Below, piece by piece: positions 1-64,000 of a stretch of DNA of 64,000 nt. Below the pieces are notes generated by a model. The model did not search any database. It was not told where the DNA came from and saw nothing but the letters and a program-made list of their open reading frames with translations. Source of the DNA: Candidatus Altimarinota bacterium (GTDB taxonomy: Bacteria; Patescibacteriota; Gracilibacteria; BD1-5; UBA6164); contig PDTW01000023.1 of NCBI GenBank assembly GCA_002749055.1, forward strand, positions 1 to 64,000, read 5' to 3'. The translations under genes were made by a program, and so were the position numbers. The first letter of the stretch is position 1. Every line of letters starts with the position of its first letter.

Positions 1-1599
1 TGTAAATACTTTTGTCTCATTTGGTGCTAGAGTTGATAGTGTCATAGAACTCATATCTATTCAAGTTCCATTTCAATTAAAACTTGTCTCTGTCACTGTT
101 ACTCAAGATAATGTTACATTTCAGGTATTTTTTACTTCAAATGTATATGTTATTGTTTCTCACAAAACTAAATTTATCTTATCTGCTGTCTTGTTTAACT
201 CTATACTTGGAGTTTGTATTTTTAGAGTAGCTATCTCTGAAGTTCTAACACAACTATTCGCAGAACAAGAAAGCTCTACCTTATATTGATATCAATCTTT
301 ACTTGTATCATTTTGTACTCAAAGATTAAGAGTTGAATTAGTCTCTCCAGGTATTTGTTGAAACACAGTTCCAGATCAGGTATTTTCATACCATCTATAG
401 CTTACTGTATCTACAGAGCCTGAATTCCAATCTGGTTGACTACCAGTGAAGCTAGTAGTTTTAGTAGCATCAGCTGTTACCGCAAATATTGCTGATTGTC
501 ATAATGCTATACTTTGATCTATAGGTTGATTTATAATATCTATTTTAGCTGCTATTTGTGATGCCCCCGTTCATTGTGTGATAGGAGTAGTTCAAGAAAG
601 AACTAATCCACTACCACTTACAGTTCCTATTATTGAACCACTGGAGTTAAGAGCTCATGACAATATATCTCAATCTCATTCTAAAGCATCTGAACATCAA
701 TCATTATCACTGTCTATATCTAAATAATTTGGAATACCATCTTTATCAATATCACAATTTAATACTACAGCATAAGCCATTACTTGTGAAGAAAAAGCTC
801 ATCACTTTTTTATTAATTCTGATTTTGTGGTAATTCTTAAGTTCTTACCTTCAGTATAAAACATTGCGTTTCTAGGCGGGATAGAATAATCATTAGGACG
901 AGTGTTTAAGTAGGTAATTGTTTGAGTATTTTCTCCAAGAATAGCTCCTGAATTATTTGGATTACCTCCTAACTCCTCCATTAAAGAGAAGTTAGTTCCA
1001 TCAGTTGTAAAAGACAAACTTTCTTCCCAATTACTAAAATTATGATTTGTAACTTGTGCATCAAAAACTGCTACTTTTATAGGATAAATTACTCCATTTT
1101 TTTCTGCTGTAAATAAGATATCATAAGTAACAGTACCTATACTAGGAAAAAGTGTTTTTATAGCTTCTGCATTACCAATAGGATTATACTTTGAAACAGA
1201 ATAAGATGAAGCATAACCACCCCCCATACCAATAGAAGTAATAGCATCATTTCCTGAACGATCTACATTTTGGATTTCAGCCTTATAAGTAACACCGTTA
1301 TGAATAAATTGTGTTGTATAAACAGTTGCCCCTGTAGAATTAGAATTGATATCTAACCCTGTCCAAGAAAAAAAATGTAAGTCTTTAGTATAATTACCAT
1401 TACCTATAATTGTTTGTGTACTTTCATTACAATAATATAATTCATCAGTGTCCAAAATACCGTCATTATCAGAATCTAGGTCAATAGAATTAATAATTCC
1501 ATCATCATCTTGATCAACAGAAGTTGCATAAATATTTCAAATAGAATAAAAAAAACTGAGAACTATAATGATAAAAGTAGTAAAATTTTTAAAATTCAT
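1..1599 (-). CDS. Secreted calcium-binding repeat / DUF11-type surface protein (C-terminus off window)
   Basis: The 533 visible codons start with a hydrophobic signal peptide (MNFKNFTTFIIIVLSFFYS). Two acidic thrombospondin type 3-like stretches follow (DLDSDNDGILD near residues 38-48 and DIDSDNDGCSD further on), which in this class bind calcium. Between and after them are beta-rich segments, and the last visible part reads TYTFEVKNTGNVTLSGVTVTE, the hallmark of DUF11/CARDB-like repeats of long cell-surface adhesins. The in-frame TGA codons fall on the glycines of that motif. The gene runs off the left edge, so its true length and anchor are unknown. Probably exported and cell-surface or secreted; the binding target cannot be inferred. 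Confidence 0.8.
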
Positions 1600-1952
1600 A
1601 GCTATATTAAATTAAAATAAAATAAATATAATCAAGAATATCATATTAATAAAAAAAAATCAAAAAAACTATTCTTTTAATTATCTTGTTTAATAAAAAA
1701 AGTAAAATTATATTGTTTAAACTCTATTTATTAACTAGAATTACAATTATGTAAGTGGTTTAACAAATAATTTTAAAAAATTTTATAAAAATTACTATTT
1801 AATGATTCTTTTGGTATAATAAAATAATAATCTTATTTAAGGTGCAAGTTACAAATTCTATAGTTGTAGAACTAAAAATAGACAATCAAAAAAGGCTTTA
1901 CATAAAGGAAAATCCACTTTCCCATTTTGTAAAAACCTTGAATTTTATCAAT
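1600..1952. other. AT-rich intergenic region between ssrA and the DUF11 gene
   Basis: No ORF with coding character is seen on either strand. It holds the probable tmRNA terminator (about 1893-1942) and otherwise poly-A/T tracts. A TATAAT-like box in plus orientation (ggtataataa, about 1811) has no obvious gene downstream. Confidence 0.5.
1893..1942 (-). terminator. Probable ssrA terminator
   Basis: Read on the minus strand, AAGG..TTTTACA pairs with TGTAAA.GCCTT across a loop, followed by a T-run, just beyond the tmRNA CCA end. Confidence 0.5.
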
Positions 1953-2424
1953 TGGTGGAGCTAGAGGGTATCGAACCCTCGTCTTAGGAGGCTAGAATTA
2001 TACATCTACTATCATATTTCATTTTAAATATTCTAAAAAGTTGAAAATAAACAAAAATCTTTATAGAAAAAACTTTCTATTAAATACTAATATTTCCAAG
2101 AAAAGTTTTAATACAAAAAATATTAGACTAAATTTTAGTAATTTAAAGAAACTTCTTTAGTTAAATTTTCTTCAAATGTGTAGTAGGCCATTCGGCGCTC
2201 ATTCACTTGGAAAGACTACTGCAGAAACATAGCTTATGCCATTACTGCTACTGGAGAAGTTATACTTCTAAATCCAGTTGCTACTTTTTTAAGAGAAGAA
2301 GCGAAACCTCTGTATGTTCTGTTAGCAGTTATGCTAGTCCTTGTTTGATTAAGGAAGTTCAAAGACATCTCCCTGATAGCATATAAAACTAACTGATTCT
2401 CCTAATAGAAACCATATTAGCCCC
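1953..2424 (-). ncRNA. ssrA: Transfer-messenger RNA (tmRNA)
   Basis: The 3' end reads GGGTTCGATACCCTCTAGCTCCACCA, a tRNA-like T arm, acceptor strand and encoded CCA. The 5' end GGGGCTA pairs over seven positions with TAGCTCC to form the acceptor stem. An internal reading frame starts GCTAAC at 2326, preceded by TAACT, which resembles the UAGUC seen before the resume codon in other tmRNAs. It runs 30 codons to a TAA at 2234-2236, encoding ANRTYRGFASS...SPVAVMA. The hydrophobic AVMA end suits ClpXP-type degradation. The tag is about three times the usual length of around 10 residues. tmRNA with SmpB rescues stalled ribosomes. Confidence 0.93.
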
Positions 2425-2437
2425 AAAATGTTTAATA

Positions 2438-2465
2438 ATTATATATATTTTTTAATAAAAGTAAA
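2438..2465 (-). promoter_or_regulatory. Putative ssrA promoter
   Basis: TTTACT, 16 bases, then TATAAT on the minus strand, ending 13 bases before the mature tmRNA 5' end. The same TTTACT-N16-TATAAT arrangement lies upstream of rpsO. Confidence 0.5.
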
Positions 2466-2483
2466 AAATTTAATTATTAATTA

Positions 2484-3308
2484 CTACTTTTCATCATATC
2501 AACTAAAATAAAATTCATTTATAAAGTCTATATTAAACTCTAATAATTCTCAATTTTTCATATCTTTAAAATCATAATCTAGATATTCTCAAACAACTGA
2601 AGATCAAGCAAAAAATATATCTTTTTCTTCCTTTTTAATAAGCTTATAATAAGCAAAAATCTTTTTATCTTTTAGTAATTCTGGTATAGAATAAGCATTT
2701 ACAAAAGCCTTAAACTCTCACCTATTATTATTAACAAAAGTCATAAGATTATATCAACTCTTTAAAGCTTTTTTAGGAGCTTGTATAGCCTCTTTAATTG
2801 AAACTCATTTATCTAACTCAGATGAAATTGATAATCCCATAATTGTTGTACCATTTTTATTTTTATAATAATCATAGTTTATTCACTCTAATTCTGCTAA
2901 TTTTTTATAATCAAGTAATCAATTATAAAATAGATATCATTCATAACCATTTTTCGAAATAAAATTAAATGGATGTGAATTAAATGAGCTTACATGTCCT
3001 TCATCTGTTATTCTAAGCTCAGACATTAACATAAATTCTCAAGTTAAATTATTTATTTTATCTTTTAAATTAGAAAATCATTTTTTATCATCAAAAAACG
3101 CCTGTCAATTTAGATAAGTATCAACACTATTTTCTGTTACAAGCAAATATCACCAACCATGAATATGTTGATTTTTCACCTTTGGTACTCAAAGTGTTTT
3201 AGCCACATACTCTAAATGTGGATCATTATAACCTGCTTTATAAAAGGCATCCACATAATCTATAGCTTTTTGTTTATTTGTTCATTTTAAAAATAGAATT
3301 CTACACAT
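2484..3308 (-). CDS. Class II glutamine amidotransferase-like protein (YafJ/EgtC type)
   Basis: 274 residues beginning MCRILFLKG, so removal of Met exposes the N-terminal cysteine nucleophile of Ntn-type class II amidotransferases. Further family marks are HIHGWGY near residue 49, which resembles the HGWG(I/Y)G motif, and the SSFNSHPF segment near residue 112, resembling the glutamine-binding N-x-HPF region. Such domains hydrolyse glutamine or a gamma-glutamyl amide. There is no partner synthase domain, so it resembles stand-alone YafJ-like hydrolases whose substrate is often unknown. It ends with TAG and lies between ssrA and uvrB. The assignment to the fold is good; the substrate is not known. 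Confidence 0.75.
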
Positions 3309-3388
3309 TTTATTTTATACTTATTAAATAAATTAAATATTTATAATTAAATTTTACTTTCTACAGCTTCATTTTTTTACCCAAAAAA

Positions 3389-5494
3389 CTACCTTTTTTT
3401 TCTTCCTTTTAATTCTAAAATTTTATCTCTAAGTTCTGCTGCTAATTCAAAATCCATATTTGAAGAAGCAATATCCATTTCTAATTCAAGTTTACTTATT
3501 TCTTTTTTAATATCTTTTATTTTTTCTTCTCTTCTATGTTTTTTTTGTGAATCTATTCATATATCTTTTATAGAACTAAAAACTGTTGTTGGGATAATTT
3601 TATTTTTTTTATTAAAATCACTTTGGATAGACCTTCTGTAATTTGTCAAATCTATAGCCTTTTTCATAGCATTTGATATAACAAGTCAACTTTCATTAAA
3701 GTACTTTCATTTGTCAAGAATATATAATCAATTTTTCTTTTTAGATTTATCAAAATCTTTTATTTTTTGAACATACATATAAACTTTTCACTCACTATTT
3801 CTAGCAGCTCTTCATATTATTTGAATCAAAGATGATTCGCTTCTTAAAAATCATTGTTTATCAGCATCAAGTATAGCAATTTTGGACACTTCTGGTAAAT
3901 CTAAACCTTCTCTTAATAAATTTACTCATACTATAACATCTATTCCTCATTCCCTTAATTCTTTCAAAATTTCTAGTCTTTCTAATGTATCGACTTCACT
4001 ATGTAAGTATTTTACCTTGACTCAATTTTCCATTAAATAATCAGCTAATTCTTCACTAGACCTTTTTGTAATTGTTGTAATAAGCATTCTTTGTCATTTT
4101 GAAATAACTTTATTTAAATTACCCATTATATCATCTACCATAAAATCCATTGGTCTAATAATAATTTCTGGATCTAGAAGTCAAGTTGGTCTAATAACTT
4201 GAGGAATTATTCTATTATTTTCATTAGTTATCCATGCTCAAACTTCTATCGGATTAAATTCAAAAAAATACTTCGGATTATCTGAGCTTTTCTCAATTTC
4301 ATAAGTTCATGGGGTAGCCGACACCGCTATCGTTTGCTTTAATTTATTTTCAAATTCTAAAAATTTTAGTGGTCTATTTTCCAAAGCTGAAGGAAGTCTA
4401 AATCAATTTTCAACAAGATTAGTTTTTCTTGCTCTATCTCAAGCATACATAGCTCAGATTTGAGGAATAGTCATATGAGATTCATCTATAAAACATAAAT
4501 AATCATCTCAAAAATAGTCCATAAGTGTATAAGGAGCTTCTCAAAGTTTTCTTCAATCTAAATAAGAAGAATAATTTTCTATTCAATTTACATATCAAAC
4601 TTCTTGCATCATTTCAATATCATATTCTACTTTTGTTTTTAATCTTTCATATTTTAAAACATCTCAATTTGACTTAAATGCTTCTAATCTTTTATCCAAC
4701 TCTTTTTGAATTTCCGGAATAATTTGTTTTATTTTTTCTTTTGATGTAACTGTATGTTTTGCTGGAAAAATATTTACTATATTTAAGTGTTCAAATATTT
4801 CTCATGTTAAATGGTTTCTCCTTGTTATTTCACTAACTTCATTTCACCAAAACTCAACTGTAAAAACAGAATCTTCACTTGATGGAAAGATTTCTAAAAC
4901 ATCTCACATAACTTGAAATGTTCATGGCTTAAAATCTGCTCATGCTCTTTTATATTGAAGGTCTACTAAATTTTTTAAAAGATTTTCTATAATATATTCT
5001 TTTCAAATTTCTATACTAAAAATAGCATCTGTATATGATTTAATATCTCAAATACCATAAATACAACTAACACTTGCAACTATTATTACATCTTTTCTTG
5101 TTAGTAAATCTTGTGTGGCAGCATGACGAAGTCTATCTATTTCTTCATTTATTGTTGCTTCTTTCTCTATGTAAGTATCAGTTTTGGAAACATATGCCTC
5201 TGGCTGATAATAATCATAATATGAAACAAAATAATGAACTGAATTATTAGGAAAAAACTCTTTGAATTCTTGAGCCAATTGAGCTGCAAGAGTTTTGTTA
5301 TGAGCTATTACAAGAGTTGGTTTTTGTTCTTTTTCAATTATATTTGCCATTGTAAAAGTTTTTCAGCTTCAAGTAACTCACCAAAGAGTTTGCCAATCAT
5401 ATCACAAGTCTAAATATTTAGTAATATTATTTATTGCATCGCCCTGATCTCACGAAGGAGAATATTCTGATTTTAAAACAAATTTTTTAGCCAT
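3389..5494 (-). CDS. uvrB: Excinuclease ABC subunit B
   Basis: 701 residues, close to the usual length of about 670. It carries Walker A (GVTGSGKTFT, residues about 40-50), the [11 protein letters not shown] beta-hairpin that clamps damaged DNA, Walker B with DESH, helicase motifs including RPTGLLDPEI and the QIIGRAARN motif VI, and a C-terminal UVR motif ([13 protein letters not shown]) for UvrC contact. UvrB verifies the lesion after loading by UvrA and recruits UvrC in nucleotide excision repair. Several in-frame TGA codons replace conserved glycines, including two in the P-loop region. The first ATG gives the expected [17 protein letters not shown] start. uvrA and uvrC are not in the window. 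Confidence 0.97.
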
Positions 5495-5555
5495 TTTTGT
5501 TAATTATTTTTACGAAAAAATATTATATTTCTTAATTAAAAGAAATCAATAATAA

Positions 5556-6416
5556 TTAATTCATTATCTTTTTAAATTCTATAATTAGCCAAATTATAAC
5601 TCATCATGATGCTAACCATAAATTAGTTATATTAGATACCATAATATTCATAAAGCTATCCATAATTTTATTTCTTTTCAGAAGTCAAAGAATAGATTTA
5701 AATTCAGGCCAACTAGTAAGAGTGGCTAAAACCAGAAATCAAATAAGTCATTTAGGTGCATTAGAAGCATCTGCTGTGAAACTAACTATTTTATCAAGAA
5801 AAGATCATGAAATTAAAAGTATTATTATTCATAAAGGTAAATACATCTTATTCTCAGATTTTTCAACTTCAGTAGAATCATGAACATCTACAAATTTTTT
5901 GCTAAACAAGTAAAAACTAGTAAACAAAGTTATTCATACCCAATATATAAATAAACTTTCTGGAATCTTAAAAAAAATTGTTGCTAAAAAAGCAGTTAAA
6001 ACAAAACTAGAAAAGAAAAAAAATTTATGCTGGAATTCTTTAACCTTTAAAAACATTCAAGTAACAAAAATTCAAATTATAAGTAAGATTGGATTCATAA
6101 CATTTGATCACAGTGGTGTACTTGCAGCAAACAAGATATCTCAAGTTACAAGTCAAACTATCAAAACTAATGCTTCTGGTCAATTTGTGATAAATCCCGT
6201 GATTTTTCATAGTCATTTAACATTTTTCAATGCTGAAAGAATAAGTTCTATGCTTAATCATATAAAAAACATCAAAATTATTACAGCAATAGCTCAATAA
6301 ATTGAGTTAATTATATCTCAGTTTGATAATATTGCCGAAAAAATAAAAAACAATAATGTAATAATCCATATTACTATATCTAGCTTTTGTATTGATTCCT
6401 TTATTATAGACTTCAT
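5556..6416 (-). CDS. CaCA-family cation exchanger-like membrane protein
   Basis: 286 residues, mostly transmembrane helices, arranged as two related halves. The first half has NGPEALVLIVG...TPLGSNVMNPILLI, matching the alpha-1 repeat (G-x-PE ... GSN-x-x-N) of Na+/Ca2+ exchangers. The second has LTSWPEFKS...SFMNIMVSNITNLWL, a diverged alpha-2 repeat. The two halves are separated by a charged loop near residues 165-185 (KKFVDVHDSTEVEKSENK). The family exports Ca2+ against Na+ or H+. Repeat 2 lacks some canonical residues, so the ion is uncertain. A short palindrome at 5528-5547 follows the gene. It is transcribed divergently from the 6636 gene. Confidence 0.7.
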
Positions 6417-6635
6417 AAACAATATAATCTTTAAAAATAAATTCGTTACATACTCTATTCATAAAAGATTAAAAGTCTAATTTGATTTAGATGAAAAAAA
6501 TAACTATTAAAAAAATAATAGCAAAATCTAATTTTAAAAGAACTTAAAGACAAAAAGGTCAAAATAGTATGAAAAATTGTAAAGAAAACTAATTTATGAT
6601 ACCATATTATTGTTTTAGTTAGAAAAATAATAAAT

Positions 6636-9600
6636 ATGAATAATGCATTTACAGATGCTATAAATAAATCAAGTGAATCTTGAGAAAATATCACAAGAGA
6701 GGAGTGGGAAAAGATAAAAAAAGACAAAGAAGTTATTTTATCTCAACTTGATAGTATAGACTCAATAGGATACTTTAACTCAATATACTGAGAATTAGAA
6801 AAAGCTTTTGAAAGCAATCTTAAAGAAGTTACTAGTTTTAGTAATGCTAAATTATTAGAATTAAGGCTACTTTTATGAGTTGAAAAGGTATGAACAGATT
6901 TTGAGATAATTGAGAATAATGAATGATTTATTCTTAGTGAATATAACAAAAATATATTAGAAGAAATATATAATAAATTTTGAGAGATTTGATTAGAAAA
7001 GGTGCATTGAATAGATTTAGATATTTTAAAAATAATTTATAATAATATTGATAATGTAACTTTAGATAATATTGAAAATATATATAAGTTAACTCAAAAT
7101 AGAGATATAAAACTTATAATTAACTATTTATTTCAAATAGAGTTATTTAGTTGGGATATTTTAGAGAATCTAGACTACTTAGAATTAAGTAATTTAACTG
7201 AACATTCATACATAATTGATATTATATCTAAAATAGAATGATTTAATTGGAATATTTTAGAAAACCTAGATTCTTGAGAATTAAATATTTTAACTGAACA
7301 TTCATACATAATTGATATTATATCTAGAATAGAATGATTTAATTGGGGTATTTTAGAAAACCTAGATTCTTGAGAATTAAATATTTTAAATGAATATTCA
7401 TACATAATTGATATTATATCTAAAATAGAATGATTTAATTGGAATATTTTAGAAAACCTAGATTCTTGAGAATTAAATATTTTAAATGAATATTCAGAAA
7501 TAGTTAATATTATATCTAAAATAAAATGATTTAGTCGGAATATTTTAAAAAACTTAGACTCTTGAGAATTAAGTAATTTAACTGAACACTCATACATAAT
7601 TGATATTATATCTAAAATAAAATGATTTAATTGGGGTATCCTAGAAAAACTTGATAATCATCAACTAGAAAACCTAAATAAATATTCATCTCTAACTTAT
7701 GCTTTATCTCAAATTGATTGATTTAATTGGAATATTTTTGGAAAACTTGATAATCATCAACTAGAAAACCTAAATAAATATTCATCTATAGCTTATGATT
7801 TATCTAAAATAGATTGATTCAATTGGAATATTTTAAAAAAACTTGATGACAACCAGTTAGAAAATTTAGATAAATATTCAACTCTAACTTATACTTTATC
7901 TCAAATTGATTGATTTAATTGGAATATTTTAAAAAAATTAGATGATTGAAAGCTAAAAAATTTAGATAAATATTCGTACGTAATTAAGTATTTATCTCAA
8001 ATTGATTGATTTAATTGGGATATTTTTGAAAAACTTGATAACCATAAATTAGAGAACTTAAATAAACATTTGTACATAATTAACTATCTATCTCAAATAG
8101 GTTGATTTAATTGGGATATTTTTGAAGAAATATTAAAATTATGAAAATTAAATGATTTAGATCCTTCTAAATTAGATTTATTTTTGAGAAAAGCTCTTCA
8201 GAAAAAAGATTTAATCTTTGCTGTTAACTATTTACTAGGAAATTTAAATAAAAGTGAGGTTTTAAGTTATTATAATAATAAGAGTAACAGTCCTAGAATA
8301 TTTAGTGCTATATTTGAAAGTAAAAAAGATGATATAATAAAATCAATTAATAGACTTCACGAACCTGTTGATGGTATGAACGAAGCACAAACTGTAGAAA
8401 AAAGAAAAGAGATAGCAAGTAATTTGTTAGATATAGAACTATTTAATTTAATATGATATTGATGAGAATTATATACATCAAGTTTTAGAGATATTTTAAT
8501 TCCTGAGTTAGTAAATAGGCTAAATAAAAGCAAAGTATGATTTATAGGATTTATAAAAACAGTTGATAAAAGTTGAGAGCAAACACTAAACTTTATTTCT
8601 GCAATCATAGAAAGATGAACTATTCAGAAATTTAATTTAAAAGAATGAGAGTTAGTAAAAGTTTTTGATTTAATCAAAAATGAAATATTTAAAAATAAGG
8701 AAAATTTAATAAAGTTTTCTTTATGATTAGAAAAATTATTTTCATTATGAAATAAAAAAGTAACAGAACATATCGTAAATGACTTAATAGATAAATATGA
8801 AAATTCTTGAGAAAATATTAAACAAGCAATAGAAGTAATATTTGTTTACTCCAAAGATAGACTTTGAAATATAGATTCTAATTTAAAAACAAAGGTAGAT
8901 ACTTATTTAAATAAATCTAAAGCAGATATTCAAGATTATTTGAGTATAAATTCTAATGAGTGGCTTAAAGATAATAAATTAGAAACAAAATCTGTATTTG
9001 TTTTTGATAGTGATTGAAAGTTAAGTTATCACTCTTTTTGTAGAGAATTACTTAGAAACTCTTATAAATTTGATATTAAGGAGAATATGCCTACTAAATT
9101 AAAATATATACTAGAAAAAATAAATAGTAGACATGATATAACTCAAGAAAAGTGGAAAAGTGAGAAAGATGAGGTTAAGGCAAGAAATAGATTAGTGGAA
9201 GAATTAGTTTTATTTATAAGTAATAATAAAAATATAGAAATAACTCTAACCAAAAAAGTTAATAATGTTGAAATAAAACATAATTTAAAAGTTTATACTA
9301 GCTCATCTAAAGATTTTATCAAGGATTATTTAAAATCTTGAAGTGAATGATATATACAAAGAGGACATTCATATAATAGAAGTGAATTAATAGATGAACA
9401 ACTATCAAGTTTAACAATTGAAGAAAAGAAAAAACTAAAATGACAATCTAATTTTGTATACCTTTGAAGTTGTTGATGAATGAATGATTATACAAAAGTA
9501 TCAGAGAGTTTTTGAAAAAAATCAGATATAACAGCTACTACTTGAACATGAACAATGTATATAAATAATCCTTATGTGAGGAGAGTTTTTGAATATATTG

Positions 9601-9740
9601 CTCAAAATAAGGGAAAGAAAATTACTTGGAAAGATGTTGCTGAAAATAAGAAAATAAAAGAAATTTTTTCTAGAGAATATGGAGAGGATTATGTAGTTCC
9701 TTGAAGTTTACCTCATTTATTGTTAAAACTTGATATTTAA
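6636..9740 (+). CDS. Large solenoid-repeat protein with C-terminal caspase-like (clan CD) domain
   Basis: 1034 residues, no signal peptide or membrane segment, so probably cytoplasmic. Residues 165-516 (7128-8183) are eleven tandem units of exactly 32 residues with consensus S.IDGFNWNILEKLD...LENLNKYS, predicted helical and solenoid-like. A helical linker follows (about 517-890). The end has QRGHSYN (His911) and FVYLGSCGG (Cys946), the His/Cys pair pattern of clan CD cysteine peptidases (RGHS ... GSCGG). In-frame TGA encodes the glycine in nearly every repeat. The domain order, recognition-type repeats plus a putative protease, resembles sensor-effector proteins, but that role is inference. 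The IMPACT-family gene follows after a hairpin. Confidence 0.65.
7128..8183 (+). repeat. Eleven tandem 96-bp coding repeats
   Basis: Eleven units of 96 bp without any indel. Units 2-5 (about 7224-7607) are near-identical in DNA and units 6-10 form a second subfamily, suggesting two rounds of duplication. Confidence 0.85.
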
Positions 9741-9762
9741 TTATAATAATTATAAAACTACT

Positions 9763-9803
9763 TTATAGATATTATTTTTGAAAAATAATATCTATAAAAT
9801 TTT
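9763..9803 (+). terminator. Hairpin after the repeat protein gene
   Basis: A 17-bp perfect inverted repeat (TTATAGATATTATTTTT and its complement, 9763-9797) followed by AATTTTG lies 22 bases past the stop. Confidence 0.6.
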
Positions 9804-9831
9804 GATTGTTATATTATTTAATATTAAAAAA

Positions 9832-10251
9832 ATGTATAATGAAAACCAATTTTCTTTATGAATAAGTAAACCTTATGAAATAAAAGAAACTATAAAAATG
9901 TACAATATAATAATTGATAGAAAATCAAAATATAGTGTTGTTTGATGATTAGTTAATTCTGAGTCTGAAGTTAAGAAATTCATTAATGAATTAAATAAAG
10001 ATGATTTTTTCAGAAAAGCAAGCCATAATAGTTATGCTTTTAGAATCAGAAATGAAAATTGAAGTATACTAGAGTGAAAAAATGATGATTGAGAAAAATG
10101 AGCTGGAATGTGCATTTTAAGAGAATTACAAAGAGTAGAGTGACAAAATATAATTCTTGTTGTTACTAGATATTTTTGATGAATACATCTATATACAGAC
10201 AGATTCAAAAACATCATTGACTCTTGCAAAATCTTTATTAAAAAAAATTAA
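9832..10251 (+). CDS. IMPACT/YigZ (UPF0029) family protein
   Basis: 139 residues. The core SKYSVVGGLVNSESEVKKF..., then KASHNSYAFRI, GSILEGKNDDGEKGAGMCIL and VVTRYFGGIHL match in order the YigZ/IMPACT signature (A-HNcyAyr; DGEp-gtAG-pil; vVtRyFGGikLg). Only the N-terminal UPF0029 domain is present; the usual C-terminal domain of about 60 residues is missing. Family members influence translation or act as small regulators; the biochemical role in bacteria is poorly known. An alternative ATG at 9898 would give a start closer to the family norm. No SD-like sequence decides between them. Confidence 0.75.
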
Positions 10252-10317
10252 AAATTAGATACTAATATAAGTACCTAACTTTTTCCATTTACACAAAATT
10301 ATATATTCTAAAAATAA

Positions 10318-11358
10318 TTAAAAAGTAGATTTTATAGTTTCCTTTATTTTATATAAATAATGCCTGAGCATATTAATAGTATAAATTTTTTCTATCAATA
10401 ATTCGTTTTTAAATTCTGTTTTTTGTCAAACTTTTACTAATTCTCAATCTAATTTTTCAAAAAGTGGTATACTGTGTTTTTTGTATAATTTTTCATAATA
10501 TTTATCAAGCATTAATATTAATTTATCCAAAATTATAACCTTTTTCTTTTTTGTAAATTTTTCTAGTTTTTTTAGAATTAAATTAATTATAGATTTTATT
10601 TCTTTCTTTTTTTCTTTAAAATTTATATTTTTAGGAACAATAAAAACTCAGTCTAAAATTTCTCTTCATGGTCAAGATAAATATTGCATATTGTAAATAA
10701 ATGCTTTAGATAATCACGCATCTAAATTTAAAGCATTATAACATCATAATTTTATTAATATTAATCATGCTTCATCAAGAGTAACATTATAAACATATCA
10801 AAAATAAATATTTTTTCATGTTTTATCTGAACAAATAAAATTTCTAGTTCATTTTGTAAGCATTTTTTTATCAATAAGTCAAACTTCATAATAATATTCG
10901 GTTTTTAGTTTTCATTTTTGTAGCAATAAAGGAAAATTTGCAAATCATTCATATATTTCTCATTCTCTATCTGGATTAATTTTTCACGTTTGAAAAAGAA
11001 AAGGAGCTATATTTTTATCCCATCAAAAAACTACCCTATCTCATGTACTTTTATATGTAGATATTTTTTCTCATTTAACATATCTTTCATTTATAGTATA
11101 ACTTTTTCATCAGCACCTAGTATAATCTTTTGGACATTCAAAAACTCAATTAACTCATGAAATTGCATTATTTTGTAACATTATATCCCTTAAGCTTGTT
11201 GCATCATTAGTAACTCAAATTTTAATATCATAAAACTTTGAATTAGTTTCATATTTTATAACTTTTATTTCTTTTCATCATATAGTTTTACTGATTAATG
11301 TGTTTGCTGAAACTGAAAATGGGATAATTAAAATTATAAAAAATAATATTACTTTCAT
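10318..11358 (-). CDS. Exported phosphodiester glycosidase (NAGPA-type) domain protein
   Basis: 346 residues with a signal peptide (MKVILFFIILIIPFSVSA). The segment AISGVNGVFECPKDYTRC followed by RVVFGWDKNIAPFLF and LGCYNALNLDAGLSKAFIY follows the NAGPA fold pattern (gvNGgff ... r.aiG.d ... lG..nAlnLDGGgSs). The usual DGGGS is changed to DAGLS here, so activity may be altered. Members remove sugar caps from phosphodiesters or act in capsule and exopolysaccharide metabolism. The last 100 residues are lysine-rich helix with no recognised domain. It is transcribed convergently with the IMPACT gene and divergently from the DUF2130 gene. Confidence 0.65.
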
Positions 11359-11503
11359 AATAAATAAAAAAACATAAAATAATTAAATATTAAAATTATA
11401 AAAAATAAAATAATATTTTCAAAAAGAAATAAACTCATTAATTTTTGCATAAAAAATAGTTTTTATTAAAATTATCATAATTAATTTGTAAAAAAATAAT
11501 AAA

Positions 11504-12742
11504 ATGACTCAGAAAATAATCTGTCCAAACTGTAATACTGAAATTGACTTAGATAAAATAGCTGATGAAAAATATTCTGCTATCATAAAAGAACAAGAAA
11601 ATAAATTAAAACTTGAACAGGAAAAACAAAGAAAAGAATTTGAGCAAGAGTTAGAAAAAAAGACTTTAGAAATGAGAAAAAAAGCACAAGCTTTTGCTGA
11701 CAAAAAAATGCTTGATGAGAGAAAAAAAGTTGAATTAGAAATGAAAGATATGCAAGAAAGACTTATTAAGTCAGAAAAAGAGCAAGAAGAAGCAAAGAAA
11801 AAAGAATTAGAATTTTTGAAAAAACAAAGAGAATTAGAAGATAAAGAAAAAAACTTTGAACTAGAAATGGAGAAAAAAATAATTTCTGAAAAAAAGAAAA
11901 TTGAAAAAGAATTAGAGGAAAAGCTTAAAGAAGATTCAAAAAAACAGCTTGATGAAAAAATGGAAAAAATCCAAAATGAAAATAGAAAAAAAGAACTTGA
12001 AATGTTGAAACAACAAGAGCAAATGAAAAAAACTATTGATGATTTAAAAAGAAAAGCTGAACAATGAAGTCAACAAATCCAATGAGACATTCAAGAAGAT
12101 GACTTAAAAAATGCCCTAATTAATGCATTTCCAGTAGATGGTATAGAAGATGTAGCAACTTGAGTAAAATGAGCTGACTTATTGCATTATGTAAAAAACA
12201 ATTTATGACAAAATACATGATTAATTGTTTGGGAGTCAAAAAATACAAAAACCTGGAGTGATTCTTGGATAATGAAATTAAAAGATGACAAATTAAAAGT
12301 TAATTGAAATATTGCTATTTTAGTTACTTCGGTTCTACCAAAAGAAATAAATAATTTTGGAATGCTTGATGAAGTTATGATATGTTTACCAGAATTTGCT
12401 ATACCGGTAGCGGCTATGCTAAGAGACAGACTTATAGTTGTAAACAAAACAAAAGCTTCAAATCAATGAAAAGACCTAAAAATGGAAATGCTTTATAAAT
12501 ATTTATGAAGTGAAGAATTTTCTTCTAAAATCTCAATGATGGTTGATGTATTTTCGCAACTAAAAAATTGAATTGATTCTGAAAGAAGAGCAATGGAGAA
12601 AAATTGGAAAAAAAGAGAAAAAGATCTTGAAAGAGCAACTTTTGCAATAACTTGAATGTATTGAGAGTTAGAAAGCCTTATGGGACAAACATTGCCTGGT
12701 TCTGAAAAACTAGAATTATGAAACGGTGATGATATTGTATAA
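11504..12742 (+). CDS. DUF2130 protein with long coiled coil
   Basis: 412 residues. It opens with a CPNC zinc-finger half (residues 8-11), then a highly charged coiled coil of about 160 residues (30-190). The conserved DUF2130 domain follows: GSQQIQGDIQEDDLKNAL, GVKGADLLHYV, IVWESKNTKTWSDSWIMKLKDD and FAIPVAAMLRDRL, all diagnostic. The W-E-S-K...W segment resembles a PD-(D/E)XK-like nuclease core, which is inference. TGA supplies several glycines, including KAEQGSQQ. The function of the family is unknown. Starts at ATG 11504 directly after A-rich leader. Confidence 0.85.
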
Positions 12743-12798
12743 AAATCTACAAAACTTAGATCTAAAAAAGAAAAAATTTAAAATTTAGCAAAATTATT

Positions 12799-13395
12799 AT
12801 GAAAAAACAAATTCTTTTTATTCATGGTTGAGAATGCTTTAATACTTATGAAAAATATCTAGATTTTTTGAAAAATAAAATGAGTGCAGATCCATTTTAT
12901 GAAAGAGAAAAATCATGGAGGGATGATATTTGAGACAAGCTTTGAGATGATTATATATTTGTCAAACCGACAATGCCAAATAAATATAATTCAAAATATA
13001 GTGAATGGAAAATATGGTTTGAAAAAACTTTAGAGTTTTTAGATAAAAAATTTATACTAGTTTGATATTCTTTATGATGAACTTTTTTAGCTAAATATTT
13101 ATGAGAAAATATTATAAACAAAAAAATAATGGGGCTTTTTTTAGTAGCCCCAGCTTTTAGTGAAAAATTAGAGGATTTATGAGATTTCAAATTTAAAATA
13201 AATCCACAAAATATTGAAAAACAAACGGAAAATATACATATTTACCATTCAGAAGATGACAAAGTAGTTTCTTTTTCTGATTTTTTAGAATTCCAAACAA
13301 ATCTAAAGTCAGCAAAATGTAAAATATTTAAAAATAGATGACACTTCTTATTAGAAGAGTTTCCAGAGATAATAGAAGATATTAAAAATATCTAA
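12799..13395 (+). CDS. Alpha/beta hydrolase (RBBP9/YdeN-like serine hydrolase)
   Basis: 198 residues starting KKQILFIHGG. The nucleophile elbow is GYSLGG (Ser91), followed by an acidic residue in YHSEDDKVVSF and a histidine in RGHFLLEE, giving the full Ser-Asp-His triad. The short single-domain layout matches RBBP9/YdeN hydrolases. Substrate unknown. The start lies 56 bases after the DUF2130 gene in the same direction, so co-transcription is possible. It ends 3 bases before the convergent C39-like gene's stop. Confidence 0.8.
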
Positions 13396-13398
13396 AAG

Positions 13399-14811
13399 CT
13401 ATTTTTTACTAATTATTATGCTCCTATTTTGCATTTTTCACCATTTTCTATACCATTCTATTGGAGGATAAATATGTTTTCAGGTATATGTATCCCAGAC
13501 AATTATTCAAGTAGGATGATTTATATCTCAAGTATATCATAATAAATAAAAATTATGTTCTCAAGATAGTCAAGTAAAAAGTCTATCTTTTCAATTTTCT
13601 TTAATATACCACTTTAATTCTCTATCACCACTAGTATTGGAGCAAGTATTTTTCGCAGAACCTTTCATATTCTCTATAGCTTTTTCTTTTTCTCTTACAT
13701 CTTCTTCGGCAATTGTTCAATCTTCATACTTCTCCAAAGTACAATAGTCTCACCAAAGCTGAACCATATTTCATTTTTTAAGCTCAAGTAACAAATTCTT
13801 TAGATGGGATTTAGGATTAAGTCAGAGTCTTTTATAATCAAATTTATTAATAATTTCTGCCTTTAATCAATATGAGAAATAGACTGATATAAGAGGTTTT
13901 TCATGGACTCAATATCAATTCATATTATATTGTCTTACTTTTACCTTTTCAGTTTCTGTTTTAATTCAATTTCAAAAACCTGATTCAAATAATCATAAAT
14001 TAGTTAATCCTGTTAATTCAGATTCAAAGTTAATTTCATCAATATCATCTTTTTTATCTTCTACTTCCTCTTCATAATCGTCAATATGTCACACAAATCA
14101 AACATCAGGATCTCACCAATATACTTTTCAAGAAAATTTCTCATCAATTGGTAGCTTACTAAACCAGTTTCATTTGATTTTTATTTTTTCAATTATTTCA
14201 TCTTCTCATACTTCCTTATTAATTAAATATGAAATTATATCTGCAGCACTAGATGATTCACAACTAAGTGATTTATCTTGGATACTAGTAACTTTGAGTT
14301 TTTTACTTATATCATATCATTTATCTTTTATGTTATAGTTAATTAAATAAACAATTGATTTTTTTTCTCAAGTTTTAGAATCAACTTTTTTTATTACAAA
14401 ATACTTTTTATCACTTTTTGATAAAGTTTTATAATTCAAATAACATCAAAATTTATTACAGTAATAAAGACTTTTAGGTAAACTTATAAATAAACTTATT
14501 CACTTTTCTTTTAATTTAACTCTAGATTTTTTTGTGAGATTCAGAAATCTTTTATTACTATTTGATGTAAACTTAATTTTTTTTATTATAATATCAGAAT
14601 TCTTATTCTTTTTTATTATTTTAACAGGTTTACTTTTTTTTTCTTCTTTTTTTTCTTTTTGTTTTATGATTTTTGTAAGTACTTCATTAGAAATACTCTC
14701 TTTCATTCCAATACTTGTTTTTTCATTATCATAATTCGCATAAAGTGAAAAAACAACTGTTACAAGAAAAAATCATATGGGAATAGCAATATAACGTGAT
14801 TTTAAAAACAT
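13399..14811 (-). CDS. Exported C39-like (papain-fold) peptidase
   Basis: 470 residues with an N-terminal membrane anchor or signal (RYIAIPIGFFLVTVVFSLYA) and then a lysine-rich linker. Around residue 190 the segment SLSCESSSAADIISYLI has the Cys of Peptidase_C39-like domains; WGDPDVGFVGHIDD and KPLISVYFSYGLKAEIINKF follow. The histidine and aspartate are seen in INHPTGIIVWDTYTG near the C-terminus, the standard H...(x)n...D pattern. Such domains cut peptides outside the cell or in the envelope. The charged insert between the Cys and His parts is long for the family. No ABC transporter domain is fused, so it is not a bacteriocin exporter. Confidence 0.6.
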
Positions 14812-14854
14812 AATCTGTAAAAAATAAAATATTTACATAAGGTTATCACATTAA

Positions 14855-15445
14855 TTAAAGTTCTACAACTTCTTTTATTTGACTATATATAAAACCTTTT
14901 GTAATTAATTTTTGAATACACTTTTCTTTTGGATATTTATTTTTTATTTTATCAAACTCCATTTTTATTTGTTCAAGCTCTCAATCTACAAAAATCTCCT
15001 TTATACATTCTTCTACAAGTCCCCTATCAATAGGTCTATCAATTAAACGATTTCTTATATATAATATAGATTTACCTTTTAATTTATAATCTAAAACTTT
15101 TTTCAAAACAAAGCTTTTTTTAAGTAAACACTTCTCTTCTATAAAAAAGTCTGAAGATAAAATATTATTTATCATTTCTAAATCAAACTTTTTCTGTCTC
15201 AAATTATTTTTTATATAAGAAACATTCTTATTTCTATCAAGAAACATTCTTATTTTTGATTTTAAAACTTCTTCTTCATTGATAATATTTTTCATATCAT
15301 TAATTACCTCATCTGATAATTCAAAATTATTATTTGATTTCAAAAGAAGTTTTTCTCTAAGCTTATTTTTTGAAGGATAATATCTTAGATAATACCATAT
15401 TCAATAATCTTTTAGTCTGTCTTTTTTATAAATTTGATCAGCCAT
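14855..15445 (-). CDS. recX: RecA regulatory protein RecX
   Basis: 196 residues of tandem three-helix units. The N-terminal unit LKDYGIWYYLRYYPSKNKLREKLLLK and later YIKNNLRQKKFDLEMINNIL and ILYIRNRLIDRPIDRGLVEE match the RecX repeat pattern (L..R..S..EL...L..K......I...L...G.i). RecX binds RecA filaments and limits strand exchange. Its ATG lies inside the end of the upstream mscS-like gene, a 20-bp overlap in another frame, which suggests translational coupling. No recA is seen here. Confidence 0.75.
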
Positions 15446-16535
15446 TTTTACTTTTTAAGTCAATTATACTTGGTGTTGAAAAACTTATTTTATACTTATT
15501 TTGAGATTCTTGTAAAAAGGAATTTAATAACCTTTCTGCTTTTATTATATAAAAAGGAGATGTTAAATAATAAGTAAATTTGTACAATATTGCATCATCT
15601 AAAAATTCTCATATTTGTACATCTTTTACTATAGTTTCTGGGAAATAACCTCTTTCTACATCTTTCATTGTCACAGATTCTATCATATTATCAAATGCTT
15701 CAAAACATAATTTTTTAACATCTTCTAAATTATATTCATATCAAACTTTTATATCTATAATATAAGGGATTTGTGATTTCTTTCAAGTGACTCAGTGAGA
15801 CAAGTTCTCAAAATAGAGCTCTCTAAATTTTGATGGTCTCATAATTATAGGATGATAATAAACAAGATCTATTAATTTGACCTCTGATAAACTAATATTT
15901 TTTACCCATGCAAGAATTCATTTATTTTTTATTCTTATTACATTTCATACTTCTATTTCATCATTATGTAAAATGTTTATTCAAGCAACCAAATCAGGAG
16001 CCCAGACAGATGCAGTAAAACCAATAAATGCAAGAATTCAAGCAATTATTCATCATCATTCAAAAATTGAATCAATATTAAAAATTTTAAAAATAGAAAA
16101 AATTGTAACAAGAATAGATATTACTCTAAGTATAAGAGTAAACATATTTGTTTTATATCATCTTTTTACATATTTTTCTCATGAAATCTCTACATCTTCT
16201 CAATAAAATAAAAGAATCCTTCTTTCAATCCAAGCAGTAGTTAAGTATATTACAAGAAATATAAATAAACAACTTATTAGTTGATTTAGAAAAGATGCAC
16301 TTATCGCAAAAGTTATAAAATAAATAATAAAGATAGAAACAACTAATAATCTAAGAAATTTGGTTTTCTTAATTATCATATTTTTAGAATTTTCTGTAAG
16401 ATTTCTTTTTTCTAAATCAGAAGTATCCAAAAAATCAACTATTTTTCATGCAAAAATTAATATTATAGTATTAACTACTATAATAAATCAATAAAATGAG
16501 AATACATATGTATATAATTCTGAAAAGTTTGGCAT
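15426..16535 (-). CDS. MscS-family mechanosensitive channel
   Basis: 369 residues. Four hydrophobic segments precede a glycine/alanine-rich pore helix region (FEGGGIIAGILAFIGFTASVWAPDLVAGINIL, with three consecutive TGA=Gly), the TM3-like helix that gates MscS channels. A beta domain (NDEIEVGNVIRIKNKGILAWVKNISLSEVKL) follows, as in family members that release solutes under hypo-osmotic shock. The cytoplasmic end is shorter in vestibule features than MscS but similar to MscS-like proteins. The stop overlaps the recX start. Confidence 0.8.
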
Positions 16536-16560
16536 AATCTTTTTTTTCTAACTAATATTT

Positions 16561-16649
16561 AGGAATATCTGAAAAACTCCCTCGTATAAATAAAAATTTA
16601 GATTTTTAGATAATTTTTCTCTAAATGTTAGTTTTTCAATATTCCTTTA
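16561..16649. repeat. Dispersed palindromic element, full copy 1
   Basis: AGGAATATCTGAAAAACT at the left end pairs with AGTTTTTCAATATTCCT at 16630-16646, with inner A/T-rich hairpin sequence. Related full copies lie at 26634-26722 and 54526-54600. Confidence 0.7.
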
Positions 16650-16727
16650 GATAATTGTATCATTTATATATATTTAATGCAAAAGTCTGAAGAAAATCCA
16701 GATTTTCAAAATGTTTAATATAATCTT

Positions 16728-18371
16728 TTATATAACTATATCTACAACTTTTAGCATTAAATTTCTTTTTCACATCCAATTATCTTCACTAAGATCAAAT
16801 ATTAAATCTATTTTCTCTGCTTTTTTTATTTTTTCATAAAATTCTCACATAAAAAATCAAAATATTTTAAATCATTCAGGTGTATTAAATCTGATATGAT
16901 CTCTTCATTGTCATAAAAATTCACATTTATCATACTGCAAATTTTCTATCATAAAAATTGGTTTTGTATTTCAAATTCAATATGGTTTAAACTTGTTAAC
17001 TTTATTTAAGAAACTAAATCATAATTCATCTAGACATACAAGTTTATCTATATTTATTTCCTTTTTATATAAACTAAAATCTATCTGATTTAATTCTTCT
17101 AAAATAGCTATTTTAAAATCCATATATTTTTCTTTTTTTATACTAAATCAGGCAGCTTGTTTATGTCATCAAAAAGCAATAAAATAATTCTTATACTTTT
17201 CTAAAATTTCTACTATAGAAAAAAACTCTGGACTTCTACAACTAGCAACAAGTTTATCTCATTCATCTTTTAAAACAATTGAAGGTCTATAAAATTGCTC
17301 TGTTAATCTACCAGCTACAATTCAAATTATTCAATGCTCTATATCTTTTGATTCATAAAAAAGTATATTATTTTTTGTTTTTACTTTATTCAAAGCATCA
17401 TTTGTAAACTCTTTAGTTAAAAACTTTCTTTTTTCATTTAATTCCTCGATATCTCTAAGTGTTTCATCAAGAGTATGACCATTATTTAATATAAGGTTTA
17501 CAGCTTTGTATGGGGTATCCATTCTACCTGCTGCATTTAATCTTGGTCAAATTAAAAATCAAAATATATCACTATCCAAATCTTCATGAATTTTATCTTC
17601 TATAAGTTTTCTAATACCTCAAGATCTTGAATTTTTTAATTGTTTTAGTCATTCAATTACTATTACTCTATTTTCTCAAATTATAGGCATACAATCAGCA
17701 ACTGTTCAAATAGCTGCTATATCAATGCTTTCTTGTAAATATTCTTTATACTCTTTTTTATTAAATATTTTACTAGCAGTAGCACTCATCAACTTAAAAG
17801 CAACTCAAGCTCATGCTAAAAATTTGAAAGGATAATTACAATCTTTTCTTTTTGGATTTATTATAGCAACAGCTTCTTCAGGAATAAGTTCAGGAACAGC
17901 ATGATGATCTGTGACGATTACATCAATTCATTTTGATGCTGCATATTTTATAACTTCAATATCACGAGTTCAACAATCAACAGTAATTACAAGAGTGGCT
18001 CATACTTTTTCTATTTCATCAATAAAATATTTTTTTAAGCCATATCAATCATGAATTCTATGAGGTAGTCTATAACTACAAAGCATTCAAATTTTTTTAA
18101 AAAAATGCATTAATATAGATGTGCTTGTTACTCAATCAACATCATAATCTCAAAATATCATAACTTTTTCATTTGTCTCTTTTGCCTTTAAAATTCTTTT
18201 TACTGCTTTATCCATATCTCTCAACAAAAATGGATTTTCTAAATCATCCATAGACTCTCATCAAAACTTTTTTCATTCAAATCTCTTTTTCAAAACATCT
18301 TTTATATCTTTTTTTAATGAATTTTCATCATATTTAATTATATTTCATTTTATAGATTCTTTTTCTTTCAT
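16728..18371 (-). CDS. recJ: Single-stranded-DNA exonuclease RecJ
   Basis: 547 residues. DHH superfamily motifs appear in order: FGDYDVDGVTS (motif I), VDCGTRD (II), VTDHHAVPE (III) and a fourth around IAAIGTVADCMPI. The DHHA1 part has GIIGIVAGRLTEQFYRPSIV and SCRSPEFF, then AFGGHKQAAGFSI; an OB-fold end (FKPYGIGNTKPIF) completes the RecJ layout. It degrades ssDNA 5' to 3' in RecF-type recombination and mismatch repair. Six of the conserved glycines are encoded by TGA, including in GDYDVDG. The length is typical for the core enzyme. Confidence 0.95.
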
Positions 18372-18420
18372 TAATACTAATAATTTTTATTTAATAAAAA
18401 TTATTATATAAAAATATAAT

Positions 18421-18476
18421 AAAAAGCATAATAAAAAACTTTAGAATTTAATCTAAAGTTTTTTATTATGCTTTTT
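18421..18476. terminator. Perfect bidirectional terminator
   Basis: A 25-bp perfect stem (AAAAAGCATAATAAAAAACT... and its complement) with a six-base loop, A-tract on one side and T-tract on the other, between the 18492 gene's stop and recJ. Confidence 0.85.
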
Positions 18477-18491
18477 AATTATTCCCTGATT

Positions 18492-19055
18492 CTATTTCTT
18501 TTCTTTTCTATATTCTTCTTTAACTTTTTCTTTATAAACTAGAAACTCTTGATAAGCTTCAGGACTTGGAAACTCTTCTTCCTTCATAAGTTCTCAAAGT
18601 AGTGTAGGTTCCCATCCTTCTGGCCTAGGTTTTATATCTAAGTTATCTCTATCTGAAGGATTATCATTAAACTGATTTCTTAATTCTCTTTCTCGTTTTT
18701 TAAACTCTTCATATTTCTTTTCTTCTTCTTCAAGAATTTTATTAACATCCCCTCTAGTTAAATTTTCTCAAAGTATCTTAACTATTGGATAATTAACATC
18801 TCAGGTTCTTGATACTTGTTCAGATAATCCAATAAGTGGTTTTGGAATAATTTTTTTTAATGTGAATCTAAGTTCCTCTTCTATTAAATAACAAGTCTCT
18901 ATAAATTGTTCTCTCCACTTTTGTTTCTCAAGTTCTCCAACTGTTCCTCTAACTAGTCAAGTTTCTATTCAACATGCTTCATCACTAGGAGAAACTACTT
19001 TCTCAATAAATTTAGGCTTATCATCGTCCCCTCTTTCTCTATTATATCTTACCAT
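18492..19055 (-). CDS. Conserved hypothetical charged protein
   Basis: 187 residues, soluble and rich in Glu, Lys and Arg. It begins MVRYNRERGDDDKPKF; a central hydrophobic stretch (YLIEEELRFTLKKIIPKPLIGL) is followed by a coiled coil (VNKILEEEEKKYEEFKKRERELRNQ) and a proline-containing segment (IKPRPEGWEPTLLGEL). No family is recognised. In-frame TGA codons in non-repetitive sequence and a strong terminator after the TAG stop support a real gene. Confidence 0.6.
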
Positions 19056-19288
19056 AATTTTTTAATTAATATATAAAGTGAATATACTTTAAGATATTTT
19101 TATAAAAAGTCAAGTTATTTTAATTGTTTTGTGTGAATTCATAGCATATAGGTCAATTTTTACTATCAAAGGAGAAACTAAACTGCTTTGCTAAATATTA
19201 AAAATCACAAAAAATAATTTAAAATTTGATAAATTCTTAATAAAAAATATTATGTAATCATAGATATTAAATTTTAAAAAACAAAATT

Positions 19289-19699
19289 ATGTTGCAAGAT
19301 TTTAAAAAATTCCTTTTAAAAGGTAATGCAGTTGATATGGCTGTTTGATTTATATTTGGTGCAGCATTTGCTACAGTTATAAAGTCATTTATATCTAATA
19401 TCATTATGCCACCTATTTGACTAGCATTATGAAAAGTAGATTTTTCTAATTTATTTCTTTCTTTAGACTGAAACAAATATGAAAATATAAAAGCACTTGA
19501 AGAAGCTTGAGCACCTGCTATAAAGTATTGAACTTTTATTACTGATTCAGTATCATTTATTATTCTTGGTTTTGTAATATTTATTATGATTAGAAGTATC
19601 AATAAAATGCAAAAAAAAGAAGAAGAAAAACCCAAAGAAGATCCTGCTGATATAAAGTTACTTACTGAAATTAGAGATTTAATGAAAAAATCTAAATAA
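19289..19699 (+). CDS. mscL: Large-conductance mechanosensitive channel MscL
   Basis: 136 residues, the standard length. [35 protein letters not shown] matches the amphipathic N-terminal helix and TM1 pore helix, then NIIMPPIGLAL; TM2 is SVSFIIILGFVIFIMI, and the C-terminal helix LLTEIRDLMKKSK bundles in the cytoplasm. This protein is one of the clearest proofs of the code: TGA stands at the conserved glycines after AV and PPI. It opens under strong membrane tension to release solutes. Monocistronic, with its own terminator. Confidence 0.97.
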
Positions 19700-19702
19700 T
19701 TT

Positions 19703-19753
19703 AAGGAACATTTTAAAAGACAAAAAATTTTAAAAAATTTTTGTCTTTTAAAG
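19703..19753 (+). terminator. mscL terminator with partial dispersed-element sequence
   Basis: AAGGAACATTTT, a remnant of the dispersed element, runs into AAAAGACAAAAAATTT pairing with AAATTTTTGTCTTTT. Confidence 0.7.
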
Positions 19754-19801
19754 CTTTTATTTTATAATAAGTGTGTATTATGTTATAATAGTTTATATTA
19801 T

Positions 19802-19879
19802 GCACCTATAGCTCAGATGGAAGAGCACTGGGCCGCGGACCCAGGTTTGTCGTGGGTTCGAATCCTGCTAGGTGTACCA
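19802..19879 (+). tRNA. tRNA-Arg (anticodon GCG)
   Basis: 78 nt with encoded CCA. Acceptor GCACCTA/TAGGTGT (G1-U72 wobble), D arm GCTC/GAGC with GG in the loop, anticodon stem CTGGG/CCCAG with loop CCGCGGA, T arm GTGGG-TTCGAAT-CCTGC. The anticodon GCG reads CGC and CGU. Oddities: position 33 is C rather than the near-universal U, and the variable region counts seven bases. A GCG rather than ACG (inosine) anticodon would not read CGA, a codon reported rare or absent in code-25 genomes. Confidence 0.85.
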
Positions 19880-19891
19880 TAAAGGATTTTC

Positions 19892-19921
19892 AAAAAAATC
19901 TCATCTTTTTGAGATTTTTTT
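19892..19921 (+). terminator. tRNA-Arg terminator
   Basis: AAAAAATCTCA pairs with TGAGATTTTTT around a short T-rich loop, 12 bases after CCA. Confidence 0.75.
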
Positions 19922-20090
19922 ATTTTAAAATAGAAGTTAATCGAGGTTTTATATAGAGAAGTTTCTGTTATTCGCAACTCTTGAAAATCACAATATGTTT
20001 TAACTCAGAAGCTCTTTCTCTAGATATATTTTGACTTTTGATAATATTTATGTTTTAATAAAATAAATATTATTAATTATTACAAGTATT

Positions 20091-20990
20091 ATGAAAATAA
20101 ATAAACTAGATTTAGCTAAAATCATAAGTGATTTTATGTTTCTATGAGTTAATAATCCAGAAGAAAAAGCAAAAGTCGTATTTAAAGTAAAACATAAATT
20201 AACTGCTCATTGATTTGAAAAATATATGCAATATTACTTCCAAATCAAAAAATGATATAAAGTAAAATTAAATCGAAACACTAATGAATTTGATTGATGA
20301 ATTGATTTAAAGTGAATAAAAGTTGAAAAATGAGTAAAAAAATACTTAGTTGTTCAATGTAAAAAATATTCAATTAAAGATATTACAGAAGAAAATGTAA
20401 GAAGTTTCCAATGATGAACTATTCATAAATATGCTGAATATAAAAACAATACAGAAACTTATTACATAACTACTTCTAAATTTACAAATAAAGCTGAGAA
20501 ATTTGCTAAGGAAGTATGAATAAAAGCAATAGATTTTTCTCATATATATGACTTACAAAAATCTTACCCTATAGAGCAATTTGAAGAAAATTTAAAAAAT
20601 CAAGAATGAATGAAAGAATATAATAAATCTTTTAATCAAGACCAAATGCTTTTAGAATTGAATAATCAAGTCTATGATACAATTTGAGTAACAGATCAAA
20701 ATGTTTTTCAATTATTAAAACAAGTAAGAAGAGATTATTCTTATAGTAAACAATTAAGATTATGAGATATTGCTAGAAATGATACTCTAAAACTATTAGC
20801 AGAGAAAAGACCACATAATTTACAAGCTTTAAAACAAACTATATCTCATTTATCTACAAGAGAAAAAAATAAATTAATGAAATATTGAAATATATTTATT
20901 GAAAGACTTAAATATATTCATAATGAAGATGAGGTTGAAACAGGAATTGGAAAATGATTTTTCAGTAAACTAATTGAATTTATCAAATAA
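20091..20990 (+). CDS. Mrr-type restriction endonuclease-like protein with HRDC domain
   Basis: 299 residues. Residues 40-130 form an Mrr_cat-like PD-(D/E)XK fold: FEKYMQYYFQIKKGYKV, then FDGGIDLKG (Asp72) and LVVQCKKY (Gln89, Lys91), the D...QxK catalytic pattern. FTNKAEKFAKEVGIKAIDF is the usual helix after it. Residues about 215-285 (QLLKQVRRDYSYSKQL, IARNDTLKLLAEKRPHNLQALKQT, KLMKYGNIFIERL) match an HRDC domain, seen in RecQ and RNase D. A nuclease with an HRDC nucleic-acid-binding tail is a plausible DNA-targeting enzyme. No methylase neighbours it, so it may be a type IV-like or repair nuclease. Confidence 0.75.
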
Positions 20991-21068
20991 AAAAACTAAA
21001 AATCTTTTTCTCTTTTGTTATAATTTCATTATAATAGACACATATATATATATCTTATTTGATGAAAT

Positions 21069-21170
21069 ATGAGATATTTAGATAAAATTATTGCTTCAAA
21101 AAAAACTGTATTTTCTTATGAAAATATCTTGCTTTTAAACCTTCCCCTTACTAACCCAAAAAAACTCTAA
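21069..21170 (+). pseudogene. Possible remnant of an AbiEi-type HTH antitoxin
   Basis: A 33-codon frame, MRYLDKIIASKKTVFSYEN...NPKKL, resembles the first part of a winged-helix domain found at the N-terminus of AbiEi-type antitoxins. It stops where the second helix of the HTH should be, and no remainder follows before a strong hairpin. The resemblance was judged by eye and the fragment is short. Confidence 0.3.
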
Positions 21171-21172
21171 AC

Positions 21173-21212
21173 AAAAATAGTTTTAATAAAATTCTTTATT
21201 AAAACTATTTTT
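21173..21212. terminator. Bidirectional terminator
   Basis: AAAAATAGTTTTAATAAA - ATTC - TTTATTAAAACTATTTTT, an 18-bp perfect stem with tracts on both sides, between two convergent transcription units. Confidence 0.85.
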
Positions 21213-21227
21213 TAAAATTATATTCTT

Positions 21228-21253
21228 AAAAAATATCTGAAAATTTCTCATCT
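21228..21253 (+). repeat. Partial copy of the dispersed element
   Basis: AAAAATATCTGAAAATTTCTCATCT, related to the left arm of the full elements. Confidence 0.45.
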
Positions 21254-21264
21254 ACAAAAATATA

Positions 21265-22278
21265 TTATATTTCATTTATAACTTCATAACTCAAGTCCAT
21301 ACTTCACACAAAAGAAAATCAAATAATATTTTTCCCTCATGCTTGCTTTATTTTTTGCGCAGTTATATTTAAAGTTGCTCATGATCATACAAAGTCATCA
21401 ATAAGAAGTATATTTGAATAATTTTTTGTGTTTTCATCATGCACAAAAATTGTATTTTTTGCATTCTTTATTCTTCAAGATTTTGATTTAATTGACTTTT
21501 GAGGAATAGGAATATTGTCTGGGTAATATTTAATAATATTAAGGAAATCCAAATTAAAAATAGAAAGTCTATTTTTCAGAACTCAAAGAAGTTGATTCTT
21601 TCTATCAATACTCCAAGGAGTAATTGCAATACAATCAATATTTTGAGTTTTTATAATGCACTCTAACTTATAAAAAATTTCATCTATACTTTCGTTTATG
21701 AGTTTTTTGTCTTGGGATTGTTTAGCATAAAATGTAATTTCTGCTAGTTTTGATCTTCAAAACTCCATAAAACTATATTCTCAAGCATAAAAAACTTTGT
21801 TCATATAGTTTTTTTCAAATTTATTATTAAATATTTCAGTAGAATCCAAAAGTCAGTATTTATCTTCAAGTCATTCAATATAATTAAATATACTTCTGAA
21901 TTTTACAATTGATTTATTTAAGTCAAAATTTCTATCTTTTACCCAGTATTCAAAACCAGAAAATCATTTCAAAACTTTTCAATCAGAATCAAACTTATAA
22001 AAGTTTTCATCAAAAAACTTTTTAGTTTTAAAATCAATTATTTCAGTATTGGAAACTTCTTTTATTTTCTTTTCTCAATCAAAAATAAGGCTTTTATATC
22101 TTGTATGACTTGCTTTTCAAACTTTTTTAACTTTGTTCTCTACAAGTAGTTGTTTCAATACCTTATGTACAATTACCCTACTAATTCAAAGTTTATTTGA
22201 TATTTCGGTAACTCAAAGAACCTCTATTTGCTCAAATAGATTAGATATTTTTTTATATACTTTAAAACTAAAATTCAT
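21265..22278 (-). CDS. HTH-phosphoribosyltransferase fusion (ComF-like), probable regulator
   Basis: 337 residues. The first 60 form a winged HTH (VTEISNKLGISRVIVHKVLKQLLVENKVKKVGKASHTRY, residues 23-61). A middle region of unknown type has FEYWVKDRNFDLNKSIVKF. The end holds a phosphoribosyltransferase fold: IAITPWSIDRKNQLLGVLKNRLS resembles the ComF R-N-Q-x-x-L region, and ILLIDDFVGSGATLNITAQKIKQAG (290-314) is the PRPP loop. A PRPP- or nucleotide-sensing repressor like PurR is a reasonable inference. Two TTTACAGTAAA palindromes lie 26-52 bases upstream of the start. Confidence 0.7.
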
Positions 22279-22303
22279 ATTATATTCTTACTACTATAAA
22301 GTT

Positions 22304-22330
22304 TTTACAGTAAATAGTTTACAGTAAATA
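22304..22330 (-). promoter_or_regulatory. Twin palindromic operator TTTACAGTAAATA
   Basis: TTTACAGTAAATA occurs at 22304-22316 and 22318-22330. Each contains the perfect 11-bp palindrome TTTAC-A-GTAAA; centres are 14 bp apart. The position just before the HTH-phosphoribosyltransferase start suggests autoregulation. Confidence 0.6.
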
Positions 22331-22361
22331 TATATAAGTATATCATTATATCTAATAAAAA

Positions 22362-22390
22362 CAAAAAAAAGACCAAAAGTTGGTCTTTTA
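22362..22390 (-). terminator. Intrinsic terminator
   Basis: AAAAGACCAA - AAG - TTGGTCTTTT; read on the minus strand a run of eight T follows. It ends the 22404-25078 transcript. Confidence 0.8.
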
Positions 22391-22403
22391 AAACTAAATA
22401 TTT

Positions 22404-22739
22404 TTAATGATATATTATTTTATCTACCAAATCTTTTGAAAAAGAAACGGCATCTTTTCACAAAGAAACAGCTTCATCAACAAATGTTCAATTAAAAATA
22501 AACTTAAGTTTTTCTTTTTCATCTTCTGTTAATTCTAATTCAGAACTATATTGTAATATTTCTTCTGCTGTTTTAGCATCTAATCATTTTGTTCTTCATT
22601 CATCTAAAACTAAAATATTATTTTTGTTTACTTCTCAATTAGGATAATAATATCATAATAAAATATCTTTCCATTTTCTTAATTCGTTTATTTTTGTTTT
22701 CTCATTCAAACTATTATTTGTATTTATTTGATTTTTCAT
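22404..22739 (-). CDS. Small hypothetical protein
   Basis: 111 residues, acidic and soluble, starting MKNQINTNNSLNEKTKINELRKWKDILLGYYYPNG. A central helical part (LDAKTAEEILQYSSELELTEDEKEKLKFIF) and an amphipathic C-terminus follow. No family is recognised. It lies 56 bases after the VirB6-like gene in the same direction and shares its terminator, so the two are probably co-transcribed. Confidence 0.55.
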
Positions 22740-22795
22740 AATTATAATTTTAAATATTAATATAAATTTGTGCTAGTCTAAGTAGCAGTTATTGA

Positions 22796-25078
22796 TTATT
22801 TATCATCTAGTCCTAGTGCTTTTTTTAATTTTCTAATTTCTTCTCCATCTGTAATTTGTAATTTATCCATTAATGTGTCAAAATCACCTTCGGTTAATCA
22901 ATCAACCCACATTCCTTCTTTTATTAATTGTTTTGATAATTCCTTAGCATCAATAATTTCATGAGTTACTTCATTATATCAATCCAAAACTACATTTCTA
23001 TTATCAAATTTTATTTCATTATTACTACTATTTATAGTAATATTGCTTGTCTTTTCTCTAATCTGAGATAACCTTTCAGCATTACTAGCTTGGTTTTGTT
23101 GTCCAGTAGAATTATTAGTTTGAGGGTTATTAGGAGTTGAATTATTAGCTTTTTGTTTATAATAAGCTTGAATATCGTCTACTTTCATTCTTCCTCAAGA
23201 TTTTGAGTTAAAATTTGTCAGTAAATCTCCTAAACTTCTATCTTTTTCTCAAACTTTATCAAATGCATTTAATACATCTGTTATATATTGTTGTTCACCA
23301 ACTTTAATCTTATTTACGTCAAGATCGTCAAAATGATTTGAATGACTTGAAATTTTTGCTGTTGAAAGTGCTTCCTTTAAAGCATTAACAAAATTAGCAT
23401 TTGAGTATAAATCCCTGAATTCTTCAGCACTATCAATAGTTTTTCTTAAAGCATTATATCACTCTGCAGTTAGCCTATCTTTATCACTATTAAATACTCT
23501 TCTCATATTCTCACTTTCACTTGTAACTTTTAATACATTACCTTTTCAAAAAACTCAAACACCTTCCATAAATTCATTGGCTTTATTAGATTGCTTAGCG
23601 GAATAATAGTTTGCTCATGTTCTCGCAATCTGTGCCATACTACTCATACTTTGTCCTCAAGGGAAGATTGGTGCATAGCTAGGCATTTTTGAAATAAGTC
23701 ATCATACTTGTGATCAGAAGTCTCTTATTGGCTGGGTAACAGCGTTTGTAATACTGGAGGTTTTTAGGGCAGCCATTATTGCCATCCATAATACTGCTAT
23801 TGAAAACATTTGTAGAATTAACATTCATACAACTCATAAAGATGCGGCTCATGTATCCATAAAAAAACTAGTAACTTTAAATGGAGAATCTTTTTCAGAT
23901 GAAGATAAAACTCACCCCTTAATATTTAATCTCATTTCTCAATACTGAACTCACTTTTTGTCAAGTTTAAGTTCTGAAACATTATCAGTATTTGAACCTG
24001 AGTTTTTATCTAAAGAAAGTGAGTTTCATATAACAAACATAAAAAGTAATCAAAATGACAATGCAAGCATTGTATAAACTGGAACAAGAGCCAAGGCTAC
24101 AAACTCTGTAATTGAAAAGTTTTTTATAAATCATTCTCCTCATCACTCTTTTTTTCAGAAAAAATACATAAGTCAAAATACTGGAGAAATAATTGTATAA
24201 ATCCATAAATATATTCATCTTGTGGCCAGAGCTATAGAAAGAGTTATCATTAATATTGAATAAACCAAAATAAACAACAAATCAAATCATAGCTTAACTA
24301 TCAAATCTGAAATCTTTTTTACTCCATCCGCCATAGTTTCTATACTTATAGTGTCTAACTTATCTATAGAGATAACTCAATAAGTATATCAAGCTATAAC
24401 TCAAAATATTGATTCATTTCAATCTTCTCATTTAAGCAAATCTCATAACTTTACCATATTAGAACTGTCTCTATTACAATGAAAATAACCTGTGGAACTT
24501 GCAGAACCTAAATATAAATCACAAATTTTTGGAATCTCAACATCATCAATTTTTGTTTGATATTCTGAAAAGGTATTTGATGGAAGAGTAAGAGCTCCCA
24601 TAGTAAGAATAGCAGAAATAGATAATACAAAATGTACAAAAAACCAAGTAAATGGAACAATCAAAATTCATATTACAAACTTAGGTAATGCTGTTTTTAG
24701 TTGATATTTGTCCTGTCATTTTCAAACTATATTCATAAATGCTATCCATATAAGAATCAAAGCAAATACAAAATAAACTATATTAGATACTAAAATCCAT
24801 AAATCTTTGAAAATAGTATCTAATCAAAATAAACTTCAACTTATCCAAGCAGGATCTAAAAATAAACTTGCAATTACAGTCATTATAGAAAGTATAGAAG
24901 CAAGAATTTTTAACAATCAATCCAAAAGTGATGCAAATTTTGTTACAGACTCTGATGTCTCCGCAAAAGTATTTTCAGCACTTAGTAAAAAAAGCATTAA
25001 TACTCAAAAAACAAAAAATATATTTTTTTTGTTTGAGGAAAAGTATTTTTGAATTTTAGTTTTTATTTTTGAAAACAT
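22796..25078 (-). CDS. VirB6/TrbL-like polytopic membrane protein
   Basis: 760 residues. A cytoplasmic start is followed by a signal or TM segment (NIFFVFGVLMLFLLSAENTFAE) and then about seven more helices (LLKILASILSIMTVIASLF; LWILVSNIVYFVFALILIWIAF; TALPKFVIGILIVPFTWFFVH; LLFILVYSILMITLSIALATRGIYLWIYTIISPVFGLMYFF; VVGMLILQMFSIAVLWMAIMAAL). This helix pattern with a small extracellular Cys-containing loop (ICDLYLGS...HCNRD) resembles TrbL/VirB6 inner-membrane subunits of type IV secretion systems common in CPR genomes. The last 250 residues are soluble and Asn-rich. No other T4SS subunit is in the window. Confidence 0.6.
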
Positions 25079-25143
25079 AATATACATTAAGCTTTAATTC
25101 AGTATTTATTAAAGCATAACATATTTTTTTATTAAACACAAAA

Positions 25144-25175
25144 AAATTGAAATATAATTATTTCAATTTCTTTTT
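25144..25175 (-). terminator. gatB terminator
   Basis: AAATTGAAAT (25144-25153) pairs with ATTTCAATTT (25160-25169); the gatB stop codon lies in the loop region and a T-tract follows on the minus strand. Confidence 0.55.
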
Positions 25176-26594
25176 TAACAATTCATTAAATATTTTAGGA
25201 TTTCACTGACCCTTACTAGCTTTCATACATTGTCATACAAAAAATCAAAAAATATTTGTATTTCAAGATTTATAGTCATCTACTTGTTTCTGATTTTGTT
25301 CTAAAACTTGTACAACAATTTCTTCCAAAGCTCATAAATCATTTTTTTGTCTCAAATTATTTTCATCAATTATAGTATCAGCCATTCATCAATTATTAAA
25401 CAATTCTTCAATAACTTTTTTAGAATTAGTAGAAGATAGTTCACTTTTATTAACCAAATTTATTACTCTTACTAACTCAGAAATATCAAACTTTAATTCT
25501 GAAATATTGTTTATTTCGTCACTTTCATTTATTAACGCAAGTAAAACAGTAGTTATATAAGAACAAGATTTCTTAGAATCTCAAGTTTGTTTTACAAGGA
25601 CATCAAAATAATCTGATAAAGATTTATGTTCTGTAAGTATTCTTGCATCATCTTGAGACAATCAATATTCTTTTAGATATTTTATTCTTTTAGTTATAGG
25701 TAATGTTGGTAAAGAATTTCTACAATCTTGAATAAAATCATCTTCTAGAGTTACAGGAAGTAAATCTGGCTCCGGAAAATATCTATAATCCATAGCATCT
25801 TCCTTACTTCTTTGAGTTACTCAAACTCATTTTTCATCATCCCATCATCTTGTTTCTTGATCTACTTCTCATCATTTTTCTATTATCTTTATTTGTCTTT
25901 TTGACTCAGCATCTATAACTCTACCAACAGCTGAAAATGAATTTACATTTTTTGTTTCAGTTCTACTTCAAAGTGTAGTTACTCATTCTGGTCTTACTGA
26001 AATATTAACATCACATCTCATTTGCCCTTTCTCCATATCAGCATCAGAAACACCTGCTGCCCTCATCATTTTTTGCAATTCTTTCAAAAATTCCATAACC
26101 TCTTCTTTATTATGAAAAACTGGATCGGTAACAATTTCCATTAAAGGACTTCATGCTCTATTATAATCAATAAGCGTTTTTCATCATACATGACTAAGTT
26201 TTCATGCATCATTTTCTAAATGCATATGATGTATAGCAAAATCTCTTTCTTCTCAATTAACCAAAACTTTAACATTTCATTTTCATACTATTGGCTCATA
26301 TAATTGAGTAGTTTGGAAACTATTAGGCAAATCGGGATAAAAATAACTTTTTCTATCAAATCTTGAAATTTTATTAACTTCACATCACATCATCATTCAT
26401 CAAATAACACCAAGTTTTATTACTTCTTTATTCAAAGAAGGAAGCATTCAAGGAAATCACATACATACTTCACAAACATTTATATTTGATTCACTTGCTA
26501 GTTCCACTGCATTTTTACAACTACAAAACATCTTAGTTTTTGACTTTATCCTCATATGTATTTCTAATCATATTACTACCTCATATTTATTCAT
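25158..26594 (-). CDS. gatB: Asp-tRNA(Asn)/Glu-tRNA(Gln) amidotransferase subunit B
   Basis: 478 residues, typical length. [76 protein letters not shown] and [11 protein letters not shown] are the diagnostic GatB/GatE blocks; the QAD/YqeY C-terminal domain ends in [28 protein letters not shown]. GatB binds the mischarged tRNA and phosphorylates its acyl group while GatA supplies ammonia. gatA and gatC are elsewhere. Many of the invariant glycines are TGA-encoded (for example IGLEIH and FPGM). Confidence 0.96.
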
Positions 26595-26633
26595 AAAATT
26601 GATAGACTTTTTATATATTAAAAAAATTAATTT

Positions 26634-26722
26634 AAGAAACATCTGAAAAACTCCTTCGTAAGAATAAAAATGTAGATTTTTTAGATAATTTTTTTCTAGA
26701 TCTGAGTTTTTAAGATGTTCAT
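26634..26722. repeat. Dispersed palindromic element, full copy 2
   Basis: GAAACATCTGAAAAACTC at the left and TGAGTTTTTAAGATGTTC at the right are near-complementary; the middle (GTAGATTTTTTAGATAATTT) closely matches copy 1. Confidence 0.75.
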
Positions 26723-26835
26723 TAATTAAAATATACAAAAAAATATTATTTTTTCAATATTTTTTCTTGATTTTAATAAACAAAAGATTAAAATAATTTT
26801 TGCAATTTATATATAATTTAATAAAAAAATAGAAA

Positions 26836-27144
26836 ATGGACTTAAAAATATTATTACATGTTTCAGAAGAATTAGAAGATTCTAAAGAAGTTATAGAAAG
26901 ACTAATAAATGAAAATTTAGAAAATAAACTTAGTCATTACTTAAATAAATTTAATAAAAAAGATTCTGAGTGAACAATAGATTTGTCAGTAGATAAAAAT
27001 TCAAGATGATTATTTGATGGTAGACTTCAAGCTAATTTTGATTGAAATTCATATAGATCTGAAAGAGAAGATTTCAAAAATCTTGATGATTTAGTAAATC
27101 ATTTATTCTCTCATATAAAAATGAGTCTAAGCAAAGAAAAATAA
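26836..27144 (+). CDS. Short ribosome hibernation factor (HPF/RaiA)-like protein
   Basis: 102 residues. The layout beta-strand, helix (ELEDSKEVIERLINENLENKLSHYLNKF), strand TIDLSVDKNSRGLFDGRLQANFDGNSYRSERE and final helix DDLVNHLFSHIKMSLSKEK fits the single-domain HPF/YfiA fold, which binds the ribosome decoding site and blocks translation in stationary phase. The basic residues of the second helix are fewer than in classic HPF, so this is a fold-level assignment. It has its own perfect terminator. Confidence 0.5.
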
Positions 27145-27170
27145 TCCTGAATTCAGGATTATTTTTTTTC
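27142..27170 (+). terminator. Terminator, perfect stem with T8
   Basis: TAATCCTGAATTCAGGATTA, a 10-bp perfect palindrome, followed by eight T. Confidence 0.85.
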
Positions 27171-27196
27171 TAAATGTGAGTTTTCTGAGATGTTCT
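27171..27196. repeat. Partial dispersed element (right arm)
   Basis: TAAATGTGAGTTTTCTGAGATGTTCTT matches the right arm of the full copies. Confidence 0.5.
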
Positions 27197-27197
27197 T

Positions 27198-28328
27198 TTA
27201 TAATAACTCTCTAATTATATAATCTAGTAACAAAATTCACTTATTTGTTAAAATTATTTTTCAAGAATCTTTTTTTAATAATTTCTCTTGGATAAAGTAC
27301 TTTATTTTTTCTTGATTTAATTTTGAATAAATATCTTTTTCTAATCAAGAAGTTCTTAACTGGAACATAACTTTTTCTAAAAATAAATCATTTTTAGAAA
27401 TTTTTTCTTTAAAAATTCATTCTCATTTATAATATTCTTGGAATTTATCACTATTTTTGTACCTTATATTATCTATAAAACCATTCGCTCATAATCAATA
27501 CGCTAAAATATTACTATGATTCCAATAGGCTTTATTATGTTTACATTCCTTATTGAACTTTGAAAAATTTGATACTTCATAAGCATAAAAACTTTTTCAT
27601 TCTAAATATTTTTTGATTTCCGAATATTCTCATAAATAATATTTTTCTGAAATTCACAAATTTTGCCAAGAATTTGGGTATGTTATTTTTTCATAACTAC
27701 TATTGGTATCTTCAGACTTTTCATAATAATCCTCCAACATATACACAGATATATGATTAATAAACTTGTATTTATTAAGTATAAATTTTATATCTTCTAA
27801 AACTCATCATTTTTTTACATAAGGTAGTCAAATTATAAAATCAATAGATATAACTATTTCTCTATTTATTTTTAGTAAAAAAGTATTTATAATATTTAAT
27901 GAGTTAATTATTTCTTCTTTACTTTTTCTTCAAATTTCTTTTAAAGCTTTATTATTTAAAGATTGTATTCAGATACTTATTCTATTAATTCAAAGATTTT
28001 CCCAGTGTAACAAATTCTCCATTTTTATATTCTGAGGAGTTGATTCTAATGATATTTCAATATTTTTATCAAAAGTGTATTTACTTTTTAATGATTTTAA
28101 TATATCTGCAATTTGCTTATTATTAAGTGTACTTGGAGTTCATCATCAAAAATATATTGAACCCAACAAATTAGAGTTACCAAAATTTGATAACTCTATT
28201 TCACAGCAAAGATGATTTACATATTTTTCTATTTGTAGCTTTTGTATACTTCATATAGAAGAAAATCTACAATATTTACATTTACTCTCACAAAATGGGA
28301 TATGTATATAACAATAGGTCTTATTCAC
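27198..28328 (-). CDS. HemW-like radical SAM protein
   Basis: 376 residues. The N-terminal YIHIPFCESKCKYCRF has the CxxxCxxC iron-sulfur motif in the exact HemW/HemN context; IYFGGGTPSTL (Gly by TGA) binds SAM, and ISLESTPQ, NRISIGIQSLN and IDFIIGLPYV follow in order. HemW-family proteins are haem chaperones; no other haem gene is visible. The start is taken as GTG at 28328, because no ATG lies in frame before the stop upstream. It overlaps the solute-binding protein's stop by 8 bp, which suggests coupled translation. Confidence 0.8.
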
Positions 28329-29658
28329 AAGAAACTGAAGGATTTTTTAAAGTTAAAAATTTTTCTTTTTTACATAGCAATTTTTTACTAAGAGATTCAT
28401 ATTGACTTATATAATTCGTAGAATCATCTAAAACTCTTTTTATATCTTTATTATAAATTGATGCAACTCATTTATCAAAAGAACCTAATTCATGCTCAAA
28501 TTTATAAAAATCTTTTAAAAGTACATTAAATCTCTCACTAACTTTATTTTCAAGCAAATCTCTTTCCAAAGATATTTGTGAAGGAAGATAATATGGAAAA
28601 ACTGACAAATACTCTTTTGCTCATTTTTCACTACTCATATATTGTAATAATTCAAATCATAATTCTTTATTTGCTGAATCTTTATTTAAAACAAAGTAAT
28701 TATAATTAATTAAACTTTTTCATTTTGTAGGACTATAATGTGGAAAAACACTAGCTTCTAAATAAGCCTTACTATATCATCTTTTTTCTATTTCATTTAA
28801 AAGTCTTGGATATCAAACAACCATAAAGGTCTTACCTTCAGTAAATAAGTCCAAATTATTTTTTCAAGAATATTTCAAAGAATCAAAAGAAGAGTTATAA
28901 TTATTATCTCAATATTTACCTCAGTACATCATATAAGTAGACAAAGCTGATTTGAGTTGGTTACTAGATAGGTTGTTTATTCAAGTTACACCATCTTCAA
29001 GAAGGAAAAATTGAGTAATTATATCGTTACTGCCATATACAGTCGTCCCATTTCACATTCATATAGGTATCACTGAAGGATTTTTCTTTTTTAACTTTGA
29101 AACAACATTTGATAAACTAGAAAGAGAAGTCAAATCTTTTGAAACAATATATTTTCTATTATAATAAATCCCCAAAGTTTCGTATCAAATTGGTATTCAT
29201 TTTAAAAATTCAACACCTTTATCTCAATCCTTAGTTGTAACAATTAACTCATCTCAAAATATTCTTTTAAAATTTTTCCTAAAATTACTAGGTGTAATAA
29301 TAGAAGGTCAAATTCAAAGTACTTGTTCTTCAAATAAAGATTTTTCATTATTATTTAAAACAAACATATCAGGAGCCTCTCATCTAGTCATAGCTGAAGC
29401 AAGGCTATAATAATAGTCTTCAAAATTTGGAAAACTTTCGACAAGAAACTGAGTACTTGAATATCAAGATGTTTTTTTAAAATCAGCCAAGAATGTTTCA
29501 AATTTTGAAGTATCATCTCAGACAATCCATATTTTATAAGCTCTAACTATTTTTTTACCTGAACTATTTTCTGTTCATTTCATATTAATAACCAAAATAC
29601 CAATTAGTAAAAAAATAATTGCTAATATAATTATTAAAATTATTTTATTTTTATTCAT
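28321..29658 (-). CDS. Extracellular solute-binding protein (sugar-type, membrane anchored)
   Basis: 445 residues with an N-terminal TM anchor (IILIIILAIIFLLIGILVI) and no lipobox cysteine. The rest follows family 1 solute-binding proteins: KIWIVGDDTSKFETFLADF, AMTRGEAPDMFVLNN, GIPIGYETLGIYYNRK, LTEGKTFMVVGYPRLLNEI, INYNYFVLNKDSANKELGFELLQYMSSEKGAKEYLS. Ligands are typically oligosaccharides, but no ABC permease or ATPase is adjacent, so the ligand and partner are unknown. It is upstream of and overlaps the HemW-like gene. Confidence 0.75.
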
Positions 29659-29684
29659 TTTTTTATCTAAACTTTATATAAAAA

Positions 29685-29942
29685 TTAATAATAAACTTCT
29701 TCCATGCTAGAAGAATTTCTTTTCTCTGTTGAGTCATTCCAAAAACTTGATGTATCCATAAAAAATATCATAATATATCAAGTTATAGATAAAACAAGCA
29801 AAGATATAAAAAGAGACATTGTTACTTTCTCAATATGATAAGAGAAATTTTTAAATTTATAGGCATGAATCTTTGCAACAATAAAAAATCACCATACAAA
29901 CAGCAGTATAAATGTGTAAAGACCTAAGTATGCTCCTATCAT
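29685..29942 (-). CDS. Small two-helix membrane protein
   Basis: 85 residues. Two hydrophobic stretches (MIGAYLGLYTFILLFVWGFFIVA and VTMSLFISLLVLSITGYIMIFF) flank a short basic loop (KIHAYKFKNFSYHIEK). The C-terminus is polar. No family recognised. It lies 26 bases upstream of the solute-binding gene in the same direction and could belong to the same transcript. Confidence 0.55.
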
Positions 29943-30114
29943 ATTATTCTATTAATAAAAATAAATTTATAACATAGTAAAACACATATTCAATTATATT
30001 TGTTATTTTTTTTTTGCAAATTTTTAAATAGTTTAGTATACTTATATTAATCAATACAAAATTATAAATAATAATAACTCTCAAAAAAGAGGATAATATA
30101 TAAATTAAAATATT

Positions 30115-30492
30115 ATGGCTGAATTAAAACACAATTGAAAAACTTTTAAAATATCTGAGGAATTACAAGCAAAATTTCCTGAACTAATAAAACTCATACT
30201 TAATACTGAAAGTATGAATGATGATGAAAGACAATATTGGTTTGACATAATGCCTTCAATGACAGATGATCAAATTGATAGACTTTTTGATATACTTGAA
30301 ACTGAAAGAAAGAAACTTGAAGAATTGGAATTAAAATATCAAAAAGAAATTAAAAGTTTAAATGAAAAGCATTTAATTGAATGGCAAGAAATTCAAATGA
30401 AAGATAGTAAGAAAAAAATTGCTTCTGCCGAGCAGAAAGACAACGATAAAGATAATGCTGATGATGTACTTAATATGTTAAACGATTTATAG
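30115..30492 (+). CDS. Hypothetical acidic coiled-coil protein
   Basis: 125 residues starting MAELKHNGKTFKISEELQAKFPELIKLIL. The block NDDERQYWFDIMPSMTDDQIDRLFDILETER is followed by a coiled coil (KKLEELELKYQKEIKSLNEKHLIEWQEI) and an acidic end (DNADDVLNMLNDL). A similar short block is, to my knowledge, seen in other CPR proteins of unknown role. In-frame TGA (HNG) and its own hairpin after TAG support expression. Confidence 0.6.
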
Positions 30493-30547
30493 ACTCTAAA
30501 AGTGAAATAAATTGCCTTTTATTATTCTAAAAGGTTTTCTAAACTTT

Positions 30548-30562
30548 AGGAACATCTGAAAA
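30548..30562. repeat. Partial dispersed element (left arm)
   Basis: AGGAACATCTGAAAA immediately before the next hairpin. Confidence 0.6.
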
Positions 30563-30592
30563 AAGCCTAACTTTGAAGTTAGGCTTTTTTCA
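30559..30592. terminator. Bidirectional terminator
   Basis: AAAAAAGCCTAACTT - TG - AAGTTAGGCTTTTTT between the 30115 gene and the convergent rpoC end. Confidence 0.85.
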
Positions 30593-30619
30593 TTGACTTA
30601 TGATTTAATTTCCATTTTT

Positions 30620-34639
<4,020 letters not shown>

Positions 34640-34666
34640 TAGTTTTATTATTATAGATTAAAAATT

Positions 34667-38119
<3,453 letters not shown>

Positions 38120-38177
38120 AAAAATTTTGTTAAATAAAATTGTAAAGTCGTTTTTTTAAAAACTATGATTTTTCTAG

Positions 38178-38247
38178 AATTACACAATCACAAACTAGTT
38201 TTTAATACACAAAAAACTACACTCCCCATACAATAATTACACAATCA
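38178..38247. repeat. 13-bp direct repeat in the rpoB leader
   Basis: AATTACACAATCA occurs at 38178-38190 and 38235-38247, 57 bp apart, inside the probable 5' leader of rpoBC. A small AGTTTTT...AAAAACT hairpin lies between them. Confidence 0.6.
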
Positions 38248-38266
38248 AGGGTGTGCCTTAAAAAGA

Positions 38267-38293
38267 AGTATATCTAATAAGCAAAAAAGTCAA
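38267..38293 (-). promoter_or_regulatory. Probable rpoBC promoter
   Basis: TTGACT (38293-38288) and TATACT (38272-38267), 15 bases apart on the minus strand, about 150 bp before the rpoB start. The rest of the 38120-38461 gap holds the leader and A/T-rich sequence. Confidence 0.55.
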
Positions 38294-38461
38294 TAAAAAA
38301 ATCAGAAAATGTGGTATTTTCTAAGATTTCCAAAATAATTTTATTCAAAATCATTTGTATAATATTTGTATAAGTATAATATGTTAGAAGATAAGGCATT
38401 TTTATAATATAACTTTAGCTTTTTCTAAAAAAGTAACTATTTTATATTTAAATTATGAAAA

Positions 38462-39181
38462 ATGGAAAGAAATATACAAAAAAATAAAACAAAAGTATGA
38501 ATTGATTGTGATAATGCTGATGGAGTATTATATAATTTATTTTCTTTCCATAGTTGAGCAAGAAAAATACTAGAAAAAATTATTTGAATACATTATAATG
38601 GTAATTTTTCTATAAAAAACAAATTTTATGCTGAAGATATGCTAAAAAATATATTATTAAATGAAGAAAAAAAAAGAACTTTTTTTGATATGTTAAAAAA
38701 AGTTTCTGGAGAAATTGAATGATGAGATGTTATATTAGAAGCAATGAAACAGTATGAAGAAGAACATTCAAATAAAATCTTTTCTAAAATAGTGGAAGAT
38801 ACTAGAGAAAAAATTATGAGACAAATTGAAACTAAAATAGAAGAAAAAAGTGAAACAAAATTAAAAGATTTCAATAAAATATTTTGATGAATAAAATGAA
38901 TAGAGCTAAAGCAAGAGACTGTTATTAGCTGAGAGTTATTAACAGAAATTGCAAAATCTTTAAACTATCACAGTTTAATTCTTTTTTATAAAAAGATAAA
39001 AGAACTTAAAATAACAAAGTCAGATAAAGAACTACTTGAACTTTATTTAAATCACGACATAAAATATTGATATCTAAAATTTTCAAAAGAAGATTTTGAG
39101 GACTATCCTTTAGAAGAATACATAGATAATGAAATAAACCCTATTTTATCAAAAGCAATAAATGAATGATGGATAGAATAA
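38462..39181 (+). CDS. Hypothetical coiled-coil protein
   Basis: 239 residues, soluble. It begins MERNIQKNKTKVGIDCDNADGVLYNLFSFHSGARKIL; a long charged helix (EEEHSNKIFSKIVEDTREKIMRQIETKIEEKSETKLKDF) follows, then a helical end (LLTEIAKSLNYHSLILFYKKI). An earlier ATG at 38455 opens only a 10-codon frame, so 38462 is used. No recognised family. TGA codons give consistent Gly. Confidence 0.55.
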
Positions 39182-39322
39182 AGAAACTTAAAATATCTCC
39201 TAATTATAAAAAAGTGAACCATATATTATGAATTCATACACTATAAAAATAATAATTTGATTTTTTATCAAACACTATATATTATATATGTAATATAATT
39301 AAATTATAAATTATAAATAAAA

Positions 39323-39757
39323 ATGATAAACTTATGAACTAGGGAGGAATATCACAAAAAACTTAACTGAAAAGAAAGATATTGATTAGAAGATTGTCCA
39401 TTTTGTACTAATATAAAAGAGCAAGAAGGACATATAATCTGGAAATGAAAGTGTTGGTATATAATGCATAATATGTATCCATATTCTTGAAATGAAAAAC
39501 ATTTAATGGCTATCCCCTATACTCATAAAAAATGTTACCTAGATTTAAGTGATGAAGAAATACTAGATTTTAAAAATGTAAATATATTTTTAAAAGAGTT
39601 TTTTGGAGAGGATAATTATTTTTCTTGCCTTAGAGAAACAATAGCAAATAGAAGTGTAGAACACCTACATTATCATTATATACCTTGAAAATTGAAATGA
39701 AAATACCTAAGAAAAATGCTTATGGATCAATGATTCCCAATTAAAGAAGAATTATAA
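39323..39757 (+). CDS. HIT-family nucleotide-binding protein
   Basis: 144 residues. CPFC (25-28) forms the usual zinc-binding start, then WYIMHNMYPYSGNEKHLMAIPYTHKKCYLDL, and the histidine triad is SVEHLHYHYIP with His114, His116 and His118. HIT enzymes hydrolyse or transfer nucleotidyl groups (AMP-type or GalT-like). Substrate cannot be told from sequence. It is 17 bases upstream of the ABC ATPase gene, same strand. Confidence 0.85.
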
Positions 39758-39773
39758 ATAATTAAGCTAAATT

Positions 39774-40406
39774 ATGATTCAAATAAAAAATCTATCTAAA
39801 TTCTACAATAATAGAATTATTTTTGAGAAGCTAAATCTTCAAATAAAGACCTGAGAAAAAGTTATGTTAGTTTGAGAATCAGGAAGCTGAAAAACAACTT
39901 TATTAAAAATAATTTCAGGAATAGATAATAAATACTCTTGAAAAGTAGAAATAGATTGAGAAGATATTTGAAAATTCTCAGAAAAACAATTATGTGATTT
40001 TAGAAAAGAAAAAATATGATTTGTTTTCCAATTTTTTAATTTGTACGATAAACTAGATGTAGAAAATAATATAAAATTTATTTCAAAAATATGTAAGGTC
40101 GATTTTCCAGTTAAGAAAAGATGTGAAAAATTAATAAAAGAATTAAACCTTGAAAAAATTAAAAAGAAAAAATTAGATACTCTATCATGATGAGAACTTC
40201 AAAGAGTTGCAATTGCTAGAGCTCTATTTAATAAACCTAGCATATTATTGCTTGATGAAGCTAATTCACATTTAGATAAAAAAAATGTTGATAATTTTTA
40301 TAAAATATTAGATATAGCCCATAAAAAATACAATTTAACTATTATTTCAGTGAATCATAATAATGAGAACAAAAGTTTTTTTAATAAAATAATAAAGCTA
40401 AATTAA
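39774..40406 (+). CDS. ABC transporter ATPase (MacB/LolD type)
   Basis: 210 residues. Walker A is GESGSGKTT (34-42) with two of three glycines encoded by TGA; Q-loop VFQFFNLYDKLDVENN; signature LSGGELQRVAIARAL; Walker B ILLLDEANS followed by HLDKKN and a switch-region histidine (SVNHNNE). The domain layout fits the small ATPases of MacB/FtsE/LolD exporters. Immediately followed by the permease gene, with which it should form a complex at the inner membrane. Confidence 0.9.
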
Positions 40407-40429
40407 ACTATAATTTCTTCTAAAATAAT

Positions 40430-41683
40430 ATGTTAAAAGTAATTAAAATTTCATTAAGTAACTTACTAAATAAAAAATTCTCTTCCCTTTTATTAATAGT
40501 ATTTTTAAGTTTTGGTTTTTCTATTTTTCTTTTTTTAGAAATTTGAAAATCATATTTAGAGAACTTAACAAATACTATATATTCCTGAGATATTTGAGAT
40601 AATAAATTAATAATTGAAAAAAACAACTCAACTATTTCTTCTTTTTTAAGTGATATAGTAAATAAAAAAGATTATTTCAAGAACTCTGAAATAGAGAAAA
40701 TAAGTAATATAGATTGAATAAAAAAAGTTTATAAATGAGCCAATTTTAACGAACCCGCTATTATGAGTATAAATTTATTGTGAAATTATTTCACAACAGA
40801 TATATTTTTAGAATGATTAGATGAAAGTATATTTAATAAAAAATTTGAAAACTTTAACGATAAACAAAACTATATTCCTCTAATTGTTTCTAATAAAGTT
40901 GTTAGCTCTTTAATAGCGATTTTTGTTAAAGACAAAAGTGCAGAAAAGATAACAAAAGAATTAATTTTATGAAAAGAATTTAATATTGTTTTTGGAAAAT
41001 CTTCTCTTACAAAAAGTCCTAATAAAGGTCTAAAAATGAAATGAAAAATAGTAGGATTCTGAGAGTGATCTAATTTTATGCTTATATCTATTCCTTACTC
41101 TTGGCTCAAAAAAATAAACTTATCACTATGAAAAAAGACAAAGGTACAAAAATTATTTTTAGAAACAGATAAAAATACAGATATAGATAAATTAGAAATA
41201 AGTATCAAAAACTTGTGATATACAGTTAAAAATAATAAAAAAGAAAAGGAAAAAATAAAAAGTTTAGTAAAAATACTATATAAAATATGATTTCTATTTG
41301 TAAGTATTATTTTATTAATAATCACCTATAGTTTAATTAGTTTTTTGATTTTAAGAATAATAGAAAGCAAAAAAGATAATTCTATTATGTTTGCTATTTG
41401 AATAACAAGACAAAAAATAACAATGATATACATAATAGAATGATTTATTATCTCTATTTTTTGATTAATACTTTCTCTATTAATAATATATTTATCTATA
41501 TATTATCTAAATAGTTATATCTGAATATATAATTCAAATCATAACTTTATAAATTTACCAGATATAGATTTTAGAATTCAAAATTTAGTACTTTTAATAA
41601 TATTTTTCATAATTATAAATACTATTAGTATTAGCTTATCTTATTTTAAAATACTCAAAAGTGACTTTAAAAAAATAATTTAA
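40430..41683 (+). CDS. FtsX-like ABC permease
   Basis: 417 residues. One TM helix near the N-terminus (SLLLIVFLSFGFSIFLFLEI), then a large extracytoplasmic domain (about 45-280), then three TM helices (LFVSIILLIITYSLISFLIL; IIEGFIISIFGLILSLLIIYLSIYY; LVLLIIFFIIINTISISLSYF), the 1+3 topology of FtsX/MacB permeases. It follows the ATPase by 23 bases. Such pairs export or mechanically transmit to lipoproteins or hydrolases; the partner here is unknown. Confidence 0.8.
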
Positions 41684-41685
41684 AA

Positions 41686-41713
41686 TTACTTAATTTTTTT
41701 ACAAATTAAGTAA
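41686..41713 (+). terminator. Terminator-like hairpin
   Basis: TTACTTAATTT - TTTTAC - AAATTAAGTAA after the permease stop, with the T-run in the loop and none after the stem, so termination is uncertain. Confidence 0.4.
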
Positions 41714-41724
41714 CATCTGAAAAA
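41711..41724. repeat. Partial dispersed element (left arm)
   Basis: TAACATCTGAAAAA, shared with the full copies. Confidence 0.5.
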
Positions 41725-41777
41725 ATATAGATATTAATTATAAAATATAAAAAAAGCTAAAATTCATAAATGAATAA

Positions 41778-41812
41778 AAAGAGAGAAAAAGCAATTTAAC
41801 TTTTCTCTCTTT
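41778..41812. terminator. Bidirectional terminator
   Basis: AAAGAGAGAAAA and TTTTCTCTCTTT, a 12-bp perfect stem between two convergent genes. Confidence 0.75.
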
Positions 41813-41866
41813 AAATGTATATTTTAAATTATGTAATTATTTTTATAATTAACTTTTTAATCAATA

Positions 41867-43114
41867 TTATTTTCAAGAATTCATATTAATTTCATTTGAA
41901 AAAATTTGTAATTTTAATTTTAAATATACTAAAGCATTATATTTATTATTTACTTTATTTGGTAAAACAGAATCTTGAGGATATTTCATAAGTAAATTTG
42001 AAATAACTTTTTCCAATTTTTTAACAATTTTATTATTTATTTTAACTTGTTTTGAAGTACTATATTTAGAAATTTTCTTAGTATATTTAGAAAAAAGTAT
42101 ATCAACCTTATTCAGAGTTCTTTTAGGTAAATTTCATTTTATATGGTTAAATAAATTTACGTCATTTTTGCTTAAAACAAAATTCTTTTCCCAAGGTCTT
42201 ATACATTTATTAAGCTTCTCTGACCAAGAGTATCAAGCCGAAGCCTTACATCAATGACTATCCCTATCATTTCAAACTAAATTTACTAACTTATCTTTCT
42301 TCTTTATACATTTCCATTCAGGAACAAAATTTTCTGGAGTTCAAATAAGAGTTGAAGCCATAAAATCTTTTCAAAAATATGTATTAACTCAATCTGTTGC
42401 TGTCTCACAAGTTTCTCATTCTGCTTTTATAAATTCTTCTCTAGTCTTATAAATACCTTTTACTTTCATTTCTTTTCTATTTAAACAAAACCACTCTTCC
42501 TTAGCCTCTTTTCAATTTTCATCTTCACAATACATCAAAGTTCCAGCTCAAATTTTTCAATCAACTACAAAATAAGTGTTACATCAATCAGTTGCAGACT
42601 GACAAGTTTTTCACTCTTGTTTTTCAAATTCTTCTCTTGAGTTATAAACTTTTTTCTTTTTTAATACTTTTACCTTTTTTAATACTTTCAAATCTTCTTT
42701 TGCATTTTCTAATTTTCTAGTTCTAGAACAAAGACTTACTCTATGTCTTCAATTATCTTCTTTGTCATATATAATCCAAGTTTTAGAATTTTTAAAATCT
42801 ACTCAACATGTAGCTCAATCTAAAGAAGTATAAACAATACCTTGTTTATTTCCTCATTTAAAAGTATCCATAACTTCTAGAGAAACTTTTTTTACCTTTT
42901 TATCATAAAATTTATTTTCTTTCTTTATATCATTATAAAAACTTCTTTTTTCTGTTATAATTTCTACATCTTTTATTTTTGCAGTATAAACATTATCTGC
43001 TCTTTTTAATTCTTCTTCTGGAGTTCATGGTCTCATACAACTACAAGCAGAAGCTGAATAAATAAAAGATGAAAATAAAGTAATAATACTTATTACTAAT
43101 AATATTTTTTTCAT
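41867..43114 (-). CDS. Exported Cys-rich protein with NTR/TIMP-like start
   Basis: 415 residues. The signal peptide (MKKILLVISIITLFSSFIYSASA) is followed directly by CSC, then RADNVYTAKIKDVEI and KKVSLEVMDTFKGGNKQGIVYT, the start of an NTR/TIMP-like OB domain. Two related 60-residue units follow (SREEFEKQEGKTCQSATDG... and TREEFIKAEGETCETATDG...), each with Cys pairs and an FC or KC end. A final small Cys domain has GCKASAGYSWSEKLNKCIRPWE. The mature protein probably sits outside the cell. Function unknown. Confidence 0.6.
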
Positions 43115-43262
43115 ATATATTAATATTAATAATATAAAATATATTCCTGTTATCTAATTATATTAGAAATATATAATAAAAAGATAACGAAGAGATTATA
43201 ATAAATAATTTTTTTATACCAACTTTTTTCTAAAAAAACTATATATTTACAAAATAATTTAA

Positions 43263-43580
43263 TTAAAAAAAATATGAATTTCAAGAATTTTTACCAACTA
43301 AATGTATTTTATAATGAAGGTCTTCTCTATTTAAATCAGATAAATTTTCTACTTTATCATCTCCTTGGTTTTCATTAAAATCTTTTTCTAATTTTCTAAC
43401 TCTATTTTTTTGAGATTTCCTAACTGTATTTTTTTGAGGAGAAATAGAAGAATCCTTAGTTTTTCTTACTACTTCTACTACAAGATTAGAAAAAAAACTC
43501 GATAATTTAGGACGATATTCTTGATTTAATGGTTTTGTTAAATTAGAATCTAACAAACCAGATCTTTCTAACTTTTCCAT
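43263..43580 (-). CDS. Small basic hypothetical protein
   Basis: 105 residues starting MEKLERSGLLDSNLTKPLN. A hydrophobic part (LSSFFSNLVVEVVRKT) is followed by a basic stretch with paired repeats (KNTVRKSQKNRVRKLEKD). The last six residues after a TGA (GNSYFF) only appear with the recoded glycine. No family recognised. Lone gene in a cluster of small minus-strand unknowns. Confidence 0.45.
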
Positions 43581-43668
43581 TTAAAATAAAGGTTAATTAA
43601 TAAGGTGCAAGGATTATATTTATGTATATAATTTTTTCAAGTTTTTATATATAAAAAATAATCCTGAA

Positions 43669-43902
43669 TTATGTCAATGCATATCCAGTATCAGGTAATC
43701 ATAATCAGAATTGCATTCAAGTAACTAAGTTAAAAGGAATATCTTTTTCTATTATTAAAATAATAAAATCCTTTATTTGTGAGAAATCTAATAAATGTCC
43801 AAGATTTCTAATCCAAGAATGATTATAAAGTGATGTTACATTAGATGTACTAGGATTTTTATTCGAGCTTATTTCACATGCTCTATTAAGTATAACAAAC
43901 AT
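43669..43902 (-). CDS. Small hypothetical protein
   Basis: 77 residues starting MFVILNRACEISSNKNPSTSNV. It contains SWIRNLGHLLDFSQIKDFIILIIEKDIPFN and ends GLPDTGYALT. TGA=Gly lies three times in the last third. No recognised family; 34 bases before the downstream gene's stop on the same strand. Confidence 0.4.
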
Positions 43903-43936
43903 TTTTTTATATATTTGCTTTTTTTTATACTCTAAA

Positions 43937-44446
43937 TTATAAAATTCTTTTTTTTCACTCTTTTCTAGTAACTTTTATTCAATTTTTAGCATCTTTAGAG
44001 AAATGTAATCAAGGGAATCTTATTAACTTATTTATAGTAGACTTAACTCATAAAACTTCAACCATTAAATCTAAGTTAGCTTCTAGATCAACTCAATCGT
44101 CTACCGTAGAATTAGGATTAATTTTTAATCATTTATCTCTTTTAATAAAACCCTTTATTTCTCAGTTTTGTATATTTCAATTTGAAATATACAAATTATT
44201 TGAAGTAAATTCTAGTTTTTCTATTCAATATATTTTTAATGACGATATTCTATGGAGTCATAAATAATCTTCATCATCCATTAATTGAATCCTTGTATTT
44301 TCATTTAACTTTAGAAATATTTCTTCTACTTGACCTTTAGTCAGTACCATAGTATCCTCTAATTGTTTAGAAACTAACAAAGTTTTAGAGGTACCTGAAT
44401 CTACTTCTAATCCGATATCATTTAATACATTTGCCAAATATTTCAT
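43937..44446 (-). CDS. Hypothetical protein
   Basis: 169 residues starting MKYLANVLNDIGLEVDSGTSKTLLVSKQLED. The mid part is polar with several TGA-encoded glycines (IYGIEKLEF, SNGNIQNGEIKG). It ends in a bas ic tail (GIKVTRKEGKKRIL). No known domain. A promoter-like TTGACA-N17/18-TATAGA lies about 190 bases upstream. The next gene downstream, at 43669-43902, starts 34 bases after this stop. Confidence 0.45.
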
Positions 44447-44631
44447 ATAATTTAGAAATAAATATTAAAAAAGCCCCTTATTTCAAAGGGTCTTTAGTGA
44501 AAACAATTTTTATATATTATTTATCAACAAGAAACAACCTTTGAACTAACATCCAAAAAGTAAAAATTGAAATAAAAAAATGTATAAAAATTATGCAAGC
44601 TCATTAAAAAGTTATTAACATTTAATATGAT

Positions 44632-44661
44632 TCTATAATAATATTTTTTTTTCTTTGTCAA
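44632..44661 (-). promoter_or_regulatory. Putative promoter for the small-gene cluster
   Basis: TTGACA (44661-44656) and TATAGA (44637-44632) on the minus strand, 18 bases apart. The rest of the 44447-44741 gap shows only a weak hairpin near 44465. Confidence 0.45.
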
Positions 44662-44688
44662 ATGAAAATATTCAAAATTAAATTTATA

Positions 44689-44723
44689 AAAAATAAGTAA
44701 TACTAAAGTATTACTTATTTTTT
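44689..44723 (-). terminator. Terminator after the lipoprotein gene
   Basis: AAAATAAGTAATACT - AA - AGTATTACTTATTTT with T-runs; near-perfect 15-bp stem. Confidence 0.8.
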
Positions 44724-44741
44724 ATAAAGATATTCGATTTT

Positions 44742-46076
44742 TTAATTATTTTTATCCATACCATCTGAATTTATAATTTTTTCTGTATTTTCTACATCTT
44801 TTTCTAAACCATCAATATTTAATTCATCAAAAGTAGATTGAATTTGTTTATCATATTCTTCTCAAATAACTCATGAACTAGTAGATTCTCATAAATCGTT
44901 AATATCTAATGATCAAGATTCATTAATAGTATCCATACTCTCAGCTCAGTACATTCATCAAGAAAAACCTTTTTTAATAATATCTTCTATACTTATAGAT
45001 TCCTTTGGAACTGAGATTTCAATACTCTTTTTTTCGTTAATTTTACTTTTAACATCAAGCTTAATTTTTGCATCTTCAAAATCAATATTTCAAACTATAT
45101 CAATATTTTTAGCAGAAAGATTGATATCAAAAGTAGCATTAAGCTCTTCTTTTCAGTTATTTAAAACAAACATAGTCAAAGTTCATCATTTTAATGACTT
45201 CTTTAAATCCATCTTTAATTCTCATCAATTTCAAGACATATTAACTATAAAATTACTTTTGTTATTATCAACACCAAAGTTCATTTCATCTACAGATCAA
45301 GAAAAAACAAAATATTCTTTTTTCTTAACATCAATTTTAATGTTTCAAGAAAATTTTATTTTATTTACTTCTTCTTTTAAATTCTCTACGTCTTTTTCAT
45401 TTATTTTCTTACCATTTAAGTCCGAAAGTTCTTTCATAATACTAACAATACTCTCATTATTTAATTCTACATCATAATTATAAAAATTAGGATCTTCATT
45501 TTCTTTTACTAATTTCAATAATGGATATTTTTTATAAACATTTAGAAAATCTTTATTAGACATAAATAATGATGAAGTATTATGAGTTCTTAAATAATCA
45601 TCATTTGATAAATCAAGGGATATCCATTTTCAAATATATCCTAAAAACATAGCTTTTACAAGAGCAACTGATTTATCTCAATCCTCTCATGGCATAGAAA
45701 GATTAAAGTCATTTAACTTTGTATACAAAGTTTTTTTATCCATCAACATTGAAACATCTAAGGTTCAACTTCAATTGATATCTTCAGATACAACTTTTAC
45801 ATTTCACTTAATATCTCAAGCAAAAGATTCTTTAGTTTTATCAAAATCAAAATCTGATTTTAAATCTACATTAACATCTCATTCAGGTGAATTAATAGAC
45901 AAGTCTGCAACAGTATTAGATTCTCAAACATTAATTTGAGAAAAATATTTCTCAAATTTTTCTATAAGTGAAGTTTGATTTTTAAGTAAAACATCTTCTG
46001 GAGTCTCATTTTTGGCAGGAGTACAAGATGACAAAATAATCAATAAAATTGAAATTATAATCGACTTTTTAAACAT
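44742..46076 (-). CDS. Lipoprotein of unknown function
   Basis: 444 residues. The N-terminus MFKKSIIISILLIILSSC is a lipoprotein signal with lipobox LSSC (Cys18). The mature part is a long beta-rich chain of repeating strand patterns (DVNVDLKSDFDFDKTKESFAGDIKGNVKV, later ISGNG and LDVKSKINEKKSIEISV) with no cysteines beyond the lipid anchor. It ends acidic (NSDGMDKNN). The pattern resembles LppX/LolA-like or elongated beta sandwiches, but no family is assigned. Surface or periplasm-side anchor is likely. Confidence 0.6.
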
Positions 46077-46197
46077 ATATTTTTTTTAATTATTAAAAGA
46101 GTAAAATGATTATATATAAAGATATAATAAAATCAAAATTTTTATAAAAATTATTTTTTAATATAATGTAAAAAATAATTTTTATAAAAAAATAAAA

Positions 46198-48024
46198 ATG
46201 AATAAAAAAAATATAGCATTAACAATAAGCGTAATAATTATTATTACTCTTTTTGTATATTGTTTTTATCCAGTTATAACTTATAAAGAAGATACTGAAA
46301 ATAGCCCTTGAAGAATATTTTTAAAGGATAGAAATTGAAAAATTATAACTGACAAATCTAAACCTTGATGATATAAAGAAAAAGATATCTTTTATGACAA
46401 AAACCTTAAAATAATAGAATCTATTATAAAGATTGAAGATAAAAATTTCTTTAAACATTTATGAATTAGTATTCCATCAAAAATTAGAGCAATAAAAGAT
46501 AATATTTATTGAAAAAAGATTTCGTGAGGAAGTACTATCACTGAACAATATATTAAAAATAGATATTTTAAAAATAAAAGTAGAACTTATTTACAAAAGA
46601 TAAGAGAAGCTATTTTAGCAATATCTTTTGAAATTATATACAGTAAAGAAGAGATACTAAATAACTACTTAAATAATATATATTTATGAAATTGAATTTA
46701 TTGATTAAAGTGAGCAAGTAATATTTATTTTGAGAAAAAACAATTAAAAAATTTAACAGATGAAGAAATAACTATCTTAGTATCCCTTATTAATAATCCT
46801 TCTATAAAATCATTAAAAGACAAAGACTTTTTAGAATATTTTGAAAAAGTTAAGAAAAAACTTAATTACAAATTTGAGAAAAAGATTTTTGTTCTCAATA
46901 AAAAAAAGAATATTGATCTTTTCCCTTTTGTAACAAATAATAACATAAAAACAATTGATTATGATTTACAAAGTTTTTCAAAAAAAGTTTTAAACAAAAC
47001 TATTAACTCTTTAAAGTCTAAGAATGTAACTAATGGAGCTATATTTGCTATTAATCCTAGTAACTGAGAAATACTAATATACCAGTGAAGTAAGGACTTT
47101 TATAGTAAAGAAATTGATTGACAGGTAGATATAATAAGGTCAAAAAGACAACCCTGAAGTACAATGAAACCATTTTTATACCTTTTAGCACTTATGAAAT
47201 GAGCTAATAGTGATGATTTTTTAATTGATTTAGAAACAAAGTATAATACTGGAATAAAAAATAAAACTTTTTTAGCTCAAAATTATTCACTAAAAGAATA
47301 TTGACTTATTAGACTTAAAAAGGCATTATGAAATAGTTTAAATAATGCATCTGTAAGATTGGCTAAAGAAATATGATTACAAGAAGTTTATGATTTTTAT
47401 AAAAAATCTGGTTTTGAACTAGAATATCCACCTAATCATTATTGATATTCTCTTGTTTTATGAAATCCTGATATAACACTATATAATTTGGTAAATAGTT
47501 ATAAAAATTTAATCCCAAAAGGAGAAGATATTAATAAATTTCTTTTATATAATATATTAAAAAATCCAGATAATAGAGATATTAGTTTCTGAGTAAATTC
47601 AATATTAAACACAAGTATATTTCAAGCTGTAAAGACTTGAACTAGCTCAGATTTTAGAGATAACTTAATAATTTCTTACCACCCTAATTTTATTATTTGA
47701 ATATGGGTTTGAAATAATGATAATTCATCTATGATTTGAGTAACTTGAATAACTGGTGCATGATATATTTGGCACCAGATAATTGAAAAAGCTATTAAAC
47801 TTTGATATATAAAAAATACAGAGGTTAAAATACCTAATTGAATTATAAAAAAAGACTATTGTCTTGATGTTAAATGTTATAGAAAAGAAATTATATACTC
47901 AAAAACAAACAAATCTTATGATAGTAGAATAGCTGACTCATTATATTTCAAAAAAGATATTTTCGAGAATTTATTAAATGAAGAAATAATAAGATTAGAA
48001 AAAAAGTGATTTATAATAAATTAA
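46198..48024 (+). CDS. Class A penicillin-binding protein
   Basis: 608 residues with one N-terminal TM helix (ALTISVIIIITLFVYCFYPVI). GT51 motifs: EDKNFFKHLGI, GGSTITEQYIKN, KIREAILAISFE and LNNYLNNIYLGNGIYG. Transpeptidase motifs: RQPGSTMKPFLYLL (SxxK), NSLNNASVRL (SxN) and KTGTSSDFRDN (KTG). It polymerises and cross-links peptidoglycan outside the membrane. There is no C-terminal BiPBP domain, unlike full PbpC. Its stop overlaps the end of the convergent MurL-like gene by 14 bp. Confidence 0.93.
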
Positions 48025-49387
48025 AGACAAAGCTTAGTTCACTTGGTATAAAGTTTTTTTCATAATTTTTCAATAAGTCTAATTCAATATTTTTCTCTCA
48101 TACTTTTTCTACCTGTGTTACTACATTTTTTTCAAGTATTTTCAGAATGTAAGGTAAATTTAGATTTAATTTTTTATAATATTTTATAGATTTATAAGCA
48201 GAAAATAAACATTCTTTATAAGTACCTACGCATTCATATGGTTTATTTCAAGAGAATCATAATAACTCTTGAAAAGTCACAAGTAATTCATTACCTTTAT
48301 ATAAGTTAGCTCAGAAAATATTTTCTAATTCTTTTTCTCAAAGAAATGATGATAACAATAAATATACAAAACAACACTTTTCACACTTATTACACCAATT
48401 TCAATTTATTTTTAGATTAGATTTTATAAAAAAGTTTTTATTGCAACTTGAGAATGAAGAAAAATACTTCTCTGCTTTGTTAGAAAATATTTGAGCAATC
48501 CTATATTCATAAAATCATCTTAATATTGAAAAATATTTAGAGTCCTCAGATATGTAATCAAAAACATAATCATTAAAATCTTTTTCAAATTCATATGATT
48601 TTGAATACTGATGATTAATACTAATTCAATGCCAAAAAGTATTAGCCTCACTTGCAGACTTTTCATTTGACAAAACTGTATATCTATAATCATACAAATA
48701 GCAAACTAATTGAGATATAAATGCAATTATTCATGTTATGGGAATATGTCAGTTATAGTATCCCTTTTTATTTAAAGAAAATAAGTTTTTTGAAAGAGAC
48801 CTTTTTATTTGTAAAGGTTTCTTTCAAAGAACTTTTAAAGTATTTACTTTTATAGTATCTAGCTTTCAAAAAATAAAAGGAGTGAAATCAAGAGAATCTA
48901 ACAATATAGAACTGACAATACTATCCTTTCATCATCACCATGGCAACAAAATATTTTTTGATTTTATATTGAACTTTTTAATTTCTTTTTTACTCAGCAA
49001 AGTATTTTTAAAGTTAATAATTCAATTTGGGTTTATTTCATTTTTAATAAGAAATTCTCATAATCAAAAAAGATAAAACTTTTCCCAAAATCTTATCTGG
49101 TTATCATCTAAATATCAAGACTCAACAAACAAATATCTTGTTGGAAAAAGTTTGTAATAACTTATTCATAATGCTAAATGAATATTAAATAAAATATTAT
49201 CTAGTATAGCATCATCCTTTGATTGTATATTCAATTCTAGAAAATCGCATTTAAAATCAACAATTTCCTCAAATTCTTCTTTAATTCAACTATTATCATT
49301 ACTATCAAAATAATAATTAAAATATCCCAAAAGATTTTTTTTATCGAAATTAAATGATTTAAAATAAAAATTATCAAACTTTTGCAT
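48011..49387 (-). CDS. murL: MurL-like UDP-MurNAc-L-Ala-Glu epimerase (PP-loop type)
   Basis: 458 residues. ILLPWGGGKDSIVSSILL is an ATP-pyrophosphatase-like loop; SNEKSASEAN, NHQYSKSYEFEKDFNDYV, YFSILRGFYEYRIAQIF, FSSCNKNF and NWCNKCEKCCFVYLLLSSFL follow as in MurL-type proteins, which convert the terminal L-Glu of UDP-MurNAc-L-Ala-L-Glu to D-Glu with ATP. It sits tail-to-tail with the class A PBP, in line with a peptidoglycan role. Family assignment is from memory of the motif order, so the exact reaction is less sure than the fold. Confidence 0.6.
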
Positions 49388-49450
49388 TAAATTTTTTATT
49401 AATAAATAGCCCTATCATTTTATATTAATTAATAATAAATTCAATTAAAT

Positions 49451-49478
49451 TTTACTTTTTAAATTTTTATCATATAAT
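49451..49478 (+). promoter_or_regulatory. rpsO promoter
   Basis: TTTACT (49451-49456), 16 bases, TATAAT (49473-49478), same layout as the ssrA promoter; leader of about 60 nt. Confidence 0.6.
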
Positions 49479-49546
49479 TGTTATCGTAATTTTCTGATGT
49501 ATTTTTTGGAAAGTTACAAAAATTTATATTTATAAAAATACATAAT

Positions 49547-49816
49547 ATGGCTATTGGAAAAGAAGAAAAGAAAAAAATAGTAAGTAGTTTCGGTTCAAAA
49601 AAATCAGACACTGGTTGTCCTGAGGTACAGGTAGCAATACTTACTTCAAGAATTGAAAATTTGAAAAATCATTTACTAGAACACAAGAAAGATAATCATT
49701 CAAGAAGATGAATTTTACTAATGGTATCTAAAAGGAGAAAATTACTTTCTTACTTAAAAAGAAAAGACCCTGAAAAATATAATGAAGTTATTGAAAAACT
49801 AGAAATTAGAAAATAA
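49547..49816 (+). CDS. rpsO: 30S ribosomal protein S15
   Basis: 89 residues, standard length. [64 protein letters not shown] matches S15 along its length, with the RRG glycine from TGA. It binds 16S rRNA helix 22 in early 30S assembly. Own promoter and terminator. Confidence 0.97.
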
Positions 49817-49845
49817 AAAAAAATCTCTTAAAAGAGATTTTTTTT
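49816..49845. terminator. Bidirectional terminator after rpsO
   Basis: AAAAAAAATCTCTT - AA - AAGAGATTTTTTTT; the T-run abuts the convergent Rel stop codon. Confidence 0.85.
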
Positions 49846-52043
49846 TATTTTTCTATACTAAATTCACTACTACACAAATTATCCTTAAAATTGAGTCTTA
49901 TTCTTTCCATAAGTCTATCAATAATCATATAATCATAATCAAGAATCTCAACTTTTATTACTATGTGTGATGTATTATAGTCTATTCTGTTTGAATTAAC
50001 ATCATATATATTTATGTTCATAAAATATATAATTTCACTTAATTCTTTCAGAACTCAAATTCTATTTTTAAATATAAACTCTAATTTGAAAATAACATAA
50101 TCATTGTGTTCTCATGCTCTATAAGCAGATAATAATCTATCTGTATTTACTTTTTCTAAAACTTTACATTTTCTATTATGAATAGTTATAACTCATTTAT
50201 TATTTATATGAGCAACCATTCTATCTGGTAATCTTCTTCTTGAACAATAACAAAGAGTATACTTAAGATTTTCTTCTCATCATATTATTATATCGCTTTT
50301 TTTGTCATCTTTCTTAATAATATCAGATACCTCTTTTCAAATTTCTTTTTTTTCTAATACTATTTTTTGAGCCTTAAGAATCTTTCTGAAAAGTGAAGAA
50401 GGAGTTATACTAAAATTTCACACTTGTTCAAGTAATAACCATCTTTCTTCAATATTATTTTCCCTTCAATCAATTATTCTAAGTATTGATAAATTTTTAT
50501 CAAATGCACTTAATCAAGATTTTACAAGATATTTATTCATTATTCACTTTCATCTTTCTCTATTACTCTCTTTATCTTCTATTTTTAAAAATGATTTAAT
50601 ACATTTTTTAGCTTTGGCAGTCTTAACAAAAGAAAGCCAAAAAGGATTAGGTTTTTTATTTTTGTCAATAACAATATCTACAACATCTCAATTACAAAGC
50701 TCTTTATCAAGAGGATAAACATTATTATTAACCTTTGCAATTGCAATATGGTTTCATAAATCAGTATGTATATAATATGCAAAATCAATAGGTGTTGATC
50801 ATGCTGGTAAATTAATATTATCTCAAGTTCTAGTAAAAACAAATATTCTATCTTTGAAAACATCTATTTTTAGAGAAGACATAAAATCTTTGTTTCAAAG
50901 ACTTTGGGTTAATTCCTTTAACTCTTTTACCCAATCAATGTCTTCATTAGCAACAGAACTTCATTTTTCTTTATATCAAAAATGAGCAGCAACTCAAACC
51001 TCAGCATACCTTTTCATCTCAAAAGTTTTTATCTGAATTTCTGTAGGTTGTTTTCTAAACTGTTTTAACAATCATATAGTTGTAGTATGAAGACTTTTAT
51101 ATCAATTTGGTTTAGGTAGAGCTATATAATCTTTAAATTTATTAGGGATAGGCTTCCATTCATTATGAATTAATCATAGAGCTTTATAACAATCTGAAAC
51201 AGAATCAACAATTACTCTAATTCAAAAGATATCATATAAATCATGAGGATTATCACATCACTTTTTATTCATTTTCTTATATATAGAATAAATTGATTTT
51301 ATTCTATAATCAATTTCATATCAACTTATTTTTCATTCTAATACGCGATCTATTTCTTTTTCAACATTATCAAGAAAATATTTGCAACTTTCTTCAAGAG
51401 TTTTTAATTCTTTTTTTATTTTTCTATACTTTTTTAACTCTAGGGTTTTAAAACATTCAAGTTCAAGATCATTTTTTAAATTAAATAATCACAACCTATC
51501 AGCAATTGGAGCATATATGTTTAATGTTTCTAAAGCAATTTTTATTCTTTTCTCTCTTTTAGGTTGGTACTGAATGGTTCTCATATTATGAAGCCTATCA
51601 GAAAGTTTTATAAAGACAACTCTCAAATCTTCCGCCATTGCAACAAACATTTTCCTTAAACTTCATATATCTCTATCTTCTCAAGAATATCTAACCTTTC
51701 ATAGTTTCTCCATTCATTGACACAAAAAACTTACTTCTTCTCAAAATTCATTTGAAATATCAACAGAAGTTTTTGGAGTATCTTCAATAACATCATGCAA
51801 AAGACAAGCCTGAATAGAAGGAATATCAGGTTTTAAATCAAGAAGTATTATTGTTGCCTCAACTGGATGGGTTATATAAGGTTCTCAGCTCATTCTTAAT
51901 TGCCCCTTGTGAGCATCTTTTGCATAAATATATGCTTTATTTATCTCATCTCTAATATAAGATTCTTCAAGATTAGTCATATATGAAGAAACTTTTTTTA
52001 TAATAAGATTTACTTTCTTATCTGTTTTATCTATATATTCCAT
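49845..52043 (-). CDS. (p)ppGpp synthetase/hydrolase Rel
   Basis: 732 residues with the full RelA/SpoT layout: HD hydrolase domain ([11 protein letters not shown] and RLHNMRTI), synthetase domain ([12 protein letters not shown] and [11 protein letters not shown]), TGS domain ([30 protein letters not shown]), and a C-terminal ACT domain. Both HD and synthetase signatures look intact, so it may make and degrade (p)ppGpp during starvation. The protein is alone in its direction, converging on rpsO and followed by a methyltransferase gene. Confidence 0.92.
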
Positions 52044-52073
52044 GTTTAAAAAAAGTTTTTAGAGAATATAAGT

Positions 52074-52721
52074 TTATATATGAATTATACTAACATAATT
52101 CTTATTATTTTCAAATAAATAATTATTAAGAACTTTAAATCAAGCTTTACTAAATAAATAATTTAATTCTTCTAAAGAAAATGAATGATAAAATCTTGAA
52201 AAAACTCATATTTTTATTTTGTAATCTAAAGATCAAAATCTATTCTCACTTCAATTAATCTGACTACTTTTATATTTTTTTCTATTTAAAGGACTATTTA
52301 AAGCCCAATTAGTCATATAAATTCTTCATCACTTTTCTAACAAATTATGAAGAGAAGATAACACTAATAGCCTTTCTTCAATAGTTTTTAAATGATGAAA
52401 AGAAGCTATAAAAAAGATATCAGAAAACTTTTTATTTATTTTTTTCAAATCAAGCATATCTAATTCTAAAAAATTATATTTCGGATAAGCTTTTTTTGCC
52501 TCACCAAGTAATCAAGAGGATAAATCAATTCATAAATAATCAATTAATTCTATTTTTGAAGACTTTAGACATCACAATAGTCTAGCATTTCAACATCAAA
52601 CATCAAGAACTGTCTTTGGTTTATCCAAAGACATAAGAGAAATAAAATAATTTATTTCTTCCCACTTCATATTTTTTCTAGAATTAGAAAATGTTTTTGC
52701 AAAATTATTATAATCAACCAC
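52074..52721 (-). CDS. SAM-dependent methyltransferase (class I)
   Basis: 215 residues. TVLDVGCGNARLLGCL is the SAM-binding motif I, DYLGIDLSSGLLGEAKKAYP motif II, and FLELDMLDL then SDIFFIASFHHLKT motifs III-IV. The N-terminal AKTFSNSRKNMKWEEI is like the lead-in of Trm9-type methyltransferases, suggesting tRNA wobble-uridine methylation, which is a weak guess. GTG at 52721 is used as start: no ATG lies in frame, and the ArgS stop is 11 bases upstream. Probably co-transcribed with argS. Confidence 0.7.
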
Positions 52722-52732
52722 TTTTATTATAT

Positions 52733-54499
52733 TTACATTTTATCTGGCATCTCTATTCAAAGTAAAGAAAAGCTATCTTTTATAGTTTGTGAAAAAGTTT
52801 TTGTTAAAATCAATGAAAAATTTCTAATTTTTTCATTTTTTTCTTTCAAAACTTCAACATTATTATAAAAAGAATTAAAAGATTTTGTTAATTCATATGC
52901 ATATCAAGCTAAAATATGAGGCATATTTTTTTGTGCAGTTTCAAATAATATAGAATTATAATTAATTAAAAGTTTTATCAAATTTAAATGTTGCTGTTTA
53001 AAATGGTCTTTTACATCTTTGTAATCATCAGAAAAATTTATTTCAGAAGAAATTCATGATTTTTCTAATAATCTAATTGCTCTAACATAGGCATATTGAA
53101 TATATGGTCAAGAGTTTCATTCAAAAGTCATAAACTCATCCCAATCAAATACAACATCTGTTTCCCTACTTTTTTTAAGATAACCATACTTAATTGCTCA
53201 AATTCATATTATTTCACTTAGATTTTTTAACTCTTCTCATTTTATATCAGATCTTTTTTCTAGAATTATTTTTTCAGCTCTTAATTCTGATTCATCAAGT
53301 AATTTATCAAGTTTTATAATCTTTCATTTCCTTGTAGACATTGCTCAATCTTTCAAACTAATAAATCAATTATATGCATGAAATAATTTGTCCTTACTTA
53401 TCCAGTTTGCTCTATCTGCTATTTCAAAAACCTGCTTAAAATGAAGACTTTGTCTTACATCTACAAAATAAATTATATTATCTGGAGACCAGTTTTCGAC
53501 TCTATATTTTATTGAAGCTAAATCAGAAGCTAAATATCAATGAGTTCAATCTCTTTTTTGTAAAATACAAGATGGTATTTTTGATTCATCAGAAAATATA
53601 ACTCATACAGAATTATCCTCATTTTTTACAGCAATTCATTTTTCAATTAGTTCAGATACTATATCTTTCATAGAATACTTTAAATCTGGATAATTTTGAA
53701 TCTTAGGGAAATTTAATCATTCATAATAACTTTCTCATATATCAAAATCTGGTTTTACATTCAACCTATCTAATTGTTTATTAACAGAAGCAATTGATCA
53801 TTTTGTAAAATTTTGCCATAATTTAATATAATCAGGATCTCAATTTGATAATTTTTTAAACTCACTTCTGAAAGTTTCTTCAAGATCTTTATTTACCTCA
53901 GCTTCGTTACTAATTTTTACATATAATTCAAAAAGATGTTCTACTGCATTTTCTTCTAATTTATTTTTATCACCATATAATTTAAATGCTGTAATTAACT
54001 TACCCAAAATAATACCCCAATCACACATATGAGAATCTGATATTACATAACAAGACAATTTTTTATAAATATTAATCATTGCTTGACCCTGATTTGGAGT
54101 ACACATATGACCTATATGAAGGGGTTTTCATATATTAGCTCATATATAGTCAACTACAATTGTTTTTCATTTATAGACATTTTCATTAAATACACCAAAT
54201 TTATATTTTTTAAAAGAATCTATTATACTTAATTTATTTATTTTTATATTTAAGTAAGGTCATGAAACATTCACAGTATCAATAATTTCATTTCAAGATA
54301 TTTCTTTTGAAATTATTAAACTTAGTTCCTCAGCTATAAGATTTGGAGATTTTTTTAAAGTTTTTGATAACTGAAAACAAGCAAAAGCATAATCTCATAA
54401 TTCTTTTTTAGGTGGATTTTGCAATACTAATTCTTCTAATTCAACATTATAATTTTTTAGAATTATATCTGATAAAAAATTTGTTATTTCTTTTTTCAT
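52733..54499 (-). CDS. argS: Arginyl-tRNA synthetase
   Basis: 588 residues. HIGH motif is [19 protein letters not shown], the KMSKS equivalent is GAMSTRKG, and the C-terminal anticodon-binding domain begins [15 protein letters not shown]. The N-terminal additional domain that senses the tRNA D-loop is present ([22 protein letters not shown]). Charges tRNA-Arg; a tRNA-Arg gene (GCG) is also in the window at 19802. Several glycines of the domain are TGA-encoded. Confidence 0.96.
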
Positions 54500-54525
54500 T
54501 TAAAATTATTTATTATTATTAATCT

Positions 54526-54600
54526 TAAGGAACATTTGAAAAATTCTCATCTAGAAAAAAATAATGTTTTTTGCTAATTTTTCCTTAAAAATTTTTCCCT
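54526..54600. repeat. Dispersed palindromic element, degenerate copy 3
   Basis: AAGGAACATTTGAAAAATTCTCATC followed by an A/T-rich hairpin; the right arm is eroded. Confidence 0.5.
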
Positions 54601-54736
54601 ATGCCTTAATTATAAATATTTTTAAGAAAAAAGAAAATAAAGTTGAAAAAAACTTTTTTATAAATATATTAAAAAACAAGTCAATAAATAATTAATTCGA
54701 TTTTTGTAAATACATAAATATATAATATTTAATATA

Positions 54737-55921
54737 ATGAGCGTACTTAATAAAAAAAATAAAGAATATTTTCTTAATTTAGAAAATAATAGTAATGTAA
54801 AAAATAAGTTTTTTGATAAAATAAACCAAGACTTAAATAAAGAAAAACTTATAATAATATCATGAATTGAATGAGTCTGAAAAACTGAAATAGTATCAAG
54901 TTATATAAAATCTATAAATAAAACTAATGCTACTCTTTATTTTAATACAGATATAGATATTTACTGAAAGATTAAAGAAAAAAAAGATTTGGAAAAAATG
55001 ATTGAATTTTATATAAAAGATTCTGAAGAACCTGAATTTATTATATTAGAGAATATACAAAAAGTTTTAGATGTAGATTTGTTTATAAAAGATTTGTTTT
55101 TAAGTAAAAAATACAAAATAATACTTATTTGAAATAATATAAAAGTATTTGGAAAACCAGAAATAGAGATATTACCGGATTATAGCTCAAAAGCTTATAA
55201 AAGCGAATTAGACAATATATTAAAATACTGAATTCTTACAGAAAAAGAAGAGACAGACTCTAAAAAAGAATATTTACTAGAATCAATAACAAACAGAATA
55301 ATACTTAATGATATTATTTATGCGTTTGAAGTAAGAAATATAAAACTTTTTAAGTCATTTACAGCTGTATTAGCAACAAATAATGACTATATATCACTAA
55401 GAGATTTTCAAAAAATTCTTAAGAGGTATAATATAAAAACTTCTCTAGCAACAACAATAGACTATATGGAATATTTAATATCTTCAAAAATAATAAAAAA
55501 AGTAGCAAAATATAATGTGAAAAAATGAAAAGAGATATTATGAAAAAATAAATACTTTTTTACAGATATATGAATAAAAAATTCCATATTACTATATAAT
55601 AATATGGATAACTATACATTAACAGAAAACTATATTTACAATGTACTATCTTATTTATGATACAAGGTTTATTGATGAATCAATTGAGTTTTTAACTTTA
55701 ACTTCATAGCTTTTAAAGAAAACACAAAAATATTAATATATATATCAAAAGATAGTAGTAATAATGATGAAATTAAAAGTAGCGCAAGAAAATTAATAAA
55801 AACATGAATTGAATGAAAAAAATATATTATTGTAAATAATAACAAAAACTTAAATATAAGAGAAAATTATAAATGAGTAGAAATAATAAAATTTAATGAT
55901 TTCTTAAAAGTAATTAATTAG
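54737..55921 (+). CDS. AAA_14/DUF4143-type ATPase
   Basis: 394 residues. P-loop GIEGVGKTE (residues 42-51) and Walker B-like FIILENIQKV, with Glu-Asn instead of the usual DEIQ. The block KYFFTDIGIKNSILLYNNMDNYTLTENYIYNVLSYLGYKVYGGINGVFNFNFIAF matches DUF4143 proteins. Such ATPases are common in CPR and other bacteria and may be linked to toxin-antitoxin or defence roles; the function is unproven. Its stop overlaps the convergent 55914 gene by 8 bp. Confidence 0.75.
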
Positions 55922-57764
55922 ATCTTATACTAATCTGAATATTTCAATTTGTTATTTTAAAATAGTAATAATGTCTAACTGTAGTATGTCACTCTGGGAG
56001 AAATATAAAAATTGGGACACTATCTCACAAAATATCTTTTACTTCTGTACATACATAATTAGTCAATTCTCTTACTTTTTCCGAATATCACTCTTGAGAT
56101 AATGTTTTTTCTTCAAAATTAGATAAAAATCTTGATAACTCTTTTTCATATTCTCAAGATTTGGACAGTATATAAGACCTTATTCAATCTGGTATATCAA
56201 CTTTTACTAAATCTGGCATTCAAACAAAATTTGGTGTGAACTTTCTTATTAATTTTTCTATTTTTTTGCTTATAAAAGATATATTATCCAAATCATTGTA
56301 AAGTTTTTCTTGTTCATCATTTTTATAACTAAAAACTGACCTTCAATTTAGTCCTTCCATCTTAAGACACTCTCATATACTATCTAAAACTTCTTCTTTC
56401 TCTATTCACTCAGTACTAGGAACAAAAATAAATACTTCATCTCATCATAAAGATAATTTTATATTAGGATATTTCCTTTGTAAATTCTCAACAAAATTTT
56501 TAAATTTGATGGTGGTTTCCATCCCTGAATTAAATAATTCATATTTATTACTCTCTGTTATCTCTCAAGAACTAATTTTTCTTGCAATTTCTCTGAATTC
56601 TGAAAAATTCATTATCCCCATAGATGCAATATCAATAAAAACTCTTAAACCTTCAACTCATTTGGAGTATTCAATCAATGCAGTTCTGTTTAAAGTTCAT
56701 TTATAATTAGTATCTACAAAACTTAAATAAGCAACTCATTTTTGGATTAATGATTCAAGCTCTTTTATTTCTTTATAAATTTCTTCAAAATCATTATTTA
56801 AATTTACATAAGGAGCAATAAAATCAAAGAAATTCAAAGAATCAATATATTTTTTAACCAAAGAAAATAAATGTTCATCTCAAATTGGTTCATTTTTCCT
56901 TACAGCCTCAATTAATATAGGATTAATTCATCAGAAATTAACATCATCTTGAACAAACACTTTATGATAAGCTCATGATAGTTCAAAACTTTTATCTCAA
57001 AATTTTGAAATTAATTCTCACTCTTGACTTACAATATCTTTTGATTTAGAAACTAATCATGAAAATTTAAAATATTCTCAATTCATTCTAGAATTAATTT
57101 CAGAAGAATAGAAAGCAAATAATTTATCTTCCAAACTATCTCACTCAACAAAAGAAACTCAAGATGAAATAGCTAGATTATTAATAATTAATTCTACCAA
57201 ATTTTGATCTTCTCAACTCAATAATGATTTTATTAATAAATCAATTTTTTCTTTTCATATTCATAAAAACTCTATAATTTCTCCACTTGAATAATGTTTA
57301 TCAGGAGTTTTATAATCAATTGTTAAATTTTTATAATTTTTTCTTATTAATCTACTAGAATATTCTGAAAATTTAGATCGAATATATTTTTTAATTTTAT
57401 TTAAACATACATCTATACTTGATTTATCTCAATAAGAATCATTTATTTTTTTTATTCATCAAAAAGAAAAATTAACTAAATCATCTCATTTTGATAATCT
57501 AAGAATTCTTAATAAAGGTATATTTTCTGATACAATATCAACAATTCTTTTTTTTATAATAGGATTTCCACTAAAATTTAGTAAAAAATCATCTACATTT
57601 GGATATTCAGATTTAATATCTTTTATAACCAAAATAAGTATTTTTCTAAATTCATAAAAGCTTTTTCAATCAAATAAAGCCTCTTTCAAAATTATATTTT
57701 TATTATCAAGGCTATAATAAGACTTTATAGTATCATTACCTATATATTCTGTAGATTTTTCCAT
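55914..57764 (-). CDS. Unknown protein with diverged GGDEF/Cas10-like palm motif
   Basis: 616 residues, soluble. From about residue 370 the text reads GLRVFIDIASMGIMNFSEFREIARKIS (Asp378) and then RKYPNIKLSLGGDEVFIFVPST (Gly440, Gly441, Asp442, Glu443), the D...GGDE pattern of the palm fold in diguanylate cyclases and Cas10, with TGA giving both glycines. The metal-site spacing (64) is longer than in GGDEF proteins. The N-terminal 300 residues are helical and unrecognised. If active it would make a nucleotide signal; otherwise a degenerate palm. Neighbours give no CRISPR context. Confidence 0.5.
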
Positions 57765-57930
57765 ATTTAAATATAAAAAAGTTTTCTTATATTATAACAT
57801 AGAAATTGTATTAAAACAAATTATTAAGGCTATTTTTTTGTTTATTAATTGCTATGGGACAATACACAGAATTAATTGACAAATAATGGAATATAATTAG
57901 ATTGTAAACAATATTAATATTTTAGAAAAA

Positions 57931-58188
57931 ATGGAAATATATAATGGGTTTTCTGATAATTTAGATTTACTTTCTAGTAATTTTCACTGATATGCTTTTG
58001 ATTTAGATTGAACATTATTTGAAATACCATTAGATATATTAAAGAAAAAAAGGTTTAAAAACCAAAAAATTACAAGGTAAGTTCCTGAGGCTAATCATCC
58101 ATGTTAGAATTTTATATATGCTGATAAAATATCTGATAAATTATACGGTATTTTTATAACTGAAAAAACAATAATATGGAATCAATAA
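57931..58188 (+). pseudogene. Decayed HAD-type hydrolase fragment
   Basis: The frame reads MEIYNGFSDNL...YAFDLDGTLFEIP, the HAD motif I (DxDGT), then stops at TAA 58078 and TAG, while the same frame stays plausible through VPEANHPC and NFIYADKISDKLYGIF up to TAA at 58186. Only the first part of a HAD enzyme is present, with two in-frame stops that recoding cannot explain. It lies directly upstream of and overlapping the SIS-kinase gene. Confidence 0.55.
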
Positions 58189-60053
58189 TAAATTTTGAAA
58201 AACATTTAAATAATGTTGAACAATATTTAAAAGAAACTTTAGGTTTAAAGAATCATAAAATAGAAATTCAGAGAGCAACGGACAAAATAAAATTTGCAAA
58301 TAGAATAATATGTTGTGCTAATTGAAGTTCTATTCCAGCGATGAAAATACTTTATTATGAATTATTAAAAAAATGATATAATATTACATTTATTCCGCCA
58401 ACTTTATTTAATGATTTAGAGTTACAAAAAAATGATTTAATAATTTTATGTAGTTTTTGATGGTCAAGAGGATTAATAAAATCTATAACTGAAAAATCTG
58501 TACAAAATAATACACATACAATTGTCATTACAGCAAAATCTGAAAAAAAAGAATTATATACAAAAGATGATAAAAGAATACTTACAATAAGAATCTTTCC
58601 TCACGAAGAAAAATTATTTTGTCGTCCTGCTAGTTCTGTTATTTCATATATAATCGCATGTGAATTATTTTTTTCTGTATTATGACAAATATTAGATATT
58701 GATCTTATTTATAAAATTATAAGAAGTGCTAAAAATAATAATAACTTTAATCAATTACAAGATTTTTTATTTAATTCACCTAAAAGAAGATTCTGAAAAA
58801 GGATTACAATATTAACAAGTTGAAGCCTTTGTTCTGTTGCTGAAAACATAAGCTTAGCATTAAAGGAATGAGCAGGAATATATTCTAATTTTTTTGATAT
58901 AGAAGATTATTGACATTGAAATTATGTTCCAGATATGTTAGAAAATTATAATAATGCATATATTGTGTTATCTTCCAATAGTGATTTTTCTAGAAAGCAA
59001 GTTTTAAGAATAAAAAAATTGTTATTTTTAAATAATAATATTTTTTATTTTACAAGTAAAAATGATGATATTGTCGCAGGGATAGAGTTTTTGTTAAAAA
59101 ATTCTCACTTTATTTTAAATAGTAATAAAATAACTCACTTTGATATGAATAATCCTATATGATTAAAAGAGAATGCCTTTTTTCATAAAGAAAAACATAT
59201 AGATATTACTTCTACTAATATATCTTTTTTATGTAATAAAATAGAAAAAATTCATTTGAATAATAAGGTTACTATTGTTTGAATTTCTTGATGAAGTGCA
59301 AGTTGAAAAACTTCATTAGTTACACCATTAATAAAGGAACAATTAGAAAAAAAATTTAATGTAAGAATTTTAAATATGGATAATTTTCAAATGTGAAAAG
59401 ATTTTGTAGAAAAATTAAAGAGTCCATATAAATATGATGATAAAAGGAATTTTTGTTTGGATGAAATAAAAGAAAGCTTAATACAGTTAAAACAATGACT
59501 AGATATAAAAATACCTAGATTTTCTTTATTAAAAGTTGCAAGAGATTGAGTGCAAAATTTTCAAATGGGAGATATAATATTAGTAGAATGAATATATGCA
59601 ACCGATAATATCTTTAATGATATACTTGATTTTTCTATTTATTTAGATGATGATATTATAAATATGATTGTTAAAAGAGTTCTAAGATATAGTTTAGAAA
59701 TGGATTTAAAAAATTGAGCAGCCGGAGCATTAAAACAATATTTAAAATATGTTTTACCTGCACATAATGACATAGTAAGTTTACAAAAAAAGACAGCAAA
59801 TGTAATTATTAAAACTAATTTTGATTTTTGATTTTTAATTAATAAATACTGATTAAAAGGGCAGGAAAATTTTGTAAAACAAGAAGATATTATTTTTTGT
59901 ATTAAAAATAAAACATTAAGTATATATTCTGATAATAAAAAGTGTTATATAGACTTTAAATGAAAAAATTATTATAATTTTCTTTTAAATAATGATTTAA
60001 TAGAGGTATTTAAAAGATTAAATTTAGGTACTATTAAAAAATCTGAATCATAG
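58176..60053 (+). CDS. SIS (sugar isomerase) and uridine kinase-like fusion
   Basis: 625 residues. The N-terminal ~350 has sugar isomerase (SIS) architecture: IICCANGSSIPAMKILYYELLKKG, LIILCSFGWSRGLIKSI, then a second SIS repeat ITILTSGSLCSVAENISLALKEGAGIYSNFFDIEDYGHG. The C-terminal part is a P-loop kinase of the uridine kinase/phosphoribulokinase type: GISGGSASGKTSL (369-381), then ILNMDNFQMGKDF, VARDGVQ and ILVEGIYATDNIF. SIS domains bind phosphosugars, so a phosphosugar-linked kinase is a reasonable guess. I know of no described fusion of these two folds. Ends with TAG. Confidence 0.75.
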
Positions 60054-60099
60054 ATTTGAATAAAATAAAAATTCCCGAATAGAACAAAAAGAGCCATTA

Positions 60100-62397
60100 T
60101 TAACCTTTACTAGGCTTTGGTATTTTATAATAATCAAGCATATATTCAGAAATTTGTTTAAACAAAAATGCTGATGTTTGTCATCAATATTCATTGACTC
60201 TAGGTCTTTCTAGTTTTATTATTATAACAAATTTTGGATCTTCTGCTGGTCAATATCATGCAAAAGAGGCATATGTAGATCAAACTCATTCTTCATATCA
60301 TCACTTTGAAGCTATTTGAGAAGTTCAAGTCTTTCATGCCAAATGAAATCAAGGAACATATCAATTCTTAGCAACTCAAGAAGTAAGAGAATCAACTAAC
60401 ATAGATGTAATAAGATCTGAAGTTTCTTTTCTAATGACTCTTCTAACCTTTTCTTGTTTATATTTAATTGTCCTTCAATCTTTATAAACTATTTTATCAA
60501 CTATCTGTGGTTTTACATATATTCCTCCATTAGCCAAAACACTATAAGCAGATGCCATTTGAAGAGGAGTAGTACCTATTCAAAGTCAAAATGATGTTGT
60601 TAATAACTTTGCTGTTGACCATTTTTCAAATGGAGTAATTTTACTAGATACTTCTCATTCTAAAGTTATTCAAGTTACTCATCAAAATCAAAAATCCTCT
60701 AAATATTGATAAAGCAGAGATTTACCTACTCTTTGGACAATTCTTATCATTCAAACATTACAACTATAATTTAATGCATTTGAAAAACTATGATATCACA
60801 AACATTTATCTGAAACATTTTTTATAGTAAAGTTATCAATTGTAACTTCTCATTTATCAGTATACATACTATTTTTAGTAATTTCTCAAGTATCTAATCA
60901 GACAGCAACAGTTATAGCTTTAAAAATACTTCATGGCTCATACAATGATGAAATTGCATCATTTTTATATACTCAAGCTCAAAAATCATTTTTATATTTA
61001 TATTTTGTAACTAATGGATTTCATATTTCCTCTGGAATAGCTTTTCTAAGCAATATTATTTTTGAATTATAATAAAATTCTTCTCAGTTAATATTATCTT
61101 CAACAAAAACATCTATTCATAATAAATCTTCTAATGGGTTGGGATATTTTATAGGTGTTACTTTTTCTAATTCATATACATTTCAAGGGTTATTAAGATC
61201 AAAAGTTGGGTAATTAGCCATCGATATAATTCTTCAGGTTTTAGGTTCCATAACAACAACACTTCATTTATTTGCTTTATACTCTTTTACTCATTTCTCT
61301 AAAATATCTTCTACTTTTTTTTGTATATTTCTATCTATAGTTGTATAAATATCAGCTTCTGTTCAATAAGATAAACTTTCTTTTTCTAATTCCATTGTTC
61401 ATATTATTCTTCCTTTTATATCTTTTCTACGTATTAACTCAGATTGCTTTCAACGCAGCAATTCATCAAAAAAACCCTCAATTCAATAAACTCATTTTCA
61501 TTTATTATTTGTAAACCCAATTAATTGAGAAGCGACATCAAATTCTGGATAAAACCTGTTTGGAATTGGAGTAAGTATTATAAAATTTCAAATAGAGTCT
61601 TGCTCATCAAGAACTTTATCTTTTATTGCTCTAGATTCTTCTTTTAAATATGATCTTATTTCTTCAGATGTACCTATAGATATTTTGTTAATAATAGGAA
61701 CATATTTTAATTTTCTTTTTCTAATAAGATATTTTAATTCTTTCTTTTCATATCAAAGAATATTATAAAGTTTATCAACAACTAAATCAGGATTGTTAAT
61801 TTCTTCAGGATTTGCATAAATTCTTCAATCATTTAAGTATATTCAAGTTAAATTCATATTAAAAATATCAGTTTGAGTTTTTCAATCTAAATCTTTTGCT
61901 AAAAAAATACTTGTTACCTTTGTTTGTTTAATTTTTGATTTTACTCTTTCTAAAATAATACTTTTTAAGTATTCTTCCCTCATCTCAAAATCAGGAATTT
62001 CTAATTTCTTAACAAATCTAAGCATGTTATTATAACAATCATCTCTTGACTTCATATAACATATTTGTTTATAAACTGTATCTCTTAAAAAAATTGATAA
62101 CCTTCACTTATCTCAATTTACATGTGGATCAATTGCTAAATCGTCCAAATTTACTGACGTTCATAAAACTCATCACTCCTTATTTGAAGACAAAATAGTT
62201 CATCTTGTTATACTCTGACTTACTTTTGATATTTGTTGATTATCTGCTAATTCTTTGTAAAATTCATTATTTAAAACTGTGTAAGAAAAAACTTTTTGTA
62301 AAATAATTAAAAAAAACAAAACGAAAAAACCTGAAACAAAATTCAGCTTAGGAAAATTATTAAATACAGAAAATGTTTTTTTTAGATGCTTTCTCAT
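60100..62397 (-). CDS. Class B penicillin-binding protein (PBP2/FtsI type)
   Basis: 765 residues. One N-terminal TM helix (NFVSGFFVLFFLIILQKVF), a pedestal domain with FYPEFDVASQLIGFTNNKGNGVYGIEGFFDELLRGK, and transpeptidase motifs YEPGSIFKAIT (SxxK), NYSCNVGM (SxN) and LAGKTGTSQIA (KTG). Such PBPs cross-link septal or side-wall peptidoglycan in concert with a SEDS protein. The length is at the long end of the family. The ATG at 62397 directly follows the mltG stop (62398-62400). Confidence 0.9.
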
Positions 62398-63390
62398 TTA
62401 TTTTAAATATTTTTGTTTATTTATTTCATGTCACTCATTATCCTTAGAATAATATATATTACCATCTTTAGAGTGTAAATAAAAATAATAAGGAGTTTCT
62501 TCACTATTAATAGTTGAATTTATTGTAGAAAAACTAGGATTTCATATTGGAGTTTCTGGTAATCAAACCATAGTCCTAGTATTATAAGAACTTTTCTCAT
62601 TTATATATTTACTAACAACCATCTTACATTCCTCCGAAGTAAGCTTGTGAGGGTAGCAAACTGTAATATCAGCTCATATCATCCATCATTCTTTTAGCCT
62701 TTTTTTTAATATTCAAGCCACAACCGGTTTATTCAAGGGATTTTTCTCTTCTTTTTCTACAATTGAGGCTAAAGTTATTATATCCAAAATTTCTTTTGCT
62801 GAATATTTAGACAAAAGTTTATCATATACCTTTATATTAAAATTATTTAACATTCTATTAATTAATCATGAAACTGAAAAATTATTTGGGTTAATATTAT
62901 AAGTATCTGGATATAAAAATCATTCAAATGTTTTAGCATAATCAAGAAATGGGAAAGCGGCAGCTAAATTCATATCATAATTTTCTGCAGATTTTATAAA
63001 CTCTCACTCTTTAATTAATCATTTCTTAGCCAAATAATCGTCTATATCATAAATATTCCATCACTCCAAAAATGTAATTTGTATATCTGTTTCATTAATT
63101 GGTGTTCTCAAAGATTTTATTATATCTATAATTGAAGAGTTTTTAGATAATTTATATTTTCAAGCTTGCAAATTAAATAAAGGAGGATTCTTTTTTAAAT
63201 ATATTCTTAAATACAAATCATTTATTCAATTTATTTTACTAGAAAGAGATCTAAAAGTCTCTGACTTTTTTATTACAATTTCAGTATCTTCATTTAAAAA
63301 TTTTTGTTGTTCAAACTTAGTATAACTATAAATAAATATAGAAAACAATATAATAAACAATAAAATTAAAGATTTTATAATTTTTTTCAT
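62398..63390 (-). CDS. mltG: Endolytic murein transglycosylase MltG
   Basis: 330 residues with a signal-anchor TM helix (SLILLFIILFSIFIYSY), a LysM-like strand region (IVIKKSETFRSLSSKI), and the YceG/MltG catalytic blocks TFEGFLYPDTYNI, LASIVEKEE (catalytic Glu), and GNPSFSTINSTINSEETPYYFYLHSKDGNIYYSKDNEGHEINK. MltG cuts nascent glycan strands and sets their length. It directly precedes the PBP2-type gene in the same operon. Confidence 0.93.
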
Positions 63391-63456
63391 ATTTTAATTG
63401 GTTTTATAAACAAAAAATATTATAAGAATAAAATTGATTTATAAAAATATTTTTTA

Positions 63457-63999
63457 CTATTTAACTTCTATTATTTTAAATAATCAATTTGCTCTAATTT
63501 TTGGATTATACATCATATATGAAGTAACAGGTGGATAAGTAAAAGTTCATTCAAATTCTGGGATTACAAAATACTCAAATACTGCTTTATTATCCCAAAT
63601 ATAAGAAGCTGTAGCAAAGATTCTATCAGGCAAAAGTTCTTTATGGGTCCACCTATATCAAGATGTTGTATTTTGTTTAATAATAGAAGATTCTGTTTTA
63701 AATCTATCATTTATAACCCTAAATGTTGAAGGTAAAAAGTCTTCTATTACTAAGTTTCTTCTTTCTTTATTCTCATTTAAACTTACCTCAACTTTTATCT
63801 TGTATAATGCTCATTTTACAAATGAGTTAGTATCATTTAATTCAAGTACTTTAGAACAATCTACTTTATTTCTTTGATATAAACGAGCTTCTGAACACTC
63901 TGATAATTTATTTTCGTCTATAACTTTATAGATTTTTCTTTGAATAGTCATTCAATTTGAGTATTTTTTTACTAAAAGTTTATTCTTAGGAAATTGTTT
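63457..63999 (-). CDS. Alpha-2-macroglobulin-like protein, C-terminal part
   Basis: 181 visible codons, 5' part off the right edge. NLVIEDFLPSTF, then LPDRIFATASYIWDNKAVFEYFVIPEFEGTFTYPPVTSYMMYNPKIRANG matches the C-terminal end of bacterial alpha-2-macroglobulins (DRV-a-yl ... Y..RA-tpG-f-vPPa-ve-MY-pe--g). Such proteins trap attacking proteases. It is 66 bases upstream of mltG in the same direction. The thioester and bait regions are outside the window. Confidence 0.7.
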
Positions 64000-64000
64000 T

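Follow-up and report, generated by a model that had tools for sequence, protein, structure and literature searches.

The stretch of DNA analysed here (the window) comprises 64,000 nucleotides of a contig from a Candidatus Altimarinota bacterium. Translation with genetic code table 25, in which TGA encodes glycine, gave a single open reading frame that spanned exactly positions 6636 to 9740 of the plus strand and in which TGA was read as glycine 46 times. When table 11 was used the same region fell into short ORFs, interrupted by TGA codons. Adjacent genes also required code 25; for example, the gene at 3389-5494, which we take from inspection by eye to encode UvrB, contained 35 TGA codons. The features of the locus were as follows.

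6636..9740, plus strand: whole gene, 1034 amino acids, genetic code 25 with TGA as Gly (ORF analysis)
7140..8195, plus strand: eleven 32-residue repeat units, residues 169-520 (pattern search, Tandem Repeats Finder, eleventh unit read directly)
8304..8939, plus strand: helical domain common to the family, residues 557-768 (alignment, AlphaFold2 model)
8976..9737, plus strand: enzyme-like C-terminal alpha/beta domain, residues 781-1034 (alignment, models)
9006..9017, plus strand: DSDG, residues 791-794, in the loop that follows the first strand, DxDG motif (alignment, models)
9360..9371, plus strand: RGHS, residues 909-912, including His911 (sequence, alignment)
9465..9479, plus strand: GSCGG, residues 944-948, including Cys946, with all three Gly encoded by TGA (sequence, alignment)

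The three recoded glycines of the GSCGG motif are residues 944, 947 and 948, and alignment revealed glycine at these positions in nearly all of the relatives that use the standard code; for this reason the motif and the TGA recoding are mutually supportive. Such functional motifs of code 25 bacteria are invisible to standard-code annotation. No signal-like hydrophobic stretch was detected by a hydropathy test in residues 1-70 of the window protein, and the cytoplasmic location proposed in the sequence-only reading is therefore plausible for this protein.

The repeat region is predicted to form, probably, an alpha-helical solenoid. A pattern search located ten units, from residue 169 to residue 457, with all nine spacings equal to 32, and an eleventh unit beginning at residue 489 (GGFNWDIF...) was read directly in the sequence. 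Independently, Tandem Repeats Finder reported a period of 96 bp, 10.5 copies, 80% matches and a score of 877. Mean pairwise identity among nine of the ten units was 58% for protein (range 38-88%) and 76% for DNA (range 61-95%). The number and period of the repeats had thus been given correctly in the sequence-only reading, whose word "exact" is true of the spacing but not of the unit sequences. Comparison of the units gave a mean dN of 0.29 and a mean dS of 0.61 (42 usable of 45 pairs); on average the repeats are under purifying selection. The pattern in units 2, 3 and 4 (7236-7523), where comparison of neighbours (2-3 and 3-4) gave 11 amino-acid-changing and 0 silent differences, hints at a recent duplication; these differences were too few to claim diversifying selection. 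A Pfam match of the repeats to Alpha_adaptin_C (E 1.2e-8, 35.6 bits, cut-off 25.4) was rejected as repeat-driven, since no stretch passed alone and the best one covered 22 residues. The sole PADLOC match of the window protein, PDC-M08B (E 0.53), also fell on the repeats.

RGHS and GSCGG were present where the earlier reading had placed them, in a domain joined to the repeat region within one protein, as it had proposed. AlphaFold2 modelling of residues 557-1034 gave a pLDDT of 84.3 and a pTM of 0.83; for the alpha/beta domain of a relative, L039, these values were 94.5 and 0.91. In the L039 model, with strands assigned by DSSP, strand 88-91 leads to His94 and strand 111-114 to Cys117, so that the His and the Cys each lie three residues past the ends of two successive strands. 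The same order of His and then Cys after strands was seen in the window-protein model. Alpha/beta enzymes build their active sites from residues past strand ends, and when 63 family sequences were compared on the L039 model most of the invariant residues occupied such positions: the DxDG motif follows the first strand, RGHS and GSCG come after the His and Cys strands described above, and Gly142 lies four residues past the strand that follows the Cys strand. The other invariant residues (N, W, Y and P) are in helices or the tail.

Relatives were found by searching from an alignment; when the window protein alone was used as the query, a peptide-pattern search gave 69 stretches, none of which was confirmed as a relative. 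When the C-terminal 225 residues of the window protein were first searched against 353 genomes of its class, 16 matches were obtained. Four of these (L013-L016, from genomes G294, G135, G278 and G062) were dropped because they had no ORF with both motifs and were absent from the profile search. An alignment of 14 sequences (A1) was collinear with the window protein across about 470 residues, and a scan of the genome collection based on it yielded 303 confirmed stretches, from which 78 distinct loci were retained. The record titles, mostly of metagenome bins in which contamination is possible, named Peregrinibacteria/Peribacteria, Gracilibacteria, Moranbacteria, Giovannonibacteria, Paceibacterota, Omnitrophota, Saganbacteria, a delta proteobacterium and many Bacteroidota. 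Conservation of HRGHS in these 78 loci is by selection, since the scan pattern contained HRGHS. A profile search that did not require this motif matched 15 of the 353 class genomes, including the genome of the window, with 18 matches in total; 17 carried both the His and the Cys, His first, and the remaining one was cut by a contig end. By the same approach 14 of 395 sampled Bacteroidota genomes were matched, and all 15 newly fetched Bacteroidota places had the His followed by the Cys, although a neighbour of the Cys was changed in two. Among 286 genomes drawn from the phylum of the window there were two matches, both in its class and one being its own genome. Exactly one profile match was present in each of 60 sampled genomes from the genus of Chitinophaga barathri. 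Four Azospirillum megaplasmids also encode relatives, annotated there as hypothetical proteins, and the three that were read (L197, L198 and L199) all had RGHS and GSCGG. Two of these three shared an ethanolamine/LysE/GGDEF gene neighbourhood.

The window protein is divergent, with 23% identity to L027 and 18-26% to 50 others. After dereplication of 128 sequences to 89, a tree placed the 46 rows labelled as Bacteroidota all to the same side of a single branch (100/98). The branches of the window protein and of L217 were long, and their joint position was flagged as unsafe.

Members share the C-terminal core, consisting of the helical and alpha/beta domains, and differ in their N-terminal part. 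Nine of the 22 N-terminal regions tested had a repeat period (28, 30, 32, 35 and, in one case, 57; lag identity at least 0.13), and in the other 13 no period stood out. The search for homologues with other repeat types that the sequence-only reading had suggested was successful: in L217 (4916-7612, minus strand, genome G020, code 25) leucine-rich repeats, with an LRR_8 match above the curated cut-off (E 4.4e-10), precede the RGHS/GSCGG domain. The window protein is therefore one member of a family built from a variable N-terminal region, often of repeats, a helical domain and an alpha/beta Cys-His domain. A signal-like hydrophobic N-terminus was found in 43 of 59 Bacteroidota proteins and in a few candidate-phyla members, as judged by simple hydropathy from the first Met, the choice of which may be wrong. 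The N-termini of L038 and L040 (VSSC and VSGC) look lipobox-like to us, which suggests lipoprotein status for some of the proteins from candidate phyla. Of the 78 loci, 25 contained a further ORF with RGHS that was 100 residues or longer, usually forming a same-strand pair of approximately 1,020-1,220 and 700-815 residues; exceptions were L052 (divergent), L084 (cut) and L053 (which also has an antisense ORF). Tandem pairs in which both genes encode RGHS were seen in Bacteroidota, for example at L059 (1843-7227) and L054 (3571-9387). A member of at least 2400 residues, open at the contig start, was observed in an Omnitrophota bin (L044, 1-7200), with a HEAT-repeat match under the cut-off.

Library searches gave no credible match for the C-terminal part of the window protein in Pfam, NCBIfam, PADLOC or PHROGs; the PHROGs scan covered the window protein and the PADLOC scan covered this protein and ten neighbours. 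Weak C-terminal matches to Cas9_a (Pfam, E 0.02), PRK10371 (NCBIfam, E 0.013) and PHROGs entries (0.07 and above) were rejected because they were below cut-offs or without a named function. Credible Pfam matches were also absent among 14 family members (best E 0.012) and among 51 (best E 0.0066). CHAT (PF12770), Peptidase C14 (PF00656) and C25 (PF01364) were not matched by the window protein at E≤10 or by the 14 and 51 members at E≤0.1. Ferritin matches of the A1 profile in PDB sequences (E 0.011) were gone when the larger alignment was used. Searches of the open-access literature on the motifs and on caspase-like proteins in these bacteria found no description of the family. Within the literature and libraries searched, the family is undescribed, in agreement with the earlier proposal; similar designs are already known.

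The earlier reading had called the His and Cys a caspase-like dyad. According to PMC4357240, clan CD peptidases carry the His and then the Cys past neighbouring strands and rely on this His/Cys dyad alone; in the central sheet of the clan these are strands 3 and 4. The conserved His and Cys, past the ends of successive strands in the models, are consistent with this arrangement, but clan CD membership was not shown by structure or profile comparison. A Foldseek search with the window-protein model returned no match at E≤0.001. When VIA-align was used with the window-protein model, small GTPases were level with TPR-CHAT, C11 and separase, and with the L039 model there was no clan CD chain among the 50 matches listed. 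In hhalign comparisons, the family aligned to clan CD profiles with at most 7.6% (C14) and 1.3% (CHAT), compared to 94% for CHAT against C14 and 6% for each of these against C25; none of the comparisons of the family with CHAT, C14 or C25 was significant. The CHAT, C14 and C25 domains were taken from Chitinophaga-genus genomes; a C14 row among them contained no sequence, and a C25 row was 15 residues long. CHAT and C14 beat 60 of 60 shuffled controls and C25 did not (45 of 60 were as high). A nucleotide-binding domain like that of the small GTPases (Arf, Rab, Rag) is a highly improbable alternative; the Walker A motif GxxxxGK[ST] was absent from all 63 family sequences.

It is quite possible, if doubtful, that the domain is instead a Cys-His(-Asp) hydrolase or transferase of another kind with a Rossmann-like fold, such as an amidase, for which the repeats serve as a scaffold. 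In its favour are the same conserved residues past strand ends and the additional Asp pair, which clan CD, as described in PMC4357240, does not need; nor did the structure and profile comparisons single out clan CD. Against this explanation, the His after one strand and the Cys after the next fit clan CD, members of the clan were present, though tied, in the first VIA-align list, and the joined repeats resemble separase and TPR-CHAT. We tentatively prefer, at slightly less than an even chance, a cysteine endopeptidase that has the layout of the caspase-haemoglobinase (clan CD) peptidases and is controlled by its repeat arm.

Several known systems resemble this design. In the TPR-CHAT protease (type III-E CRISPR, Craspase), as in the window protein, repeats are joined to a His/Cys domain. 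In contrast to TPR-CHAT, neither the window protein nor the scanned members had a Pfam CHAT match, and the ten window neighbours gave only weak or generic matches to CRISPR models. Separase, which is eukaryotic, similarly combines a catalytic core with helical repeats, but PDB sequence searches gave no credible match to it for the family. The same was true of the C11 clostripain-type peptidases in PDB and Pfam sequence searches, and we know of no repeats that precede a C11 domain. The His-Cys spacing is 35 residues in the window protein and 23 in relatives, compared to 42 in TPR-CHAT and 26 in human separase, the last two as calculated from residue numbers in PMC9729208.

Under the endopeptidase reading, the most likely one, the alpha/beta domain has its His after one strand and its Cys after the next. 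Cys946 would act as the nucleophile and His911 as the base, and members of the family would cleave peptides. The repeats may bind a partner and so work as an arm for docking or sensing, which gates the active site or brings in substrate, by analogy with the helical repeats of separase and TPR-CHAT. More speculatively, the two Asp residues of the first loop could form a pocket that accepts either a metal or a basic residue. The window member, which has no signal, probably works inside the cell.

The family, with 303 stretches from one scan and one copy in every Chitinophaga-genus genome sampled, has conserved active-site-like residues and is without annotation in the libraries scanned. If the family is a peptidase, bacteria, including culturable genera, would have a further regulated protease that is widespread and can be tested, and its one catalytic core with different recognition arms would follow the design of separase and TPR-CHAT. 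The eleven repeats and enzyme-like domain of this TGA=Gly bacterium may represent a new kind of protease under repeat control. Rather unlikely is the broader proposal that these proteins, for which Pfam and NCBIfam have no model, constitute a new cysteine protease family or even a new clan, in which evolution has combined one catalytic core with interchangeable recognition arms (several types of tandem repeat, and leucine-rich repeats). They would then be bacterial receptor-proteases that change target specificity as their repeats expand, and the Chitinophaga version would be a core protein that is apparently exported.

The sequence-only reading had also compared the protein to defence-type proteins. 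An immune-type sensor-effector, in which detection of an invader by the repeats unleashes a harmful protease, concerns role and is compatible with a cysteine endopeptidase; it is unlikely here. Consistent with such a role are the patchy distribution in the window's class, the varied N-terminal arms, including leucine-rich repeats, the DNA identity of up to 95% between neighbouring repeats, which points to recent expansion, and the functional analogy of TPR-CHAT. The ten neighbours scanned, however, carried no defence signature other than generic or weak matches. Five were assigned by Pfam to other families (a Na/Ca exchanger, UPF0029, NAGPA, DUF2130 and a hydrolase), and PADLOC gave only generic helicase or weak matches among the ten: generic helicase similarity for the uvrB-like gene (best E 1.7e-13) and weak matches for three others (best ZorA 2.2e-4, PDC-M01B 0.0026 and Cas11a 0.0034). 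No relative was confirmed in viral contigs, which gave 12 pattern matches, or in phage records. A single-copy core gene in Chitinophaga also argues against this role, as does its stable place: a divergent response-regulator gene (PhoB-type) lay within 2.5 kb in 18 of the 19 genes checked from Chitinophaga and near kin (for example L081, L083 and L100). A defence role is possible and is not favoured. For the Chitinophaga member, regulated processing at the envelope is more likely than phage defence, because of its signal-like N-terminus and its status as a core gene. At some of the loci in Chitinophaga and near kin, the downstream genes, judged by eye, presumably encode ATP synthase subunits.
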